From a virus, in the IMG/VR virus record IMGVR_UViG_3300032093_000035, positions 1 to 64,000 of that record: DNA of 64,000 nucleotides; one strand, given 5' to 3'. This document shows positions 1 through 64,000 of the stretch, in pieces. Both the position numbers and the translations under genes were made by a program. The notes beneath the pieces are model-generated. The model was given only the letters and a program-made list of their open reading frames with translations. It did not search any database and was not told the origin of the DNA. Numbering within the stretch: position 1 is the stretch's first letter; every line of letters begins with the position of its first letter.

Positions 1-166
1 CATGTGCACTTGAAAATGTAGGACCATTTACCAATGTTCCGTTATTTCCACCACGTGATAAATCTACCCATGAAGTTGACCCAGACGTATATGAACGTGG
101 ATTTGCTGCATCTAAATACAGTATCAATCCATCTGTTACTATTTTCGGTGAATAATTAAACGCCAT
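1..166 (-). CDS. LamG/concanavalin-like structural protein, N-terminal part only
   Basis: The first 55 codons of a minus-strand gene that runs off the left edge. The start reads MAFNYSPKIVTDGLILYLD and continues with AANPRSY, WVDLSRGGNNGTLVNGP. This is the usual opening of LamG-like (concanavalin fold) domains in phage tail and fibre proteins, where GLVLYLDAANP and WxDLSGxGNxGTL are recurrent. It is the last gene seen in the fibre group and follows the previous gene by 4 bp, so it is probably co-transcribed. A role in the tail or adhesion is inferred; the rest of the protein is not visible. Confidence 0.75.
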   Translation of the reverse strand, partial: MAFNYSPKIVTDGLILYLDAANPRSYTSGSTSWVDLSRGGNNGTLVNGPTFSSAH

Positions 167-170
167 AACC

Positions 171-3100
171 TTAAATTCCTCTTACTATACATTTTGTTGT
201 CCATGCTCCTGAAGTTGAAGATCCTGTTAATGCCATGTTTGATCCTGTAATAAATACTCCGAATGAAACTGCGGAAGTGTTACCAAAATCAGTTGTTGTA
301 GTTTCTGTGAAGTTTACGGATGACCCACTCTGAATTGCCATGATTGTACCTGCTCGTGCATTTGAACCCGATCGTACAGAGTATTCAAAGAATGCAGTGT
401 CATAAGATGCTGTTGGTAAACTATACACCGTAAACGAACCTGAGTTTGTTTGCGTGATTTTAGCCGTTGTGATCAACATCGGATCTAGATAGTTACCAAT
501 CAGTGTGGTGTTATCAGAGAATACTTCTAAAATTGGCAAACCAGAAATATCATTAACTGAGAATAAAGAGCCACTTAAACTATCTGTTATGCTAAACAAT
601 TCACCTTGTGAACCTTGTACTGTGAATACTGGTAAGGCTGAACCTGATCCGTACACTGTTAGGGAAGAACCTGATGCTGTGTTTTGTGAACTTGATATAA
701 TTGTGCGAGATGCCGTTACGTTGAATAAGCGTGATTCATCTCCTAACCAAACCGTAGTACCGTTTCCTGTTCGGAAGTGTGGTCTTGTGTTGTTTGTTAG
801 CGATCCGGTTGCTGCATACATTTGGAATGCACCGGATACCGTAGTTGCTGGTATTGAACCTGAGTGTATGGTTAGGGTGTTGGTTGCAGTAGTATCCCAA
901 TGCGTTCCAGAAGTTAATTGTGTGCTATTTCTAAATACGAGATTTGCTTTATTTGTCAAAAGCATGGTCTGACTATTTGCTCCAGAAGGATCAACACAAA
1001 AAGCTAATGTTTGACCTAGTGCATTGGTATAAGATGATTGTCCTACTGCAATGATACCACTTAAAAGTGCAGATGCTCTTGCACCAAAACCAATGGCCAG
1101 TGATTGATATCCAGAAGTACCATCTGCGATCGCAGTTGCACCAATTGCGGTGGAACTTATTCCGGCAATGGCGCTAGCGCCAATGGCCACACCTTGTATC
1201 CCAGTGATTGATGTATTCGCTCCAATTGCAGTACCTCCATTATTTGATACAGCATTGTATCCAAATGCAACAGCATTTTCAGTTACCCCAGCTGATGCTA
1301 TATCCTTTGCACCACCACCGATAACAACATTCTTAAACGCATCAGTCGTACCTAGTATTTGAGCATTCAATCCAATTGCGACTCTACCATCGCCGGTAAT
1401 GGACATTAAGTTTTGAGTATCCGCACTATTTCTAACTCGGAACACAGTATCTGTGGATAATGCACCTTGGGCTTTTACGTCAAGTCTTGCGGCTGGTGTT
1501 AAAATTCCCACTCCAACGAACCTTGTTGTACCATTTAAGTTAATAATTGGATTTGTCGTATCAGTCGTTGGGCATATTCTTAATTGACCACTTTCATTTC
1601 TAAATTCCCAAAGATTTGTAACACTTGCGCCCGTAAAGCGGAATGTTCTTGAACCTGAATTGTTAATCAGGAAGCCATTTGAAACGACTTCCATTCCCGT
1701 TCCAGTTCCATAAAGACCATTTCCCGAATTTAAAGAAAATCCATCGGCATCAGTTCTTGGGTTTAGAGAGTATGTACTTACCCCATTTGCAAAAACAATA
1801 GAAGCGTTACCTCTTGCTTCAATTATATTAGCAGTACTAGCACTATTTCTAACGTTAAATATAGTGGAAGTTGTTGAAGTTGTAGCCAATAATGACATAG
1901 AACCTGTTACACCTAACGATCCAGTAATTAAAGCAGAACCGGTATATGGAAAAGTTGTGTCCGGAGCATATGATGCACTTACTGCTTGTAATACGTATGA
2001 TGCAGTACTAGCAAATGAACTGCTTAACACAGTCATTGATGCAGTATTCGAAGTTAGCACATATGGTAACAACATTGAACCGGTTGCACTAGTTAACACG
2101 TAGTTTGGAGCATGTGACGCAGTTACGGCATTACTTGCCCAACTAGAAGTACCAAACAAAGATCCGGTAAATGATGTAGCAGTTAATGAACCAGTTAAAC
2201 CATATGATCCAGTTAATTGGTTTGTGTTAATCCAAACACCGGTAGCATTACTCCCACTTCTAACTAGAAGTTGTCCTGGTGTAAGTGACCCGGTTGTTAT
2301 TTTAACATTGTGTAATTCATCTATTTCATATCCATTATCTACTTTAACAAATATCGTACCATTGTTTGAATGGGCGTATACTACATACCCTATAATTACA
2401 GTGTGTTGTGGAGCTTGTGGTTTTGTTGTTGTTATACCTCCAGCCGTTGTTGGTGATAGGTACAATACATCACCATCCACCCAAGTTTCTCCCTGCAATG
2501 CTCCGGTAGTGTTTATGCCTCTGACTAATCCACTATTAGTAATGAAACCTTCTTGGTTTACGTCGATATTCTCAGTTACTAGGCCTAATGTGTCCACTGA
2601 GTTAGCATCATTGTCAGCTTGAGCCAGTACAATGGCTAATCGTTGGCCTTGAGATCCACCTTCGTCTACTCTTCGTATACGAGCAGCTTTATATTCAGAT
2701 TCTAATAGATTAGTTCCGGTTTTGTTTACTGCCCTAACAACTTGCTCTTGACCTACTTGCAGAGTTACATTGCCACCTTTTAATCCTAAATTTAAGGTAC
2801 CATCTGTATCGTTCCACACCAATCGACTTGCTGCGGATGATCCTGAAAAATATACGGATGCTACTTCTGGTGTTGCTAAGTATAATGAGCCGGTTAGTTG
2901 TACGTTTTGATTGAGTGGATTAACATAAGATGCAGTCGCTGCATTCGTAGCCCAACTCGCAGTACCAAATAAACTTCCAGTAATGCTTCCTTGCACACGC
3001 AGTGACCCGGTTATCTCAACATCGCCTTGACGTGATATAGGATTCGATCCAGTCCATTTTGATGAAACAATGCCTGTTAATTGAGATCCATCACCTTTAA

Positions 3101-3296
3101 ACGACCCAGTAAACGACCCGGTGGTATATGATGCAGTGAATGCATTAAATGAGCTTGTGGTTACAAATGAACCGGTGTTTATAGTAGTGCCACTTCCGCC
3201 ACCACCATTCAATGCAAATGATGCCGTTAACGCATAGCTTGACGAAATATTATATAAAGAACCGGTTTGTAATTGTCCTGGTTTGAACTGTCTCAT
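171..3296 (-). CDS. Tail fibre-like structural protein with GS-rich and YadA-head-like repeats
   Basis: Large protein of about 1041 residues, rich in Gly, Ser, Thr and Ala. The N-terminal third carries repeated blocks such as TGSLFGTASWATNAATASY, which recur in marine phage fibre proteins. Around residues 660-740 there are short repeats of the form xAIGxxAxA (TAIGANTSI, VAIGASAIA, TAIGATAIA), resembling the left-handed beta-roll head of trimeric YadA-like adhesins. ATG at 3296 overlaps the stop of the upstream gene as TAATG and is preceded by GGAAGG, so I prefer it to an in-frame GTG three codons earlier. Probably a trimeric fibre or virion adhesin. No enzymatic motif was seen. Confidence 0.75.
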   Translation of the reverse strand: MRQFKPGQLQTGSLYNISSSYALTASFALNGGGGSGTTINTGSFVTTSSFNAFTASYTTGSFTGSFKGDGSQLTGIVSSKWTGSNPISRQGDVEITGSLRVQGSITGSLFGTASWATNAATASYVNPLNQNVQLTGSLYLATPEVASVYFSGSSAASRLVWNDTDGTLNLGLKGGNVTLQVGQEQVVRAVNKTGTNLLESEYKAARIRRVDEGGSQGQRLAIVLAQADNDANSVDTLGLVTENIDVNQEGFITNSGLVRGINTTGALQGETWVDGDVLYLSPTTAGGITTTKPQAPQHTVIIGYVVYAHSNNGTIFVKVDNGYEIDELHNVKITTGSLTPGQLLVRSGSNATGVWINTNQLTGSYGLTGSLTATSFTGSLFGTSSWASNAVTASHAPNYVLTSATGSMLLPYVLTSNTASMTVLSSSFASTASYVLQAVSASYAPDTTFPYTGSALITGSLGVTGSMSLLATTSTTSTIFNVRNSASTANIIEARGNASIVFANGVSTYSLNPRTDADGFSLNSGNGLYGTGTGMEVVSNGFLINNSGSRTFRFTGASVTNLWEFRNESGQLRICPTTDTTNPIINLNGTTRFVGVGILTPAARLDVKAQGALSTDTVFRVRNSADTQNLMSITGDGRVAIGLNAQILGTTDAFKNVVIGGGAKDIASAGVTENAVAFGYNAVSNNGGTAIGANTSITGIQGVAIGASAIAGISSTAIGATAIADGTSGYQSLAIGFGARASALLSGIIAVGQSSYTNALGQTLAFCVDPSGANSQTMLLTNKANLVFRNSTQLTSGTHWDTTATNTLTIHSGSIPATTVSGAFQMYAATGSLTNNTRPHFRTGNGTTVWLGDESRLFNVTASRTIISSSQNTASGSSLTVYGSGSALPVFTVQGSQGELFSITDSLSGSLFSVNDISGLPILEVFSDNTTLIGNYLDPMLITTAKITQTNSGSFTVYSLPTASYDTAFFEYSVRSGSNARAGTIMAIQSGSSVNFTETTTTDFGNTSAVSFGVFITGSNMALTGSSTSGAWTTKCIVRGI

Positions 3297-4522
3297 TATG
3301 CCCACCTTCCATTAATAATTATCGTATCTGTGGAATCTATGGTGTATCCTAAAGTCGCAGTATCGAATATAATGGTCTGGTTTGCAATGTCTGATGGTGT
3401 CCAAGTATATGCCACTTTATCTATGTATTGGCCGTTGATGTATACATTGAATTCGTTCTTGGTTGCCGTTAAATTAGTTACTGGATTGATTGCAGCAAAT
3501 GCATTAACTGTCACAGTTGTGCTAGATGAATATGTTGCTTGTCGATCTGAAACCGCGATTATATAAGATAGAGTTGCAGCATCAATCGTCGTGCTAGTTC
3601 CACCGCCGGTTACAGTTATATTACCTCCCCCTAATATTACACTCTGCACTTGTAATAGTTGTATTGGCACATTTACTGTAGCAAACATATCAGTTGTGCC
3701 TATATCAACTACGGTATCATATGACACTCGTTTAACTGAGTACATTTTTTTAATAGTTGATATCCTGGTTTCTTGTTCTGATAACAGGGTACCTTGTACT
3801 GTTAATGGAATTGTCGCTCGCACTAATCGATCTTCTCCAACCGTATTCACAATTTCAAATGAAGTTTGACCAATGGCTGTTTCAAATCGGTTTGCTTCAT
3901 TGCCCCATAAAAATCTACCATATGGAAGTATTTGGTCAATTAAATCATTGAGTTGCGTGGTGAAATCACACCAAAGCATCATATCGTATTCAACAGTAAC
4001 GTATTTTGGAATATCCACAACATAAAACTGTTCACTTGGTTGTGGCTCTGAATTTGGTATTGGAAATAATACATCTTCATACCGATTTCGAGCATTGTAT
4101 TTACTTTTATATACTATCTGATTTCCAGCTGGCATACGATTAACATCCAATGTTCTCAATGAGTCTCGTTCTACCACACTGTTTCGTTTCAACATGATTA
4201 ATGGAGATTGAAGCATTCCTTTTTCATCTCGCAAATAACCTAATCTACGAACATTGTCCCATTTTTCACCGTTAGCAAAAATTACCGGGACTGGAATTAA
4301 TTCAGTGTTATGATTAATCTGAGGTTGTATTTCATTATCAACATACCACTTAATTGCATAATCAATATCATACAATGTGCGTTGCACTGTTCGTACTACA
4401 TCATCATCTCGTCTTATTTGATTAGCTCGATTCAACAGTTGATCGTTTGTTAAGCCTTCTGTTCTGTATGGCTCTGGCTTATTAGTTTTACGATCAATAT
4501 TTTTTCTATTTAATCTAGGCAT
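3296..4522 (-). CDS. Putative tail completion / sheath stabiliser protein (gp15-like)
   Basis: 408 residues. It is directly coupled by TAATG overlaps to the neck-like gene upstream and the fibre gene downstream. The N-terminus is basic and polar (MPRLNRKNIDRKTNKPEPYR). Residues near 170-200 read VTVEYDMMLWCDFTTQLNDL, then DQILPYGRFLWG. A beta segment followed by W-x-D/T-x-x-x-Q-M/L-N resembles the core of T4 gp3/gp15-type tail terminator or completion proteins. The order gp13-like, gp14-like, then this gene matches the neck-to-tail order of T4-like phages. The C-terminal 120 residues are Thr/Val-rich and fibre-like, an apparent extra domain. The family call is moderate; virion structural role is likely. 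Confidence 0.5.
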   Translation of the reverse strand: MPRLNRKNIDRKTNKPEPYRTEGLTNDQLLNRANQIRRDDDVVRTVQRTLYDIDYAIKWYVDNEIQPQINHNTELIPVPVIFANGEKWDNVRRLGYLRDEKGMLQSPLIMLKRNSVVERDSLRTLDVNRMPAGNQIVYKSKYNARNRYEDVLFPIPNSEPQPSEQFYVVDIPKYVTVEYDMMLWCDFTTQLNDLIDQILPYGRFLWGNEANRFETAIGQTSFEIVNTVGEDRLVRATIPLTVQGTLLSEQETRISTIKKMYSVKRVSYDTVVDIGTTDMFATVNVPIQLLQVQSVILGGGNITVTGGGTSTTIDAATLSYIIAVSDRQATYSSSTTVTVNAFAAINPVTNLTATKNEFNVYINGQYIDKVAYTWTPSDIANQTIIFDTATLGYTIDSTDTIIINGRWA

Positions 4523-5043
4523 TATTTATTACCTTTGTATGCAAAATTATTGTTTCCGCCTCGACGAAGATCTTTGATACCATGTGGTGTTTGTCTTGTT
4601 GCATGTGCATCACATAATACAGATATACTGTATCCATGCTGTGAACCGTTTGGCCATGTTTCAGGATTTTTACCAGCAAAGTATTGATTTGCATCTACAT
4701 TGTCTAGTTCATAGTATTCATTATCCCAAAACACAATATCGCCTACTTCTGGGAAGAAATCAGCTCGTTCTAAAATATCTCTTGATATTCCAAATTGGGC
4801 TGTTCGTGTATATGAATGACCATAATCATCCATAGTCGCAGTTTTTGATTCTTTAGTTATTAAACACGGAAGCAATATAGAATCATAATATGATTTAGAT
4901 GGAGATTCTCCATACATGTTAGAATCTGATGATTCGATAATTAATTTGAAAAATTCTATTTCTGTATCGACAATTGCATTTAATAATTCTGCGTTAACAG
5001 AAGCTAAGAATTTAGCGTCTCTAATTCCTCCAAACAGTGCCAT
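4522..5043 (-). CDS. Neck protein (gp14-like)
   Basis: 173 residues beginning MALFGGIRDAKFLASVNAE. The protein has a helical N-terminus and then a beta-rich part with DIVFWDNEYYELDNVDANQ and AGKNPETWPN. In T4-like phages a protein with a 'P-G/V-D-V/I-I-Y-F/W' strand, YEI/YEL and a following WP(N/H) segment is the gp14 neck protein, which forms the collar below the portal with gp13. It lies between the gp13-like and gp15-like genes, overlapping the downstream gene as TAATG and 9 bp after the upstream one. Assignment rests on motif memory and gene order. Confidence 0.55.
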   Translation of the reverse strand: MALFGGIRDAKFLASVNAELLNAIVDTEIEFFKLIIESSDSNMYGESPSKSYYDSILLPCLITKESKTATMDDYGHSYTRTAQFGISRDILERADFFPEVGDIVFWDNEYYELDNVDANQYFAGKNPETWPNGSQHGYSISVLCDAHATRQTPHGIKDLRRGGNNNFAYKGNK

Positions 5044-5052
5044 ATCTTACTC

Positions 5053-6297
5053 CTATCCAACATATATTTTTAATGGAATTTTACCTAGTATTTCAGTCAT
5101 TTGGGTAGCTTCGGTATTTTGGCGGGTCAACATTTTTTCTTTTGTTAATTCTGCTAAAAATTCACGAAGTTGTGTTACTAGAGCTTCTTTTTCTGATTGG
5201 CCCTGTGTTACTAGTTCCGACCCATTTAATGTTACTTCTGAATTTGGAATTGGTATCGATGAATATTTACCTCGTACATATCCCAACATTTCTTTCACAG
5301 TTGCAACACCGTATTTAAATATCCAAGAACGGCCCATATCATTAATTGTCCTGTACTGATGATTCGTATATGGTATATTTGCTGCGTCACTTACGACCCC
5401 AGTTAAAAGTGCTGTATTCCCAAACAAAATAGCTTGTTTGCTTTTTTCTTCTTCAAGCAAATATTCAATCCATACATTATTATAAAATAAAGAAGATGCA
5501 GATGATCCCGTACCAGATGATGGTATAGGCCAAAACTTAATGTCATCTCCGTGTATTTCAAATGAGTAATGTGACTTACGTACTTGGTCATTGAATTCAA
5601 TTGCCTGCAATCTTAATAAATCTGCGTGTATTGGCATCATCATAAAACTAATTGAAGGTGAAAATCCTCCAAAGTTAAATGAATCTAATAATTGTTGCGA
5701 ACCTAGACCTGTTCCAACAAATGGATCAAAATATCTTGTAATTGCCGGCGGTGGATTATGCAATACTCTGCGAATTTCAATTGAACTAGTATTGGATAAA
5801 CTAGAACTGTTTGCTGATAATGATGCAGATACTGCTTCGCGAATACTATATGTTTGTTGTCCAGGAATAATGTTAACAACAGCTTTACGCCATTTTACAT
5901 CACCCCCCGAGTCAGCTTCAGTACCATATGCTCTAGATAGTTTAGTTATGTATCCTAAAGATTGCCCAATATTAACACCAGTCATGGATCCACCATTGCC
6001 TGTTAAATAATCAGAACCGGTTTGAACTCCTAACGTGTTAATCAGGTTATTAACAATGTTAACTTGATTAATCTGGTTTGAATATTCTAGTACTGCGGCT
6101 TCAAATGCAGTATAAAAATTTATATCTAAAAGTTCAACATCCATAATTGGATATCCAACATGTTGTGCTGCAAACTTTGCAAATCGATCTGCATGGTTCT
6201 GGAACATCGGATCAGTATCAAAGAATCCAAATGGTGTAGATCCAGTTGTAAATGAAGAGGAACCTGGCCAAATTGGTTTATTTTCTGAGTAATCCAT
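5053..6297 (-). CDS. Neck protein (gp13-like)
   Basis: 414 residues. The N-terminal section has FFDTDPMFQNHADRFAKFAA, then GYPIMDVEL, INFYTAFEAAVLEYS and NQVNIVNNLINTLG. This is the pattern of gp13-like neck proteins in marine T4-like phages: a short N-terminal helix bundle with YPxxDVEL and F..A..EY. Mid-protein is beta-rich (IIPGQQTYSIREAVSASLS), and the C-terminus is helical and charged. Such proteins bind the portal and complete the head after packaging. A late-promoter-like element lies just upstream, so this gene probably heads the neck-fibre transcript. Start ATG is preceded by AAAAGGT. Confidence 0.6.
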   Translation of the reverse strand: MDYSENKPIWPGSSSFTTGSTPFGFFDTDPMFQNHADRFAKFAAQHVGYPIMDVELLDINFYTAFEAAVLEYSNQINQVNIVNNLINTLGVQTGSDYLTGNGGSMTGVNIGQSLGYITKLSRAYGTEADSGGDVKWRKAVVNIIPGQQTYSIREAVSASLSANSSSLSNTSSIEIRRVLHNPPPAITRYFDPFVGTGLGSQQLLDSFNFGGFSPSISFMMMPIHADLLRLQAIEFNDQVRKSHYSFEIHGDDIKFWPIPSSGTGSSASSLFYNNVWIEYLLEEEKSKQAILFGNTALLTGVVSDAANIPYTNHQYRTINDMGRSWIFKYGVATVKEMLGYVRGKYSSIPIPNSEVTLNGSELVTQGQSEKEALVTQLREFLAELTKEKMLTRQNTEATQMTEILGKIPLKIYVG

Positions 6298-6307
6298 TTG
6301 TTTTACC

Positions 6308-6323
6308 TTTTATATATAAATAT
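6308..6323 (-). promoter_or_regulatory. Late-promoter-like element before the neck operon
   Basis: The coding strand reads TATTTATATATAAAAG, ending about 10 bp before the gp13-like start. It is one of more than a dozen copies in the window, placed in the short gap after phoH. Confidence 0.6.
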
Positions 6324-6327
6324 GTTA

Positions 6328-6987
6328 TTAATCATTTAATCTGGTTAAAATATCATCTAATGCTTCATGGCGGTGATTATCCAATAAAATGATTTCATTC
6401 ACCCATTTTGAGTCTCGAAGTTTAGGAACTTCATGTGTAGCAGAATCATTTTTAAATTTTAAATCTACCTGATATTTGTCACCACATAGTATCATGATGC
6501 TATCTTTACCTAATCGAGACAACACCATTTTAAGTTGCTCTTTAGTTAAGTTTTGAAACTCATCCACAATACAAACTGCATGGTCAAATGTACGTCCTCG
6601 AAAGTGTGCTAATGATACTAATTCAATATTTTCTTCTTTTTCCATTTTTTCTAGAAGCTCTGGCTTGTTATACACTTTACGCATATTGCTTCGAATTGGA
6701 ACTAACCATGGTTCCATTTTTTCTGTGAGCGACCCGGGTAAGAATCCGTTGTCTTCATTTGAAACAGTAGGACGAGTAATGATAATTTTGTTTGTTTGTC
6801 GTTTAAAAAACATGTCCAATGCAATTTGAACTGCTAACAATGTTTTACCCGATCCAGCTTTACCTAATATAAAGTTAAATGGCGTTTCTATAATCTTTGC
6901 TTTTGCTTCTTTTTGTTCGTCTGATAATGTAATTGAAAATTTAATATCGTTCTTTGGTGGAGTTTTCTCCTTATTAGTTGTAGCCAT
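6328..6987 (-). CDS. phoH: PhoH-like ATPase
   Basis: 219 residues with a P-loop NTPase core. Walker A is GKAGSGKT at about residues 42-49, followed by LLAVQIALDMF. ITRPTVSNEDNGFLPGSLTEK is the PhoH-specific 'RP...G.LPG' segment, and Walker B is CIVDEFQNL at about 139-147. The length fits short phage PhoH proteins, which lack the extra domains of the bacterial enzyme. PhoH ATPases are frequent in marine and freshwater phages and are associated with RNA metabolism, although their phage function is not settled. It lies between a small conserved gene and the neck operon on the same strand. Confidence 0.9.
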   Translation of the reverse strand: MATTNKEKTPPKNDIKFSITLSDEQKEAKAKIIETPFNFILGKAGSGKTLLAVQIALDMFFKRQTNKIIITRPTVSNEDNGFLPGSLTEKMEPWLVPIRSNMRKVYNKPELLEKMEKEENIELVSLAHFRGRTFDHAVCIVDEFQNLTKEQLKMVLSRLGKDSIMILCGDKYQVDLKFKNDSATHEVPKLRDSKWVNEIILLDNHRHEALDDILTRLND

Positions 6988-7011
6988 TGATAACCTTTTG
7001 TTGTAACGTGA

Positions 7012-7287
7012 TTAAAATAATTTTGTAAGTGTTGTTTCTTTGAGTTGCATATCTTTTAGTGTTTCTATTTTACCTAAACACATTTGACGAACTGCTTGAA
7101 ATGTTTTACGAGCTGGATATGGTGTCATTATCTTGAGTGTGATTAATTCTTTGTCTGGTCCTAAATCTTGTTCGATATGAACCATTAATACTAAACGAAT
7201 TGCCCGAATTCGATCCAATACATCTACTAGACGACCATCATATCGGATAACCGCTTGCATTGAGTATTTACTTCTAGGTACTGCCAT
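7012..7287 (-). CDS. Conserved small phage protein, unknown function
   Basis: 91 residues beginning MAVPRSKYSMQAVIRYDGRL. The protein looks like a compact alpha/beta fold with an aliphatic centre (IRAIRLVLMVHIEQDLG) and a charged C-terminus (KDMQLKETTLTKLF). No catalytic motif was recognised. It sits just downstream of the capsid-gene terminator, has its own late-promoter-like element, and precedes phoH by 24 bp, suggesting co-expression with phoH. Confidence 0.75.
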   Translation of the reverse strand: MAVPRSKYSMQAVIRYDGRLVDVLDRIRAIRLVLMVHIEQDLGPDKELITLKIMTPYPARKTFQAVRQMCLGKIETLKDMQLKETTLTKLF

Positions 7288-7293
7288 ATTATT

Positions 7294-7310
7294 CTTTTAA
7301 TATAAATATA
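7294..7310 (-). promoter_or_regulatory. Late-promoter-like element before the phoH pair
   Basis: The coding strand reads TATATTTATATTAAAAG, ending 7 bp before the ATG of the 91-residue gene. It lies directly after the capsid-gene terminator, so transcription appears to stop and restart here. Confidence 0.6.
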
Positions 7311-7317
7311 GCACAGT

Positions 7318-7347
7318 AAAAAAGGGATGACCGAAGCCATCCCCTTT
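7318..7347 (-). terminator. Intrinsic terminator after the major capsid gene
   Basis: On the minus strand a GGGGATG...CATCCC stem closes a CTTCGG-type loop and is followed by TTTTTT. It lies 45 bp past the gp23 stop codon. Confidence 0.85.
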
Positions 7348-7391
7348 AATTCATTCTTTAATTTGTTAAGTCAATTAAATTCAATTAACTA

Positions 7392-9056
7392 TTAAAGAGT
7401 GTTTAATCCGTGAACGTATACTTTTCCGTAGAATTCAGAACGAACTACTTTCTTCGCGTAACGTGTCATGACACCTTTACGTGGAGTGAAGTTAACTGGA
7501 TCGTATACAAGTGGAGTCATAATCAATGGAATGTATGGGCTAAATACAGCACCTGTTTCCAAGAATTGTGAACCTCTAAAGCCCATTAAGATTACATTTT
7601 CTAACATGTATGGGTTTTTATAAACTGTGTAACGGTTATTGATTGCACCAATTTTTTGTACACCTGCTGCAAATTCCATTTTAGTACCATCTGTGTCAGC
7701 GGCAAATCCTGGGATAGACTCAAGAACAGTTGCTACTGCAGGAGAACATACTAGGAAGTTAGCACCACCACGCAATGTTTTTTGGTGAATCTTATTAGAT
7801 ACTTTTTGAAGTTTAGTACCTAAAGTTTGGAACCATCCACCTTGAGTGTTATAGAAACCATCACCTAAACCAGTTGCTGATACAGCACCAGCTGCTACTT
7901 GTTCAAATGCAGTACCATTCCAAAGTGTATTGTTACGAGCTGACCAATACTCAGTTGTTGGAGCTGCTGCGATCAACATATCAAGGATTTCAAGATCGAT
8001 TTCCATTGATACATACTCAGACAACATTGAAGTCAATTCAGCTTCAGCATCAATTGAGTGGTAAGCATTTAAATCTTGAGCAAACTCAGGAGTCCAAACT
8101 GCTTTCAACTTACGAGTCTTAGCAACAATTGGCTCAGATTGCATTTCAAGGTTAATTTCTGGGATATCAATATCCGTACCTTGGTTAATACCAGATGTAC
8201 CATAAGCAGTACCTTTGAATGGATTTGCATCTTCAAAATCACCACGAGTGATATCTGTAGGTTGTTTGCTATAGTTTAATCTCAATGTACCTGCTGAAAT
8301 CGATGCACTAACTGCAGTTAATTGTGCGTTTGTTACAACGAATGATGCGGTGTAATTGCTTGTGATAGTAGAGAATGCTTGTACCGGTACAATTTCTGTA
8401 GATCCAGACAAGAATGTGAATGAACGTACTGCATAAAGATCTGCATTTGTAGGAACGTTAACTGTTACCACTTTAAATGCAGAAGATCCAGAGTATGCAG
8501 AATCACCATTAACTTGCGTAGCTGTTGGAGTAGAACCAGTAGTTGCTGTTACAATTGAAGCTGTTTCGTTGATTGAATATCCGAAACGACCTGCACCGTA
8601 AAGACCTCCTGATGCATCATTAGCAGTAGTAGTAACACCGAACATTGAATCGTCTGCGTTTGGAGAACCAAATGGATCACCTGTGCGGTTCAAGTTATCA
8701 TTGTCAAATCCAGGCTGAGCTGTACCATACTTAAAATCTAGATAGAAAATAAGTCCTGATGGTAAGTTCATTGGCTGAACTGAAACGAATTCTTTTGCTG
8801 CAAACTCAGCAAAGATACGACGTACCAATGGAAGTGCAACACCTGCCCACTCTTCAGATCCTGCTGTTGTACCAGTTGAAGTAGCTTCTTTTACTAATTG
8901 ACGTGCTTGGTTTTCAAGCAACTGAGCCATACCTGCTTTTTCGGTTTCGCCCTTAAGACCTTCTAATAGACCGGTCTTTTCCCATTTGCTAGCTAACGCT
9001 TTTGCTTGATTTCTTTGTACAAAATCGTTAGTTTGCAATAAATTTGAAATACTCAT
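7392..9056 (-). CDS. 23: Major capsid protein (gp23-like)
   Basis: 554 residues. The N-terminus (MSISNLLQTNDFVQRN...) is followed by helical segments and then the gp23 hallmark VALPLVRRIFAEF...VSVQPMNLPSGLIFYLDF at about residues 72-107. The C-terminal half has KLKAVWTPEFAQDLNAYHSID and ends with KVVRSEFYGKVYVHGL, also typical of T4-like capsid proteins. Candidate prohead-protease sites of the (L/I)xE type are seen at E32 and E48, where T4 gp23 loses its first 65 residues. It lies 28 bp after the scaffold gene and is followed by a strong terminator. Identity is secure; the exact mature N-terminus is not. Confidence 0.95.
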   Translation of the reverse strand: MSISNLLQTNDFVQRNQAKALASKWEKTGLLEGLKGETEKAGMAQLLENQARQLVKEATSTGTTAGSEEWAGVALPLVRRIFAEFAAKEFVSVQPMNLPSGLIFYLDFKYGTAQPGFDNDNLNRTGDPFGSPNADDSMFGVTTTANDASGGLYGAGRFGYSINETASIVTATTGSTPTATQVNGDSAYSGSSAFKVVTVNVPTNADLYAVRSFTFLSGSTEIVPVQAFSTITSNYTASFVVTNAQLTAVSASISAGTLRLNYSKQPTDITRGDFEDANPFKGTAYGTSGINQGTDIDIPEINLEMQSEPIVAKTRKLKAVWTPEFAQDLNAYHSIDAEAELTSMLSEYVSMEIDLEILDMLIAAAPTTEYWSARNNTLWNGTAFEQVAAGAVSATGLGDGFYNTQGGWFQTLGTKLQKVSNKIHQKTLRGGANFLVCSPAVATVLESIPGFAADTDGTKMEFAAGVQKIGAINNRYTVYKNPYMLENVILMGFRGSQFLETGAVFSPYIPLIMTPLVYDPVNFTPRKGVMTRYAKKVVRSEFYGKVYVHGLNTL

Positions 9057-9084
9057 TTTTGTGTTTCCTTTTCTTTTTGTTTTG

Positions 9085-10086
9085 TTATAGCAATCCTGCT
9101 AATTTTTTCCAACGTTCTGCTTGCTCAAATCCTTCATTAAGAATTGGTGCTTTTTTAGGAGCCGTAGTTGCAGTCGCTTTAGACGCATACGATTCTTTAA
9201 CAACACGTTTCTTAGTTACTGGTCTTGAGAAAGATTCAGCTAATGTTGTAAATACTAATTTTACTTCTCTTGTATTAACTGAACGATCGAAGTTTTCAAT
9301 CACTTTCATTTTCTGTGCTTCAGTTAATTCAAAATTGCGGAACAATTTGTTTGTGTAAAGAAGTTTTGCATTAAGAAGATTAACCTCATTGATGATGCTA
9401 GTAAGTTTTTTAACCGTACGATAAGCTTCTGCTAATTCTTCGTCTTTTTTAGCAACTTCATCATCTTTAACTTCTGGCTCGTCTTCCATATCATCTTCTT
9501 CACGAAGAATTGATTCAATGATTTCATCGATATCCATATCACCAGCTTCTGGCTCATATCCATCCGATACCATATCGTCTTCTGGCATTTCCATTTCGTC
9601 TTCTGACATTTCCATGTCCATATCGCCTTCTAACTCACGAATGATTCCTTCAAGATCTAGATCGTCATGATCATAGCCTTCGTTGTACTCTGCATCCATC
9701 TCATCATCAGACATTGGCATTTCTTCTGCTGGAAGTTCTTCACCACCTAATTCTTCTTCTTCTCCACCGGCCATGCCAACTTCGAAATCGTAAGTGCTTC
9801 CACCTACTTCTGCAGATAGATCATTGTCTACCCAATTAAAATCATCGCCACCTTCAGCATCCATGTCCATTTCCATATCAGCTTCTGGTGCAGCATCTAA
9901 TGCTTCTTCACCGGTTGCATCAATTTCTTCTTCGCCGTCGATTTCATTTGTTAGTTTAGTTGCTAACATTCTTTCTAGACGAGGAGCAAATGCTTCTTGT
10001 AAGGCGATCTTTGCGTTTGCTAATGCAGTTTCTTTAACAGCGTTAGCATCAGCGATTGCTTGTTTTAGCAAATCTGATTTTGCCAT
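9085..10086 (-). CDS. 22: Prohead core scaffold protein (gp22-like)
   Basis: 333 residues immediately upstream of gp23. The N-terminus is helical (MAKSDLLKQAIADANAVKE), followed by a very acidic region of about 130 residues dominated by E, D and M, then a helical C-terminal domain ending FEQAERWKKLAGLL. The acidic core, position and C-terminal helix match T4-like gp22, which forms the inner scaffold and is chopped by gp21. Several (L/I)xE sites occur, for example ELTEAQ and ILNEG, consistent with degradation during maturation. The upstream leader is long and may be structured. Confidence 0.85.
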   Translation of the reverse strand: MAKSDLLKQAIADANAVKETALANAKIALQEAFAPRLERMLATKLTNEIDGEEEIDATGEEALDAAPEADMEMDMDAEGGDDFNWVDNDLSAEVGGSTYDFEVGMAGGEEEELGGEELPAEEMPMSDDEMDAEYNEGYDHDDLDLEGIIRELEGDMDMEMSEDEMEMPEDDMVSDGYEPEAGDMDIDEIIESILREEDDMEDEPEVKDDEVAKKDEELAEAYRTVKKLTSIINEVNLLNAKLLYTNKLFRNFELTEAQKMKVIENFDRSVNTREVKLVFTTLAESFSRPVTKKRVVKESYASKATATTAPKKAPILNEGFEQAERWKKLAGLL

Positions 10087-10222
10087 AGTTTTTCCCCTAA
10101 ATTTTGTTTTTGGAAGTAAGATTATTTGAAATCTTAATAGAATTTTAAAATTATATAAACGCTATATAATAAGAACGGAATAGCGTATTCTTTAATATAT
10201 ATCAGCCAGTTTGAAAAAACAG
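10087..10222 (-). promoter_or_regulatory. Long AT-rich leader of the scaffold/capsid genes
   Basis: The gap between the bS21-gene terminator and the gp22 start. It holds a late-promoter-like GATATATATTAAAG near 10190-10204 on the minus strand and two short inverted repeats within the predicted 5' leader: ACGCTAT/ATAGCGT near 10160-10190 and AAGATT/AATCTT near 10118-10135. A leader of about 100 nt is unusual here, where most are under 30 nt. A regulatory or mRNA-stabilising role is inferred. Confidence 0.45.
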
Positions 10223-10256
10223 TAAAAAAGTCCCAACTTTTTCAAGCTAGGACTTA
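10223..10256 (-). terminator. Intrinsic terminator after the bS21-like gene
   Basis: On the minus strand AAGTCC...GGGACTT forms an imperfect stem with a short A-rich loop and is followed by TTTTTT. It separates the portal-protease-bS21 transcript from the scaffold-capsid transcript. Confidence 0.7.
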
Positions 10257-10281
10257 ATTTAATACTTTTGTGGTAAAGATA

Positions 10282-10527
10282 TTATTTTGAATGCATTGTG
10301 CGAATATGTTGCATATATGCTGCGTTTGCGTGTTGTTGTCGTTTTAGCACACTTGGCTTAATGAATTCTTTTCGATCTTTAGTTGCCTCTAACACTCCAG
10401 ACATTTTTACTTTGCGTTTCCATGTTTTAAGTGCGGCTGCTAAATCTTCTCTAGTGCTCCCCGGTACATGCACTGCCATTGATTGACCGGGAACAATCAT
10501 TTGATGTTGTTTTTGTTTTTTACTCAT
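10282..10527 (-). CDS. rpsU: Ribosomal protein bS21 homologue
   Basis: 81 residues. After a short basic N-terminus the sequence reads AVHVPGSTREDLAAALKTWK and continues RKVKMSGVLEATKDRKEFIKPS, then a basic helical tail. This matches bS21: a V-P-G/x strand, then a helix with (A)LxxxKRKxxxSGVLxExRxRxxFxKPSxxRKR. bS21 is a small 30S protein near the mRNA exit/anti-Shine-Dalgarno site. Phage-borne copies are known and are thought to exchange into host ribosomes and favour phage mRNA translation. It sits between the head operon genes and the scaffold gene, 9 bp from its neighbour, so it is probably expressed late. Confidence 0.85.
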   Translation of the reverse strand: MSKKQKQHQMIVPGQSMAVHVPGSTREDLAAALKTWKRKVKMSGVLEATKDRKEFIKPSVLKRQQHANAAYMQHIRTMHSK

Positions 10528-10536
10528 ATAACTGGT

Positions 10537-11052
10537 TTAAATATTTGCTTGTGGTTGTTGAGGTGTTGGCTCAGGCGTAGGTTCAGGAGCTGGCTTTTCA
10601 CCTCTTACGTTAAAACGGAAATGTTTAATTTCTGGCTTTTGTGCAATATACCCTTGAATACGTTGTGATTCGCGTCCTGGATCTTGTCCTAATCGAAAAT
10701 AGAAATATCCAACTTTACCAGATGGTGACGCAACATGTTTAACTATAGTAAATCCTTTTTTGGTAGCCCATTCGCGGATTTCATTTGCAACAGCTTCTGC
10801 CTCTGCTGGGTTACGAAGCACATATTCAACTCCACCTCGATAATCAACAATATTATTAATTAATTGTGCTTCGTCAACCATATCTTCAGTTTCGATAAGG
10901 CCGGCATTTTTCATTGCATCGCCATATTTTTCTACAGCTTTTATACTTTTTTCAATTTCACCAGCTGGTAAGATTTTTGGAATATTTGACGTTGGAGTTG
11001 CTGCCTCAGTTAATCCAAAGAAATCGCGATACAATTTTTTTAATTTGTTCAT
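10537..11052 (-). CDS. Putative internal head protein with capsid-targeting-like N-terminus
   Basis: 171 residues. The start MNKLKKLYRDFFGLTEAA has a basic amphipathic helix ending in LTE-A, which fits the (L/I)xE cleavage rule of T4-type prohead proteases at residue 16. The middle contains a possible alpha/beta domain (EAVANEIREWATKKGFTIVK, then GKVGYFYFRLGQDPG), and the C-terminus is Pro/Glu/Gln-rich (PEPTPEPTPQQPQ). I do not recognise the family. It lies in the head operon between a small gene with a similar N-terminus and the bS21 gene, consistent with a core or internal head protein. Confidence 0.65.
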   Translation of the reverse strand: MNKLKKLYRDFFGLTEAATPTSNIPKILPAGEIEKSIKAVEKYGDAMKNAGLIETEDMVDEAQLINNIVDYRGGVEYVLRNPAEAEAVANEIREWATKKGFTIVKHVASPSGKVGYFYFRLGQDPGRESQRIQGYIAQKPEIKHFRFNVRGEKPAPEPTPEPTPQQPQANI

Positions 11053-11095
11053 CTTTATACCTTATAATATAAGTAATTAGTTATCAATATCCAAA

Positions 11096-11473
11096 TTATT
11101 GCACATCAAAATATTTACTTAAACCTTGTGCAATATCTTCATATGCTGCACTTAATCTTTGTTGCAACATGTTCATTTCCTTTGCAGTCGATTCAAACAC
11201 TTTGTATGAGTCGTTCAAATTTTTCATGTGACGTTTTACAGTAACACCATCAAACCAATCTCCTGATTCTGATGCAATCTGATCTGCTTTATTTATGATA
11301 TCTCGAACTCTGGTTGTTAGTTGTTCTAAATCGCCTTTACCGTAAACAGAATCACCTAATTCACTAAATCTTTTTACTTGATCGATGAATTCTTGTTTTT
11401 CTTGTTTAGATAACGGTGTTGGTTGATCCTCTAACAAAGTTTCTAAAATATATTTTAAATTTGGTGTTTTCAT
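11096..11473 (-). CDS. Small head-operon protein with LxE N-terminus
   Basis: 125 residues starting MKTPNLKYILETLLEDQPTP. I use this ATG, one base after the protease-gene stop (TAAC-ATG), rather than an upstream in-frame Met that would overlap the protease gene. The rest is almost entirely helical and charged (KQEKQEFIDQVKRFSELGD, EMNMLQQRLSAAYEDIAQGL), suggesting a coiled-coil core protein. The N-terminal (I/L)xE sites at residues 11 and 15 make cleavage by the adjacent protease likely. Position next to gp21 resembles the small prohead core genes (67/68 type) of T4, but sequence identity is not claimed. Confidence 0.7.
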   Translation of the reverse strand: MKTPNLKYILETLLEDQPTPLSKQEKQEFIDQVKRFSELGDSVYGKGDLEQLTTRVRDIINKADQIASESGDWFDGVTVKRHMKNLNDSYKVFESTAKEMNMLQQRLSAAYEDIAQGLSKYFDVQ

Positions 11474-11474
11474 G

Positions 11475-12101
11475 TTATATCCTACATTTTCCATCTTCAC
11501 ATAGTATAGATGTAATTGCATCATGTACTCGTGCGTATTTATTTGTTATTGTTTTATTTACTGATTCATTCATCGATGTTGGACGCATAAATGCACCATG
11601 GGTTGATGGGTTTGATACAAAGTCCCAACAAATCAATTCAAAATCTTCTTGCACTTCAACTGTGCCTTCTGATCTAAGTTCTTTAACAGATCCTAATCCA
11701 CGTGATGAAATTCCTAATGTGATTCCAGCCTTGAAAAGTTCTTTAAGAATCTTACCTGACGGCGTATCTAAGATTTGCACTGCTCCTAATAAATCATCAC
11801 CTTTCCACCATATCTTCAACACGTTATGTGACACGTTGTTCAAGTTAACAACCGATGACTCTGGATGATCTAATTCGCCTAATGCACGATGTTGATTGAT
11901 GTATTCTTGTTGGTATCGTTGACATTCACGTTCCAAGATGCTTCTAGGATATACTCGGCCGTTTTGATTTTTTGCGCCTGCTCTTTGCAAAACTCCTTGC
12001 ACTACAAAACCACCTGGTATTCCATATGCAGCACCGCTTGATTCAGTAAGTGAACCAACTGGCTTAAATGGCATATATTCTACTATAAGTTGTTTTGACA
12101 T
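11475..12101 (-). CDS. 21: Prohead core protease (gp21-like)
   Basis: 208 residues. Motifs of the T4 gp21 serine protease family are visible: QNGRVYPRSILERE at about 46-59, ELDHPE with the likely catalytic His79, and GITLGISSRGLGSV with the likely Ser at 132-133. ELICWDFVSNPSTHGA follows. This enzyme digests the scaffold and trims head proteins after (L/I)xE. Its own N-terminus contains IVE and LTE within the first 20 residues, consistent with self-processing. It lies between two small head-core candidates. Many proteins in this window begin with candidate substrates for it. Confidence 0.93.
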   Translation of the reverse strand: MSKQLIVEYMPFKPVGSLTESSGAAYGIPGGFVVQGVLQRAGAKNQNGRVYPRSILERECQRYQQEYINQHRALGELDHPESSVVNLNNVSHNVLKIWWKGDDLLGAVQILDTPSGKILKELFKAGITLGISSRGLGSVKELRSEGTVEVQEDFELICWDFVSNPSTHGAFMRPTSMNESVNKTITNKYARVHDAITSILCEDGKCRI

Positions 12102-12102
12102 A

Positions 12103-12795
12103 TTATTCCCCTAATGCTCTTACTCGTTCTGATATTTTTACTAATCGTTCTGATATTTTTTGTAACGCTTTTTTTGTGCTATTACCATATGCAGATGATG
12201 TTACTCCAGATTCTGTTTTTAATCTGGAATTATAATTCACCATTGTTTCAATTTCTTGAAGTTTACGTGCAACTTCTTTAATTGTGTTTTTTACTTTTTG
12301 TTCCGGTGTTGTTTTAGAATCAGCCGTAGCAAAAGAACGATATCCTTCAATTAGTTGCTCGTATTTTCGTTCTAACACATCTTCAACTTTAAGTTTAGTT
12401 CCGGAATCTCGATCTTTTTTATGTGATGTTCCTGGTGAATTAGTTATATCTTTTGATGGGTATTCTAATTCTTTATTCCACCATTTTGTATCGTCAATTG
12501 AAAATGAAAATTTGTCGTTCTGTACCTCTTCGTCAAATTCAACTGTTTGATAATGACCAGGTTTATATGTTTTAGAAACTGGCTTTGTGTTTTCTTCTAG
12601 TCCAGATGCATATCCTACATGTTTAACAGTTTTACGGAAAGCTGCAGGAGTATTATATCCAGCTACCCCGCCTGTTGCTGATACTTCATCAAGTTCTTCA
12701 CAAACACATTCGTCAGAAGGTTTATTACACGCTTCACACTGATTTTCTAATTCAACAAATTTTTCTTCCATTTCTCGTAAAAATGACTTCATCAT
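12103..12795 (-). CDS. Head-operon protein with CxxC...CxC motif, unknown
   Basis: 230 residues, between the portal-side gene and the protease. The N-terminus is helical (MMKSFLREMEEKFVELENQ) and runs into CEACNKPSDECVCEEL, a possible small zinc site. A polar middle follows, then a coiled-coil C-terminus (VARKLQEIETMVNYNSRL, ALQKISERLVKISERVRAL). The start overlaps the preceding stop as ATGA. Repeated C-terminal helices and location suggest a prohead core or capsid-assembly partner. No family was recognised. Confidence 0.65.
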   Translation of the reverse strand: MMKSFLREMEEKFVELENQCEACNKPSDECVCEELDEVSATGGVAGYNTPAAFRKTVKHVGYASGLEENTKPVSKTYKPGHYQTVEFDEEVQNDKFSFSIDDTKWWNKELEYPSKDITNSPGTSHKKDRDSGTKLKVEDVLERKYEQLIEGYRSFATADSKTTPEQKVKNTIKEVARKLQEIETMVNYNSRLKTESGVTSSAYGNSTKKALQKISERLVKISERVRALGE

Positions 12796-13640
12796 TTAAC
12801 CTCTTTTAATTCGCGAATCAAATCATAATAACGTAACAACGAAAGAATATGTGATTCTTTTATTGTTTTTAAATTTTCTACATTGCATAACATTTCTGAA
12901 AGCTTTTGCACTTTAATTTTAATAACTTTATCATCAACTGGGTTTGCTAAATCAGCAAGTTGCTTTTTGATATTAGGAATTATCGTATGTACATATTCTC
13001 GCAGTGTAGCTGTATCATTAACGTGTGTAATGTATTTATTTAATAAATGTTTTTGTGATTCATCTAACCCAGAATATTTTTCATTGAATTTGTCAATTAA
13101 AAGTTTGTACGTTAATAAACGCATTTCCTTTGGTTGTGATTCAAAGTTTTCTAATACTGGATCTTTTGTTGGTTTTACTCGTTCTTGAATAATTCCATTA
13201 TCAATAATAGCACTTTTACATTCCATTAATTGTTTTGGATTATCCGTTTCTGCATATTCAAAAATCATGTTAATTGATGCTAACACTTTGTAATTGTTGA
13301 TGTGCATTTTTGACATGTTATCAAATACAAACCGATCTGAAATTTCTTTTACAAGATTATATCTTTGGCGCTTAAGCACTGTTTGATTTAGTTTTTCATG
13401 AGCAGCTTTAACTGTACGTATATAATCTAGAGCTTGTGCTTCACTACGAAATTGTTCTTTTAATAGTGCATTATATAATTGCAGTTCCTTTGATAATTCA
13501 GTATTTCTACCAAAATATTTTTTTATGATGTCAATTGTAACTGATTTATTAGATGACAATGTTTCTGAAGTTAATTTCCTAACTAACATTTCAAATAAAA
13601 TACCCGTATTCTTATATTTTGAATGTTTTAGTTTCTTCAT
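12792..13640 (-). CDS. Conserved head-operon helical protein, unknown
   Basis: 282 residues, strongly basic N-terminus (MKKLKHSKYKNTGILFEMLV) and mostly helical throughout, with little low complexity. The opening 'KxKNTGxLFExLVR' followed by helices is a pattern I associate with uncharacterised proteins next to the portal gene in marine T4-like phages. It is coupled by ATGA overlap to the next gene and has its own late-promoter-like element. A role in prohead assembly is inferred from context only. Confidence 0.7.
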   Translation of the reverse strand: MKKLKHSKYKNTGILFEMLVRKLTSETLSSNKSVTIDIIKKYFGRNTELSKELQLYNALLKEQFRSEAQALDYIRTVKAAHEKLNQTVLKRQRYNLVKEISDRFVFDNMSKMHINNYKVLASINMIFEYAETDNPKQLMECKSAIIDNGIIQERVKPTKDPVLENFESQPKEMRLLTYKLLIDKFNEKYSGLDESQKHLLNKYITHVNDTATLREYVHTIIPNIKKQLADLANPVDDKVIKIKVQKLSEMLCNVENLKTIKESHILSLLRYYDLIRELKEVK

Positions 13641-13660
13641 TTGGTATACGATGCCTTATG

Positions 13661-13675
13661 GTTTTATATAAATAT
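13661..13675 (-). promoter_or_regulatory. Late-promoter-like element downstream of the portal gene
   Basis: The coding strand reads ATATTTATATAAAAC, 20 bp before the start of the 282-residue gene and within the gap after the portal stop. Confidence 0.5.
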
Positions 13676-13683
13676 GTTTATAA

Positions 13684-15513
13684 TTATAAAATGTTATTTT
13701 CATCTAACATAGTTCCAGCGTCAGCGTCGTGGTCGGATGATTTTTTAAACGTTTCAGTGATGATATTAACACCTGGTTTTGTTTTCATTCCTTTAACAAT
13801 ATTCTCAGTTCGAGTCATAGAAAGTTTAGATCTAAAATTTGGATCTGGTTGGAATGCTGTTTTTTGATTTTCCGGATTAAATTGTTGTTTCAATTCTTTT
13901 TTACCTGTCGGATCCCATCCAAATGCATTACGGTGTTGTCCTGATTTAATTCCTTCTTTTGGTCGACCTCCCAGATCTTTATCTTCTACGTCATTGCTTG
14001 ACATATGCACGGTTGCTAGGTCATGTGGTGTACCAAAAGACACTCCCGTAACAGCTGGGTCATTTCCTTCTTGTTCAATCTGATTTTGACGGAAACGAAG
14101 TTTAAGATCCTCAATAACATCGTTACGTTCTTGCAACCACTGATCCTCAGACATATTAAAGATATACTCATAAATGTATCGATCTGATACTAATTTTGAA
14201 TCTTTCATTGTGTTTGCTAATGTAATTTTTTCATTCATTAACGCCACTTTTTGCTGATCGTATATAATTGATGGTGCTGTTAATTCTAGTTCAAATCCAA
14301 CTAAATCTTCACCCTCAAATCCTTGTGAATATAAATGCACGATTGCAATTTTAGATAATTCAGAAACTACAATTTTCTGTATGCGTTCAATTGTACGAGC
14401 AAAACGAATATCAATTGATGCTAAGTTAACTTTGCCTTCTTGCGACTCACCATACCCTAAAAACGGTTTAGGAATCTTAAGAGCAGCCATCATTTTATCT
14501 TTGATGTATTCGATATCATCCATACCAGTAAATGTCATACCTGGCAATGTATCAATCTGAGTTGATGATTGACCTCCTCGCACTGGCAAGTAATAATCTT
14601 CCAACATGTTGTTAAGATTAAACTTTAAATTGTAATTTCCGGTTTGTGGATCAATGTGTGGAATTTTTTTCATTTTATTGATAATTGTTTCCATGAATGT
14701 ATCAACTTCATTTGGTGGAATGTTACCAATATCAATTTTGAAAATACGTTTTTCTGGTGCACGCATAATACGATGTATAAGCATCGCATCTTCCATCATC
14801 ATTAATTTTTGGAATTCTTTACGGGCTCCTTCGAGCATGGATCTACCATATGGCAAGAAGTTTGAGTCTGATAACATGCGGAAGTGTGCAACTTCGTATG
14901 TGTCATATGTCATTTGTTCTGACGCAATATTTTTGAATTTAATATCATATTCGCCAGTTGCATTGTCATATTCTTCCCAACGTTCCATTTCATAACTAGA
15001 AAATGGACGCACATTGATAATACCTAATTCATCAGCAATATCTAGTTTTAAAAAGAAATCCCCATACTTGGTCATGTTACGAATCCATGTCCATAAATTG
15101 AATTCTACGTTTAAGATATCGTAAAATAAATTGTATAGAATTTTTTGGAGTTGGGTATTATTTGTTTTAATTGTTAAGATTTCACCGAACTGATCTGCTA
15201 ATGTAGATTCATCTGAATATATGTCTAATGCTGCAGAAATAATTGGGTCTTTATCCATCATTTCGTAATCAGCATAAAGTTGCATACGATTCTGATGCAT
15301 GTAGTAATTAGAATCATAGCCACCCATTCCACCTACACGATGCTTATTTGCACCATGCAAACGTGTATATCGGTCTGCTACTTTGCTTTGTGCTAAATTA
15401 CCTACAGATTGTAAACGGTTTGTATCAACTACACGCAGTTTATCTTTACCATATGTTCTAACAATAACATTGGTACTAAACAGGTTTTGTAATCGTTTTC
15501 TTAATGACGCCAT
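13684..15513 (-). CDS. 20: Portal protein (gp20-like)
   Basis: 609 residues. Recognisable gp20 features include YADYEMMDKDPIISAALDIY near residue 80 followed by SDEST, then LNVEFNLWTWIRNMTKYGD, DIADELGIINVRPFSSYEM, and KIPKPFLGYGESQEGKVNLA at about 345-365. ARTIERIQKIVVSEL follows the last. The portal ring occupies one capsid vertex, nucleates the prohead and forms the DNA channel. The length is slightly above the T4 protein (524). The C-terminal 100 residues are polar and probably disordered. It follows the large terminase gene by 48 bp with a promoter element in between. Confidence 0.95.
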   Translation of the reverse strand: MASLRKRLQNLFSTNVIVRTYGKDKLRVVDTNRLQSVGNLAQSKVADRYTRLHGANKHRVGGMGGYDSNYYMHQNRMQLYADYEMMDKDPIISAALDIYSDESTLADQFGEILTIKTNNTQLQKILYNLFYDILNVEFNLWTWIRNMTKYGDFFLKLDIADELGIINVRPFSSYEMERWEEYDNATGEYDIKFKNIASEQMTYDTYEVAHFRMLSDSNFLPYGRSMLEGARKEFQKLMMMEDAMLIHRIMRAPEKRIFKIDIGNIPPNEVDTFMETIINKMKKIPHIDPQTGNYNLKFNLNNMLEDYYLPVRGGQSSTQIDTLPGMTFTGMDDIEYIKDKMMAALKIPKPFLGYGESQEGKVNLASIDIRFARTIERIQKIVVSELSKIAIVHLYSQGFEGEDLVGFELELTAPSIIYDQQKVALMNEKITLANTMKDSKLVSDRYIYEYIFNMSEDQWLQERNDVIEDLKLRFRQNQIEQEGNDPAVTGVSFGTPHDLATVHMSSNDVEDKDLGGRPKEGIKSGQHRNAFGWDPTGKKELKQQFNPENQKTAFQPDPNFRSKLSMTRTENIVKGMKTKPGVNIITETFKKSSDHDADAGTMLDENNIL

Positions 15514-15518
15514 ATTTT

Positions 15519-15535
15519 CTTTTAATATAAATATA
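15519..15535 (-). promoter_or_regulatory. Late-promoter-like element before the portal gene
   Basis: The coding strand reads TATATTTATATTAAAAG, ending 5 bp before the portal ATG. It is identical to the copy ahead of the phoH pair. Confidence 0.6.
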
Positions 15536-15561
15536 ACTAGTTACAGAACCGGTGGTGTTTT

Positions 15562-17142
15562 TTATCTGATCAACCAAGTTAGGTCTTGATCTCCATCACC
15601 TGGGTTCCAGTTCCATCCGGTGTTGTCCATATTTGGCTTTCCGGTGTAAATAACTGGGTTAGTTTTTTGAAATGATGATAGTGCTCGTTTATTTAGGTCA
15701 ATACCCTGTTGTCGTAGTTTTAATGCTGTATCTCGTAACCACAATGTAATTGCATACGCCATCACAAGGTCATCATTATATCCTTGCTGTGCTTGTGCTT
15801 TACCATTAAGCCATACAAATACTAATAGTTCTTGTATTAGCCTCTTACTGCGTATAACCGGGGTTCTTTCACGCATATACATTTCTAATGCAGATATCAT
15901 TAATGGTCGTGTACGTGATGTAGTTGATACTCCAGGAACCATTTGGCTCTTATCTTTCATATCATAACCTTTACGAAGTTGCACGGATGCATCAGTGTAT
16001 CCATCGTCTTTGTATGTGTAATGTAGGTTCTGATATCCTCGGTCAAGTGCCGGTTGAATTGCGGCCCATCCGATGTTTGCATTTTCAATTGCTAGCAAAG
16101 CATTGTTCCATTCGGTTGCAACTGTGACGAGCATGTTACCAAAATCATTCGGCGCAATCTTGCCTTTATACTCAGCAACTTGTCGTACGTCCTGAACATC
16201 AAATATTTGAAATGTTGAAAAGTCACCACCATCGCCTCGGGCAACGTCAGCCACAACCGTGTAATCTTTTGCATAGTCTGGATATTCCCATACCCAATAA
16301 TTTCCATCAAAACCTCTACGTTCAAGTGGTTCTTCTGTTAAATTATCATACTCTAGGAGCAATGGACCATCCACGACAGTATGACCTGAACTAACAAAGT
16401 CACAGTCACATTCTTGTGCTGCACCTCGTTCACCTAACAGCTGTGTTTGTTCATCACGCCATTGTTGATCTCGTTCTGGATGCACCGTCCAATGCAGTTT
16501 AATTGTGTGGAATCCATTAATGGCTGCTTCGGCATCTGCCCATGTTTGATGAAACCAGTTACCAACTCCATTCGGAGTAGAAAGAACAATTGCACCTCCA
16601 CCTGTTGATAGTGTTGCTTGCGATGCTATCCATATTTCTTCAATGTTTCTGATGAACGCGGCCTCATCTACTATTAGCAATGATAATGCTTCTGAACGTG
16701 CTCCTGTGGTTGCTGATGATACTGCTTTGATTTGTGAGCCGTTCTTAAATTTCAATGATAATTTGTTATCGGCTTCAACTGTACCCTTCAACCAACTTGG
16801 CAAGTTGTCATGCATCACTCGCACTTTGGTTACTAGGTTTTTTGCTACTTCTTGTGTAGTTGCGATAACTAACACGTTGAAGTCTTCTGCAAACAACATG
16901 CTCCATAATGCAAATCCGGCAGATAGAGTTGAGATACCTAGCTGACGAGACTTAAGAATAACATTGTATCGATTATCTCGTAATTCAGTTAATGAATCTT
17001 CCTGAAACGGGAATAAATTAAATTTGATCTTGCCTCGTTTAGGATGTTGAATATAACAATAGTTACGCATAAAAAACACAGGATCTTTAGCACATTGCAT
17101 GTACTGCTGTTGAATGATCTGTTTTATGCTTGGTTGTGCCAT
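15562..17142 (-). CDS. 17: Terminase large subunit (gp17-like)
   Basis: 526 residues. The ATPase half has FPFQEDSLTEL, a Walker A-type SRQLGIST at about 65-72 (the T4-like variant lacking the classic glycines), Walker B SLLIVDEAAFI at about 154-164, and VLSTPNGVGNWFHQ as coupling motif. The RNase H-like nuclease half begins YTVVADVARGDGGDFSTFQI with Asp at about residue 299. This motor cuts concatemers and pumps DNA through the portal. It starts 1 bp after the stop of the small signal-peptide gene upstream. Confidence 0.96.
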   Translation of the reverse strand: MAQPSIKQIIQQQYMQCAKDPVFFMRNYCYIQHPKRGKIKFNLFPFQEDSLTELRDNRYNVILKSRQLGISTLSAGFALWSMLFAEDFNVLVIATTQEVAKNLVTKVRVMHDNLPSWLKGTVEADNKLSLKFKNGSQIKAVSSATTGARSEALSLLIVDEAAFIRNIEEIWIASQATLSTGGGAIVLSTPNGVGNWFHQTWADAEAAINGFHTIKLHWTVHPERDQQWRDEQTQLLGERGAAQECDCDFVSSGHTVVDGPLLLEYDNLTEEPLERRGFDGNYWVWEYPDYAKDYTVVADVARGDGGDFSTFQIFDVQDVRQVAEYKGKIAPNDFGNMLVTVATEWNNALLAIENANIGWAAIQPALDRGYQNLHYTYKDDGYTDASVQLRKGYDMKDKSQMVPGVSTTSRTRPLMISALEMYMRERTPVIRSKRLIQELLVFVWLNGKAQAQQGYNDDLVMAYAITLWLRDTALKLRQQGIDLNKRALSSFQKTNPVIYTGKPNMDNTGWNWNPGDGDQDLTWLIR

Positions 17143-17143
17143 A

Positions 17144-17515
17144 TTACTTTGCTACTTGAAATATTAATATAGTAGATAGAATTCCGCCAGTAAACCAAAT
17201 TGCTTTATTATCATACCAACGTGGTTGTAATCTCTTTTCACGTTCTACATACAAATCAATGTTAGTTTTAAGCAATTTAGATTGTGTAGTTAAATAATTA
17301 ATTTGCAATGAATCTAAATTTATTAAATGCTTTTGATCTGATATTAATGCTCGTTGTTCGTCAATAATTTTATCATTGATATCACAAACTGCATACAATG
17401 AATCAAGCGTAAATGAAATATCTAGTATTTGTTCTTCAGTAAAACATGTATCTGTTTTTTCTTGTCCGTAACTAAATAACGGCAAAAAACATAATATGAT
17501 TAATAGTTTTTTCAT
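17144..17515 (-). CDS. Signal-peptide protein with C-terminal membrane segment; spanin-like candidate
   Basis: 123 residues. A clear Sec signal peptide (MKKLLIILCFLPLFSYGQ) of Bacteroidota style, likely cleaved before Gln, is followed by a coiled-coil-prone region (DEQRALISDQKHLINLDSLQ). The C-terminus has a hydrophobic span (AIWFTGGILSTILIFQVA). Its start overlaps the stop of the upstream gene, which encodes an inner-membrane coiled-coil protein. Overlapping small membrane and exported genes suggest a two-component spanin acting at lysis. There is no convincing lipobox, so an outer-membrane lipoprotein is not supported, and the function remains open. Confidence 0.65.
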   Translation of the reverse strand: MKKLLIILCFLPLFSYGQEKTDTCFTEEQILDISFTLDSLYAVCDINDKIIDEQRALISDQKHLINLDSLQINYLTTQSKLLKTNIDLYVEREKRLQPRWYDNKAIWFTGGILSTILIFQVAK

Positions 17516-17859
17516 TTGTTTTTTGATTTTCTTCCACGACGGCTTGTTTTGTTCAGAATGTTTTCTTTAGCAACATTAACATCGGTTGGTTCTTGGATTA
17601 CGATATTTTCTTTTTTCTCTTCCAATTCCTCAATTAATTCTTCATGCTGTGTAATTTCTTCTTTAACCTCAGCTCGTTGTTCTTCTACTACTTCGATTTT
17701 GCCTTGTAGTTCATCAATTTGTTGTTTGTTATCATCAATCTTTTGTTTAATCTTGTCAGATTTTTTTTCATTTTGTTTTTTTGAAATGATAACAAATAAT
17801 CCGAATACTGCAGCCAATGCAGCAACGATTATTGCCCAATACTTTTTAATTGTTTTCAT
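17512..17859 (-). CDS. Inner-membrane coiled-coil protein (i-spanin-like candidate)
   Basis: 115 residues: a short basic start, one N-terminal transmembrane helix (YWAIIVAALAAVFGLFVIIS), then about 60 residues of highly charged coiled coil (KIKQKIDDNKQQIDELQGKI and EEQRAEVKEEITQHEELIEE) and a basic tail. This architecture, N-in with a periplasmic coiled coil, is that of Rz-type i-spanins. It overlaps the downstream exported protein gene by four bases and the upstream gene by 14 bp. The spanin call is inferred from topology and arrangement, not from sequence homology. Confidence 0.6.
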   Translation of the reverse strand: MKTIKKYWAIIVAALAAVFGLFVIISKKQNEKKSDKIKQKIDDNKQQIDELQGKIEVVEEQRAEVKEEITQHEELIEELEEKKENIVIQEPTDVNVAKENILNKTSRRGRKSKNK

Positions 17860-18496
17860 GTTGTGATTCTTTATCTAAGTTTGCTAAAAATTTTTCTTTG
17901 AATGTATTAAATTGTGCTTGCACTGTTTCTTCAAATTCTTCTGGTGTCATTCGAGCGGTCCAATTTTCTTTTTCGCCTTCTGAATTTGTTACGAATTGTG
18001 AAGCTTGTGTATACGTTTCTTTTAATAATGCAACATCTCGTTCTGCCTCTGCTAACCAAGCTAATGCATTTTCTCGAATTTTGTTTCGTTCATATTCTTC
18101 ATAACGACCTTCTTTTTTCAATTCATGTTCCATTTCAATCACACAATCAAAACACATTCCGTGTAGCTTACGCATCTTTTCATTGAGTGGATGTTTTTCT
18201 AAACAAGTGCAAGTCTCTTTGCGACAGTTTGGATATGAACGAAGTTCTTCACGTACCGATTGTAACACATCTGATGCTTTTGTTTTTTTAATACGAAAAC
18301 CATCTCGTTGTTCAATTATGTATGTAGTACCACTTACTGGATCTGTTTCTTCCCAAACATCACCAACGTCATGGCGTTCATTTTTCTTAGCAGCAGAATC
18401 TGCATCAGAAAAACCCACAGTTTTTTTAGTTTGAAACTTGTGGTTACCATCCAACATTTGTTGAATGGCTTTGACATTTTGTAACTTTTTAGACAT
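17846..18496 (-). CDS. Cysteine-cluster protein upstream of the terminase, unknown
   Basis: 216 residues. A mid-protein cluster reads CRKETCTCLEKHPLNEKM, then GMCFDCVIEMEHELKK, giving C-x4-C-x-C and C-x2-C pairs that could bind zinc. The second pair sits in a helix. The N-terminus is basic and helical; the C-terminal half is helical and acidic. It occupies roughly the place of the small terminase gene in T4-like genomes (upstream of gp17), but I see no small-terminase signature. It may instead be a packaging accessory protein. Confidence 0.65.
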   Translation of the reverse strand: MSKKLQNVKAIQQMLDGNHKFQTKKTVGFSDADSAAKKNERHDVGDVWEETDPVSGTTYIIEQRDGFRIKKTKASDVLQSVREELRSYPNCRKETCTCLEKHPLNEKMRKLHGMCFDCVIEMEHELKKEGRYEEYERNKIRENALAWLAEAERDVALLKETYTQASQFVTNSEGEKENWTARMTPEEFEETVQAQFNTFKEKFLANLDKESQHENN

Positions 18497-18502
18497 ATAA
18501 CT

Positions 18503-19369
18503 TTATTTTTTATTGTTTACTTCAGCATTTAATGATGCTAATTTTTTAACCATTGCAATTCGAATCATTTTATAAAAATTTGCTTGATCTGCTGGCTCTG
18601 CATCTTTAAGTGCTAAATTAATTGCTTTCAACGTAATTTTAGCTCGAGCAATATTTCCTTCTTGTGTTTTTAAATAATTAACAAAACGATCTAGATCCAT
18701 CACCGCAGTTGTCTCTGCAGATGCTTCGGGGGCAGCTGCTGGTGCTTCTGCTGATGTGTCCGGTGCCGGAGTTTCGGCAGGAGTTTCTGCTGGTACGTCA
18801 GTTGGTACTTCTGCAGACATATCAGGTGCTGGTGGAGCAGCCATATCAGGTGCAGGAGGTGTAGTTGTGTCAGTAGCGGCTGCATCGGCAGGTGGTGTTT
18901 CAGCTGCAGGCTCTTCTACTGGTGGCTCTTCTACTGGTGCTTCTTCTTCAGGCGCTGTTACAGGTTGCTCAATTAACATTGAAGCAATTTTTCTACGTAC
19001 ATATTCTCTAACTAAACGTTCTTTTTGTTCGCGAGTTAAGTTTTCAATTTTATCTTTAAGAACGTCTGCAGTTTCTTTTTCTTCCGCATCTTGACGCTTT
19101 TTAAGTTTTTTAGCAGCATCCTTTGGTTCGTATTCTGCTTTTTCTAAATCTTTGTATAAACGATCTTCAGCGTTATATTTAACATTTAAATCGCCAGTAT
19201 CAACCATTTCTTTGTCTGTTTTACGTAATACGTTAAGATGTTTTTCACCCGTAGATTTTGGATTCATTCCTCCATCTTTGTCATCCATTGTGTAATCTTT
19301 AAGATCTTTTCTGGATTTGTATTTTGTGTTTTCTGGTTTTTTATACTTGCTTTTATGTTTTTCAGCCAT
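18503..19369 (-). CDS. Low-complexity Pro/Ala/Glu-rich protein, possible core protein
   Basis: 288 residues. The N-terminal 110 residues are very rich in Lys, Asp and Glu. The middle (about 135-220) is a Pro-Ala-Glu-Thr repeat region such as EEPPVEEPAAE and PAETPAPDTSAEAPA. The C-terminus is a compact helical segment (NYLKTQEGNIARAKITLKAI). IASMLIEQ precedes the low-complexity stretch and contains an (L/I)xE site. No family was recognised. Low complexity with flanking helices suggests a scaffold-like or linker protein, and it heads the terminase transcript behind a promoter element. Confidence 0.65.
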   Translation of the reverse strand: MAEKHKSKYKKPENTKYKSRKDLKDYTMDDKDGGMNPKSTGEKHLNVLRKTDKEMVDTGDLNVKYNAEDRLYKDLEKAEYEPKDAAKKLKKRQDAEEKETADVLKDKIENLTREQKERLVREYVRRKIASMLIEQPVTAPEEEAPVEEPPVEEPAAETPPADAAATDTTTPPAPDMAAPPAPDMSAEVPTDVPAETPAETPAPDTSAEAPAAAPEASAETTAVMDLDRFVNYLKTQEGNIARAKITLKAINLALKDAEPADQANFYKMIRIAMVKKLASLNAEVNNKK

Positions 19370-19386
19370 CAGTTTATTCCTTATTA

Positions 19387-19400
19387 TTTAATATAAATAT
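19387..19400 (-). promoter_or_regulatory. Late-promoter-like element before the terminase-side operon
   Basis: The coding strand reads ATATTTATATTAAA, 17 bp before the ATG, in the gap after the ligase-fusion gene. Confidence 0.55.
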
Positions 19401-21895
19401 CAGCGTGCGTATTTTAACACCCCTAAAATTTGGTTCACTGGTGCAAATGCGCCTGTCATTTTATATGTATTGCCTTGATATGTGAATACAACCCCTTCAG
19501 ACGGTACTATAGCATCAAATCCGCCAAGTTTTTGAATTCGTCCTAATTCATGTTTAAGTTTTGTTAGAGTTGCCTCATCACCTTTGGTTTGCAAATCTTT
19601 GATGAGTTGTGCTAATTCTGTTTTAATATCCTGCACCGTTTTTGTTGGATTTGCTGCGAGATAATTTGTTGCATTTTGTAATACCAATACACCTAATCGC
19701 AAAAAGATAGATTCGAATGGTTCCAAGTTTTGTTTGCGATACTGTTTGAAATCTTTTTTATCAAATGCATCAACCCAGGTAACAAATTCTGGATTATCTA
19801 TTTGTTTTTTAAGTACTGAGATGTTTGTAGATTTATCATCAAATGCCCAACGATATATTAATGCAGTTAATATAGTATCAGGAATTTCATATCCTACCTC
19901 TTTTGCTTTTGTTTGAATAACATCTCTCCACCATGCTTTATGATAATCACTCAATAGGTCTGTATCTTTTAATCCGTAGCGATCACGAAGTTGATCAATT
20001 TCATTGTAGAATGCAGATTGCTGATCTTCAAAATCATACACTCGGCCTAATTTAATACGTTGTGGCGGAATGAATGAAAATGTGTTTTGCATGTGTGCAT
20101 TTGCATCTTGAATAATTTTTTGCATCATAGCACCACCTGTTAAATCGGTTTCGACTACATTGCCTTTTTCATCGTATTCAACTAGGTTATGAAATTGTAA
20201 ATGTGCTTTGTCATATGCAATTACATTTTTAGTTGCTGGATAAATAATTTCCATGTTTGCAAATACTCGGCCGCCTTTGAATATTTGTTCTAGTTTGTCT
20301 GCCGGTAAAGCTGACATTGCCCCGGTAATATCTTGTGCCATTTCTCGAAATGCATCAACAACTAGTTTGTATCCTTCTGCAGCTGCTGCACCGGATTTTG
20401 TAATAGTTTCTTGATATTTACGTTCAAAATCAGCAACTAGTTGATCTGGCGTCATTGGATTAATTATCGTGCCTTTGTTACGAGCAAATCCAGGTTGTCC
20501 ATTTTTCCATGTAAATTGTATGTTTTGACCATCTGTCTTTTCAGTGACAGCTTCTTCAATATCTAGACGACCTGACAAAGCACGAGACACAATTTCACGG
20601 ACATCATTAAATGTTAATCCGTGATCGTCCCATGGGTGTGCCATATGTCCTGCTGCACCGCCCTCAGTTAAAATACCTCCGGTTTTCATTCGTGACTCGA
20701 TAGTATAAATAATATCATTCGGGTCATTTGCTTTCCAACGAGATCTTTGTTTTTTAACTGTTTTAGGTCGCAGTTCAATCATTTTTTTACTAGAATTCCA
20801 TACTAACATGAATGGCATATGTATTGGAATATCAAACTGATAATCAGATCCTACACCGCTAGGTCGATTTTGTTTTAATTGACTAGCAATTCGATCTCCA
20901 TACTCATTGGCTAAATCTTCAAAGAAATCTCGAAGTTCATCCATATAAATAGGAGCTTCATTACGAGGATCGTTTAATCGTTCTATAAAATGAGTAAACT
21001 GTCCTTGAAAATTCACATCAATACCATATTCACGGAAGAATCCATCTACGGCATTTTCAATTGATGCTAATTCTTGTCTGGTAATATAGTTTTCTGCAAT
21101 AATACCTTCTACAAGTTTTGCACCAACCACTGTTTTAGCAAAATCATCAAAATCATATACAAATGATTTGCTTGTATGTTGGTCTAGGAAGTTTCTTAGT
21201 TTATTAATTTTTTCTGCATGCCGTTTCTTTTCACGTGGAAACATCATTGATTCAACTACATCATCAACATCTTCTTGCAATGCAGATTTCCACCAATCTT
21301 TTGTGAACACCGCTTCTTGCATACCAGTAACAACTTGCCATGCATTTTTAACAGCTGCTTCATCAAATTGAGGATATGATGCCCGGAATTGTGCAAAATT
21401 ATTGTTTGCAATTGCATCTCGTACCATGGTCGCAGATACCGGTTCTCCATTGCCATATGCTAATGGATCTACATTAATACTCAATTCAGTAGCATCAATA
21501 CCACCAGGAATAGTACGTCCTTTTTTGTCGCCTATAGTAGCATATTTATCTACATTTGGCACAAAATCTTTAGCCCGAACATAATCATCTCCTTTTGCAG
21601 AAGCCGCCATTGCAAATCTACCTGTTGCATCTTGTGGCAATGCAAACAAGTATTCATATGCCGCCATGATAGGAGAATTAAAATCAGTTGGTTGTATTTC
21701 AATGTTTGGATTATCGTTTAAGATGTTAAACAATTCCATGGTTTTTTCACGTGTAATTCCATCGCGCTCTTTAGGGCCAATCAACATGATTACGCGTTCT
21801 ACTTGTGGATCTGTAGCATATCGATTTGCTAAATCTAGATGAGCACCAGTTAATGGTTTAAAACCTCCTGGGAATAGTACTGTTATTTTGTTCAT
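19400..21895 (-). CDS. Nucleotidyltransferase fused to an ATP-dependent ligase-like domain
   Basis: 831 residues, two enzyme modules. N-terminal (1-180): a cytidylyltransferase/NMNAT-type fold with VLFPGGFKPLTGAHLDLANR, where TGAH stands for the (H/T)xGH motif, and VSATMVRDAI for the SxTxxR motif at about 153-162. C-terminal (about 410-831): nucleic-acid ligase motifs, including EKTDGQN with the likely adenylated Lys453, ANMEIIYP at about 546-553 (motif III) and EGVVFTYQG at about 800-808 (motif IV). The two are joined by a helical linker ending GGILTEGGAAGHMAHPWDD. Possible roles are NAD metabolism plus nick sealing or RNA repair. The substrates are unknown. Confidence 0.8.
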   Translation of the reverse strand: MNKITVLFPGGFKPLTGAHLDLANRYATDPQVERVIMLIGPKERDGITREKTMELFNILNDNPNIEIQPTDFNSPIMAAYEYLFALPQDATGRFAMAASAKGDDYVRAKDFVPNVDKYATIGDKKGRTIPGGIDATELSINVDPLAYGNGEPVSATMVRDAIANNNFAQFRASYPQFDEAAVKNAWQVVTGMQEAVFTKDWWKSALQEDVDDVVESMMFPREKKRHAEKINKLRNFLDQHTSKSFVYDFDDFAKTVVGAKLVEGIIAENYITRQELASIENAVDGFFREYGIDVNFQGQFTHFIERLNDPRNEAPIYMDELRDFFEDLANEYGDRIASQLKQNRPSGVGSDYQFDIPIHMPFMLVWNSSKKMIELRPKTVKKQRSRWKANDPNDIIYTIESRMKTGGILTEGGAAGHMAHPWDDHGLTFNDVREIVSRALSGRLDIEEAVTEKTDGQNIQFTWKNGQPGFARNKGTIINPMTPDQLVADFERKYQETITKSGAAAAEGYKLVVDAFREMAQDITGAMSALPADKLEQIFKGGRVFANMEIIYPATKNVIAYDKAHLQFHNLVEYDEKGNVVETDLTGGAMMQKIIQDANAHMQNTFSFIPPQRIKLGRVYDFEDQQSAFYNEIDQLRDRYGLKDTDLLSDYHKAWWRDVIQTKAKEVGYEIPDTILTALIYRWAFDDKSTNISVLKKQIDNPEFVTWVDAFDKKDFKQYRKQNLEPFESIFLRLGVLVLQNATNYLAANPTKTVQDIKTELAQLIKDLQTKGDEATLTKLKHELGRIQKLGGFDAIVPSEGVVFTYQGNTYKMTGAFAPVNQILGVLKYAR

Positions 21896-21904
21896 TTCAT
21901 GTTT

Positions 21905-21921
21905 CTTTTATATATAAATAT
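21905..21921 (-). promoter_or_regulatory. Late-promoter-like element before the fusion enzyme gene
   Basis: The coding strand reads ATATTTATATATAAAAG, 10 bp before the ATG. Confidence 0.55.
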
Positions 21922-21922
21922 A

Positions 21923-24900
21923 TTATGACCAAGTACCGGTTTCATTTATAGAAATCCATCCAGCAATAGAGCTACTACCAGGTGCTAATAATTGTATCGA
22001 TGCATATTGTGTTGATGTTGTCCTCGAAGTATCTGCGGCTGCAGAACCAGCAATATATATACCACCGGTTATAGTAACAGTGCCTGTTTGTCTGTTAATA
22101 ATTCTTATAATACGGCCGGCGTCTGCATCAGTTGGTGTTCCTAAATCAATAGTCATTGTTCCTGATGAATGATTGCAAATAATAATACTATCCGAAGTTT
22201 CCAATGTAATATCTGGTGATCCGCCGGTTGCTGTTACCACGCGTTGCCCGTAATGTGTAGCTCCGTTAATTAATATTCTACGATCTTGTCCATTAGCTGA
22301 ACCAGATACTGCAATGTAAGGTCTAATAGCAACGCTGTTATTGGTTATCGTGTACGATTGCCCCCAATTTCCTAAAGTTCGATTGCCGATTATCGTAGCT
22401 GTTGTACTACTTACATTAGCTGGGTTTATATTCAATTGACCATAAGAATTATTTTTTAATTGTATTCTAGGTTGATTTACACCAGAGCCGCCGGCAACTC
22501 CGGAGCTGGATATAGTTAAGATACCTCCATTGGTGTCACCATCACCTATTTTCAAATTACGTTTAAACGAAAAATCTAAAGGGTTTTCGGTGCCAGCAGT
22601 AATGAAATATGAATCGCCTGTGTTTCCAGCAGTTACCAATGTTATTACAGCTGCTTCATCTAATGTTATTTGATCATATGTCGTTGGCGGTGCTGTACGA
22701 TTAAAGAATGTGTCTAAAATTTTATTTTGAAAAACCGTTTCCAGAATAAAATCTATTCGTTCTGTCGCGCCAATACTAGGTAAAAGAAAATCTCCTATAG
22801 GTCTTGATAATGCTATATTTACTCGTACTCTGCGTACAATTTCGCCACCTAACGATCCATCCATTACTATTCGAACTGCCGGGGTGTTGGTAAAATCGTT
22901 TTCGATATAATTTTGCAAATATGAACCAGAATTTGCATTTGTAATTATTACAGTTTTATCACGTATTACATTTGCTAAAGCAACACCAGTAAATAATGCG
23001 TTGCTAGCAGTAACGTTTCCTTCTGCTGACAAATGAAAATTGCTAGCTGAAATTTCAATATTTCCATTAGCCCCGCTTATAAATGGCGCAGGATATTGTC
23101 CAAAGAAGAATTTATCCGTACGTACATCAATTTCACTGTCTGTGGTACTATATCTAAAATAACTTGAAGTATTTGCATATAATTCTAAACCAACGCCGCT
23201 ATACGGCACTCCCCCTTTAGTTCCCAGAGAACCAGATAAAGCAGATCCACTCCACAATAAGAAGCCAGGAAATCCTGCAGTAAAGCCTTCATATCCTAAT
23301 GAACGAATAAATCCAGTATTCTTATATCCGGATATAGCAACTCCAGTTTCTAATGAATCTGCTACATATAAAGAACCGGTGAGCATTGAATAATCACCAT
23401 CGATATATCGGTTACCTCCTGCCCAATCTTTGTTATACACATAACTAATTTGTTTGCTTTTTTCTCCATTAACATTGTAATACTCTGCTTTGAATGTTAA
23501 TTGGTTTTTAGATTTATGTGCGGTTGGAACTAGGGTTCGTAGTCTGGTGTAATTAGGAGAATATCCAGCATCATTGTCAGTTGTAGTTCGAATATCAGCA
23601 ACCTGCCATAATCCTTCTTCTGCTACAAGTAGTAATACACCATCACCATCATGATCTGCAGTAAAATTAAATACGGTATCATCCCAACGCTGTGATGTTT
23701 CTGCAATTTGCAATTCACCGACACGTTTTCCAAATTTAACTGGAAATTCCTGATTAAAATAATCTGTAGGATTATAATCAAATGCACTGCCTGATAAATA
23801 CAAAGATAATTTTGCAGTGGATGACCCAGATACTGTACCTATAGCATCCAATGTAATTTTATACTCAGAATTCGCAATAAATATCCCATTGTATGCAGAA
23901 TTAATTTTTGCAACTGTAACTGAATTCAGAGCAGATATATTTGCAGTATTTTGTATTAACATGGAATTGTTAAGTGATTGGGTTGTCCATGTTAATATTG
24001 GAGCTGATGATACTGCACTGTTTACATATGTGATGCCTTGCCAATATGTATTAATAGTACTTTGAGTAACAAACATACCAATACTGGTATCCGGATATAA
24101 TGATGCAGTGCTAGCAATAAACATTTCTGTTTCATCTAATTCAACATCATTTAATAGTTCCCATGTACCAACCGTGCCTGTGTTGTTCATAAACACTTTA
24201 ACTCTAGAAACATCTCCGGTTGCTGGATCTAATCCTTTAATTTGCATTAACGCAAATGATTCAGAATTCTGAGTAGCTACATATTCCGGTGTTGCTTCAT
24301 ATGCAATACTATAAGAACTTGCTGCAAATTCTGTATATGTATGTTGTGATATGCTTTGGCTACTATACGCCGTATACTCTGTGTCTAATAAGGCTACGGT
24401 TCCGGTTAATATCTTTTTAATCGTACTGGTGTACGTAGTTGTAGATATAGGGAAATTGGGCGTAGGCGTTGGATTAACAGGCGATGGTACAGTTAATGTG
24501 CCTGTACTCATATCATTTGTAAATGTTCCACCGATTAACTCAATAGCCGGCTGATTGTTATATAAAAAATAACGAACCGTACCAGATGAATATGTAGGAA
24601 ATTGTCCTGCCGGAGAATATACTCGATCTAAATGAACTCCGACATTTTCACTGATTACTAGTTCCGGAATTTGTTCAAAAATAATTTCAGATATATTTGA
24701 TACATTCGGATTAACCGGGACTGTGCGTGTCCATTTTATATTTGATTTACCTTGCCAATCTGCGGGAACATTGATAGCTTCGCCAGTAACAGTAATAGTA
24801 CAATCACCAGGCGATGTTTCTTCATAAATAAAGATTGCAATTACACGGCTTTTATCTTCATCAATAAAATTGACAATTTCAGAATAAATTGGATCGCCAT

Positions 24901-25102
24901 TGTAATCTAATACTTCAATGTTTAAATATGATCCAGGGCGTAGATTTGTTGGATGTCCTCGAAGTTTGAACAAGTTCTTACCAGCAGTTAAGCGTGTAGG
25001 AAACTCGGTAATTTGGAAGTAATCAGGTGATGTTAATGATGTATCTTCAAACCAAACCGGAACAAATTGTAAACCCTTATATACTGCTTCTTTACGTTTC
25101 AT
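21923..25102 (-). CDS. Large tail/fibre structural protein
   Basis: 1059 residues. The N-terminal 200 residues look like beta-sandwich domains (FRL-type strands with LFKLRGHPTNLRPGSYLNIE). The central part is Ser/Thr/Gly-rich with short fibre-like strands (GSLYVADSLETGVAISGYKN). The C-terminal 100 residues (DSIIICNHSSGTMTIDLGTP, RIIRIINRQTGTVTITGG) resemble a beta-structured fibre tip often seen at the end of phage fibre proteins. No enzymatic motif was seen. It probably belongs to the adsorption apparatus although separated from the main baseplate cluster by the recombination genes. Confidence 0.7.
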   Translation of the reverse strand: MKRKEAVYKGLQFVPVWFEDTSLTSPDYFQITEFPTRLTAGKNLFKLRGHPTNLRPGSYLNIEVLDYNGDPIYSEIVNFIDEDKSRVIAIFIYEETSPGDCTITVTGEAINVPADWQGKSNIKWTRTVPVNPNVSNISEIIFEQIPELVISENVGVHLDRVYSPAGQFPTYSSGTVRYFLYNNQPAIELIGGTFTNDMSTGTLTVPSPVNPTPTPNFPISTTTYTSTIKKILTGTVALLDTEYTAYSSQSISQHTYTEFAASSYSIAYEATPEYVATQNSESFALMQIKGLDPATGDVSRVKVFMNNTGTVGTWELLNDVELDETEMFIASTASLYPDTSIGMFVTQSTINTYWQGITYVNSAVSSAPILTWTTQSLNNSMLIQNTANISALNSVTVAKINSAYNGIFIANSEYKITLDAIGTVSGSSTAKLSLYLSGSAFDYNPTDYFNQEFPVKFGKRVGELQIAETSQRWDDTVFNFTADHDGDGVLLLVAEEGLWQVADIRTTTDNDAGYSPNYTRLRTLVPTAHKSKNQLTFKAEYYNVNGEKSKQISYVYNKDWAGGNRYIDGDYSMLTGSLYVADSLETGVAISGYKNTGFIRSLGYEGFTAGFPGFLLWSGSALSGSLGTKGGVPYSGVGLELYANTSSYFRYSTTDSEIDVRTDKFFFGQYPAPFISGANGNIEISASNFHLSAEGNVTASNALFTGVALANVIRDKTVIITNANSGSYLQNYIENDFTNTPAVRIVMDGSLGGEIVRRVRVNIALSRPIGDFLLPSIGATERIDFILETVFQNKILDTFFNRTAPPTTYDQITLDEAAVITLVTAGNTGDSYFITAGTENPLDFSFKRNLKIGDGDTNGGILTISSSGVAGGSGVNQPRIQLKNNSYGQLNINPANVSSTTATIIGNRTLGNWGQSYTITNNSVAIRPYIAVSGSANGQDRRILINGATHYGQRVVTATGGSPDITLETSDSIIICNHSSGTMTIDLGTPTDADAGRIIRIINRQTGTVTITGGIYIAGSAAADTSRTTSTQYASIQLLAPGSSSIAGWISINETGTWS

Positions 25103-25113
25103 TCACTGATATT

Positions 25114-25130
25114 CTTTTAAATATAAATAT
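25114..25130 (-). promoter_or_regulatory. Late-promoter-like element before the large fibre gene
   Basis: The coding strand reads ATATTTATATTTAAAAG, 11 bp before the ATG. It touches the stop codon of the nuclease fusion gene. Confidence 0.55.
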
Positions 25131-28100
25131 CAGTTGTGTGAAATCTGGCTGAATCCGTTTAGTTTGTTTACTTCGATTAAGTTGTCGACCATATCTCGCA
25201 TTGAATCGACGTGTGAAATGATTATGGAGAAATCAAATTTAATTCTGAAATAATCAAATAGATTAACTACTGCAGAAATATGTTCTGTGTCTAAACTTCC
25301 CCAACCTTCATCAATTGCAATAAAATTAGGACGTGGTAGTGCTGATACATTGATAAGTGCTATGCGAATTGCAAGTGATGAAATAAATCGTTCCATACCG
25401 CTTGTTAATTCCAATGGCCAGAAATTATCTTCATCATAAATAATATACCCGTTGATATTCTTACCGTCGCTCTGAAGCACCATGTTAAAATCAACTACCT
25501 GATTCAGCACATTGTTAATTTCTGCTTCAATCTTTGGCATTGCTTTTGCAATTAACTCGTATGGAACCCCATCACGTTTAACTGATTCTAGATAATATTC
25601 GTATGCTTTGTATTCAGTCTCTAGTTGTTTGTATGTGTCTAATGACTCAATTGCTGTTTTCTTTGTGGTCTTAGCAACTTCAATTTTACCATGTTTACTA
25701 CGAATTGTGTCTGTAATTGTTTTTATTTTAATCGTAGCTGAATCAATTGATGTTTTTAACTTGTTAATTTTTTCATCAATTAGTTCATTATGTGTTATTG
25801 CAGTGGCATTAGCTTTAAATGATTCTTGACGTTCTAAACATGTTTCTAATTCTGATTCTCGAGTTTGTAATTCGCCTTCAATGATTTGAATTTGCAATTC
25901 TTGTTTTTCAATTGCTAAACGCTTTGTTTCATGTTTTTGTTTTAATATTGCTAATGCATTGGCATCTGTTCTAACATCTGAATATGTTGAAATTGTTGTT
26001 TTTAATTGTAATTGGGTCGCAGATAATTCAGTTAATATGTCTCTATCTGCAATAATCGTATTTTGTGCTTCAATTGCATTTTGTACGAAAACGTTAGATA
26101 CACAGTATTTACAGTTCGGATCATATTCATGGTCGGAAAGGTGATTAATTTTTTCTTGTTTTGCATTGATAATTCCTTGTTGTTTTTTAATACTCGAATC
26201 TATCTGTGCTAATTCCTTTTCGAGTTTTTCTAATTGTTGAAGTTTATCTGATAAGTCCGTTTCATTGTACTTGCGCTTATCTTTTTTAATGATTAAGTAT
26301 TCACTTGTTAGTGTTTCTAAAGTCGTTTCTTCGGTTTCAATATCAGCTTGTAATTGTGATATTTTTTTAGTTAACTCAGTTTCAATTTTAGTTAATTCAT
26401 TAATATTAGGCCCTGTATATGTTGTTGGCTGTTTTGTTTGAATTAAGTCTACAATCTCATTTTGATAATCATTGCGCTTTTCTTGCAATTCATCTTCTTG
26501 AGTTTCTAATGAAGTTATATCTTGTTGATTGTTTGAAATAATAGTATCTGCATCATTGATAATAACATCAAAATCTGTTTTCTTATATGATTTTAACTTA
26601 CCAGCAGTCTCTTTAATTTCATCGGATGCTAACTGATAAAGCTGTTCGAATACCGTAATATCTAAAAACTGTGAAAGAAGATCTTTGCGTTCTCTTTGTG
26701 ACTTTTCAATGAAGTTATTGTTGTCTGCCTGCAGTGAAAATGCAGTTAAAATGAAATCATCATAAGTTCCTAAATAACGGCGGATCGATTTGTTTGTGTC
26801 ACTACGTTCTTCACCATTTAGGTTTTCTGTGTCAGTATAAAAATCTACTAGCACTTTAACGTGACCATTCTTCTGCTTGATTCCATTGCGTTCAATAGTG
26901 TAAGTAACGCCGTTCATTTCAAATGTAAACTTTCCGCGGAATGAAGCCTTTTTATTGTTCAACACTTCATGTGCTTTGCCTGTTTTGCTGCACTTATCAA
27001 ATATAGTGTATGTAATTGCATCAAGCAATGATGACTTACCAGATGTGTTTGCAGCAAACAACCCGCACACATCTTTCATGTTTTCAAAGTTAATAACATT
27101 GCCTTCTCCGTAAGAAAACATGTTATCAAATTCAAATTGAATTGGGTGCCAGGTCATGTGTCGTACTGACTCTACTGCAGGAAGTTTTGAGTTTATTGTG
27201 CGATTGATATGACGAATTGCATCAGTTTCGTCTGCAGTAGCTTGTGGATAGTTCACGGAAATAAAATCTGTGATCAATGTATTTTGATATTCAACATCTC
27301 GTACATTTCCTATAGTAAACGATGATGTGGCGTTAGTGTTTGATATAGCTGCACTTCGTTGGATTGTGATATCTTGCACATCATATTTCTTGCGAATAGT
27401 AGCAATAAGTTTTTTCATGTCCGCTGCTGAGGTATCATTAAACTTGATACGAACTCTAGGTTTATTTGGCATACGATGTGGTGCTTTCACAATAGTAACA
27501 CCTTCAACTTCCAAAGTTACATATCCATAATCATTTTGTATTTCCACAAACTTTGCTTCACGACACGGCAAGTCCCACACCAAGATACCATGGTCTAATG
27601 CTTCACCGTGATTTTGTTGAATCAGTGATCCTGGGTATGCAATTGTCTTTGCGTCATTTAAGAACTGGGCTGGTTTATGAATATCGCCCAACAATGTAAT
27701 ATCATGTCCATCAAACAAATCAACACCTACATGCTCATTTGATATTTGATATCCAATATCTGTTTTTGCAGTGTTCACAGCACCATGGTGCATTGCAATT
27801 TTATATGCAGCATCGAATTGATTAGCACGAATATATTCGGTTGGTGCAACATCGACAGCCATATGATTAAACACAACTCCACCAATTTCAAACAAGCCGT
27901 TTTCTTTGATGAATATGATGTTTGGATTCTTAATAACATTGATAACCGGACTAATTGCGTCTGTGCGGTGCATGTTGTTCAGATTCATATCATGGTTACC
28001 AAGTATTACTACGGTTGGAATCATGAAGCCATCAAAAAATTCAACCAGCATATCAACTAACTCCGGAGACATATCTAGTTTGCTATGCACGATGTCACCT

Positions 28101-28270
28101 GTTACTACAGCAATACTTTCGCCGGTGCAATGTTGTGCGATATAATCAAACATGTTGCGAAACACTTCACGATATTCTCGGTGTCGTTTCAATGTACGAA
28201 TATGCACATCTGAAATGTGAAATATTTTGTTGATTACAGTTTGTCCTGTGTCAATATGTTTTATGTCCAT
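25130..28270 (-). CDS. 47-46: Mre11-Rad50 (gp47-gp46) fusion recombination nuclease
   Basis: 1046 residues in one frame. Residues about 15-350 are a calcineurin-like nuclease with SDVHIR, VTGDIVHS, LGNHDMN, MHHGAV and LGDIHKPA. From about 370 an SMC-type ATPase begins (FEFDNMFSYGEGNVINF), with Walker A in the variant form AANTSGKSS, Q-loop AFSLQADNNNFIE, a long coiled coil, a zinc hook CKYC near residue 720, signature SGMERFISSLAIRIAL and Walker B FIAIDEGWGSLD. T4 encodes these as separate genes 47 and 46, which resect DNA ends for recombination-dependent replication. Here they are naturally fused. It overlaps the primase gene by 10 bp. Confidence 0.93.
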   Translation of the reverse strand: MDIKHIDTGQTVINKIFHISDVHIRTLKRHREYREVFRNMFDYIAQHCTGESIAVVTGDIVHSKLDMSPELVDMLVEFFDGFMIPTVVILGNHDMNLNNMHRTDAISPVINVIKNPNIIFIKENGLFEIGGVVFNHMAVDVAPTEYIRANQFDAAYKIAMHHGAVNTAKTDIGYQISNEHVGVDLFDGHDITLLGDIHKPAQFLNDAKTIAYPGSLIQQNHGEALDHGILVWDLPCREAKFVEIQNDYGYVTLEVEGVTIVKAPHRMPNKPRVRIKFNDTSAADMKKLIATIRKKYDVQDITIQRSAAISNTNATSSFTIGNVRDVEYQNTLITDFISVNYPQATADETDAIRHINRTINSKLPAVESVRHMTWHPIQFEFDNMFSYGEGNVINFENMKDVCGLFAANTSGKSSLLDAITYTIFDKCSKTGKAHEVLNNKKASFRGKFTFEMNGVTYTIERNGIKQKNGHVKVLVDFYTDTENLNGEERSDTNKSIRRYLGTYDDFILTAFSLQADNNNFIEKSQRERKDLLSQFLDITVFEQLYQLASDEIKETAGKLKSYKKTDFDVIINDADTIISNNQQDITSLETQEDELQEKRNDYQNEIVDLIQTKQPTTYTGPNINELTKIETELTKKISQLQADIETEETTLETLTSEYLIIKKDKRKYNETDLSDKLQQLEKLEKELAQIDSSIKKQQGIINAKQEKINHLSDHEYDPNCKYCVSNVFVQNAIEAQNTIIADRDILTELSATQLQLKTTISTYSDVRTDANALAILKQKHETKRLAIEKQELQIQIIEGELQTRESELETCLERQESFKANATAITHNELIDEKINKLKTSIDSATIKIKTITDTIRSKHGKIEVAKTTKKTAIESLDTYKQLETEYKAYEYYLESVKRDGVPYELIAKAMPKIEAEINNVLNQVVDFNMVLQSDGKNINGYIIYDEDNFWPLELTSGMERFISSLAIRIALINVSALPRPNFIAIDEGWGSLDTEHISAVVNLFDYFRIKFDFSIIISHVDSMRDMVDNLIEVNKLNGFSQISHN

Positions 28271-29205
28271 ATCATTCCCATTTTAAGTTGCATTAACCGT
28301 TCAAAAGTTAATACATCGGTATCTTGTATAATTTCGTTGATTCGTTGAAAGCCTAGTTCTGCGGCATCTTTATCTCGCAGTTCTATAAAGTACACATTTA
28401 AGCCTTCTGACATAAATCGCTCTGCAATTTGAATTGCATTTTTCAATGCATCAGCATCCAAACAAATATAAATGTCTCGTACTCGTTCTTGTATGATTTT
28501 CTTTTGTAGTGCAGGTTGAATGATTTTTCCGAACAACGGAATTGCATTGCGTTTAATTGCGATTGCATCAAAACTTCCTTCACAAAGTATGATTGGTTGT
28601 GACCAATTTATAAAAAGGTCAAACCCAATAATGTCTTTTGAAATTTTTGGATTCTTGTGTTTTTGTGTGTCTGATTTATAATATGCTCTAGACACAAAAT
28701 AATTCAATTGACCCATGGCATCATAGCTAGGAATAATTATTTTGCCGGAATACTCTCCAGACTCGCAAAATCCAATTCGATACTTGATGATATCAAATAT
28801 AGTTACTCCGCGCTTTTTTAAATAATGCACGGCATTACGATAATCCGGAGATGTTTTAGGAATCCAAAGTGGTTTGTACTCAGCCGGCAATTGTATTGTT
28901 TCTACTTTTGTTGGAGCATCATTGTTTACACGATATCGAGATGATTCGATAATACGTGATAATTGTTCAAAACGTTCTTTAGGTAGATTGAGTTGTTTGA
29001 ACAAAGTAACAATGCTACGACCTTTTTTATCAGATATCCAACAATGCCAAGCATTCTCACCGTTTGAATTAGTGTGAATATCAATTTCTAATTTTGGCTT
29101 GTAGTGAGAAACAAAAGGAGAGAAGAATGCAATGTTATTACCAGACGTAGGTTTACCTTTACCTAGTACTGATTCTAATAACTGTAATAACTTAATATTC
29201 TTCAT
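28261..29205 (-). CDS. 61: DnaG-type primase (gp61-like)
   Basis: 314 residues. The TOPRIM core is clear: IILCEGSFDAIAIKRNAIPL near residue 205 and IYICLDADALKNA near 247, with an upstream GKIIIPSYDAMGQLNYFVSR. The N-terminal part has the layout of a CHC2 zinc domain (IAFFSPFVSHYKPKLEIDI, then AWHCWISDKKG), but only one of the expected cysteines is present, so zinc binding may be lost. It makes RNA primers for lagging-strand synthesis. It overlaps the nuclease fusion gene by 10 bp and has a long AT-rich region ahead of it. Confidence 0.88.
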   Translation of the reverse strand: MKNIKLLQLLESVLGKGKPTSGNNIAFFSPFVSHYKPKLEIDIHTNSNGENAWHCWISDKKGRSIVTLFKQLNLPKERFEQLSRIIESSRYRVNNDAPTKVETIQLPAEYKPLWIPKTSPDYRNAVHYLKKRGVTIFDIIKYRIGFCESGEYSGKIIIPSYDAMGQLNYFVSRAYYKSDTQKHKNPKISKDIIGFDLFINWSQPIILCEGSFDAIAIKRNAIPLFGKIIQPALQKKIIQERVRDIYICLDADALKNAIQIAERFMSEGLNVYFIELRDKDAAELGFQRINEIIQDTDVLTFERLMQLKMGMIWT

Positions 29206-29393
29206 TAATATAATATAAGTAATATACTGTACTAATCCAATAAATTATATTAATATAATAATAAATAATATTAGTTAGACACATACATTACATTTCTGGC
29301 CTAACGATCGATTCAATACTGAATCAATCTATTAATTAATATGAATCATTAATTATCATAGAATGTATTAAAAATTTTTCACAAAACAAACCT
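29206..29393. other. AT-rich intergenic region with inverted repeats
   Basis: A 188 bp gap, long for this genome, between the resolvase and primase genes. It is made largely of A and T with TTAATATAATA-type repeats, the inverted repeat GATTCA-ATAC-TGAATC, and several ATTAATTA steps. The primase-nuclease transcript must start here. An origin, early promoter or middle promoter are all possible, and I see no decisive sign of any one. Confidence 0.4.
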
Positions 29394-29876
29394 TTATCCA
29401 AAAAAAGTTTTAATTGTCTTTGGTTCTTCGCCAGTCTTCAAACATTCCGTGAGCCAATCTGCGGGAATATCTTTCTTTGCAACATGTTTAATACCCAGCT
29501 TTAATGCATAAGCTTCATATGTAGTTTTGCTACCTTTTGATATTTTTTGTTGGGGTGATTGGAATACCATACGAATATCTACACCGGGATTCGATGCTAG
29601 CACATGTTTCATTTTAAGACGATCGGCACTAGTCCATCGGCCTTTAGTTTCAATGTACATTAATTCACCATTCTTTTTAGTAAACACAAAATCTGGAGTG
29701 TATTTTGCTTTACGTTCTGGTACTATATAATTTAGTATTTCAGTTTCATAATTCAAAGGATATTCAGTAGTTTTTATTTGATCTGCTACTGTGTGTTCTA
29801 ATCCTGATTTATAACCGTATTTTAGCGCTGCAGCTCTTTTTGAGTTGCCAGAGCTATGATAATGATTTTTTGCCAT
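29394..29876 (-). CDS. T7 endonuclease I-like Holliday junction resolvase
   Basis: 160 residues. The core reads YKSGLEHTVADQI, YETEILNYIVPERKAKYTPD, FVFTKKNGELMYIETKGRWT and SADRLKMKHVLASNPG. The E...PD...ExK arrangement (E27, PDF near 62, IETKGR near 75) is that of phage T7 gp3-type endonuclease I, a junction-resolving PD-(D/E)xK nuclease that debranches DNA before packaging. The C-terminal 45 residues are an extra basic/helical tail. It precedes the primase and Mre11-Rad50 genes, consistent with a DNA recombination role. Confidence 0.85.
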   Translation of the reverse strand: MAKNHYHSSGNSKRAAALKYGYKSGLEHTVADQIKTTEYPLNYETEILNYIVPERKAKYTPDFVFTKKNGELMYIETKGRWTSADRLKMKHVLASNPGVDIRMVFQSPQQKISKGSKTTYEAYALKLGIKHVAKKDIPADWLTECLKTGEEPKTIKTFFG

Positions 29877-29889
29877 AACCTATTTCTTT

Positions 29890-30426
29890 TTACCAATCGA
29901 CTAATACCATGTTTCCGTCCCACATCATAACGTTGTCAGAACGAAAATCTAAATCTAAATCGAATTCTGGAATTTGAAGTTTATCTATATCTGTTTTTAA
30001 TGTGTTTAAAAAATTATCAATTATCGGATTAATACTTCCAGCATCAGGTAAAAAATCAAATATTGAAACTTCGCCTCCTTCATCCCGAGCAAATGAAGCA
30101 AAGTCTTGCATAAATAAATCAATTTCTTTTTTTAACCGAGTTGGTAGTTCCGAAGCATTTGCCATTATGTACATGTTTTTACCATCAACATAATATACCG
30201 GTATAAATGTAGTAAACTCATTGTATCTATCAACGATAATACTTGCTACTTCATATTCATCACGTTCTTTAGTAATCTTAAAAACTTTATCTTCTCTATC
30301 AATTTCATAAACGCGACCGTTATCACCAGCACCAATTAAACGGAATTGTTTTTGTTGTATTTTGTCTAAACATTTCTGAATATCTGAATTTGATATTTCT
30401 TTTAAAAGTTGTTTTAATCGTATCAT
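29890..30426 (-). CDS. Mini protein-kinase-like protein with capsid-targeting-like N-terminus
   Basis: 178 residues. It begins MIRLKQLLKE-IS, matching the MIRLKxLLxE start shared by other genes here, with a predicted gp21 cut after Glu10. The body has kinase-fold landmarks: glycine loop RLIGAGDNGRVYEI at 29-42, VFKITK with a candidate ATP-binding Lys near 50, a Glu in EYEVAS near 59, DFRSDNV with D160 and N165 spaced as in HRDxxxxN, and LVDW with D177 in the DFG position. The protein stops there, so it lacks an activation segment and C-lobe tail. It could be an active minimal kinase, a small-molecule kinase or a pseudokinase. Confidence 0.7.
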   Translation of the reverse strand: MIRLKQLLKEISNSDIQKCLDKIQQKQFRLIGAGDNGRVYEIDREDKVFKITKERDEYEVASIIVDRYNEFTTFIPVYYVDGKNMYIMANASELPTRLKKEIDLFMQDFASFARDEGGEVSIFDFLPDAGSINPIIDNFLNTLKTDIDKLQIPEFDLDLDFRSDNVMMWDGNMVLVDW

Positions 30427-30428
30427 GA

Positions 30429-31994
30429 TTACCTAGGAATTACATTGTTATTTAAGTCCATACGAACTAAGAAATTTAAATCTACATTTGCTGGTTTTTT
30501 AATTGGTTGTGCTAATTTTCCAATTGCTAACAATTGCCCTGCATCATCATACAATCCTATAGTTGTTATATACGGAGTAAATGTACTACTAGTAACAAAT
30601 GAATGGTATGTAATATCATTATCCGCCGTAAGAGTTGGATTCAATGACATATTAAAATCACCAGCATCTAATTTAACAATAACACCTAATTCATAAATTG
30701 TAACCGTGCTTTTATACTGAAAGGAAATAAAATCATTAACGGTATTATGAAATCGATAATCTGGAGTTGATACTATCGCGATTCCTTGTTTTGCAAAAAT
30801 ATTTCCTACGTGATTAGTTTGAAGTAGTGTACCAGTTGTTAGATCCGGTGTGGCTAAAGATCCAATTTCTGCAAGAGATAGTGACTTATTAAATATTCTA
30901 ACTTCATCAATAACAGCTGTAAGATTTGATCCAGTAGTAGTATAACCTCCAATATACAATTTATCTGTGTTATCAATACGTGCTGATGCCGATAATGGTG
31001 ATTGCGTATTAATTAGTAATGGACTAGTAGCAGATGATTCTAACGCTCCATTTACATACAATTCAACCGAGCTGCCAGATTTTTGACAAATAAAGTGATT
31101 CCAGTTAGTTGTATTAAAAACAGATGATGTAATTTGTGTTTTAAATGTAGTGCTACCCGCTACAGAAAATACAATCTGATTGCTACCGCTCAATTCAATT
31201 CGGAACGGATATTGTGGAGTTAAACTACTAGATGCTTTTGTTGCAATTAATTGTGTTGCATTAGATGATCCGGAGAACCAAAAAGCAATTGCATAATCAT
31301 GATCACGATCATAAAATCCGTTTAAATCAGATTCAATATAACCAGCACCATCAAATTTAGCAGCTAATCCAACCGGTAAACTTGATATGTCGGCATCAGG
31401 TACTCCTGGTACATATGTTACTCCTGAACATACATATGGTACTCTGCTAGTATCGAAATATTCATTAAATCCTTCATACCACATCACCCCTGTAGCAAAT
31501 GATGAAGTATCAATATCCACATTGTATAAATTGCCATATCGATCAGACTGAATGCCGCTACCAACATTATGTTTTATTTCAAATGATTTTGGTTTAACCG
31601 ATTCTCCGTATTTTAATTGTGGTATAGAAAATATCGAAGCTGTTTGATACAAGTATTTATGTGTACGATTTAAATCTGTTGGACCTAGTGTGTTATATGG
31701 TTGATCTTTATATTTGTAAAATAACTGATTAACTGAATAATATGTTACAGTTTGCAAACTATCATCAATATTTTTTGCATCATTATATGTTAATTCGGTA
31801 TCTAGAGCTGGTAATACATCTGAATATACTCCTTGTAATGGCAAACAACTCGAAGTAGCACTACCGGAGCCTATCACCCATTGCTTATAACTTTGGAACG
31901 GTGTTAAACTAACATCAGAACTATTTATCTTTTTGAAAACAGTTGGATACACCCCTTGATATGTGTCAGTATTTGAAATTTTTGTTTCTGCCAT
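30429..31994 (-). CDS. Virion protein with LamG-like domain
   Basis: 521 residues. The middle (about 215-385) is a LamG/concanavalin-like sandwich: AAKFDGAGYIESD, YAIAFWFSGSS, WNHFICQKSGSSVELYVNGA and AVIDEVRIFNKSLSLAEI are its characteristic strands. The last 80 residues (FTPYITTIGLYDDAGQLLAI then GKLAQPIKK) are very similar to the C-terminus of the next upstream gene, indicating a shared module. Such proteins decorate baseplates and fibres and may bind surface glycans. It has its own promoter nested in a terminator hairpin. Confidence 0.75.
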   Translation of the reverse strand: MAETKISNTDTYQGVYPTVFKKINSSDVSLTPFQSYKQWVIGSGSATSSCLPLQGVYSDVLPALDTELTYNDAKNIDDSLQTVTYYSVNQLFYKYKDQPYNTLGPTDLNRTHKYLYQTASIFSIPQLKYGESVKPKSFEIKHNVGSGIQSDRYGNLYNVDIDTSSFATGVMWYEGFNEYFDTSRVPYVCSGVTYVPGVPDADISSLPVGLAAKFDGAGYIESDLNGFYDRDHDYAIAFWFSGSSNATQLIATKASSSLTPQYPFRIELSGSNQIVFSVAGSTTFKTQITSSVFNTTNWNHFICQKSGSSVELYVNGALESSATSPLLINTQSPLSASARIDNTDKLYIGGYTTTGSNLTAVIDEVRIFNKSLSLAEIGSLATPDLTTGTLLQTNHVGNIFAKQGIAIVSTPDYRFHNTVNDFISFQYKSTVTIYELGVIVKLDAGDFNMSLNPTLTADNDITYHSFVTSSTFTPYITTIGLYDDAGQLLAIGKLAQPIKKPANVDLNFLVRMDLNNNVIPR

Positions 31995-32000
31995 GCTAGT

Positions 32001-32043
32001 AAAAACCCTGCTATATTTAATAATAAATATAACAGGGCTTAAA
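32001..32043 (-). terminator. Terminator hairpin overlapping a late-promoter-like element
   Basis: On the minus strand CCCTGTTATATTTA and TAAATATAGCAGGG form a long stem with a four-base loop, followed by TTTTT. The stem itself contains the TATATTTATTATTAAA late-promoter-like element for the next gene, so the same bases appear to terminate one transcript and start another. Confidence 0.75.
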
Positions 32044-32056
32044 TCAGAGTGTTATT

Positions 32057-33352
32057 TTAGAAATCTAGTTTAACACGTATAAGAGCTTCACGCTGGAATG
32101 ATTTTAGCAATGGTTGACTTAATTTTGCAACCGCTAACAATTCTTGACTGTCATTGTATAATCCAACTGTGGTAACATATGTTTTAGGATCACCAACAAA
32201 TGTAGATTGTGCTAATTGACCAACACTACCAGTAACATAAGATGGATTGTTTGAGAAGTTGTATTCTGCATTTTTAATTCGTACAAAATAATGTGTGCTT
32301 GTTATTTTTTCAGAATTTCTTGCTAAAAATCCATATGGGTCAGATGTTTCAGGATCAGTAAATAATGCAGATCCAGAAATAGAACGGAACAATGTAAAGT
32401 GATTGTTACCTTCAGAACTAGAAGATACATTCGTAGCAAATCCTAATTGTTGATCAAGCATTTTACCATCCAGTACTAATACTCCATGATCTGGATATGC
32501 TAATCCATAATATACCGGCGATGCTGAATTATGTACTCCTGAATTTATAGAACCGGAGACTATGTTATAGATTTTTCCAGAATCACCAACGGTAGCCGAT
32601 GCTAATGAAGAATCGTCAATTAATTTAATAACACGTGTACCGACAGTAACAGACCCAGTTGCATTCGATGTGCGAGTAGCAATTGATACTAATGGCAATT
32701 CAAAATTTCCAGCGTCTAAACGTTCTTTAAGTCGGTTTCTTTTAAAATTCACAATATAGATTGAATCTGTACTACCAGATCCAGCAGTTGTAAATCTTGA
32801 ATCGTTAGGCTTTAATAAAAGCTGACGGTATTGTGAATATACTGCTTTTGATGGAGAGTCACTCAATGTACCTTGTGAATCAGAACCACTACCCAACGCA
32901 TTACCATATGCTAATGAAAATTGCGTCGCAGCGCCTTCATTTGTAGAATCTTCTTGATACACATCAACATAATATCGGCGCTGAGATGTTGTTTGTGCAG
33001 ATCCGGATGCGTATGTAGTTAAACTAGCAATACCATCACTCCAAACACCTGCAGTAACTACTTCAGTTTGATTTGATATAACATCATTTAATTGGTCAAA
33101 CTTTGTAAATACACGACCATTTCTTGCTAACACGGAAATTTGTTGCTGATTGGCAATTATTTCATTTGCTAATTGTTGAGCTAATTGTTGTACTTGCTCA
33201 TTAATTGCGGTTGTATTAGTTTGGGCAGCACCATCTCTAACAGCTATATTATTTGCCGCTTGACTAACATTGATGGGAGATACATTTCCACGCCCCGTAG
33301 GAACCCCGCCGTGTTTGTCTTGTAGTTTTAAATATTTAATAAAATTGTTCAT
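32057..33352 (-). CDS. Baseplate/tail structural protein with shared C-terminal module
   Basis: 431 residues. A Gln/Asn-rich helical segment (NEQVQQLAQQLANEIIANQQ) precedes a long beta-rich body. The C-terminal part (TYVTTVGLYNDSQELLAVAK, LSQPLLKSFQREALIRVKLD) is clearly related to the end of the following LamG gene. ISVLARNGRVFTKFDQLNDV has no known motif. Its place between two other structural genes supports a virion role; the exact component is not identified. Confidence 0.7.
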   Translation of the reverse strand: MNNFIKYLKLQDKHGGVPTGRGNVSPINVSQAANNIAVRDGAAQTNTTAINEQVQQLAQQLANEIIANQQQISVLARNGRVFTKFDQLNDVISNQTEVVTAGVWSDGIASLTTYASGSAQTTSQRRYYVDVYQEDSTNEGAATQFSLAYGNALGSGSDSQGTLSDSPSKAVYSQYRQLLLKPNDSRFTTAGSGSTDSIYIVNFKRNRLKERLDAGNFELPLVSIATRTSNATGSVTVGTRVIKLIDDSSLASATVGDSGKIYNIVSGSINSGVHNSASPVYYGLAYPDHGVLVLDGKMLDQQLGFATNVSSSSEGNNHFTLFRSISGSALFTDPETSDPYGFLARNSEKITSTHYFVRIKNAEYNFSNNPSYVTGSVGQLAQSTFVGDPKTYVTTVGLYNDSQELLAVAKLSQPLLKSFQREALIRVKLDF

Positions 33353-33367
33353 ATGTTATTTCTTTTA

Positions 33368-34036
33368 TTAGCTTGAAACTGCCGTTCCGGTTGTTACAGA
33401 AGTAACTTTTTTAACAGTTAAATTAATTGTTACACTACCACCTGTTTCATTACCAACAATAGTAATTGTCGCAGTTTTATCTTCCAAATATTGTGCTTTA
33501 GCAATAACTCGGAATTCAAATCCTGCAACTGCTACACTTTGTGCATCTTCATTATCACCAATAAAACGAGGTATTGTAGGTAATACGGTATTTTGTAATG
33601 CTCTAGTTACCTGAATATCTGCTACGGTTGAATCAGACAAAATTGCAGTGTAACCTAAATTTGAGTTACCACCCTGCATGTTGCTAGTATTCGGTGTAAT
33701 TGCTGCTCCATCTCCTGGTGCTAACAGTGTAATTGCAGTATTTCCAACAGTTACAACTGGTATATTAGTAGTTTGTTTTGGTAATGTAATTAATTTTGAA
33801 CGCAATGCTTGTGTCTCATCAGGAATTGCTTCAGTGATTGGCATATTTTCAATAATTACACCGTAATAATTAGTTCCTAATGGATGATTTGGATTCCATA
33901 ACGAATAATCAATTTCATCATCACCTAATGCAAACTGAGTAATTTTAAATGCGTTTCCGCCTTTTGCTAATAATTCTCGGCCTTTAAGAGTTAAAATTGC
34001 ATCAACTGTTACAGAACTATTATTTAAGTATCCCAT
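33368..34036 (-). CDS. Structural protein, unknown
   Basis: 222 residues beginning MGYLNNSSVTVDAILTLKGR and continuing ELLAKGGNAFKITQFALGDD. This opening (AILTxKGRExLAxG, FxITxFALGDDEIDY) resembles a widespread family of uncharacterised phage tail-region proteins, often near baseplate genes. The C-terminal half is a beta-sandwich-like, Val/Thr-rich domain (ATITIVGNETGGSVTINLTV). Expression is probably linked to the promoter element 15 bp upstream of its start. The role is inferred from position. Confidence 0.7.
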   Translation of the reverse strand: MGYLNNSSVTVDAILTLKGRELLAKGGNAFKITQFALGDDEIDYSLWNPNHPLGTNYYGVIIENMPITEAIPDETQALRSKLITLPKQTTNIPVVTVGNTAITLLAPGDGAAITPNTSNMQGGNSNLGYTAILSDSTVADIQVTRALQNTVLPTIPRFIGDNEDAQSVAVAGFEFRVIAKAQYLEDKTATITIVGNETGGSVTINLTVKKVTSVTTGTAVSS

Positions 34037-34050
34037 ATGTTTTATTCCTA

Positions 34051-34064
34051 TTTTATATAAATAT
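34051..34064 (-). promoter_or_regulatory. Late-promoter-like element
   Basis: The coding strand reads ATATTTATATAAAA, 15 bp before the 222-residue structural gene. Confidence 0.5.
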
Positions 34065-34078
34065 GTTATGTTAAAAAA

Positions 34079-37000
34079 TTATACCAAAACAAAACTTCCT
34101 TGATCACTATTAGTTTGATACACCAATTGATTTGGATTTGTTGCACGCCATTCTACTACTGGCTTACCGTCAACGGTTTCAGTTGAATTAACATTGAATG
34201 CCGGTGATGTAAGTTTAGCTCCGGAATATTTTTGATTGTCTCGACCTGCAGGTAAAAAGTCTTGCACTTGGGCAAAACTTCCTGTTAAGTTTCTGAAATT
34301 TGATACAACGCCATACGACCCTGAACCATACGAGCTAGTACCATAATATGAACCTGAAAATGATGATGACGCTGCAAAATATGAGCCAGATGCTAAACTT
34401 AACTCAGATGTTACTGCATCAAGTATTACTGGTAGTATTGCTTCGCTTTGCCAATATGGGGAAGATGCAGTTATATACGTGCTTCCACTTTGAATTAAGT
34501 ATGTGTATGAATATGGAGTTCCATCATACTTATCAGCAGTTGAAGCTGTTAAATATGCTTGCCATTGATCATCGTCTTGTGCAGATATAGTTAAAATTTT
34601 ACCGTCAACAGAACCTAGATAATTTATATATTCACCACTCGCAGTTGGCTGTGAATTAGTAATTTCAGCATAATATGAATTATCATGAATACGTATCTCC
34701 GGAAGTATAGATGTTTTATTTCTTTCTAATATATTAGGCTGTATTAATACGCCGAGTAATTCATCAACACGTGCTGGCAATAATTGTTCTAATTGTTTGA
34801 AGAATGATAAGTCAAACAATGTAAACATTTTTATATACGAATTAATATCTGTAGCTTGTTGATACTTTTTCCAATATGATTCTGCAAACTGCGTTAAACT
34901 ATCATATGAATCAGAATTAATATCTCCCGGATCACCGATATAATTATCTAAATCAATAAAACCTAATTGTGCAATGATATCTTCATCGATCATTGTTTGT
35001 GGAGAAAAATATACTCCTAGTTTTTTACTATCAATTGGAGCAACATCATATTGACTACGTTCTGCTCTAGTTTTTATATCTAATGTACCTACTAATACAT
35101 TGTTTTCAATACGTACTTTGTTATCATCATATGTGCCAGCACCAATTGATACCGCATCATAGTAGTACGTTTCTTCTATAGAATCATATGGTATATTATT
35201 CGTCCATCCGCTAAATGATGATGATATTGTAGATGCCTTAGGTTGTATCCCGAATAAACTAGCAGTTGTAGCATGATTAATATTTTGATTCAACGGTAAA
35301 CGATAAACTAGTTCATTATACGCATCTAACGAATCATATGCTCCAGGAGCTTTAACGTGATTATCAAATGATGTATTAGAAATTGGATAATTCCATATTC
35401 TGAATTCTTGTAATTGTCCTACTAATCTCGACGCCCCAGTACTAGTATCACCAAATATAATTGATCCAGATCCAGGTAATGATGCTACTGTAGATGCTGA
35501 AGCTGCTGCAACAATTTTACCATATTTAGCTCGTTTTGCTAAAATTTCTAAATTGCTGCCATTTGTTTTTAACATTAAATTTAACCAGCCACCATCAAAC
35601 AATTCAATAGAATTTGACCCAGTACCATTAATTTGTATAGTTCCACGTGTCCCAGACGTATAATCTAATGTCACTGCATTATTACCAACCTTAAACAAAT
35701 TCATTGTGCTTGGCATAGTTGGATTTGTAATAACATCATCAGTTCGGAAACGAAGTTCAATTGAATCAATTGATCCCGAATAATTAGTTGTGACAGTACC
35801 AGCTGTATTTGTAATTAAATCTAATGCATAATCAAAATTTAATTTTTCATATACCGGTGCACGTTCAATTCTAGGACCGCCATATTCTTTAATTGTAATA
35901 AGTGATTGTGGAATACCATAACAAGACAACAATGCTTGTATGCTTCGTTTAGTACCTTTTGATTTTAATAGTAATGGCAAGTTATTAACAATGCGACGCC
36001 AAACTGCGTATGTCATATTCTGGCCAGATACTGACGGATCACCTACTGAATTTGACCCGGTAAGCGGTATTCCTGCTTCTGATGTACCTAATACATACTG
36101 CCATAAATCTTGATATTGATTACCGTCGGTTAAGTTCCAACCAAATTGTTTTGCTACGGAATATAGCAATTCATTTGGCATACCTAATTTAGGATTTTCT
36201 TCTCGTTTGTTAATTTGAGACATATGATTGATATACGTGTAAAGTATATCATAATGATGCCCAAGCATATTAACAAATGTTTCCATTGCCACATTATTCT
36301 CATCATATCTAATATATTCAGGTACTGTGCGGATCAATGAATTTAAATTAAATGTATCGTATGCGGTCGCGTATGAATACATTGAATCAAACCATGTAGT
36401 AAATTGACTACTAGTTAATGGGTATAATGCAAATGGATATGTCGAATTTGATTTCGGTGCCGGCGTCAAATAACTGCCGGTGATTCTGGCTACATTTGGT
36501 GATTCATGTGGCACAGGATAAGTAAAAATCATTGACGATGACTGATAGTATAAATACTTTTCAAAATCATCAAATCCACCAATTAAATTTGTTTTTTGCA
36601 ATGTATAATCTGCGGCATTAGTAGTTGCAACACTACCCGATATTAATGCGATTGCCGCAGATTGTGAATTATAGTATTCAACTAATGATAATTTGTATCT
36701 GAAATTTTCTAAACGTTCTGTTGCTGAACTATAGAATACAAAATTATTAAAATCTGAATAATCAATGTTTAATTTTACTCCGGATAAACTTCCAGAAAAA
36801 TATGAATCGACAATTTGCTGTGATGTATTAATCGATGACCCGAGTAAATCAGTCCAATTTTTTAATCCAGTAGTTGTTGAAGTATTGTATGAATAATTTG
36901 CATACCAGTTAGGACCAGCTAATACATTTTGTTCAATTTCAATTTCTTTTGCATTTATATAAACATTATCAACAAATGGCTCTTTTTGTTCTTGAGCAAT

Positions 37001-37657
37001 CCAACATTTAAAATTTTCTAAAATGTTTTTTGGTAATGGTTCATACAATTTAACATATATACTATCTTCAATTACAACTGTATTAACAATTAATGAAGTT
37101 TGATTTCTGCTAAAATTTAATATGTAAAAATCATAATATTGACCACCACGAGCACTAGTTTGTCTAGGACGATCTGCAAAGTCAATTAATTGATCTTGAA
37201 ATTCTGCATTGGTTGCTTGTGTAGGTTTTAACAATATCTCTGTACGATCTGCAGAAATTTCAACAATCTTTAAATATGGTTTTTCATAACTACCAATTAA
37301 ATTCTTGAAGAAGTTTAAAACAACACGAAATTTACCAGATGTTAATCGTAGATTTTCAAATTCTTTATAAAGATTAATTCCAACCGGTACGCCGTTAAAC
37401 TTTATTTCACGACCAGTAGTTCGATCATAATATCTAGGAATTTGATATACAGGTTGTACTGAGTGATTACCCGTTATCCAGGTTTGATCACCGTATATAT
37501 GCATTTCAATAATATCTGACGCATCTGGTTTTATTATATCCGGATTTGGTTTTATTGATACATTGAATTGTGATGAGTGTTCTTCCAAGAAACGACTAGC
37601 AGCTAACGATCCCGTTGCTGATTGAATATCACTGATATTTTTATATTGAGTTAACAT
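34079..37657 (-). CDS. Very large baseplate/fibre protein
   Basis: 1192 residues, the longest product in the window. The N-terminal region (to about 300) has short beta domains. A helical region around 440-560 (METFVNMLGHHYDILYTYIN, GMPNELLYSVAKQFGWNLTD) continues with a 'LLKSKGTKRSIQALLSCYGI' segment that I associate with baseplate/proximal-fibre proteins of T4-like phages of Bacteroidota and marine hosts. A LamG-like sandwich follows (SIELFDGGWLNLMLKTNGSN, GQLQEFRIWNYPIS). The C-terminus is rich in GSYxASSSxSGSYYGTSSYG repeats. Probably a baseplate-to-fibre connector. Confidence 0.75.
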   Translation of the reverse strand: MLTQYKNISDIQSATGSLAASRFLEEHSSQFNVSIKPNPDIIKPDASDIIEMHIYGDQTWITGNHSVQPVYQIPRYYDRTTGREIKFNGVPVGINLYKEFENLRLTSGKFRVVLNFFKNLIGSYEKPYLKIVEISADRTEILLKPTQATNAEFQDQLIDFADRPRQTSARGGQYYDFYILNFSRNQTSLIVNTVVIEDSIYVKLYEPLPKNILENFKCWIAQEQKEPFVDNVYINAKEIEIEQNVLAGPNWYANYSYNTSTTTGLKNWTDLLGSSINTSQQIVDSYFSGSLSGVKLNIDYSDFNNFVFYSSATERLENFRYKLSLVEYYNSQSAAIALISGSVATTNAADYTLQKTNLIGGFDDFEKYLYYQSSSMIFTYPVPHESPNVARITGSYLTPAPKSNSTYPFALYPLTSSQFTTWFDSMYSYATAYDTFNLNSLIRTVPEYIRYDENNVAMETFVNMLGHHYDILYTYINHMSQINKREENPKLGMPNELLYSVAKQFGWNLTDGNQYQDLWQYVLGTSEAGIPLTGSNSVGDPSVSGQNMTYAVWRRIVNNLPLLLKSKGTKRSIQALLSCYGIPQSLITIKEYGGPRIERAPVYEKLNFDYALDLITNTAGTVTTNYSGSIDSIELRFRTDDVITNPTMPSTMNLFKVGNNAVTLDYTSGTRGTIQINGTGSNSIELFDGGWLNLMLKTNGSNLEILAKRAKYGKIVAAASASTVASLPGSGSIIFGDTSTGASRLVGQLQEFRIWNYPISNTSFDNHVKAPGAYDSLDAYNELVYRLPLNQNINHATTASLFGIQPKASTISSSFSGWTNNIPYDSIEETYYYDAVSIGAGTYDDNKVRIENNVLVGTLDIKTRAERSQYDVAPIDSKKLGVYFSPQTMIDEDIIAQLGFIDLDNYIGDPGDINSDSYDSLTQFAESYWKKYQQATDINSYIKMFTLFDLSFFKQLEQLLPARVDELLGVLIQPNILERNKTSILPEIRIHDNSYYAEITNSQPTASGEYINYLGSVDGKILTISAQDDDQWQAYLTASTADKYDGTPYSYTYLIQSGSTYITASSPYWQSEAILPVILDAVTSELSLASGSYFAASSSFSGSYYGTSSYGSGSYGVVSNFRNLTGSFAQVQDFLPAGRDNQKYSGAKLTSPAFNVNSTETVDGKPVVEWRATNPNQLVYQTNSDQGSFVLV

Positions 37658-37659
37658 GC

Positions 37660-38532
37660 TTATTCAATCGGCTGATTCCATTCGTCCACATTCTTACTAG
37701 CATCAGTTACAACCATATATGTTTGTTCTGAAAATATTGTATGTCGATCCGGTTGTCCTGCAAAAGCACCGATACCAAAAGAATCTCCAATTTCAAATTC
37801 TGAATTTGAAATTATTTCATCTATAAATAAATTTTGAGTTTCACCTGGTGCAATTGCACCAAACACATAGTCGCCGCTTGGCACCGTTCTACCATTTGCA
37901 TATGTTTCAGCACCACCACTATCGGTTTGTATAGGTCTATAATATCGATTAAGTGGTTTTTCTGGGCCACCCCGCATTATAGTAAAATATGCTGTTCCAT
38001 ATACATCACCTAACCCGGTAGATAAAAAGTAATGTGCAACTTTAACTCGTATTCGAAGATCCGCACCCGAATTTTTAATTTCTTTCGTAATATAATACGT
38101 ATTTGTAACAGTTTGAATAGCCCCTTCTACGACAGCATCCATTAGTATTCCAGACGGTATTCCTCCGGCATTAATAACTCTGTTTTCGCTAGGTTTATAT
38201 CGTGCGTATATCGGATCTTGCTCCAATTCAATATTAATATTTACATCTGCAGCAGATGGTCTAATAGTAGCAGGAAAACTAAAATATTCAAAATTTGTAT
38301 CAACTGCATCTAAAAAGGATCTTTTTTGTATTTGTTTACGAACAGTTTCTATAATTAGAAGTTGATTATCTTCTTTAGCTTCTTGCAATATGATATTTCC
38401 GCGGTCGTCCCGACTAACAATGTTTGGATTGTTTGACATAACAGTTAACCCGTTCAACCGATAGGGTGATTCGGTTCTGAAGTTAATCGGGTCGACTAAT
38501 AGTTGTGTCGTTTTAATATCTGTAATATTCAT
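37660..38532 (-). CDS. Baseplate-region structural protein, unknown
   Basis: 290 residues, predominantly beta. Segments include FEYFSFPATIRPSAADVNIN, IRVKVAHYFLSTGLGDVYGT and YTIFSEQTYMVVTD-like strands near the end. No recognised domain. It is translationally coupled: the start overlaps the previous stop as TAATG, and the next gene follows after 2 bp. It is conserved in position between the gp6-side genes and the giant baseplate/fibre gene, so a wedge or fibre-attachment role is likely. Confidence 0.65.
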   Translation of the reverse strand: MNITDIKTTQLLVDPINFRTESPYRLNGLTVMSNNPNIVSRDDRGNIILQEAKEDNQLLIIETVRKQIQKRSFLDAVDTNFEYFSFPATIRPSAADVNINIELEQDPIYARYKPSENRVINAGGIPSGILMDAVVEGAIQTVTNTYYITKEIKNSGADLRIRVKVAHYFLSTGLGDVYGTAYFTIMRGGPEKPLNRYYRPIQTDSGGAETYANGRTVPSGDYVFGAIAPGETQNLFIDEIISNSEFEIGDSFGIGAFAGQPDRHTIFSEQTYMVVTDASKNVDEWNQPIE

Positions 38533-39650
38533 TATCTAACTACTTTAAAATATATCTGATCGGTGATATATTGTTCTTCAATGCCACTTACAATTTTTAA
38601 TTCTAAACGATAATATCGTTCTGGCATAAAACCGTTCAAATCTAAATAAATAAAATTGCTGGTTGAATCGCAACTCACTTTAGTATAAATATTGTCGTAC
38701 GGAATTATGACCTCATCTGTAGCGGCATCTAAAACTGAGTAGTATGTAGTAGATGGTAAATACTTAACCGTTTCTATAGGAAACAGATTAGTCGGTGATT
38801 TTCTAGGAAATTTATCTCGACCAAATATTCTAATTTTAGCAATTTCTGTATCTTTATACGTAGGTTTAACGCGTGTATAAGTTGTATATGACTCAGTGTC
38901 TAATGCTGTTAATGAACCCGTTGTAAAAGTGCTGTTATCCCAGTACATAGTTAATCTAGGAACATATATAGTATGGGTTTCACGACTAAAATATCGTATA
39001 TACCCAGCTAATGAACCTGAGGCTTCATATGCATCTGAAAATTGCAATAAAAATCCATGATTAGGAATAGTAGCACCACCGGAACCACTCAGCCAAATTT
39101 TTACCGCATCTGTAACATCCATATTAATATCAGTAGTACGATATGAAAATGATTCTGATGTTATTAGGCCCGATGTAGAACCAGCAGATGCTGATTGGAA
39201 CATCCAAGATCCGCCACCCCCGCTTCCAGAAGTGTATAGTGTGCTTGTGCCAATTTGTATGTTTTGACTACTCGATATCCATGTACTACCCGACATTGGT
39301 CCTGTCCATGATGCACCGTCGATGTTTACACCACTTGATGCACCAGTACCATTAATCCAATTTTGAGCAACTAGTTTTGCACAAATATCATATTCTGATG
39401 ATAAATTTTTTGCATGGGATGTATATAACTGTAACATGAATTTACAATCATTAACAGTTTTTCCATATTTTGACAATGATGCTGAAACTTCAGTCATATC
39501 AAACTTAAGCACGGATCTAGATTTTAGATATGTAGAACCTTCATCATCTAGATGTTTACCAATTTCTAAAAGTTCATCTAGACCATAGTTATAAGCCGGA
39601 GTTTGCTCATACAACGTAGTGTCTTTTTCAGCATAAAATATTTTAAACAT
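38532..39650 (-). CDS. Structural protein with DNRLRE-like beta domain
   Basis: 372 residues. The N-terminal 220 residues have the layout of a DNRLRE/carbohydrate-binding-like beta sandwich: DTTLYEQTPAYNYGLDELLE, then SVLKFDMTEVSASL, ILQ-type strands, INMDVTDAVKIWLSG and GFLLQFSDAYEAS, ending with TIYVPRLTMYWD. The C-terminal domain is a second beta module. Such domains occur in virion surface proteins. The stop codon overlaps the next start (TAATG), and it follows gp6 by 9 bp. Confidence 0.65.
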   Translation of the reverse strand: MFKIFYAEKDTTLYEQTPAYNYGLDELLEIGKHLDDEGSTYLKSRSVLKFDMTEVSASLSKYGKTVNDCKFMLQLYTSHAKNLSSEYDICAKLVAQNWINGTGASSGVNIDGASWTGPMSGSTWISSSQNIQIGTSTLYTSGSGGGGSWMFQSASAGSTSGLITSESFSYRTTDINMDVTDAVKIWLSGSGGATIPNHGFLLQFSDAYEASGSLAGYIRYFSRETHTIYVPRLTMYWDNSTFTTGSLTALDTESYTTYTRVKPTYKDTEIAKIRIFGRDKFPRKSPTNLFPIETVKYLPSTTYYSVLDAATDEVIIPYDNIYTKVSCDSTSNFIYLDLNGFMPERYYRLELKIVSGIEEQYITDQIYFKVVR

Positions 39651-39659
39651 GAATTATCC

Positions 39660-41540
39660 TTAATAATTTACTACACGACCGCGTATATCCTGATTAGGAA
39701 ATTTAACTTCGAATATACTAGGATCCAATGATGGATAAATAACACCATTTCTAGTAGCAGTTGTTAAATCATATACGTTGCCGGAATAGTTTTGTAATGT
39801 GTCGTATAAGTTTTTAAATTGAACACCGATTACAGATTGTACTCCTTTTACATTGGCTAATGTAGTAGAAATATCTGATTTTACAACTGGCTGATTTATT
39901 TGCCATTTATCAATATCAAAATATGATTTTAATTCAGCAATACAACGCAACAAAACATCGTTGCTATTATAATTTGGAAGCACTGAAATTTCAAAGTCTA
40001 CACCGATATTAATAATAAATGCATCTTTAATATTTAACGCATCCGTGAGTATCCGGTAAAAATTCAGATACGTTTTCAAGTTTTCTTTTATTGCTTGATT
40101 TAGTTGTACCAATTGTTTTGATTGATTGTATCCTAAAACATACATGTTCAATGCAAATGGATTTGGTATTCTAGATGTCTCATATGATTGCTGAGTAATT
40201 TGATCATCTGGTACAATATACGCTTTTGAAACACTGCCGTATTTTGCTGGCATCGAATAAGCTCGTATAATGTAATCTTCACGCGTTACTGATCTATTTT
40301 GTGCTGCAAAATTTGCTAATGCATTATTTTTAATATCTTGCAAAGTTTCTGCAGTTTTAGCACCTGACGCTGGATCTGGATTATTAACTGCAATTGAACT
40401 TTTAATAAAGTTAACCATTGAATTTGAAATGGTAGAATTTACATCATCATTGTATTCAATGAATTTAATAACTTTTAATTTGTTTGCAGCAACGTTATCC
40501 TCAATTCCATTTCCAACCACATATGTTACAGTTAATGTAGTATTAGCAGGAGCTTGACCATATGTTCTAGTATATAAAAAATTAGATGGGTCAATATCAA
40601 TATCTACACCTTTTCTAACCGTAGATAATCCATTACCTACATTTGTTGGGTTTGGTATAATTTCTTCATCATTGTTATCAGAAATACCAGCTCCAAACTG
40701 TAATTCTAATTTATTGTCACTTCGTAATCTAGTTATAAAACGTTTTGCGGTGCGTTTCATTTTTAATAAACTAGGAGCAGATGACCTGTATGCATTTAAA
40801 TCTGGATCGTTTTCTAATAGATTTGGAACAGCTTCAAATATTGTATCTTGAGCCAAGTATGGAACTTCATACCAATTATCACCATCTGATTCTTCAACTG
40901 AAACAATTTCAATGATATTTGTATCAGATAACACAATTTTATCATAAGCAATTGGAGAGTTGAATGTGAATTGTGATGTTTTTACTGTACCACTAACTGC
41001 TTTAACCGTTTTCTTTAAAAGATAATATACCGGTAAATTGGTTGCATCATCAGTTTCGTATACGGTTACTTCTGTTGGGTCTGACGATGATGAGTATGCA
41101 AAATCCACCGAATCCAGAGTACGGAATTCTGCAGCACCATCTTCTTGTTTTACCTGAAACCCAGGTTTAATTGACAACGCATAGTTATAATCAGGGGCAA
41201 TATTTGCACCGGAACCAATTGCTGGCAATAATTGAAACACATCCATAGTTGCATATGCAGGAACAGCATTTTTAGGAGTATATCCTAAAGACTTAGCTAA
41301 ATCAAATATGTTAGCTCGTTCAGATGCTTGTTCAAGCAACGACTCCTTTAAATTAGAATCTGCATAGTATGATAAAACATCCCCTATATAGGATGCCATC
41401 TCAATAAAAATCATGCCAGGCGATGATTCATTGAAATCAGTGTATGTATCTGGAAAGTACTGTTTGGTAAAGTCAATTAAGTTTTTTCTAAATTGACCAA
41501 AATCTTTTCCTAGATATGATATTTCTTTTTTTGTATTCAT
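39660..41540 (-). CDS. 6: Baseplate wedge protein (gp6-like)
   Basis: 626 residues. The N-terminus YLGKDFGQFRKNLIDFTKQY, followed by NESSPGMIFIEMASYIGDVL, SYYADSNLKESLLEQA and LAKSLGYTPKN, is diagnostic of gp6/J-like wedge proteins. The mid-region VTREDYIIRAYSMPAKYGSV is the second family hallmark. gp6 forms the ring around the baseplate hub that triggers sheath contraction. It follows the gp25 gene by 2 bp, the same pairing found across contractile tails. Confidence 0.93.
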   Translation of the reverse strand: MNTKKEISYLGKDFGQFRKNLIDFTKQYFPDTYTDFNESSPGMIFIEMASYIGDVLSYYADSNLKESLLEQASERANIFDLAKSLGYTPKNAVPAYATMDVFQLLPAIGSGANIAPDYNYALSIKPGFQVKQEDGAAEFRTLDSVDFAYSSSSDPTEVTVYETDDATNLPVYYLLKKTVKAVSGTVKTSQFTFNSPIAYDKIVLSDTNIIEIVSVEESDGDNWYEVPYLAQDTIFEAVPNLLENDPDLNAYRSSAPSLLKMKRTAKRFITRLRSDNKLELQFGAGISDNNDEEIIPNPTNVGNGLSTVRKGVDIDIDPSNFLYTRTYGQAPANTTLTVTYVVGNGIEDNVAANKLKVIKFIEYNDDVNSTISNSMVNFIKSSIAVNNPDPASGAKTAETLQDIKNNALANFAAQNRSVTREDYIIRAYSMPAKYGSVSKAYIVPDDQITQQSYETSRIPNPFALNMYVLGYNQSKQLVQLNQAIKENLKTYLNFYRILTDALNIKDAFIINIGVDFEISVLPNYNSNDVLLRCIAELKSYFDIDKWQINQPVVKSDISTTLANVKGVQSVIGVQFKNLYDTLQNYSGNVYDLTTATRNGVIYPSLDPSIFEVKFPNQDIRGRVVNY

Positions 41541-41542
41541 GT

Positions 41543-41983
41543 TTATTCAATCCGAATTACGCCATTTTCATTTGCAAAAATAACAATTGTATTTGTTTCG
41601 ATTTCACTGATAGAATATGTTATTGAAACTTTAACTGTGTAATTTAAAATAGCATCGCTTTGATTAAATTCTACATCTACATTGTCTAAGGTTATGTAAG
41701 GTAACCAATATGAAACCGCATCACGTATAGTAGTAACAATTCGTTGTTCTGTTATATCAGTCATTGGTTCAAACAATGCGTTCAATAAATCCGTACCAAA
41801 TCTAGGTTGCTCATATCGTTCACCTTTTCTGGTTAATAACAGATTTTTAAAATTCGCAGTTGCCTGAGAATTATTATCGTAATTTATAGAAAAAACTCCA
41901 GTACCATTGAACGGCAATTTAATTCCTAAACCAACTAAATTTGTTGTATCGTTTGCGGTTACCGTTTCAATTTTATATGACAT
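41543..41983 (-). CDS. 25: Baseplate wedge protein (gp25-like)
   Basis: 146 residues. GIKLPFNGTGVFSINYDNNS, then NFKNLLLTRKGERYEQPRFG, TDLLNALFEPMT and IRDAVSYWLPYI are the signature of gp25-like wedge proteins, in particular L(L/I)xTxxGERxxxPxFG. gp25 joins gp6 in the baseplate wedge core and sets sheath assembly. The start overlaps the upstream stop as TAATG. Confidence 0.93.
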   Translation of the reverse strand: MSYKIETVTANDTTNLVGLGIKLPFNGTGVFSINYDNNSQATANFKNLLLTRKGERYEQPRFGTDLLNALFEPMTDITEQRIVTTIRDAVSYWLPYITLDNVDVEFNQSDAILNYTVKVSITYSISEIETNTIVIFANENGVIRIE

Positions 41984-42489
41984 TACATACCTTTTTTCTT
42001 ATCAATTGCTTTCATCATGGCAGAATAATCTCGAGTCATTGCAGCTGCTACTGTAGGATCAACTTCATACACTTTACCAGTTTCTGGATCTTCCATTACT
42101 TTTGGGGCAGTCGGTGCCATACCTAAAGATTCTTTCATGTTTTGACGCATTGCACCGAATCCAATAGCATCTGCTGATGTCATTCGAATTTCGTCAAAAC
42201 TTTCATTCATCATATCTTTGAAACTATTCATTGCTAACGGTTGTTGTTCTGACAATGGATCTGTTTCATTTAATACCGATGCCCAACGATTATCTTCAAA
42301 CATTGGTTTCTTCTTTGTCGGCGTGTTTTGCTGGCGTGATACATTATGTGGTTTTACAGGACGTTTCATTTCAGTAATCGTTTTCTGTAATCCTTCGCGA
42401 AGAATTTCGGTTAATTCTTCCTGAATAACCGAACGTACTTCTTCTCGTACCACCCGTTTTAGTGCTTGTATAAGTGTTTTACTATCCAT
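41983..42489 (-). CDS. Helical baseplate-cluster protein, unknown
   Basis: 168 residues. The N-terminus is a highly charged helix (ALKRVVREEVRSVIQEELTE) and the rest is mostly polar and probably disordered (KPHNVSRQQNTPTKKKPMFE). The C-terminus carries EVDPTVAAAMTRDYSAMMKA. It lies between the coiled-coil gene and gp25, coupled to gp25 by TAATG. A chaperone or small virion protein is possible; no motif was recognised. Confidence 0.65.
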   Translation of the reverse strand: MDSKTLIQALKRVVREEVRSVIQEELTEILREGLQKTITEMKRPVKPHNVSRQQNTPTKKKPMFEDNRWASVLNETDPLSEQQPLAMNSFKDMMNESFDEIRMTSADAIGFGAMRQNMKESLGMAPTAPKVMEDPETGKVYEVDPTVAAAMTRDYSAMMKAIDKKKGM

Positions 42490-42497
42490 ATGATATT

Positions 42498-42514
42498 ATT
42501 TATTAATAAATATA
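42498..42514 (-). promoter_or_regulatory. Late-promoter-like element before the gp25-gp6 operon
   Basis: The coding strand reads TATATTTATTAATAAAT, 9 bp before the ATG of the 168-residue gene. Confidence 0.5.
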
Positions 42515-42532
42515 AACATGTATAAAATGTAA

Positions 42533-43360
42533 TTAAATCCAAGCGGTATATGATACCTTAGGACCGATTATAGCTTGTGTATCTAAATCAACATAATAAT
42601 CGCCAGGTTTTCCTAAGTTCGGATCTGGTAAACCGTTGCCACGATATACCAAACTTGGAGCTTCTTGCAGTGATTGTAATAAATCTTGTTGCTGCTGTAA
42701 TATTTGTTGAATTAAATCAGATCGATCTGATAAGTCTTTTGAATTTACGTTATCTTCAGTATAAAACTCGGTATCAACAAGATCGTTATAATCTTGAATA
42801 TCTGAATCTCCTAATAAATTTTCAGGAATAGAAACCTCCGGAGTATTCTCACCACAAGCTCCTTCTACTCGTTGCAATGCTGATAATATAGGAGGAATAA
42901 CGGTTTGTATTTTTGCTGTTAATGCTGGTGGAACTTGCTCAAATTGTTTTAAAGATTCTAATGCATTAACAATTGTAGCATCTTGAATTAAAGTTAATTG
43001 CGTTGCAATAAATACCGCAGCAGTTGCTGGATTTGATAATTGTGCTGCAGATATTGCAGCTTTGATAGCAACAGCCGTATTAACAATTTGTTTAACTGTG
43101 TTAATCGTAGTTTGTATTTTAGGTATAGTTTCTTGTATCTTTGTAATTTGTTCCTGAACTTGAGCTAACTGTTCTTTAATTTTTTTCATTCTAGGATCAT
43201 CGCATTTAACATTCGTTGCTAGTTTTATAGAATCAGTAACCGTAGTAGTAACAGTTTGTAACAACACATCGGTTTGTTTGTTAACCTGTTTAATGGTTTC
43301 CGTTACTGCTATCGATGGCAGTTTAGGTATAAAATCTAATGGTGGAACTATTGCACTCAT
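42533..43360 (-). CDS. Coiled-coil tail-hub-region protein, unknown
   Basis: 275 residues. Residues 20-110 are helical and repetitive (KQTDVLLQTVTTTVTDSI, EQLAQVQEQITKIQETIPKI), then an Ala-rich helix (AAISAAQLSNPATAAVFIAT), a Gln-rich segment (IQQILQQQQDLLQSLQEAP) and a short C-terminal GNGLPDPNLGKPGDYYVDLD. The last motif (GxPxxxxGxxGDYYxD) is common in phage tail proteins that carry collagen-like or fibre-attachment ends. It lies 1 bp after the hub gene. A hub or spike accessory role is inferred. Confidence 0.65.
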   Translation of the reverse strand: MSAIVPPLDFIPKLPSIAVTETIKQVNKQTDVLLQTVTTTVTDSIKLATNVKCDDPRMKKIKEQLAQVQEQITKIQETIPKIQTTINTVKQIVNTAVAIKAAISAAQLSNPATAAVFIATQLTLIQDATIVNALESLKQFEQVPPALTAKIQTVIPPILSALQRVEGACGENTPEVSIPENLLGDSDIQDYNDLVDTEFYTEDNVNSKDLSDRSDLIQQILQQQQDLLQSLQEAPSLVYRGNGLPDPNLGKPGDYYVDLDTQAIIGPKVSYTAWI

Positions 43361-43361
43361 A

Positions 43362-44417
43362 TTATGATATTTTCTTTTGTATGAAATATTTAGAACTTAA
43401 CAACTCTTGAAGTTGATTTTGTGCTGATGTTAGTGCACTTTTATCTAGAAACGTACCTGCCATCGAACCACATTGAATTGGCATATTTAATTGATTTAAA
43501 ATTTGTTGAAGAACGTTTAATAAAACATTTCCATGTACCAATGATTGATCTGCGGTGTCAGAACCTATTTTAACTTCGCCGGTTGTGTTTAACACAATTC
43601 CTTTTGGTGAATCTATTACCGCAATATCAGTTTTTGCTTTTAACACAATACGATCAGCAGTACCAATAAATTGAGACTGCGCGTAATTAGATTCATTTGG
43701 ATAAAAATATGTTAATGAATTTTTCTTACGAGGTGCACCAAATTGTAAATCTGGAATTTTTTGTGTACTAGTTAAGTACAGAGATGCTCCATCAGTTTTA
43801 ATGTTTTCAGTAACAAACTGTTTGCCTTTTTTATTTTCTCGATTATTTGAAAGAATAATAATTGGATCACCAACTGCATCTCCTAACCATGGTGATTGCA
43901 ATGTATACCGGTCAGAGTCAGGTACTGTGCTTCCTAATCGGATACTGTTACCCCAACGACCTTCAATCATTAAATCACCTTCAAATGGTTGTAATGGCGA
44001 TATAATTTTAGATTGGAATGTTTTCCCTGGTATGATTTTTTTAACATCGCTTTCTGTAATTGTATCTCCATATGAGATTCCTGGTAAGAAATTTTCATTT
44101 ACACCTGATGAAATTGAGTATGGAGAAAAATAATACCAGTCTATTCCGGTATTATCCAGAGTGGTTTCTTGATTATACGCCCGGAATATTAATACATGTT
44201 CGCCTACTAAAGGAATTTGCTTAATATTGTTATTGAATGGCCTACATGTTCGTATATCATGTTTATTGGTCATTCTATTAACACTTTGAACACGAACTGT
44301 GAATAATCGATCATCTAACCGGTCGCCATTTACAGTCTCATATCGATAAGTTTCATCAAAAGTATCAATAACTTCTGCAACTTCAAATAAGATATAATCT
44401 GGATTATCCATTGGCAT
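43362..44417 (-). CDS. 5: Baseplate hub/spike protein (gp5-like OB domain)
   Basis: 351 residues. It contains IKQIPLVGEHVLIFRAYN and EGDLMIEGRWGNSIRLGSTV, the pattern of the OB-fold/spike protein of marine T4-like phages ('P..GE.V.....' and 'GD..IEGR.GNSIR.GS'). Later RIVLKAKTDIAVIDSPKGIV and EVKIGSDTADQSLVHGN resemble the start of a beta-helix spike. Unlike T4 gp5 there is no lysozyme domain visible. It overlaps the upstream gene by 14 bp. The hub call is fairly confident; the full spike equivalence is inferred. Confidence 0.7.
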   Translation of the reverse strand: MPMDNPDYILFEVAEVIDTFDETYRYETVNGDRLDDRLFTVRVQSVNRMTNKHDIRTCRPFNNNIKQIPLVGEHVLIFRAYNQETTLDNTGIDWYYFSPYSISSGVNENFLPGISYGDTITESDVKKIIPGKTFQSKIISPLQPFEGDLMIEGRWGNSIRLGSTVPDSDRYTLQSPWLGDAVGDPIIILSNNRENKKGKQFVTENIKTDGASLYLTSTQKIPDLQFGAPRKKNSLTYFYPNESNYAQSQFIGTADRIVLKAKTDIAVIDSPKGIVLNTTGEVKIGSDTADQSLVHGNVLLNVLQQILNQLNMPIQCGSMAGTFLDKSALTSAQNQLQELLSSKYFIQKKIS

Positions 44418-44841
44418 CGCTAGTTCCTATCTTTGTTTTAACATCATTAATTTTTTGTTGTAAAACAGTTTCTTCGTCGGAAATTCGCTCTAACTCATCT
44501 TCTAATTCGGAACTCAGAGTGGCTTCTGCAACCTTTAATAGTTGTTGTTTTTCTTCATCACTTAAAAGACCATCAGCACCTGCAATAGTCTGTTTGGTTG
44601 AAATGAATCTTTGTACAATAGCAGTTAATTTAACCAAGTGGTCATCATTTTTAACTGCTACATCTAAATATTCTTTGATCAGTGGAACTATGATAGTTGC
44701 GTCTGATGCATTTTTTATTAATGGCTGTAACTGGGCAATAAGTTGGTTGATTTGTCTATCTTTCTTTTTAGAATTGTGATAAACATCGGACATTAAATCT
44801 GCAAAACTAGTTCCTTTGAATAGTTCATCATTCTTATCCAT
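44404..44841 (-). CDS. Conserved helical protein near the hub gene, unknown
   Basis: 145 residues, helical and charged. Recognisable parts are DELFKGTSFADLMSDVYHNS, then KKKDRQINQLIAQLQPLI and AGADGLLSDEEKQQLL, ending in a coiled coil. Proteins opening with 'xxLFxGxSFxDLxxxIYxNS' are common between hub and sigma genes in marine T4-like phages but have no known function. It overlaps the hub gene start. Confidence 0.7.
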   Translation of the reverse strand: MDKNDELFKGTSFADLMSDVYHNSKKKDRQINQLIAQLQPLIKNASDATIIVPLIKEYLDVAVKNDDHLVKLTAIVQRFISTKQTIAGADGLLSDEEKQQLLKVAEATLSSELEDELERISDEETVLQQKINDVKTKIGTSDANG

Positions 44842-44852
44842 AACGTAAATTC

Positions 44853-44867
44853 CTTTAATATAAATAT
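44853..44867 (-). promoter_or_regulatory. Late-promoter-like element before the hub operon
   Basis: The coding strand reads ATATTTATATTAAAG, 11 bp before the ATG, in the gap after the late sigma gene. Confidence 0.55.
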
Positions 44868-45574
44868 CAAAAAGGCAGATTTACGAAGTTTGTTTGTTCA
44901 TACTCTTTAAAGTTGTCTTCATAGATTTGTTTTAATACTTTAACCACTCTGGTAACTGCATTAGTTTGTGATGCATCTAGTCCCGTTCGTTCGCGTATTA
45001 AAATATATAAACGTTTTTTATTGAAATCTTCAATGTGTTCTCGATTCTCAAAAATGTGAAGTATGGAGTCAGCGACATGTATATCAGTGGAATTTGAAAA
45101 CAAATAATTTATGTTGTTATAACAATATTCTACATATGCATCCATGAAATACTCTAATACTTCCCGCATTTCATCATTATGCATTTCAATGATAACATTG
45201 CGTTGTTCATCGATATTTAATTCCAATGCATCTGCTTTTCGTTTTTTATACGCTCTTTCATTTTCACCTATTAGGTAGTTATATGATGTTCTGGTATAAT
45301 ATGAATATGCCTTTCCTGCATTTGGATTAAATTTGTTTAATCGTTCAGTTAAAAATGTAACTAGATCGGTTTGCAAATCAACAAATGTGGAATCAATATA
45401 AGTTGGCTTTACAGTGTTAATTAAATTTTCAGCCATTTTCATAAATGCCGGATAAATAAATCTTCTGTAAATCTTTTCTCGGAGAACAGGATTATCTGTT
45501 TTATTATATCCTAGTATTGCTAACTCAGTAATACGTGTAAAGTATACATTACTTTTCTTCTTGCGCTTCGCCAT
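44867..45574 (-). CDS. 55: Late sigma factor (gp55-like)
   Basis: 235 residues. Region 2-type sequence FNPNAGKAYSYYTRTSYNYL then IGENERAYKKRKADALEL at about 90-127 matches the -10 recognition segment of T4 gp55-family sigma factors. The N-terminus is basic (MAKRKKKSNVYFTRITEL), and there is no sigma-4 domain, as expected for this reduced family. It directs host RNA polymerase to late promoters. The repeated TATTTATAT element upstream of virion genes is its likely target here. It overlaps the small membrane-protein gene by 26 bp. Confidence 0.85.
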   Translation of the reverse strand: MAKRKKKSNVYFTRITELAILGYNKTDNPVLREKIYRRFIYPAFMKMAENLINTVKPTYIDSTFVDLQTDLVTFLTERLNKFNPNAGKAYSYYTRTSYNYLIGENERAYKKRKADALELNIDEQRNVIIEMHNDEMREVLEYFMDAYVEYCYNNINYLFSNSTDIHVADSILHIFENREHIEDFNKKRLYILIRERTGLDASQTNAVTRVVKVLKQIYEDNFKEYEQTNFVNLPF

Positions 45575-45845
45575 CGAATGTTTCTTTAAGTTCGGTAATT
45601 ACTTCAGTTAATAGTTGAAATGTAGTTCCTGCTTCATCATCTTTTTCAAAAGCACCTAAACGATCTATGCGTTGCATCACATCATAAGCTTCTGTAATTT
45701 TGCTATACATGTAACGATTTGTAACTTCTAAATCTTCAATATATTCCTGTGCATCGGCAGTTGTTCCTGCTAGATACCAAATACGGTATCCCGCATATCC
45801 TATAATACCAAACAGTATTACAACTAATATTATCATCCAAATCAT
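45549..45845 (-). CDS. Small membrane-anchored protein, unknown
   Basis: 98 residues: an N-terminal transmembrane helix (MIWMIILVVILFGIIGYAGY) followed by a soluble helical domain (YIEDLEVTNRYMYSKITEAY) and an acidic tail. It overlaps the sigma gene at its end and follows the HD-hydrolase gene by 2 bp. The same trio of genes appears to form an operon. No function was recognised. Confidence 0.7.
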   Translation of the reverse strand: MIWMIILVVILFGIIGYAGYRIWYLAGTTADAQEYIEDLEVTNRYMYSKITEAYDVMQRIDRLGAFEKDDEAGTTFQLLTEVITELKETFDGEAQEEK

Positions 45846-45847
45846 AA

Positions 45848-46624
45848 TTAATCCTGATTAAATGCACTAAAAATATCCGTTAATGTTTTTTCAACATCTG
45901 GGTTATTTTCTGCTAAGTTTTTAAGTCCGTTACTTTTTGTAATTTTGCTTTTTTCTGCTACCGGTGCTGGTGCTGTGGCTTTTGCATTTCTCCAACGCTC
46001 AAATTCAATTGTCGACGCCATATGATCTGCATGATGCAAAATAATTGGTAGATTTGTTTTCAATTTAGCTTGAGGCGATCTTGCAACAAAGTATGGTTTA
46101 TTTGCATCATCATACATTCCATCATGAATTTTAATTGCTTGATATTCTGTCCAAGACAGTTTAACACCATATTCTTGCAACAACCAAATTGAAAGATCTG
46201 GTACCATTGCAAACGGAATTGATGCATTTGTTTTGTAAAGTTTTCCTTGATTTTTACGATGCCAATCTGAAGTCTCAATTTGATATACTTCATTGCCTTC
46301 ACCCGGGAAACCTGCTTTACCTAAATCATGATGCATTGCTGCGAATAGTAATTCTTCTTCGGTATAGCCTGACATATCAGCACCCATCACAGTCCAGGTA
46401 TTATGCAAAGTTAATGCACAATCCATTACTCGGAGTACATGATCTACATAACCTCCAGCAAACGCATTATGAAAGTGTTCCATGGAAGATGCTGGCATAA
46501 ACACCATACGATCTTCTAATTCATCATACATTTTATTTAATGCATCTTTACGGGTAGGAAATAAATCGTTGACCAAGCTACGATATCTTTCCCAATTATC
46601 TTTAATTTTTTCTGCTTCTAACAT
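45848..46624 (-). CDS. HD-domain metal-dependent phosphohydrolase
   Basis: 258 residues. HD-superfamily residues are clear: H in GGYVDHVLRV near 62, the HD doublet in LLFAAMHHDLGKAGF at about 98-100, and a late LPIILHHADHMAST near 197-206. These ligands bind metals for phosphate-ester hydrolysis. Substrates in phages are often nucleotides or signalling nucleotides, not predictable here. The C-terminal 50 residues are a low-complexity tail (KATAPAPVAEKSKITKSNG) and a short helix. It is first in the operon with late sigma. Confidence 0.8.
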   Translation of the reverse strand: MLEAEKIKDNWERYRSLVNDLFPTRKDALNKMYDELEDRMVFMPASSMEHFHNAFAGGYVDHVLRVMDCALTLHNTWTVMGADMSGYTEEELLFAAMHHDLGKAGFPGEGNEVYQIETSDWHRKNQGKLYKTNASIPFAMVPDLSIWLLQEYGVKLSWTEYQAIKIHDGMYDDANKPYFVARSPQAKLKTNLPIILHHADHMASTIEFERWRNAKATAPAPVAEKSKITKSNGLKNLAENNPDVEKTLTDIFSAFNQD

Positions 46625-46645
46625 AGTTTATTAAATAATAGTATA

Positions 46646-46810
46646 TTACTTGCGTATTTCCAAGACTTGACCATTAACTAATTTCGATGTGCATTGCCAA
46701 CATGTAATTGAGGTTGCATTGTCATCTACTCGGTCTGATACATTATCGCAATATTTGCACTGTAATCGCTTGAAACCTTTTGGAGGTTTACTGTTTTTTG
46801 ATTTTGCCAT
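46646..46810 (-). CDS. Small zinc-ribbon protein
   Basis: 54 residues: MAKSKNSKPPKGFKRLQCKY, then CDNVSDRVDD and TCWQCTSKLV. Two CxxC knuckles (CKYC, CWQC) separated by 16 residues form a rubredoxin-like zinc ribbon. The basic N-terminus suggests nucleic-acid or protein binding. The gene is short and precedes the HD-hydrolase gene on the same strand. Start ATG at 46810 gives the only complete reading frame. Confidence 0.7.
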   Translation of the reverse strand: MAKSKNSKPPKGFKRLQCKYCDNVSDRVDDNATSITCWQCTSKLVNGQVLEIRK

Positions 46811-46822
46811 ATGTGGATTTGA

Positions 46823-47002
46823 TTAATCTCGTTCGATATAATAACGAGCAGATTCTAACTTCTTAAGAGCTGCTGCTAAATTTGTAAGAGCTGATGGTTT
46901 ATCAGTTTTACCTTCATTTAACGCTTTACCAACCATTTGAATGATGTTGATTGCATCCTCGATGTCATCTGTAATTTTGTTTTTGAATTTGTAATTTGCC
47001 AT
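46823..47002 (-). CDS. Small helical protein, unknown
   Basis: 59 residues beginning MANYKFKNKITDDIEDAINI and continuing IQMVGKALNEGKTDKPSALT, ending RYYIERD. It is predicted to be two helices with no motif recognised. It lies 12 bp upstream of the zinc-ribbon gene and downstream of a late-promoter-like element, so it probably opens that transcript. Codon use fits a real gene. Confidence 0.6.
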   Translation of the reverse strand: MANYKFKNKITDDIEDAINIIQMVGKALNEGKTDKPSALTNLAAALKKLESARYYIERD

Positions 47003-47033
47003 AACTTTGTTAGTTTTATAAATTTATACTTAT

Positions 47034-47046
47034 ATAATATAAATAT
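47034..47046 (-). promoter_or_regulatory. Late-promoter-like element after the UV endonuclease gene
   Basis: The coding strand reads ATATTTATATTAT, about 30 bp upstream of the 59-residue gene; a second AT-rich step TATAAATTTATAAAA follows. Confidence 0.45.
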
Positions 47047-48074
47047 CAATCTACCAAAAACAGCTCCGGAGTTTTACAGCATTCGACACCTACCCGGATA
47101 AGCGCTTGCTCTTTAGCCTTTGCCTCAACCACAATATCTAAATCTATAACATTGTAAGTGTTAGGAGTAGCAAGAATAAAGTCAGCGTGTGCCTGTTCTT
47201 TGATCTTGGTAAACTCTTTGTATTGCTTGTGGAAAGTAGGCCAATTGGGCAAGTCAGCCATGTCGATACCATGATGATCAAACATACGCTCAATAAGTAC
47301 CTGTGCTTCGCGACGTCGCGATTCTGAGTAATGAGTGCATTGAGTAACACCATGAAGTTGCCAAGTTTCACGCGCCATAAAGAATGCTTCTTCTTCGGAC
47401 AAGTCACCAGTATTGAAAGTATGATGCCAATAGTCAAACGTGATAGGAATAGCAATAGCTTGATGAACCGTCTCATACAAATCACGAACTGAGTACATAG
47501 AAGCCTTGTCGTCATTTTCTACAACAAGACGAGACTTGCAAGAGTCAGACAAACGATCCCAATTCTGTAACCATCTAGCAATAGTAGTGGGCTTGTCGCC
47601 ATATGTAGCACCAATATGAATATTGATCTTGTTTTCGAAACTCGGAGCAAAGCCCATAAGGTCAAACATTTCAGAATGTCGTTCTAAACCGATAATAGAA
47701 TTTTCTACAACCACTGGATCGGGACTACCTAAGATATGGAATGGACCAGGATGCGTAGTAACACGATGGCCGTGCGCTCGAGCATAATCACCTGCAGCAC
47801 GTAAGTGCATTGCAATCTCATCGATGCCTGGCAAATCTTCTAAACGATAATGATTCCAACGAGGAAATAATTCTGAACCGATACGAAATAGTCGAATACC
47901 ATTGGCCTCGTTCCATTGCAGAATCTTGAGAAGATCTTTTGCGTTAGCAAGAGAAATATCAGAAGCAAGTTGTAACCCGCCTAGTCGAAATTTTCTGTCA
48001 ATCATTGTGCGACCGGTACGGATACCTTGCTCGCCTAAGTGCATATTATTACATGCATAACCGTGTCTAATCAT
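47046..48074 (-). CDS. uvsE: UV-damage endonuclease (UvsE/UVDE family)
   Basis: 342 residues. The TIM-barrel UVDE signatures are present: MIRHGYACNNM at the start, ANGIRLFRIGSELFPRWNHY near 55-75, RVTTHPGPFHILGSPDP near 105-120, KINIHIGATYGDK, RLVVENDDKASMYSVRDLYE and ITFDYWHHTF. The enzyme nicks 5' of UV photoproducts in a metal-dependent, light-independent repair pathway. Its codon use is visibly richer in G and C than flanking genes, suggesting later acquisition. It is divergently oriented to the plus-strand island. Confidence 0.9.
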   Translation of the reverse strand: MIRHGYACNNMHLGEQGIRTGRTMIDRKFRLGGLQLASDISLANAKDLLKILQWNEANGIRLFRIGSELFPRWNHYRLEDLPGIDEIAMHLRAAGDYARAHGHRVTTHPGPFHILGSPDPVVVENSIIGLERHSEMFDLMGFAPSFENKINIHIGATYGDKPTTIARWLQNWDRLSDSCKSRLVVENDDKASMYSVRDLYETVHQAIAIPITFDYWHHTFNTGDLSEEEAFFMARETWQLHGVTQCTHYSESRRREAQVLIERMFDHHGIDMADLPNWPTFHKQYKEFTKIKEQAHADFILATPNTYNVIDLDIVVEAKAKEQALIRVGVECCKTPELFLVD

Positions 48075-48140
48075 AGCATTTTTTTATAATATAAGAAAAA
48101 TAATTCAAATAACCTAATATACCTGGTTTTTCAATGTATG

Positions 48141-48156
48141 TATATTTATATTAAAG
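48141..48156 (+). promoter_or_regulatory. Late-promoter-like element, plus strand, first island gene
   Basis: The coding strand reads TATATTTATATTAAAG, 19 bp before the ATG. It starts a leader that continues AAACCTAAAAGGAACATA, nearly identical to the leader of a second plus-strand gene 1.76 kb away. Confidence 0.65.
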
Positions 48157-48174
48157 AAACCTAAAAGGAACATA

Positions 48175-49179
48175 ATGAAAAACACATTAGCAGAAAATCT
48201 GCTTCGATTTGGGGCAAAAAACTTAGATCAAACAACTATTGATAAACTAGCTAGTTTGTCAGAACAAGCCAAATCGCCTAGTGGTACAGTAACTATTCCA
48301 TATAAGCAAACTTATAATTTAGCAGCTGGTAAATTTGATGCATCTAGCTATATCAACGAAATGCTTAAAGGCATAATGGGTGCTATTAATTCTAACCCAG
48401 AAGCTAAAAAAATGTTGGATAATAAATCAATCAAATTGATACGTGCTAGTTTTCAAGGTGGTGCAAGTAATTCATGGGGTGGAAAAGCTACTGGGTTTGA
48501 CTTCGAATTAAATAATACAAAAGCAACGCCAACAGAAACTGTATTATATCAAAAAAATAAAGATCTAGCAGCTCAACGCGCTGAAGCATGTAAAACTGCA
48601 TTGCTACCATTATTAGAAAAATCCGGAATAAAATTAGGAGCATCTCTACCAAATAACACGGTTATTTCTAGCGCAGTGTATAACACCGGTGGTAAACTAG
48701 ATTTAGCTGGGCAAGTTATAACGGTTAGATTAACTTTTAGTTATTTATCAGTGACTGATATAATCACAATAACTGATATTAAACCTACATTTATTGCCCA
48801 TGGGTCATACTATACAAAAGATGGGAAATCATCAACAGGTAGAATAATTGACCCGACAAGTTTAAAAACTAGTACTAGTGCATTACCACCACAGTTAAAA
48901 GCAATGCCAAATCGGTTAGCAGCATTTGAAGTAAAATGGAATCCTGGAGTTTTAAAGGATCCACTAAAAATTCCATGGTATCGTTGGTTATTTGTATATG
49001 ACGAACAAGGAAAGATTAAACAAATTATAGGCAAAGTTTATGATACAACATTAAATGCAAATTTACGTAGTATATTTAAAGATAATGATAATATCCCAAC
49101 AAATGATCCAACTTTAAAATATATGATGGATTTGGTATCTGCAAATTATTATAATACATACTTCAAACCATTTGTTTAA
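48175..49179 (+). CDS. Island protein A with ENLLRFGAKNL N-terminal motif
   Basis: 334 residues. The N-terminus reads MKNTLAENLLRFGAKNLDQT: LAE-N at residue 7 fits the (L/I)xE rule, and ENxLRFGxKNL recurs in the other two plus-strand genes. The remainder looks globular: a helical start, mixed alpha/beta (IKLIRASFQGGASNSWGG), and an IPWYRWLFVYDEQGKI segment. It has a lysine-rich, AT-rich codon use like the island neighbours. No family was recognised. Probably a virion-associated internal protein by its N-terminal motif. Confidence 0.75.
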   Translation: MKNTLAENLLRFGAKNLDQTTIDKLASLSEQAKSPSGTVTIPYKQTYNLAAGKFDASSYINEMLKGIMGAINSNPEAKKMLDNKSIKLIRASFQGGASNSWGGKATGFDFELNNTKATPTETVLYQKNKDLAAQRAEACKTALLPLLEKSGIKLGASLPNNTVISSAVYNTGGKLDLAGQVITVRLTFSYLSVTDIITITDIKPTFIAHGSYYTKDGKSSTGRIIDPTSLKTSTSALPPQLKAMPNRLAAFEVKWNPGVLKDPLKIPWYRWLFVYDEQGKIKQIIGKVYDTTLNANLRSIFKDNDNIPTNDPTLKYMMDLVSANYYNTYFKPFV

Positions 49180-49197
49180 AAATAATAGTAACAAGTT

Positions 49198-49225
49198 AAA
49201 AGACCCCTTCCGGGGTCTTTTTTTA
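49198..49225. terminator. Bidirectional intrinsic terminator
   Basis: AGACCCC-TTCC-GGGGTCT stem with TTTTTTT on the plus strand and TTTT on the minus strand. It separates plus-strand island gene A from the convergent minus-strand CAP gene. Confidence 0.9.
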
Positions 49226-49241
49226 TGTTTATATTTTATGA

Positions 49242-49829
49242 TTAATTTGAGATATATTCTAATAATACAAACCCAACAGCAAAATAAAATATGTCAGAGG
49301 TTGATTTTTTTACGCAACAACTAATCTGACCCGGATGCCCTGAAGCATGCTCGAATTTTGTTTCTATTATTTTTTTATGGCCTGGGGAATCTAACCAAGC
49401 TTGTACTATAGATGTTGCTAAATCTTCGTATGTCGTAGAATATTCAGACGAAGCTATAGCAATAATTTCACCGGATTGTTTTATAAAGAGATTGAATGGC
49501 ATTTCATTGCCACATTCTCCGTTAGTAGATTTGTATAATTCATTATATAATTTTTCTGTCACTATATTATCATAATGATTAAATGTGGTATGAAATGATT
49601 TATCTTGTTTAGCATTAATACTTGCTGTTACAGAAGAATACGAATCTTTCAAAACTTTAGATGTATACAACTCTTTTAAGCCAATAGTAACGCGATAGTC
49701 ATTAATTTCATCAATGATCATACGCTCTAATAACGAGTAATTAAATTTTGAATAATCAATTGGTGTTTCAGCTTGGCTGAATGCGAAACTACTAACAGCA
49801 ACACTAAATACTAGGAATAACTTTTTCAT
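49242..49829 (-). CDS. Secreted CAP-superfamily (SCP/PR1-like) protein, copy 1
   Basis: 195 residues. A signal peptide (MKKLFLVFSVAVSSFAFSQ) of Bacteroidota type is followed by a CAP/SCP domain: LLERMIIDEINDYRVTIGLK, then HTTFNHYDN, and ATSIVQAWLDSPGHKKIIET, where W(L)xSPGHxxxI is the family hallmark. CAP domains bind lipids or ligands and may act as peptidases; in bacteria their roles vary. It has a paralogue 2 kb to the right with an almost identical first 60 bp. Late-promoter-like element upstream. Exported function in the host envelope is inferred. Confidence 0.82.
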   Translation of the reverse strand: MKKLFLVFSVAVSSFAFSQAETPIDYSKFNYSLLERMIIDEINDYRVTIGLKELYTSKVLKDSYSSVTASINAKQDKSFHTTFNHYDNIVTEKLYNELYKSTNGECGNEMPFNLFIKQSGEIIAIASSEYSTTYEDLATSIVQAWLDSPGHKKIIETKFEHASGHPGQISCCVKKSTSDIFYFAVGFVLLEYISN

Positions 49830-49837
49830 GGGGCTCT

Positions 49838-49856
49838 CTTTTATATTATAAATATA
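49838..49856 (-). promoter_or_regulatory. Late-promoter-like element before CAP copy 1
   Basis: The coding strand reads TATATTTATAATATAAAAG, then AGAGCCCC directly before the ATG. The same block precedes CAP copy 2. Confidence 0.6.
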
Positions 49857-49903
49857 AGAAGAAATATTCGGATATCCTAATTTCTTGATATTTTTTTCTG
49901 TAT

Positions 49904-49920
49904 AATATTTATATTAAAGA
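49904..49920 (+). promoter_or_regulatory. Late-promoter-like element, second plus-strand island gene
   Basis: The coding strand reads AATATTTATATTAAAGA, followed by AACCTAACAGGAACATAATG, matching the leader of the first island gene with one substitution. Confidence 0.65.
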
Positions 49921-49937
49921 AACCTAACAGGAACATA

Positions 49938-50246
49938 ATGAAACATAGTTTACAAGAAAATATGCGTCGTTTTGGCACTAAAAATCTAAAAGAATCAGTC
50001 GATACTGCAGAATTAGATGCTAAATTAGAAGCAATTAATGATGATGATTTAGAAGGGTTTATCGAAGTAATGACTGCAATTGAAAATGCAGGTCCTATCG
50101 ATGAATGGCTTAAAAAAGTTGCTAAAGCAATTCGTCGTAAATGGTACCGGATGACAAAACGATACAAATATAAATTGGATCAGCGTCGTTTATTAAATGC
50201 ATCTCGTAGATTGTGGGATACAATGAAACATGATATAGGATTATAA
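49938..50246 (+). CDS. Island protein B with ENMRRFGTKNL N-terminal motif
   Basis: 102 residues. It opens MKHSLQENMRRFGTKNLKES, carrying LQE-N at residue 7 and the RFGxKNL motif. The middle is acidic (DTAELDAKLEAINDDDLEGF) and the C-terminal third is strongly basic (AKAIRRKWYRMTKRYKYKLD), a charge split typical of small DNA-binding or packaged internal proteins. It follows the upstream minus-strand CAP gene divergently and precedes gene C by 13 bp. Function unknown. Confidence 0.75.
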   Translation: MKHSLQENMRRFGTKNLKESVDTAELDAKLEAINDDDLEGFIEVMTAIENAGPIDEWLKKVAKAIRRKWYRMTKRYKYKLDQRRLLNASRRLWDTMKHDIGL

Positions 50247-50259
50247 ATTTAGGAAGATA

Positions 50260-51780
50260 ATGAAATTAGAAAAATTATTAGCAGAAAATATGCTTAGGTT
50301 TGGTGTTAAAAATTTAAATAATACCGATGTGCATCAAATCTTAACCATAATGGAACAAGCTGCAGCTGCAGGTACTGAAAGCTCCGCGGTTACATCGATG
50401 CCAGCATATAAACCAGTACTAGACTGGTGGAATAAAAAATCAAAAAATAATAGTTCAGCAAAAAAATATCTAGAATATTGGTCTGGCGGTGTTGCTAAAG
50501 AATCTAAAGGTATTAATGTTAATGCAACTAATACATTATTAAAACATTTACAAACTTTAAGTAAAAATAATGTTTATAACTTAGATCAAAATAAATTACA
50601 AGAGTTTACCGACTATTTACAGACAAGTATTTCTGCTAATATTTATTTTGAACCTAGAAGTTTTGATCAGCGACCAGAAACTCGTGCTATACGCATATTA
50701 GCTATGTTAAAACCAGAATCAGATCCTACTAAAACATCATTAGCTACTAATGAAAAATCTGCTATTAGTGCATTCAATAAGGCAGATTTAAATAAAATTA
50801 AAGCATCTCTAGAGAAAACACAATTTGTTTATACTACAATTACCGAACAAGATAAAATTGCATTACTAAAATATTTTGAAGAAAAAGCTACACAAAAAGC
50901 CACAGTTCATAATAAAGCTAATGCTGATAACCCGTTAGGAAAATTAGTACAATGGAATATGGAAAAGGCTATTAAAGAAGCTTCAAGCATACGAATTGGA
51001 CCTGGCAAAGGATCTATCGAACGAGAAGAAGCAGCCGATCCGACGCCACCAGAAATATATACATATACATTTTCATATCCAGATATAACCGCTACTAATC
51101 CTAAATTACAAAATTTTTTCTTAGGAGATGATAATGTTGCAGTGTCTGCTGAGAATGAAACTGCATTTAAAGAAACATTAGAAACTTTACTAAATTCAAT
51201 ACCTGCAGATCAAAAAATAATTGAGGTATATATAAAAGCTGGATCGTCAACAAGTAAAGTTCCAACATCATATAAATCTGCTGGAAAATATACAACTGCT
51301 GCAAATGTAACATTAGTTGATGATCGCTTGACAGCAATACAAACATCTTTGTCAAACGTTGTTGATACAACAATACCAAAAGGAGAGTGGAAATTAATTG
51401 TCGACACACCAGAACGTAAACCGAATAACGGCCCTGAATGGACTGACGCTGATCGAGCTGCATATCCATTAGCTAAACGACGTAAAACACTAGAAAATGG
51501 AACTGCTAATCCACAATATGATCAAAAAATAGTTGATGCATATGAAGCAAAATATGGTAATTACAAAGGAAGTTACGGTCAAATATCTATTAAAACAACA
51601 TCGACTATAACTATACCAACTACTACCGCGCCGGCTATTAAAGTATCTGGAGAATGGTATGGATCTATATCATGGCCTTCCCCAGGAAGAGGTAATGGTA
51701 AACCAAAAACTATACCTGGAAAAAATAAAGGTGAAAAAACATGGACCGGTCAGGGAACGTTAGATTGTCCAATTTGGTAA
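50260..51780 (+). CDS. Island protein C with ENMLRFGVKNL N-terminal motif
   Basis: 506 residues. The start MKLEKLLAENMLRFGVKNLN contains LAE-N at residue 9 and the same RFGxKNL motif as genes A and B. The body has helical Lys/Asn-rich segments (KNNSSAKKYLEYW), then a globular alpha/beta part (EIYTYTFSYPDITATNPKLQ, IIEVYIKAGSSTSKV) and a Gly/Pro-rich C-terminus (SWPSPGRGNGKPKTIPGKNK). No enzyme motif was recognised. It is likely co-transcribed with gene B and ends in a strong terminator. Confidence 0.75.
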   Translation: MKLEKLLAENMLRFGVKNLNNTDVHQILTIMEQAAAAGTESSAVTSMPAYKPVLDWWNKKSKNNSSAKKYLEYWSGGVAKESKGINVNATNTLLKHLQTLSKNNVYNLDQNKLQEFTDYLQTSISANIYFEPRSFDQRPETRAIRILAMLKPESDPTKTSLATNEKSAISAFNKADLNKIKASLEKTQFVYTTITEQDKIALLKYFEEKATQKATVHNKANADNPLGKLVQWNMEKAIKEASSIRIGPGKGSIEREEAADPTPPEIYTYTFSYPDITATNPKLQNFFLGDDNVAVSAENETAFKETLETLLNSIPADQKIIEVYIKAGSSTSKVPTSYKSAGKYTTAANVTLVDDRLTAIQTSLSNVVDTTIPKGEWKLIVDTPERKPNNGPEWTDADRAAYPLAKRRKTLENGTANPQYDQKIVDAYEAKYGNYKGSYGQISIKTTSTITIPTTTAPAIKVSGEWYGSISWPSPGRGNGKPKTIPGKNKGEKTWTGQGTLDCPIW

Positions 51781-51796
51781 ATTTAATATATTAAAA

Positions 51797-51825
51797 TAAA
51801 AAGGGGCTCATAGCCCCTTTTTTTA
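51797..51825. terminator. Bidirectional intrinsic terminator
   Basis: AAGGGGCT-CAT-AGCCCCTT stem with T runs on both strands, between plus-strand gene C and the convergent second CAP gene. Confidence 0.9.
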
Positions 51826-51828
51826 TGT

Positions 51829-52377
51829 TTAATTACAAACGGTTAAACATGCATATAAATATTCTGAATTATTATTTCTAGAAATAGAAACCGCAATCTT
51901 TGTAATATCATTGCGAAGAAGAATATTATTATGTGGTTTACTATTTTTCCATAATTCAAATATTGACTGATCGTGTGGAATATTTTTTATAAAATTTGAA
52001 TATAAAGATGAATTAGTAGAACATTCTGCTATAACTTTTACAGAACGATTCATGAAAAATTCAATACGCTGTGTAATACCACTCATTCCTAGAGTTTCAT
52101 TATAATGTGTTACTTCATTAATATTAGACATATAAACAGATTGATAATCCGCAGCGAGATATAAAGCAGAATCAAAAACTAGAGCTGATAGTCCGTTTTG
52201 AATTCGATATTCATTTATTCTCGCAATAACGCTAGATTCATACGCCTTACAATCAAATATAGATGTAGATTTTGTTTTTGCATCTACATGTTGTTGATAT
52301 GTAATTTGCGTAACATTATTTTGCGAAAATAATACATTAAATGTAAATACACTAAATACTAGGAATAACTTTTTCAT
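51829..52377 (-). CDS. Secreted CAP-superfamily-like protein, copy 2
   Basis: 182 residues. The signal peptide (MKKLFLVFSVFTFNVLFSQ) shares its first ten residues with copy 1. A diverged CAP-like domain follows: SSVIARINEYRIQNGLSALV, ALYLAADYQSVYMSNINEVT and IFELWKNSKPHNNILLRNDI, the last corresponding to the WxxSPGHxxN motif with Gly lost. The upstream cassette (promoter, AAAAGAGAGCC leader, first codons) is nearly identical to copy 1, so duplication or module exchange followed by divergence is likely. Confidence 0.75.
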   Translation of the reverse strand: MKKLFLVFSVFTFNVLFSQNNVTQITYQQHVDAKTKSTSIFDCKAYESSVIARINEYRIQNGLSALVFDSALYLAADYQSVYMSNINEVTHYNETLGMSGITQRIEFFMNRSVKVIAECSTNSSLYSNFIKNIPHDQSIFELWKNSKPHNNILLRNDITKIAVSISRNNNSEYLYACLTVCN

Positions 52378-52385
52378 AAGGCTCT

Positions 52386-52404
52386 CTTTTATATTATAAA
52401 TATA
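52386..52404 (-). promoter_or_regulatory. Late-promoter-like element before CAP copy 2
   Basis: The coding strand reads TATTTATAATATAAAAG and continues AGAGCC toward the ATG, as in copy 1. Confidence 0.6.
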
Positions 52405-52424
52405 AGAAGAAAACTCCGTAAGTC

Positions 52425-52988
52425 CTAATCTTTTTTAACAAATCCGCTCAAAAAGTTTCTTTGTTTTTCAATGGCATTGTCTAACTCTGTGTTAGTATTT
52501 TTTCGTTTTCTTGTATTACTTGCACCATTTCCTGTAGAGCTAGGTGCAACATCATCTGGTTTGCTAGATCTTGTTTTTCTCGTTGATTTAGTTTTTCCAC
52601 TATTCTCGGAAGCATCTCGTCGGCTGCTTTTATCACCATCTCCGCTTTTAGTTTCTGGCCTTGCGGGCTGTGTATAAACTCTTGTATACGTTGTTGGTAT
52701 AATTCGTTTGATGCACTCGTCGTTTCCGATGGATCTAGTATCATCATAGAAGATGTATCCTGTGTTATACTGTGTCTTTTGCCCCTGAATCTGGATGCCA
52801 CACGGGTACTTAACTCCTGAAGCCGATTCCACAGTATACTGAATACCCCACGATGTTTGTTTTGTTTTTTTAACATAGCCATATTGTTTGTTTCCAAGCC
52901 ATACAAAATAAACAGCATCTCCTAGTTTAAATTGTGGCTTGTTGAATTTATTCTGAATTGCTTCAGAAACTTGTTGTTTTTTTGCCAT
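52425..52988 (-). CDS. SH3-like-domain protein with low-complexity basic tail
   Basis: 187 residues. The N-terminal 100 residues look like an SH3/KOW-type beta barrel: FKLGDAVYFVWLGNKQYGYV, TSWGIQYTVESASGVKYPCG and GYIFYDDTRSIG. The C-terminal 80 residues are rich in Ser, Thr, Lys and Arg (DKSSRRDASENSGKTKSTRK) and end with a helix (LDNAIEKQRNFLSGFVKKD). Third-codon positions are AT-rich as elsewhere, supporting this frame. An alternative reading frame on the same strand stays open across the tail. Function unknown; DNA- or protein-binding is plausible. Confidence 0.75.
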   Translation of the reverse strand: MAKKQQVSEAIQNKFNKPQFKLGDAVYFVWLGNKQYGYVKKTKQTSWGIQYTVESASGVKYPCGIQIQGQKTQYNTGYIFYDDTRSIGNDECIKRIIPTTYTRVYTQPARPETKSGDGDKSSRRDASENSGKTKSTRKTRSSKPDDVAPSSTGNGASNTRKRKNTNTELDNAIEKQRNFLSGFVKKD

Positions 52989-52994
52989 ACCGGA

Positions 52995-53438
52995 TTAATT
53001 AATACATATACCAGATACTTGGTTTATTATGCGATATACTCGAAGGTACCTAGTAACTTTGTCTTTACGGAACATTTTTTCGGTTTCTTTATCTCGCTGA
53101 AGAATATACCCCGATTCCATGAACTTTGAGGATACGAATCGAAGTGCCTTAAGACTATTAGATTCAATCATGATGTTTTCATCATCGATCATTACATCCA
53201 CACGATCAACATCAGCACCAAATTCTTCGGTTTGTGGTAGGAACTGTTCTTGTTGCTGACTAACCAATGTTTCTTTAACGGCTTCGAAGAACTTGGATAA
53301 ATCGATAGAAGCCGTTCCTTTTAAGTGTTCTGCTTCATATATATCAAACAAATACTGTAACTTTTCGGATTCTTTTAACGTTAAGAAATATTGCCATTCG
53401 GCGTAATTTACTGCAATATATGAGAATATTGTTTTCAT
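52995..53438 (-). CDS. Hypothetical protein
   Basis: 147 residues beginning MKTIFSYIAVNYAEWQYFLT. It has a helical N-terminal part, a mid acidic stretch (EEFGADVDRVDVMIDDENIM) and a basic helical C-terminus (KMFRKDKVTRYLRVYRIINQ). No domain was recognised. The start overlaps the stop of a 54-residue gene as ATGA, and the next gene begins 6 bp after its stop, so it is part of a compact operon. Confidence 0.65.
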   Translation of the reverse strand: MKTIFSYIAVNYAEWQYFLTLKESEKLQYLFDIYEAEHLKGTASIDLSKFFEAVKETLVSQQQEQFLPQTEEFGADVDRVDVMIDDENIMIESNSLKALRFVSSKFMESGYILQRDKETEKMFRKDKVTRYLRVYRIINQVSGICIN

Positions 53439-53599
53439 GATTTTACCCTTTCAACATTAAACAATTCCGTAATTTGATGAGCCTGCAGATTTTTAAGTAC
53501 TGCAATCATCTTAATAGCCTCATCCAGAGAAGTAGCTGATACGTTACCAACTACTTCCCTTAAGGAATCTGCTTTATAAGAAAATTTATACTTATGCAT
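53435..53599 (-). CDS. Small alpha/beta protein, unknown
   Basis: 54 residues: MHKYKFSYKADSLREVVGNV, SATSLDEAIKMIAVLKNLQA and HQITELFNVE. The pattern of an N-terminal strand, a helix and a strand resembles small DUF proteins that pair with DUF4494-like genes, but no assignment is made. It is translationally coupled (ATGA) to the following gene and has a late-promoter-like element directly upstream. Confidence 0.65.
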   Translation of the reverse strand: MHKYKFSYKADSLREVVGNVSATSLDEAIKMIAVLKNLQAHQITELFNVERVKS

Positions 53600-53604
53600 C
53601 TTTG

Positions 53605-53619
53605 TTTATTATAAATATA
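53605..53619 (-). promoter_or_regulatory. Late-promoter-like element
   Basis: The coding strand reads TATATTTATAATAAA, 5 bp before the 54-residue gene; it overlaps the end of the preceding gene. Confidence 0.45.
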
Positions 53620-53998
53620 AACCAAGTTCATATGCTCGGAGCGCAGCTGAGCTAGCATCCACTAAAGTTTCAGAAAGTTTTCGGAGTTCATGACGGCGCA
53701 ATGTGAATGTTTGTGATTTTACTCGAACATCAAACATATCAGTCTTTGTACCACCAACATAGGCTTCATTCATTAATATATTCATTGACTTTGAATAATT
53801 AATTAAATCTTTGTATGTCATTTTAATACGTTGATTGTAAATGCAAAGTTCTCCAATCAGCGTGTTCATTGGATCCGTTTTAAATACTTCTTCGGAAATC
53901 TTTTCGGCAACTTCAAAATCTAAATTTGCCCATACTTCACCATAACGTTCGCGATATTTATCTGAAATACCACATGGGTTGTTAATACTGTGTGTCAT
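53609..53998 (-). CDS. Hypothetical helical protein
   Basis: 129 residues beginning MTHSINNPCGISDKYRERYG. Mostly helical with a conserved-looking core (FEVAEKISEEVFKTDPMNTL, YNQRIKMTYKDLINYSKSMN, TLRRHELRKLSETLVDASSA). No recognised motif. It follows the methyltransferase gene by 2 bp and is probably co-transcribed with it. Confidence 0.65.
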   Translation of the reverse strand: MTHSINNPCGISDKYRERYGEVWANLDFEVAEKISEEVFKTDPMNTLIGELCIYNQRIKMTYKDLINYSKSMNILMNEAYVGGTKTDMFDVRVKSQTFTLRRHELRKLSETLVDASSAALRAYELGLYL

Positions 53999-54000
53999 TG

Positions 54001-54669
54001 TTATTGAATTTTATAAATTGTTACTGTGTATACGTCATTGGAATAATTATGCCGAACATTGACATAACGATACTTTTCTATCAGCATATCCATAACCAGG
54101 CCTGGGTGCACATAGAAGAACCCTTCGTGGATGGTATTGTTAATTGGTGATAATAAGTTAAATGAAACTGCTTGATTTGCTAATGAGTACATTTTATCAA
54201 TATCAACAAACATCTTTAAAAGATCCGCATCTTCAGTTTCACATTTGCGCTGAGTAAAAAATCCTCCTGCAACAACCCAATCATGGTTATTTAATTGAGC
54301 TGTTTCAAATGCACCTGTTTGTGTTTCTAAACCGTATTTTTGATTTGCTAAATCAGACATTATTGGATTATGGTCAATTCCGGTGTAGCCATATACCTGA
54401 TCAGGATACAATTCACGGATAAAACCATATAAATCTCCACGACCGCAACCTATATCTAATATTGTATGACTGCTAGCATCTAATCCAACAATTAAATTCT
54501 GAAACATGAATTGTTGTTCCGATGTAGTATTATAACCAACTACTTGTGGGCTATTTAACATATAATCTGGATCGGTGCCTGGTTTTAATGAATCTCGGCG
54601 TGTATGTTCCGGATCGTTGCCATAAATTAGGCTTTGAATCTTTGTTTGTAGCTGTTTAAACGTACTCAT
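54001..54669 (-). CDS. SAM-dependent methyltransferase-like protein
   Basis: 222 residues. A class I methyltransferase fold is indicated by motif I (HTILDIGCGRGDLYGFI near 69-85), an acidic end of strand 2 (YGYTGIDHNPIMSDLANQKY near 93-112) and HDWVVAGGFFTQRK as motif IV-like. The C-terminal part lacks an obvious target-recognition domain and has no DPPY/NPPY motif, so the DNA-adenine or cytosine methylase families are unlikely. The substrate is unknown: a small molecule, protein or RNA are all possible. Confidence 0.8.
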   Translation of the reverse strand: MSTFKQLQTKIQSLIYGNDPEHTRRDSLKPGTDPDYMLNSPQVVGYNTTSEQQFMFQNLIVGLDASSHTILDIGCGRGDLYGFIRELYPDQVYGYTGIDHNPIMSDLANQKYGLETQTGAFETAQLNNHDWVVAGGFFTQRKCETEDADLLKMFVDIDKMYSLANQAVSFNLLSPINNTIHEGFFYVHPGLVMDMLIEKYRYVNVRHNYSNDVYTVTIYKIQ

Positions 54670-54733
54670 TTGATAGTTGAAATAAAGATATTATACATGA
54701 TATTTAACCGCATTACATGTTCGTATATAGCAC

Positions 54734-55009
54734 TTATGCTCGTACAATTGGTAATTGATTAGCTTCGAATAGCTCAGCATAGTTCATTGTGGGCACAACG
54801 GTACCGGTATCACAAAGCTTTTCGGTTAATTCTTTATTGATGTATGTTTGTTTGCTACGCGTTACATTAACCATTGTCATTGCTGAACGATTTTCAAACA
54901 AAATATCATACATTGTTACTTTGTTAACTACGAATCGATCCAGAATAATAGCTACGCGATTTACGCCTTCCTGTGTTACAATTACAGGTTGTCCTACTTT
55001 ATATGACAT
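54734..55009 (-). CDS. Small beta-rich protein, unknown
   Basis: 91 residues beginning MSYKVGQPVIVTQEGVNRVA. The first 60 residues look like a small beta barrel (VIVTQEG...AIILDRF...YDILFENRSAMT), reminiscent of KOW/SH3-like proteins, and a C-terminal helix follows. It starts where the DUF4494-like gene ends. No function was recognised. Confidence 0.65.
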   Translation of the reverse strand: MSYKVGQPVIVTQEGVNRVAIILDRFVVNKVTMYDILFENRSAMTMVNVTRSKQTYINKELTEKLCDTGTVVPTMNYAELFEANQLPIVRA

Positions 55010-55218
55010 TAGTCTAGGATTTTGATGATTTTACTTGCATTTACCGCTTTAACTTCAAAGTCAAAATTATAACCCTGAAAATCTTTTACTACTTTAGCTT
55101 CTGCTTCAGTAACGGATAATGCTTCTACAAGATAAGTTTCAGTAACTTTCTTTTCTTTTGTACCTTTTGGAGTATCGAACTCCTGTGTAAGTTGCACTTT
55201 TGCTGTGTAATAACTCAT
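55009..55218 (-). CDS. DUF4494-like small protein
   Basis: 69 residues. The sequence YYTAKVQLTQEFDTPKGTKE, then KKVTETYLVEALSVTEAEAK, resembles the Bacteroidota-restricted DUF4494 family, whose core is 'Y.aKV......G..KKVTE.YLV.A.S.TEAEA+'. Its function is unknown. The gene supports a Bacteroidota host. It is coupled to the downstream gene by a one-base overlap. Confidence 0.75.
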   Translation of the reverse strand: MSYYTAKVQLTQEFDTPKGTKEKKVTETYLVEALSVTEAEAKVVKDFQGYNFDFEVKAVNASKIIKILD

Positions 55219-55279
55219 TTGTTTTAATTTTAATAAATGTATAACTTTATAATATAATATGAAAAAATATTCATAAAAC

Positions 55280-56071
55280 CTAAAGTTTTTCCATATACTT
55301 TTGTAAACGTTTTTGTGACTTATGGTATTGAATAGATTGCTGAATTTGCTTTGGAGTTAAATTCATGTTTAATTGTAATACATCTAATATATCTGCAATT
55401 AAACGTTCTTTAGCATAAGTCGTTTTTGCTCGTTTATTTATTATTTTGATAACATTTTCTAGATGTTTAACAAATTCACGTGGTAGATTTTTTATAACAC
55501 GTGTTTTGTCTGCCGGTAGTGTTACGTCGGTTTTTGGTTTTTTAGACTCTAGCATCAATTGTTTAGTAATTTTTGCAGATTCACGTAAAATATCACCATA
55601 TTTAACAACCCAAGCAACTTCTGGTGCAGGCGGAGGTGTTGATTCAGCTGCCCCAGCACCGCCACCGGCTGACCCTTTTTCAATTTTTTCTTTATCAGCA
55701 TCGCCTAATCCAGCAACATCCTCTAAGCCCAATTGCAATTCGATGGTATAATCATCATTTTTTCCAAACCCAGTGTATGGTACTAATTTGATGATTTTAC
55801 TTTTTAACAGGCTTAATAGGATTCCAGGCGTGATATTTAAATCTTTACCAGCTCGACCGATGAATTCGCGAATTCCAATGTCTGAAATTGAATAAATAAT
55901 ACCTAAATGCGTTGTACCATATGCATCAAATTTTCCTAAAAACTTTTCTTCTGCTGGAGTAAATGGTGAATCCTTAGCATCTGACGGTGCATTGTCAGTT
56001 TCTTGCTCAGGTGCCTCCACGATCATGGATTTTAGTGTAGATTCGACTATATAGTTAAAGCGCTTTGTCAT
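55280..56071 (-). CDS. Putative internal head protein with IVE-type N-terminus
   Basis: 263 residues. It opens MTKRFNYIVESTLKSMIVEA, giving (L/I)xE sites at residues 10 and 19. A globular helical domain follows (AEEKFLGKFDAYGTTHLGII, SDIGIREFIGRAGKDLNITP), then a Gly/Ala/Pro linker and a basic C-terminal helical domain (KHLENVIKIINKRAKTTYAK, YHKSQKRLQKYMEKL). The leader peptide is weaker than the MIRLK class but is followed by a similar acidic, Pro-rich stretch. No enzyme motif was recognised. Confidence 0.65.
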   Translation of the reverse strand: MTKRFNYIVESTLKSMIVEAPEQETDNAPSDAKDSPFTPAEEKFLGKFDAYGTTHLGIIYSISDIGIREFIGRAGKDLNITPGILLSLLKSKIIKLVPYTGFGKNDDYTIELQLGLEDVAGLGDADKEKIEKGSAGGGAGAAESTPPPAPEVAWVVKYGDILRESAKITKQLMLESKKPKTDVTLPADKTRVIKNLPREFVKHLENVIKIINKRAKTTYAKERLIADILDVLQLNMNLTPKQIQQSIQYHKSQKRLQKYMEKL

Positions 56072-56073
56072 TA

Positions 56074-56259
56074 TTAAAGTTCTTTTGTTTCTGCTAATTG
56101 TGTAGAACGATACTTCGTTGCTAATTTTTTCAATTCGTTGATCGATTTTCTTGCAATCGATGCAGCTTTTTTAATTTTTTTTGCTTGGAAACGGTCATGA
56201 TTTTCTTTGAATGTTAACCAATGTGCTTCCATTTCGTCGTAGATTTCTTGTGATGTCAT
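56074..56259 (-). CDS. Histone H1-like (Hc1-type) small protein
   Basis: 61 residues. FKENHDRFQAKKIKKAASIA, then RKSINELKKLATKYR, matches the Bacteroidota Hc1/histone-H1-like pattern (F..KGNKAAxxRxRKxxxELKKLAxExR). Such short basic helices bind DNA without strong sequence preference. It could compact phage DNA or act on the host nucleoid. It lies 2 bp upstream of a putative packaged protein gene. Confidence 0.75.
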   Translation of the reverse strand: MTSQEIYDEMEAHWLTFKENHDRFQAKKIKKAASIARKSINELKKLATKYRSTQLAETKEL

Positions 56260-56269
56260 ATTAACCTTT

Positions 56270-56287
56270 TTATTTATATATAAATAT
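56270..56287 (-). promoter_or_regulatory. Late-promoter-like element before the histone-like gene
   Basis: The coding strand reads ATATTTATATATAAATAA, 10 bp before the ATG. Confidence 0.5.
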
Positions 56288-56288
56288 G

Positions 56289-56483
56289 TTATTGCACAAA
56301 ACGGTCCATAAAAATATGGATGTTTTCGCCATGTAACTGCAATGTAGTGTATTCTGTAAGTTCAATATAAATGATTTTGTTGTTTTCATATACACGAATA
56401 ATATGTGCAGTATTTATAAACTGTAATTCATCATTTCCAGATGTAGTACGAACTTTTACAGGTATAAATACAGCCGGCTTCAT
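56289..56483 (-). CDS. Small beta-rich protein, unknown
   Basis: 64 residues: MKPAVFIPVKVRTTSGNDEL, FINTAHIIRVYENNKIIYIE and LTEYTTLQLHGENIHIFMDR. Alternating strands (I/V-x-x-I/V-x-V/Y) resemble FlbD-like or small scaffold domains, but no family is claimed. It overlaps the upstream gene by one base. Confidence 0.6.
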   Translation of the reverse strand: MKPAVFIPVKVRTTSGNDELQFINTAHIIRVYENNKIIYIELTEYTTLQLHGENIHIFMDRFVQ

Positions 56484-57046
56484 TAATCACCGGTATATTT
56501 AGCGCCCATATACCCAGTCGATGGACGACCACCTGGCATATCATATGGATTATTCTTACTTGTGCCTGATGCAGGACGAACCGGTTGTGGAGATTTTGCA
56601 GCTCGCAATTTATGAATCGCTAATAACAGCTTTGTAGATTGATCAACAGTTAAAGAAAGTAGATCTTTACGACCAACTGACTTAATAAATGCATCAACTA
56701 ATTTAGTTACGTCTGGATCACTTTTCTTGAAAGAATCGATAGCCCGTAAATTAGATGTTCCAAAATTTATAGAATATTTAGCCAATTGATAATCAGACAA
56801 ATTTATTCCATTTGTTATATCGTCAGGAATTTGATCCCATGACTGATCTGCATATTGATCTGCTAAATCTGGTCCATCATCATCTCTAGTTGCTAAGATT
56901 GCGTTATAACGCTCATCTTCAGACATAGCATCCCAAATTTCCGTTTCAGAATACTTATATCCTTCTGCTAGTATTTTTTTTACTCGTTGTACTTCCTCGC
57001 GAAGGATTTGTACGTGGCTTGGATTTTTAAAGTCAAATATTTTCAT
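56483..57046 (-). CDS. Putative internal head protein with LAE-type N-terminus
   Basis: 187 residues. The N-terminal helix MKIFDFKNPSHVQILREEVQ RVKKILAE-GY ends in LAE at residue 28, followed by a polar stretch with acidic residues. The core is helical (NLRAIDSFKKSDPDVTKLVD, LLSLTVDQSTKLLLAIHKLR) and the C-terminus is Pro/Gly-rich (MPGGRPSTGYMGAKYTGD). The leader is longer than the MIRLK class but has the same (L/I)xE ending. It is in the same operon as the Dps-like protein. No other function was recognised. Confidence 0.65.
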   Translation of the reverse strand: MKIFDFKNPSHVQILREEVQRVKKILAEGYKYSETEIWDAMSEDERYNAILATRDDDGPDLADQYADQSWDQIPDDITNGINLSDYQLAKYSINFGTSNLRAIDSFKKSDPDVTKLVDAFIKSVGRKDLLSLTVDQSTKLLLAIHKLRAAKSPQPVRPASGTSKNNPYDMPGGRPSTGYMGAKYTGD

Positions 57047-57048
57047 GA

Positions 57049-57423
57049 TTACTTAAGGTTTTCTAGTTTGTAGATTGTGGAATAGATTAGATCTTTGACG
57101 TTGTCTAATTGATTTAGTATGAATGTATCTTTTGCATCATGCTTGTCATACGAACGTTCTATATACATAGCCAATGCTTTAAAATATTTTAATACAGTAT
57201 CTGAATCATATGAATCAAATTTATCTGCAGGAACATATCCGCTAAGTATTCCATGTTTACCTTGATATGATTCTACCAAAGTGTCAACAAGATCTGGAAT
57301 GGCATCATAATATGCATTCAGTGCCAAATGCGCGGCAAATGACCCTTCACCAGTTGTTTGCCAATGAAATATATGAGCTTGATCTCTCGAAGCCATTAGC
57401 GTGGATATTAATTTTTCAAACAT
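57049..57423 (-). CDS. Ferritin/Dps-like small protein (DUF5856-like)
   Basis: 124 residues. FEKLISTLMASRDQAHIFHW, then QTTGEGSFAAHLALNAYYDA and IPDLVDTLVESYQGKHG, gives the H-x2-HW, F-x2-H and D-x3-E pattern of Dps/ferritin-like four-helix bundles, which I associate with the phage family DUF5856. Dps proteins bind iron and DNA and protect from oxidants. The protein lacks the extended N-terminal tail of bacterial Dps. It directly follows the packaged lysozyme gene. A virion or DNA-protecting role is inferred. Confidence 0.7.
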   Translation of the reverse strand: MFEKLISTLMASRDQAHIFHWQTTGEGSFAAHLALNAYYDAIPDLVDTLVESYQGKHGILSGYVPADKFDSYDSDTVLKYFKALAMYIERSYDKHDAKDTFILNQLDNVKDLIYSTIYKLENLK

Positions 57424-57433
57424 TTGTTCCTTT

Positions 57434-57447
57434 TTTTATATAAATAT
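57434..57447 (-). promoter_or_regulatory. Late-promoter-like element before the Dps-like gene
   Basis: The coding strand reads ATATTTATATAAAA, 10 bp before the ATG. Confidence 0.5.
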
Positions 57448-57451
57448 ATTA

Positions 57452-59221
57452 TTATAATTTTTTAACGCCAACGTGTATATGGTTATCATGATCTCCTTCT
57501 GGAGTACGCCAACCAAATTGATATCGATATCCGTCTTTATTAACATTAAACCATTTCCCACCTTTGTATTCCGGATGACCAAACCAATTCATGATGTGTG
57601 CTAGTAGTTCATCACCTTTAGCTAAATTTTCTGGGGTTGGTTTACCGGTAAACAAATCTACTGCGTATTTATTTAAACTACCAACCCAATGGTCTGATGT
57701 GGCACCAGAGCTAGTTTTAACTGTGGTTCGCTTTTGGGATGTAACAATGTTTTTACCAACAAATTTATTTGCAACATTTGCAACTTCTAAAGCTTTTTGC
57801 ATTGAGCCGGCCCAATCACCGTCAATGCCACCTGGGGTAACTTTACCGGAATCAACAGCACCTTGTGGTAATCCAAATGTAGATGCAGCGACGGTAGCTA
57901 GCGTACCAGTGCCTAATATCCCAGACATCACATTGGTTAAATTGGTCCAATCAGTCTCAGCATCTTTTTCATCTTTTGCATCTGCTGGCGCTGTTGTATC
58001 AAAAAATTCCCTTGCATATTTTTTACGCTTATCGTATGTTGCTTGATTTGCTTTTGGACGTTCAAATTTCTTACAAAACATATCCGCAGCTTCTTCTGGA
58101 TCTTCTGTGGTTTTCAATGTTTTATACAAAGAGTTATATGTTGGTTTTGATAATTCCCACAACAAGAAATCTAATTGGCCTTCAATTGAATATGGATCTT
58201 TACCATTTTGCTTAGAATACTGAATTAATCCATTTTTACCGGTCCAACGATCATTATGCCATTGAGCTAATCCAATCGATGTTCCATGGTCACCTTTAAT
58301 CGTAGTACTAAACGTCCCAGCTGATTCAACATATAAATTTGCAGTAACGCCTGCTGCGCCTGCATCGGATAATCCTTTTGATTTCAGATAATCTATAATC
58401 GTTTTTGCAGTGCCTCTTTGTTCGGTACCAACTGTAACTTTTGTATTGTCGACAGCTACTATCGGGGCAACTACAGGTGCAACTTTTAGTGCTTCAATTT
58501 TATCATCAACTTTACCTGCTCGAATTTCATCTTTAGTAGCAACAATACCACGTTTATTTAGTTTTTGCTGTATGTCATCAATATCATATTTTTTACCAGC
58601 AACAGTTACTGTCTCAGCAGCCGAGTCTTCCGAATCAGTGGATCTGCTAGGTATAGTATCAGATAGTACGGAAATCGCAGCTTTAAAGAGTTTGGAGTTT
58701 GCTTCCTGATTTAAATCGTTTCCAGATTTTGAAAAATATTCTCGTTTATCAGTTAAAAAATTAATATCAATAATATCATCCGCATCAGCATTAGTTGTTA
58801 ACCAATTATTAATCGTGTTAATCTTTTTTTCAAATTTTTCGTCTACCTGATCTTTTTTATTGTCAATATAATCAAAACTAGGTATAGTGCATAAAATACA
58901 TTTAACGTCTGCTTTTTGGGCAAATCTAATTATTAATCGAAAATTTTCAATTATGTTTAGCAATGTCTTGTTTTCATTGCGACCACTACAAAAAACAACA
59001 ACAGCATTATAACCGTTATTAATTTCATTGCGCACGGTGTTCATCATTGATTCTGAATCAGCACCTGGTTCAATAAATTTAGCGCCATCGATTGTTTGTA
59101 ATCGAAATAAACGATTCATGAAACTATATTTAGGTTTTGAGAATTGATCACCTACTAATAATACACGAGCCGTTTCTGGAGCCGGTTTGTCTTCGAATAA
59201 TAAAGATTTTAATCGTATCAT
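57452..59221 (-). CDS. Multi-domain peptidoglycan hydrolase with capsid-targeting-like N-terminus
   Basis: 589 residues. Leader MIRLKSLLFE-D is followed by: (1) residues about 18-190, an SGNH-hydrolase-like fold (RVLLVGDQFS, VVVFCSGRNENKT); (2) about 255-400, a phage tail lysozyme-like domain (AAGVTANLYVESAGTFSTTI, GTSIGLAQWHNDRWTGKNGL); (3) about 470-589, a peptidase M15/VanY-like zinc domain (SDHWVGSLNKYAVDLFTG, GDHDNHIHVGVKKL). All three suit degradation of peptidoglycan. The MIRLK start with Glu10 predicts head packaging and gp21 trimming, rather than tail-tip location. It is coupled by ATGA to the upstream 48-residue gene. Confidence 0.8.
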   Translation of the reverse strand: MIRLKSLLFEDKPAPETARVLLVGDQFSKPKYSFMNRLFRLQTIDGAKFIEPGADSESMMNTVRNEINNGYNAVVVFCSGRNENKTLLNIIENFRLIIRFAQKADVKCILCTIPSFDYIDNKKDQVDEKFEKKINTINNWLTTNADADDIIDINFLTDKREYFSKSGNDLNQEANSKLFKAAISVLSDTIPSRSTDSEDSAAETVTVAGKKYDIDDIQQKLNKRGIVATKDEIRAGKVDDKIEALKVAPVVAPIVAVDNTKVTVGTEQRGTAKTIIDYLKSKGLSDAGAAGVTANLYVESAGTFSTTIKGDHGTSIGLAQWHNDRWTGKNGLIQYSKQNGKDPYSIEGQLDFLLWELSKPTYNSLYKTLKTTEDPEEAADMFCKKFERPKANQATYDKRKKYAREFFDTTAPADAKDEKDAETDWTNLTNVMSGILGTGTLATVAASTFGLPQGAVDSGKVTPGGIDGDWAGSMQKALEVANVANKFVGKNIVTSQKRTTVKTSSGATSDHWVGSLNKYAVDLFTGKPTPENLAKGDELLAHIMNWFGHPEYKGGKWFNVNKDGYRYQFGWRTPEGDHDNHIHVGVKKL

Positions 59222-59364
59222 CTGCCTTGAGCTACATATGATTTAACGTAATTTGTGGCATTCTTGCTTGAACTGGTTTTAGTTTTTGCATGAATACCTG
59301 GACGTTTAACCTTTGGTTTTTTAATGTGTACTTTTACATTACTTGTTTTTACTTTCGCTGCCAT
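59218..59364 (-). CDS. Very basic 48-residue protein
   Basis: MAAKVKTSNVKVHIKKPKVK, then RPGIHAKTKTSSSKNATNYV. About a third of residues are Lys or Arg, with Ser/Thr/Ala filling the rest and only one acidic-free surface; this is the composition of protamine- or histone-like DNA-binding proteins. Its stop overlaps the next start as ATGA, tying it to the hydrolase gene. Too small for family assignment. Confidence 0.65.
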   Translation of the reverse strand: MAAKVKTSNVKVHIKKPKVKRPGIHAKTKTSSSKNATNYVKSYVAQGR

Positions 59365-59461
59365 AGCTGTTACCTTTACATGTTACTAATTCATAAACTG
59401 CATATAACCCACCGATAACCATTATGGCACAACCGATAATAAAAGCAAATAACCTATTCAT
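59339..59461 (-). CDS. Small single-span membrane protein
   Basis: 40 residues: MNRLFAFIIGCAIMVIGGLY, AVYELVTCKGNSYGS and a polar tail. One transmembrane helix of about 22 residues. Its end overlaps the start of the basic-protein gene by 26 bp. A holin-like or lysis-associated role is possible but unsupported. A late-promoter-like TATTTATTAATATG lies directly upstream at about 59461-59474. Confidence 0.5.
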   Translation of the reverse strand: MNRLFAFIIGCAIMVIGGLYAVYELVTCKGNSYGSESKNK

Positions 59462-59481
59462 ATTAATAAATATCAAACAGT

Positions 59482-59512
59482 AAAAAAACCCGGGCCGCGA
59501 TAGCCCGAGTCT
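59482..59512 (-). terminator. Intrinsic terminator after the MIKLK gene
   Basis: On the minus strand ACTCGGGC...GCCCGGGT forms a GC-rich stem followed by TTTTTTT, 33 bp past the stop of the 126-residue gene. Confidence 0.9.
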
Positions 59513-59544
59513 TAACTATATTCGCCTAAGGTAGCAGACGCTCT

Positions 59545-59925
59545 TTATTTCTTGAATGTTTCTCTTAAAATATAATCATTGCCTTTAAGATTGCGAAGGA
59601 TTCTTTGTTCTAAAGGAATTTCACGCATTTCTTGCAAACCTGATTTTTTAATTAAAGTAGATTCATTTTTTTCTTCTTTATCAGCAAAAGCTTTTTTCAT
59701 TGATTCTTCTTCATCACCATCATTATCGGCATCGATATAATCTGGTCTTGCTGACTCATCTACATCTGATTCTTCTGATTCATCATTGAATGGCATATTC
59801 AATTCTGCTTCCTCACGCAGTTTGGCTTCGTATGCTGCGGTTGTATCTGCGAGGGTAGGAAGGGGCTTACCTTCTTCGCGTTCCCAGGCATACCCTTCGT
59901 TTAATATTGATTTTAGTTTGATCAT
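59545..59925 (-). CDS. Small acidic protein with capsid-targeting-like N-terminus
   Basis: 126 residues using the ATG at 59925, which follows AAAGGAAC; an in-frame upstream Met is ignored because it would read through the promoter element. It begins MIKLKSILNE-GYAWEREEG. The body is strongly acidic and polar (DESEESDVDESARPDYIDAD), with a basic C-terminus (LRNLKGNDYILRETFKK). It is probably an internal head protein cut after residue 10. Terminators lie on both sides, so it is its own unit. Confidence 0.7.
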   Translation of the reverse strand: MIKLKSILNEGYAWEREEGKPLPTLADTTAAYEAKLREEAELNMPFNDESEESDVDESARPDYIDADNDGDEEESMKKAFADKEEKNESTLIKKSGLQEMREIPLEQRILRNLKGNDYILRETFKK

Positions 59926-59933
59926 TTTAGTTC

Positions 59934-59948
59934 CTTTATTATAAATAT
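59934..59948 (-). promoter_or_regulatory. Late-promoter-like element before the MIKLK gene
   Basis: The coding strand reads CATATTTATAATAAA, 8 bp before AAGGAAC and the ATG. Confidence 0.5.
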
Positions 59949-59970
59949 GTAGTACGTTGTAAACCAATTA

Positions 59971-60000
59971 CAAAATAAGTGCGCCCTTCCAGGGCCGCAC
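59971..60000 (-). terminator. Probable intrinsic terminator
   Basis: On the minus strand GTGCGGCCC-TGGAA-GGGCGCAC is a strong hairpin followed by TTATTTT, just past the stop of the 189-residue gene. Confidence 0.75.
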
Positions 60001-60004
60001 AAAG

Positions 60005-60574
60005 TTACATGCTTGGATCGGCCGGAGTATCAATGCCAGATGCATCGGGTCGGGCTTGACCCTGTTTGCGCACCAAGTACAATTTTGTTGATCCATGCTC
60101 TACACGGAAATCGCTCAGATCCGGATTGGTTTGTAGGAAGCGGGCATATATGCGTGATTTTTGTTGCTCCTTGTCCGGGTTGTTGTCTCCTCCAGTTATA
60201 TCAATCACATCTACCGCCGCATGCGTATCCGCAAAATCGCGAATTGCAAGCCCAATAGTTTTGAAAAACCGCAGCGTGTTCGTCTCACCAGCAGCTGCGC
60301 TACTACGAGCCGATGTAGTCCAATTGGCCCGGGCGTCTCGAACAGCAGCCATTTGACGATCTTGGGTAAAGAAAGCAAATTGCCATTCTCCCGTGTCCCC
60401 GAATTGAGAACGATAGTAGTGGTCGAACTTGATCAGGATGGGGTGGGCATCGGCTTGGATCTGCGTTTCGAAACTTTTGGCATCGCCCCAACGATCACGC
60501 CACGTGAACTGCGTTGTGTATGGTTGAACCCCAGCTAACGAGATTTCCGCAAGTAAGTTGCTTAATCGTATCAT
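60005..60574 (-). CDS. Putative internal head protein, MIRLSNLLAE class
   Basis: 189 residues from the ATG at 60574, three bases after the previous stop (TGAC-ATG); a longer upstream frame would overlap it by 83 bases. The start is MIRLSNLLAE-ISLAG. The body is alpha/beta (ILIKFDHYYRSQFGDTGEWQ, FFKTIGLAIRDFADTHAAVD, VIDITGGDNNPDKEQQKSRI) with a Pro-rich tail. It resembles phage internal or ADP-ribosylation-related proteins only in layout; no active site was identified. GC content is distinctly higher than the neighbours, suggesting a different origin. Confidence 0.7.
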   Translation of the reverse strand: MIRLSNLLAEISLAGVQPYTTQFTWRDRWGDAKSFETQIQADAHPILIKFDHYYRSQFGDTGEWQFAFFTQDRQMAAVRDARANWTTSARSSAAAGETNTLRFFKTIGLAIRDFADTHAAVDVIDITGGDNNPDKEQQKSRIYARFLQTNPDLSDFRVEHGSTKLYLVRKQGQARPDASGIDTPADPSM

Positions 60575-60575
60575 G

Positions 60576-60962
60576 TCATGATAATAGTTTTTTGCGTTGC
60601 ATGTCCCGAATGCTTTGTTTGTGCCATTTAGTTGCAAGATCCATTCTACTAGCAACAAATTGAAGCAATGATTGACCTTTGCTGTTTTTTGGCGATTTCA
60701 TCCACAAGTTGTTAACGCGTGTGTAAAGACCTTTTTTTCGTGACATTGCAATGAACGCTGCTTCCACAGCAGCTTCTTGCGTACCTAACAAGTTGTCAGT
60801 GAAACGCAGAATTATGCGCAGAATGTCCGCAGGATTAACTAGACCCTCAATAGTGCGATATGGAATTCCAAGATCGATTCCAGCACGTGGATCAGACCCA
60901 ATAGCTCCAATGATTTTATCTAGCATTGATTGTTCTGTTAATATGTGTTTTAAACGTATCAT
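60576..60962 (-). CDS. Putative internal head protein, MIRLKHILTE class
   Basis: 128 residues from the ATG at 60962, the position that puts the MIRLKHILTE leader at the N-terminus. After Glu10 the sequence continues QSMLDKIIGAIGSDP, then a mostly helical, basic chain (GTQEAAVEAAFIAMSRKKGL, KWHKQSIRDMQRKKLLS). No domain was recognised. It is adjacent to two other genes of the same leader class in a compact run. Confidence 0.7.
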   Translation of the reverse strand: MIRLKHILTEQSMLDKIIGAIGSDPRAGIDLGIPYRTIEGLVNPADILRIILRFTDNLLGTQEAAVEAAFIAMSRKKGLYTRVNNLWMKSPKNSKGQSLLQFVASRMDLATKWHKQSIRDMQRKKLLS

Positions 60963-60968
60963 TGTTTC

Positions 60969-60985
60969 CTTTATATATAAATATT
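60969..60985 (-). promoter_or_regulatory. Late-promoter-like element before the MIRLK run
   Basis: The coding strand reads AATATTTATATATAAAG, then GAAACA and the ATG at 60962. It lies next to a GTTTCC...GGAAAC hairpin at 60986-61008 that may end the upstream transcript. Confidence 0.5.
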
Positions 60986-61022
60986 GTTTCCGCATAAATG
61001 CTGGAAACGATTCACAGCCACG

Positions 61023-61484
61023 CTATTTGTCTTTTATTCCCGTCCAATCATAACTAGTACTCGACCCACCATCACGTTCCAATTCCATGTACGATGCAGT
61101 TTCCTGTGATATAGAATACCCACGCAAAGCGCGCAGCACATAAGCCCGGTATAAACGCATTCTGCGTGGATCAGATTTGGCTACTCCGAACACCACTGTT
61201 TCAGGACGCCACTTCTCCACTGCCTTGCGGGCAATCTCAACTATGGTGCTCATTACACGGTACACATCCGATTCCGCGGTCTCCACATCATGATCCCATC
61301 CGCCTTGTGGGTTCTTCGTAGCAAACGCAATTTCCATGACCTCATCAGATCCATATGGAAATGACACTTGATACATGGTACCACGCTCTGTTTCGAAATA
61401 GGCTTCTCCGTTGTACATGTTGTATGGGTATGGTGTCGCCGTGCCTTCCCCTATCTCTGCTAGTATGTGTTTAAGACGTATCAT
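61023..61484 (-). CDS. Putative internal head protein, MIRLKHILAE class
   Basis: 153 residues beginning MIRLKHILAE-IGEGTATP. The body looks like a compact alpha/beta domain (GEAYFETERGTMYQVSFPYG, SDEVMEIAFATKNPQGGWDH, TIVEIARKAVEKWRPETVVF, SDPRRMRLYRAYVLRALRGY). The SDPRRMRLYRAYVLRAL segment resembles GNAT-like or small phage proteins but no catalytic site is seen. The gene is GC-rich relative to the window. It follows the 99-residue gene by 3 bp. Confidence 0.7.
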   Translation of the reverse strand: MIRLKHILAEIGEGTATPYPYNMYNGEAYFETERGTMYQVSFPYGSDEVMEIAFATKNPQGGWDHDVETAESDVYRVMSTIVEIARKAVEKWRPETVVFGVAKSDPRRMRLYRAYVLRALRGYSISQETASYMELERDGGSSTSYDWTGIKDK

Positions 61485-61487
61485 GTA

Positions 61488-61787
61488 TTACATGTTGTTT
61501 GCATTTATAAACATGAACAATGGATTTTGTTCAACATATACATCAAATACATTGGCTGCAAAGTCAGGACGTTGTGCGATTGGATACTTTGTTTTGATTG
61601 CTTCGAGATCTGTTTTTAAATACGAATCTAGATTTTGAAGTTTTCCTTCATTGTATAATTGCAATGCCATACCAACAATTTTAACTTTTTCTTGTGAAGT
61701 TAAAGCTTTTGGCATTTTAATATCTGCTTCATTAAGTGATGTATTATTTAAATAACGTTTCCAATTGTTTAAATATGGTTTATTCAT
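61488..61787 (-). CDS. Small helical protein with LNE-type N-terminus
   Basis: 99 residues beginning MNKPYLNNWKRYLNNTSLNE, with LNE-A at residue 20. The remainder is helical (MALQLYNEGKLQNLDSYLKT). A W-K-x-Y/F-L-x-x-x...LNE-A start is similar to the T4 internal-protein leader (Y-x-E-F-I-x-E-A). It has its own promoter element. Candidate internal head protein. Confidence 0.65.
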   Translation of the reverse strand: MNKPYLNNWKRYLNNTSLNEADIKMPKALTSQEKVKIVGMALQLYNEGKLQNLDSYLKTDLEAIKTKYPIAQRPDFAANVFDVYVEQNPLFMFINANNM

Positions 61788-61794
61788 GTTGTTC

Positions 61795-61814
61795 CTTTTT
61801 TAATAATAAATATA
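61795..61814 (-). promoter_or_regulatory. Late-promoter-like element
   Basis: The coding strand reads TATATTTATTATTAAAAAAG, 8 bp before the ATG of the 99-residue gene. Confidence 0.5.
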
Positions 61815-62124
61815 GAGCATACCGAGTATATGGGCGTGTACAAGGTGTATAGGGAGGTAGAATACTTATATGCACCGCATATCCTAATAAAGAGCACCTA
61901 TATAGCAAAAAAATTAACCGTGCTAGAAAAATATATATAACCACCCACCGTATCAAGGGGGTGTTCTACCCCTTAACTAAACCCACCCCTACCCCCCTGT
62001 TTTGGGGGGGCTTACCGGGGGCTAAACCAGGGGGGCTGCCCCAGTAAAATAGGGGGGCTATTACACCCCCCTTCAAACCCCTAAGGGCCTCTCCTTTATA
62101 TATAAGGTCTATGTCGGCTGCTGC
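61815..62124. other. Non-coding region with C- and G-tracts
   Basis: About 310 bp without a convincing gene, between two minus-strand genes. The central 120 bp are highly unusual for this AT-rich genome: runs of 5-7 G at 62004-62010, 62017-62021, 62030-62035 and 62052-62057 on the plus strand, with matching C-runs such as CCCCCC. The G-runs could form a quadruplex, and several C-run/G-run pairs could form hairpins (for example CCCCCC-TGTTTT-GGGGGG). The flanks are AT-rich. A regulatory, end-like or recombination site is possible. Confidence 0.5.
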
Positions 62125-62367
62125 TTACACGGGACAAGCTATCTGCTGTGGGAACAGGTTCAATGCATGCATCTGCGCTGGCGGCATGCTCGGTATGCCT
62201 AACGCCTCGCGGAGGTCATACAATGTGGCCCACTGCGTACGGCTGCGGGTTACCTGGTCCATTGTGATGCTGCTGTCGCGGCCTGCTGCTGCATCCAAGT
62301 CGCGGTAGTGTTTCCATGCGCGGGCTTCTGCTAACTGGATGTCTTTAATCATTTGTGCTTTTGTCAT
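62125..62367 (-). CDS. Small helical protein, unknown
   Basis: 80 residues: MTKAQMIKDIQLAEARAWKH, YRDLDAAAGRDSSITMDQVT, RSRTQWATLYDLREALGIPS. A helix-turn-helix-like hairpin with a WATLYDLREALGI core that recurs in small Bacteroidota-phage proteins, in my recollection. Start ATG is preceded by GAGAGAC, the same leader used by the next upstream genes. No function was recognised. Confidence 0.65.
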   Translation of the reverse strand: MTKAQMIKDIQLAEARAWKHYRDLDAAAGRDSSITMDQVTRSRTQWATLYDLREALGIPSMPPAQMHALNLFPQQIACPV

Positions 62368-62418
62368 TGTCTCTCTTTTTATATTAGGTTAATTGGGTTA
62401 CTTGGGTTGCTGTGTTAA

Positions 62419-62625
62419 TTAGTCTAGCATATCTGCTGCTGCGCCACCTGCCATGATGCCGGCAAACAATGTTGCTGCTGCTCCTACCGGTACTACCAAT
62501 GCTGCTACTGCTAAGCCGGCTACTGGAAGAATTGCTAGGAAGGTTAATGCGGTTGCTGCTGCGATGCTTAATACGACTGCTGCGACTGCTACTACTGCTG
62601 CGATAACTTTGATTTCGTTTTTCAT
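62419..62625 (-). CDS. Small Ala/Val-rich membrane protein
   Basis: 68 residues: MKNEIKVIAAVVAVAAVVLS, IAAATALTFLAILPVAGLAV and AALVVPVGAAATLFAGIMAG. Two or three hydrophobic spans of Ala, Val, Leu and Gly. Size and topology would allow a holin or a small regulatory membrane protein, without further evidence. Its leader carries GATTAGGATCCTATC and then AAAAGAGAGAG before the start codon. Confidence 0.6.
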   Translation of the reverse strand: MKNEIKVIAAVVAVAAVVLSIAAATALTFLAILPVAGLAVAALVVPVGAAATLFAGIMAGGAAADMLD

Positions 62626-62666
62626 ATCTCTCTCTTTTAATTTTAATAAAGATAAGGTTTATTCTG

Positions 62667-62693
62667 ATAGGATCCTAATCTTTTGTTACTTTT
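62667..62693 (-). repeat. Repeat copy 1, TAGGATCCTA-centred element
   Basis: CAAAAGATTAGGATCCTATC followed by AGAATA on the minus strand. A nearly identical copy is 1.1 kb away upstream of the AAA+ gene. It lies about 45 bp before the membrane-protein start, so it is probably promoter or operator DNA; the centre TAGGATCCTA is a 10 bp palindrome. Confidence 0.6.
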
Positions 62694-62754
62694 TTTACTG
62701 CAGAAATCCGACGCCATTTCTGACGCCGGTTCCTTATTTGAGAGATATGTTTTC

Positions 62755-63702
62755 CTATTCTGCTGCGATGATTTGCTCTGCTACCATCATTGTGGGATCC
62801 TCAAAGCCCATTGCACATATGCGGGCTGCTTTAATAAAGCTTCTGAGGTTGATGTCAATACCCGCATATTTTTTATCCAGGTCCTTCATAATGCTGAGTG
62901 CCTGCTGCTTCGCTGCCAATGGGATGCTAGGCTCCATTGTCGACATCAATTGCTCCATGCGGGTAAACATCTGCGTGGTGTTCATTGAGATGTCTGACAC
63001 AAAGCTGCGTGAGCGAATTGCTGCATCCAATTTTGATTGGTGGATGTTGCTGATGAAGATAACACGGCCGGTGAACTCAAAGTGTGCCGGGATAGGCTCG
63101 CCAAACTCATCCTTAAGCGGCTTGCTTGAGATATAAGAGATCTTGCGTGTGTCATAGCTATCCAACGCCGCCTTCAAAAGGTTCACTGCATCCTCGTCTT
63201 TGAATACCGAGTCACAGTCATCAAAGATAACAATCTTGTCGGAGTTCTGGTAAAGGGTAATAAACAACCCGGCTGCTGTGGTGCGCCCTTTAAAGTGAAC
63301 AAACTCATATGACTCTCGCAAGCCCATTCCCTTAAGCGTCTCCTTAACCAGGTGCGTCTTACCAACACCCGCCATACCTGTGATTACCAATGACGGTTGG
63401 ATTCCGCGACCCACCATCTTTGTCAGACGAGTAAGGTTGTCAAACATTACCTCAGGATCTCTGCTCTCCACCACTGACAGGAAAGACATCTTAGCCGGTG
63501 CTGCCGGTGCTACCGATACTCCTGCCGTTGCTGCTGCTACTCTAACAACACGCCCATTTGCTCCAACCATCAACACTTCGCGGTTGGCTTCTGCACTGCG
63601 CAATTGCACGTCGCGGATTAAACCCTTTGGCGCGAACTCACCTGTGTTAACATTCTTCGCCATTAACTTCCCTTTTACTCTTACTGCTTCAAATACGTTC
63701 AT
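62755..63702 (-). CDS. AAA+ ATPase
   Basis: 315 residues. Walker A GMAGVGKTH at about residues 109-117, Walker B DKIVIFDDCDSVF at about 154-166, sensor-1-like RVIFISNIHQS near 217-227 and a possible arginine finger in DAAIRSRSFVSDI. The N-terminal 80 residues are a small beta domain with KGLIRDVQLRSAEANREVLM and a Pro/Ala linker. It resembles phage AAA proteins of unknown job rather than clamp loader gp44 or a Lon/Clp enzyme. Its leader has the TAGGATCCTA repeat, so it is controlled with the membrane protein. Confidence 0.8.
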   Translation of the reverse strand: MNVFEAVRVKGKLMAKNVNTGEFAPKGLIRDVQLRSAEANREVLMVGANGRVVRVAAATAGVSVAPAAPAKMSFLSVVESRDPEVMFDNLTRLTKMVGRGIQPSLVITGMAGVGKTHLVKETLKGMGLRESYEFVHFKGRTTAAGLFITLYQNSDKIVIFDDCDSVFKDEDAVNLLKAALDSYDTRKISYISSKPLKDEFGEPIPAHFEFTGRVIFISNIHQSKLDAAIRSRSFVSDISMNTTQMFTRMEQLMSTMEPSIPLAAKQQALSIMKDLDKKYAGIDINLRSFIKAARICAMGFEDPTMMVAEQIIAAE

Positions 63703-63772
63703 CTCTCTTATATGGTATTTAATTAAATGCTCTTAAGGCCTTTCCCTAATTGCTTACATAAAAATAAGGCAA

Positions 63773-63797
63773 ATTCTGATAGGATCCTAATCTTTTG
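63773..63797 (-). repeat. Repeat copy 2, TAGGATCCTA-centred element
   Basis: CAAAAGATTAGGATCCTATC followed by AGAAT on the minus strand, about 70 bp before the AAA+ start. It shares about 25 bp with copy 1, and poly-A tracts (AAAAAAAGT) precede both. Confidence 0.6.
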
Positions 63798-63836
63798 CAA
63801 ACTTTTTTTAACTTTTTTTCCTGGTAGGATCCAGGC

Positions 63837-64000
63837 CTATTCGACCCGGAAGATTGCTAAGGCTTTGCGCTGATCTCTACCCTTTGTCAGGAACAATGCA
63901 TCCAATTGGTCAGCGTTGTCATATATCTTTCCGTCTCGGATTGCTAGGGCATGCTTTGCCACTATCACAATAAAGGATCCTTTCGGATGCTGAGCTAAGA
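63837..64000 (-). CDS. C-terminal part of an unidentified protein
   Basis: The last 53 residues of a minus-strand gene that enters from the right edge. It reads HPKGSFIVIVAKHALAIRDG, then KIYDNADQLDALFLTKGRDQ, ending ALAIFRVE. The 'H..VA..DG.IYDN' arrangement appears at the end of papain-fold or amidase-like phage proteins that recognise a His near the C-terminus, but the catalytic part is outside the window. Assignment left open. Confidence 0.7.
   Translation of the reverse strand, partial: LAQHPKGSFIVIVAKHALAIRDGKIYDNADQLDALFLTKGRDQRKALAIFRVE

Follow-up and report, generated by a model that had tools for sequence, protein, structure and literature searches.

The best explanation of a 178-aa phage protein is a minimal protein-kinase-like domain preceded by a T4-type capsid-targeting sequence (residues 1-10); the protein would be packaged, cleaved and ejected and would act by phosphorylation. 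The probability of this reading is put at roughly 0.55. In the structural model, the minimal domain consists of the N-lobe, alpha-D/E, the catalytic loop and the beta7-beta8 hairpin and is cut at the DFG aspartate. Computation established the fold, the residue conservation, the leader, the gene context and the presence of a prohead protease. The window, i.e. the whole stretch of DNA analyzed, comprises 64,000 nucleotides and is part of a 112,402-bp IMG/VR virus record (IMGVR_UViG_3300032093_000035).

Kinase-like domain and its end at the DFG position

The 178-aa open reading frame (29890-30426) is carried by the minus strand, at the coordinates given in the initial annotation, which named no strand. 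All other features given below with a range in the window or record are located on the minus strand, too. The assignment draws on the reading frame, 139 homologues and AlphaFold2 models. The kinase residues named initially were all recovered (G32-A-G34-D-N-G37-R-V39-Y-E-I, V48-F-K50-I-T-K, D160...N165 and D177). The glycine-rich loop GAGDNGRV (residues 32-39, 30310-30333) has G34-D-N-G37 and the following Y40 invariant in 57 sequences. The beta3 lysine K50 (VFKIT, 30277-30279) and E57 (30256-30258), the candidate alpha-C glutamate in model helix 55-64, are invariant in the same alignment. The catalytic-loop equivalent D160-F-R-S-D-N165 (29932-29949) keeps D160, F161 and N165 without exception. 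Catalytic Asp and Asn are five residues apart and the Asp at the DFG position follows at the 12-13 residues expected of a kinase fold. The His of HRD and the Gly of DFG are absent. A regular expression for these motifs (G..G.[VI][YFW], ..K, D....N, D) matched one open frame in the 112,402-bp record, the 178-aa frame, and had no matches in 20 shuffles of each frame.

D177 and W178 (29893-29898) are followed directly by the stop codon, in agreement with the early observation that the chain ends right after D177. All 136 complete homologues stop at the same D177-W178, with the ending V[ML][VI]DW and lengths of 177, 178 or 180 aa. The C-terminal subdomain, comprising the activation segment and alpha-F to alpha-I, is absent from the 178-aa protein. 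A truncation by frameshift or assembly error was rejected, as the identical end occurs in 136/136 homologues from many contigs. A split kinase with its C-lobe in the next reading frame was rejected as well: the gene that follows encodes a T7-type endonuclease I (PF05367, E 1e-32) in the window and, in the phage immuto, an unrelated protein, so that a conserved C-lobe partner is lacking.

AlphaFold2 reached a pLDDT of 70.9 with 31 sequences and of 80.5 (pTM 0.76) with 57 sequences. The model contains the strands b1 (29-34), b2 (37-42), b3 (45-51), b4 (77-80), b5 (85-88), b7 (166-169) and b8 (172-175) and the helices aC (55-64), aD (96-115) and aE (134-150), with an additional element at 122-128. 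The elements follow the kinase order b1-b2-b3-aC-b4-b5-aD-aE-b7-b8, and the chain stops at the DFG position. Structure prediction and fold comparison, proposed initially as a check, thus returned a kinase-like model; a non-kinase outcome was not obtained. The 50 PDB matches listed have the kinase fold and include CDK6, CDK2, MPS1, CK2, APH(2''), RIO and choline kinase, with best probabilities of 0.99-1.00; FN3K and, with its kinase-homology region, RNase L are also among the matches listed for both models. The E-values are modest (best 2.5e-3 and 3.5e-3 for the two models), and TM-scores on the query are mostly 0.4-0.45. Such modest, not strong, scores fit a modelled domain that spans some 60% of a kinase. 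Matches in BFVD comprised one direct homologue, followed by uncharacterized phage proteins and many annotated phage and giant-virus kinases. Sequence searches with the window protein alone against Pfam, PHROGs, NCBIfam, PDB and INPHARED yielded no kinase match, and a bridge through the homologue immuto26A_178 was therefore needed.

A scan of IMG/VR with the 178-aa protein identified 56 relatives of 52-100% identity, and wider scans with an alignment and a diverged member added more. In total, 139 kinase-like loci were read, with some contigs counted twice, yielding 61 distinct complete proteins. The 57-sequence alignment represents the close family (identity to the window protein 52-81%); M1, E10, G34, D35, N36, G37, Y40, K50, E57, D160, N165, D177 and W178 are invariant. 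A loss of D160, N165 or D177 among homologues, named at the outset as evidence against a kinase, was not found in these 57 sequences. The ratio pN/pS was 0.20 in the N-lobe, 0.20 in the catalytic end, 0.45 in aD-aE, 0.33 in the leader and 0.42 in the linker behind it. Hence, the strongest purifying constraint falls on the N-lobe and the catalytic end. Together with the constant end and the invariant residues, these values indicate that selection maintains the active-site residues as well as the truncated length. Relatives of the kinase-like protein were found neither in GTDB genome contigs nor in INPHARED (tblastn with the window protein), and a search of Microcystis phage Mel-JY01 gave no match.

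Leader, companion genes and late-gene context

The protein starts with MIRLKQLLKE (residues 1-10, 30397-30426), and a prohead-protease cut is predicted after E10 according to the rule for T4 capsid-targeting sequences. E10 is present in 139/139 homologues. In 52 unique kinase coding sequences, L4 was conserved in 51 and L/I7, L8 and E10 in all 52; I8 appears in a few marine members. In T4 IPIII, targeting needs no more than the first 10 residues; positions 4 and 7 matter for it, and positions 8 and 10 for processing (PMC9026906). The sequences of T4 IPII and IPIII both start with MKTYQEFIAE. The P1' residue is Met, Ile or Leu in the kinase-like family vs. Ala in IPII and IPIII. Residues 1-8 have a pLDDT below 50 in the model, as expected of a detachable leader.

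Six of 143 crude genes in the record start with MI[RK]L..[LI][LI].E, and an internal ATG (60962) adds a seventh, the only match among 755 internal methionines. With a looser motif, about 0.16 genes were expected per 143; for the seven leader genes observed, the probability of chance is about 0. The initial annotation placed the kinase gene apart from the other MIRLK genes, which are indeed located at 57.5-61.5 kb and 85.9 kb. The first (57452-59221) encodes a protein of 589 aa with the leader MIRLKSLLFE and a Phage_lysozyme2 domain, which may be a muramidase packed in the head rather than in the tail. It is followed by genes with the leaders MIKLKSILNE (59545-59925) and MIRLSNLLAE (60005-60574). 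The 128-aa product of 60576-60962 (MIRLKHILTE) shows a sub-threshold match to the DRAT ADP-ribosyltransferase family (PF07357, E 4.4e-5, 23.2 bits, cut-off 25); if real, this would make it another cargo of the Alt type. The relatives found for this protein were all identical to it. The gene 61023-61484 (MIRLKHILAE) encodes a DUF6934 protein (PF22028, E 1.8e-7). By eye, the 60005-60574 protein resembles a diverged paralogue of the latter, and immuto26A_40 (MIKLIDLLTE...) looks similar. Outside the window, record positions 85874-86377 encode a protein with MIRLKDLLKE and 98656-98982 one with MKLRNLLFE, which is 69% identical to immuto26A_189. The latter protein itself has a leader-like start, MRLLELLRE. 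Weaker leader-like starts are present at 96290, 98656 and 50260. The leader genes are mostly unrelated, comprising the kinase, Phage_lysozyme2, DUF6934, the sub-threshold DRAT protein and proteins of unknown function. For three cargo types, diverged homologues have kept the leader; in those of the DUF6934 protein and of the 98656 protein, its last residue is Glu.

The expected processing enzyme is a gp21-type prohead protease of the peptidase family S77 (11475-12101; PF03420, E 6e-32). A gp23-type major capsid protein is encoded at 7392-9056 (PF07068, E 2.5e-75). An S77 protease was found in five of six other kinase-carrier contigs checked. The reading of the N-terminus as a capsid-targeting-like leader is well supported at the sequence level by the match to the T4 positions, the gp21-type protease, the sharing of the leader among unrelated genes and its retention in diverged homologues. 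Judged from the leader, the phage probably packs the kinase-like protein into its particle and passes it to the host along with the DNA.

Upstream, the gene for a virion structural protein with a LamG domain (30429-31994; PF13385, E 2e-18) abuts the kinase start and occupies this place in 129/129 loci with room for it. The distance from the LamG-protein stop to the kinase start is 2 nt here and lies between -4 and +3 nt in 127 of 139 copies, which suggests a coupling to late structural genes. Downstream are located the endonuclease I gene (29394-29876; 125/130 loci), a DNA primase gene (28261-29205; phrog_47) and a single 1046-aa reading frame for a fused SbcD-SbcC (gp47/gp46; 25130-28270), which begins like an SbcD phosphoesterase and resembles SbcC in its remaining part. 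The early description of the gene as lying next to recombination genes is therefore right for the downstream side with endonuclease I, primase and SbcD-SbcC; the upstream side is a late tail and structural block.

Relatives in cultured phages and known phage kinases

Judged by gp23, the nearest phages in culture are Flavobacterium phage immuto (56%) and Microcystis phage Mel-JY01 (55%). Of the 155 crude genes in the record, 46 have a homologue in immuto, and the head and baseplate module is among them. Based on these homologues, the host of the T4-like phage is likely a member of the Bacteroidota.

The protein immuto26A_178 of phage vB_FspM_immuto_2-6A (MW353175) is annotated as hypothetical and has 146 aa. 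It exhibits a leader (MISIYNILKE), the loop GEGDYGAVF, a KKV lysine, DNIM and a C-terminal IDV. BLASTP against the window protein gave E 2e-4 in a single comparison. In hhalign, immuto-type and window families matched with P 1.7e-8, with 7.8e-7 when residues 1-12 were left out and with 9.7e-6 when residues 1-26 were left out; ten column-shuffled controls gave P 0.05-0.93. Thirty of 32 immuto-type loci encode a product of 146-147 aa ending in [IV]DV, and a primase gene is located downstream in 26 of 27 loci with room, as in the window. The two proteins are thus homologous, with a similar leader and N-lobe, the same truncation and a primase gene downstream. Differences are a shorter aD-aE part in immuto26A_178 and the lack of an endonuclease I gene between kinase and primase. 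Furthermore, immuto-type proteins keep the Asn and the Asp of the DFG position, and five residues before the Asn, at the D160 position, they have Ser or Arg, not Asp. An invariant D120 precedes the Asn by 12 residues and, provided that a 7-residue insert comes after it, could serve as the base. In immuto, genes near the kinase (102294-103359 and 103806-104354) carry the repeated N-termini MKKSxLxxLIKEEL and MENFDLKKFLVENxLT, which also occur elsewhere in the phage and are possibly further targeting signals.

The immuto-type profile matched the family of RaK2_00356 over nearly the full kinase part (P 3e-4; minimum of 40 shuffles 0.047). RaK2_00356, a member of phrog_4301, has a match to PF00069 (E 2.8e-4, 20.8 bits) below the cut-off of 31.7. 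A profile search of the phages RaK2 and CBB returned no match, and RaK2_00356 was recognized by reading instead. This protein and its relatives in Klebsiella, Escherichia and Salmonella jumbo phages are small (about 194 aa) and kinase-like, and a short tail is what remains of their C-terminal part. Unlike the window protein, they are devoid of a capsid-targeting-like leader and continue after DYG for about 25-30 residues; direct sequence similarity between both groups is marginal (P 0.02-0.1). The family phrog_4301, of unknown function in PHROGs, is this kinase-like jumbo-phage family, and some members are annotated as putative protein kinase.

T7 gp0.7 is a phage kinase, too, but in contrast to the predicted packaging of the window protein it is made after infection and not packaged. 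Host proteins are its substrates, according to a citation in PMC5512222. Kinase domains of the STYK superfamily in phage polyvalent proteins have lost the entire C-terminal subdomain and kept the active-site residues (Iyer et al., 2017, PMC5512222). They were described from (pro)phages of the Verrucomicrobia-Chlamydia group and of Bacteroidetes, with stand-alone versions in Bacteroidetes, and their packaging was predicted (PMC5512222). The loss of the C-terminal subdomain is common to them and the window protein. Signatures of the polyvalent kinases are a Glu before strand 2, a Gln in the final strand of the N-lobe and an insert between the catalytic His and Asp (PMC5512222). Compared by description, the window protein has none of the three: D35-N36 precede b2, b5 reads MYIM without Gln, and the catalytic His is missing. 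A T4-type leader and a late-gene context take the place of the polyvalent multidomain architecture. A phage kinase with a capsid-targeting sequence was not reported in the open-access literature searched; subscription papers were outside the search. For polyvalent phage proteins, the loss of the C-terminal subdomain has been on record since 2017; the window family adds the T4-type leader and lacks the polyvalent signatures.

Proposed action, alternatives and significance

From the leader, the gene context and the conserved residues, we infer late expression, packaging, cleavage, ejection and activity. The kinase-like protein would be made late, together with the structural genes, and would be docked to the prohead core by its leader (L4, L/I7). 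The gp21-type protease would cut after [LI]xE10, releasing a mature domain of 168 residues, which would be packaged with the DNA and ejected into the host. There, the glycine loop would bind Mg-ATP together with K50, N165 and D177. A D160-dependent phosphorylation of a host or phage protein would occur early, before phage gene expression, as Alt acts by ADP-ribosylation. The usual substrate platform is absent, as activation segment and alpha-F to alpha-I are missing. Kinase activity of the window protein is predicted and likely, with the caution that the immuto orthologue has no Asp at the D160 position.

The strongest rival, still rather unlikely, is a head-packaged pseudokinase, which would bind ATP or a protein and transfer no phosphate. 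It might sequester or decoy a host kinase, a defense sensor or nucleotides, or act as one of the core proteins of the head. The complete lack of C-terminal subdomain and activation segment would fit such a role, as would the immuto-type orthologues, which replace the catalytic Asp by Ser or Arg and retain the other two residues. Pseudokinases usually do not maintain K50, E57, D160, N165 and D177, yet all five are invariant in the close family, and D120 could be the base in the immuto-type proteins, given the insert mentioned above.

An even less probable reading sees a kinase or pseudokinase that stays out of the head, with MIRLKxLLxE as an ordinary N-terminal helix or as a docking peptide inside the infected cell. 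Packaging of the kinase-like protein is, after all, a deduction, and the leader on a tail-lysozyme-domain protein might mean that the tag marks something other than the head. A leader on at least seven mostly unrelated genes that fits the T4 positions for targeting and processing speaks against this reading, as do its disorder in the model, its retention in the diverged homologues of three cargo types and the presence of S77 genes. A small alpha/beta protein unrelated to kinases, e.g. a PrlF-type antitoxin with chance motifs, was largely refuted and is very improbable: 22 of 31 members match PrlF_antitoxin weakly (best E 2.7e-5, window-protein residues 94-149), but the window protein reaches 13.4 bits where the curated cut-off is 32, the residues matched are modelled mostly as helix (pLDDT about 90), unlike the AbrB-type beta hairpins that form PrlF N-termini, and kinases are the only group indicated by the fold searches and the invariant residues. 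The weak matches to GH62, PrlF and S100 were judged to be chance (GH62 and PrlF below the Pfam cut-offs; S100 with E 0.007 and no curated cut-off).

For the packaged kinase-like domain, the functional parallel to T4 Alt suggested in the initial annotation is plausible by analogy. Shared with Alt and IPI-III are an N-terminal leader of about 10 residues with hydrophobic or aromatic positions 4, 7 and 8 and Glu10 (IPII, IPIII), a head of the gp21/gp23 type and the candidate role of a virion-delivered protein-modifying enzyme. Alt differs in being an ADP-ribosyltransferase of another fold, as opposed to the kinase core of the window protein. A wider generalization is tentative: T4-like phages of Bacteroidota may pack an active kinase core, without C-terminal subdomain and substrate platform, via a cleavable T4-type leader and within a set of leader-tagged effectors, and thereby phosphorylate host targets before phage gene expression.

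The leader can be used for listing further cargo, and the orthologue in the cultured phage immuto makes packaging and cleavage directly testable. The cut at the DFG aspartate, kept in 136 complete and 30 immuto-type copies, raises the question whether a kinase core without C-lobe can transfer phosphate. Virion-delivered protein-modifying enzymes are best known from the ADP-ribosyltransferase Alt of T4. A kinase core with an Alt-style packing tag would, if confirmed, extend virion-delivered modification to phosphorylation and to phages of Bacteroidota.
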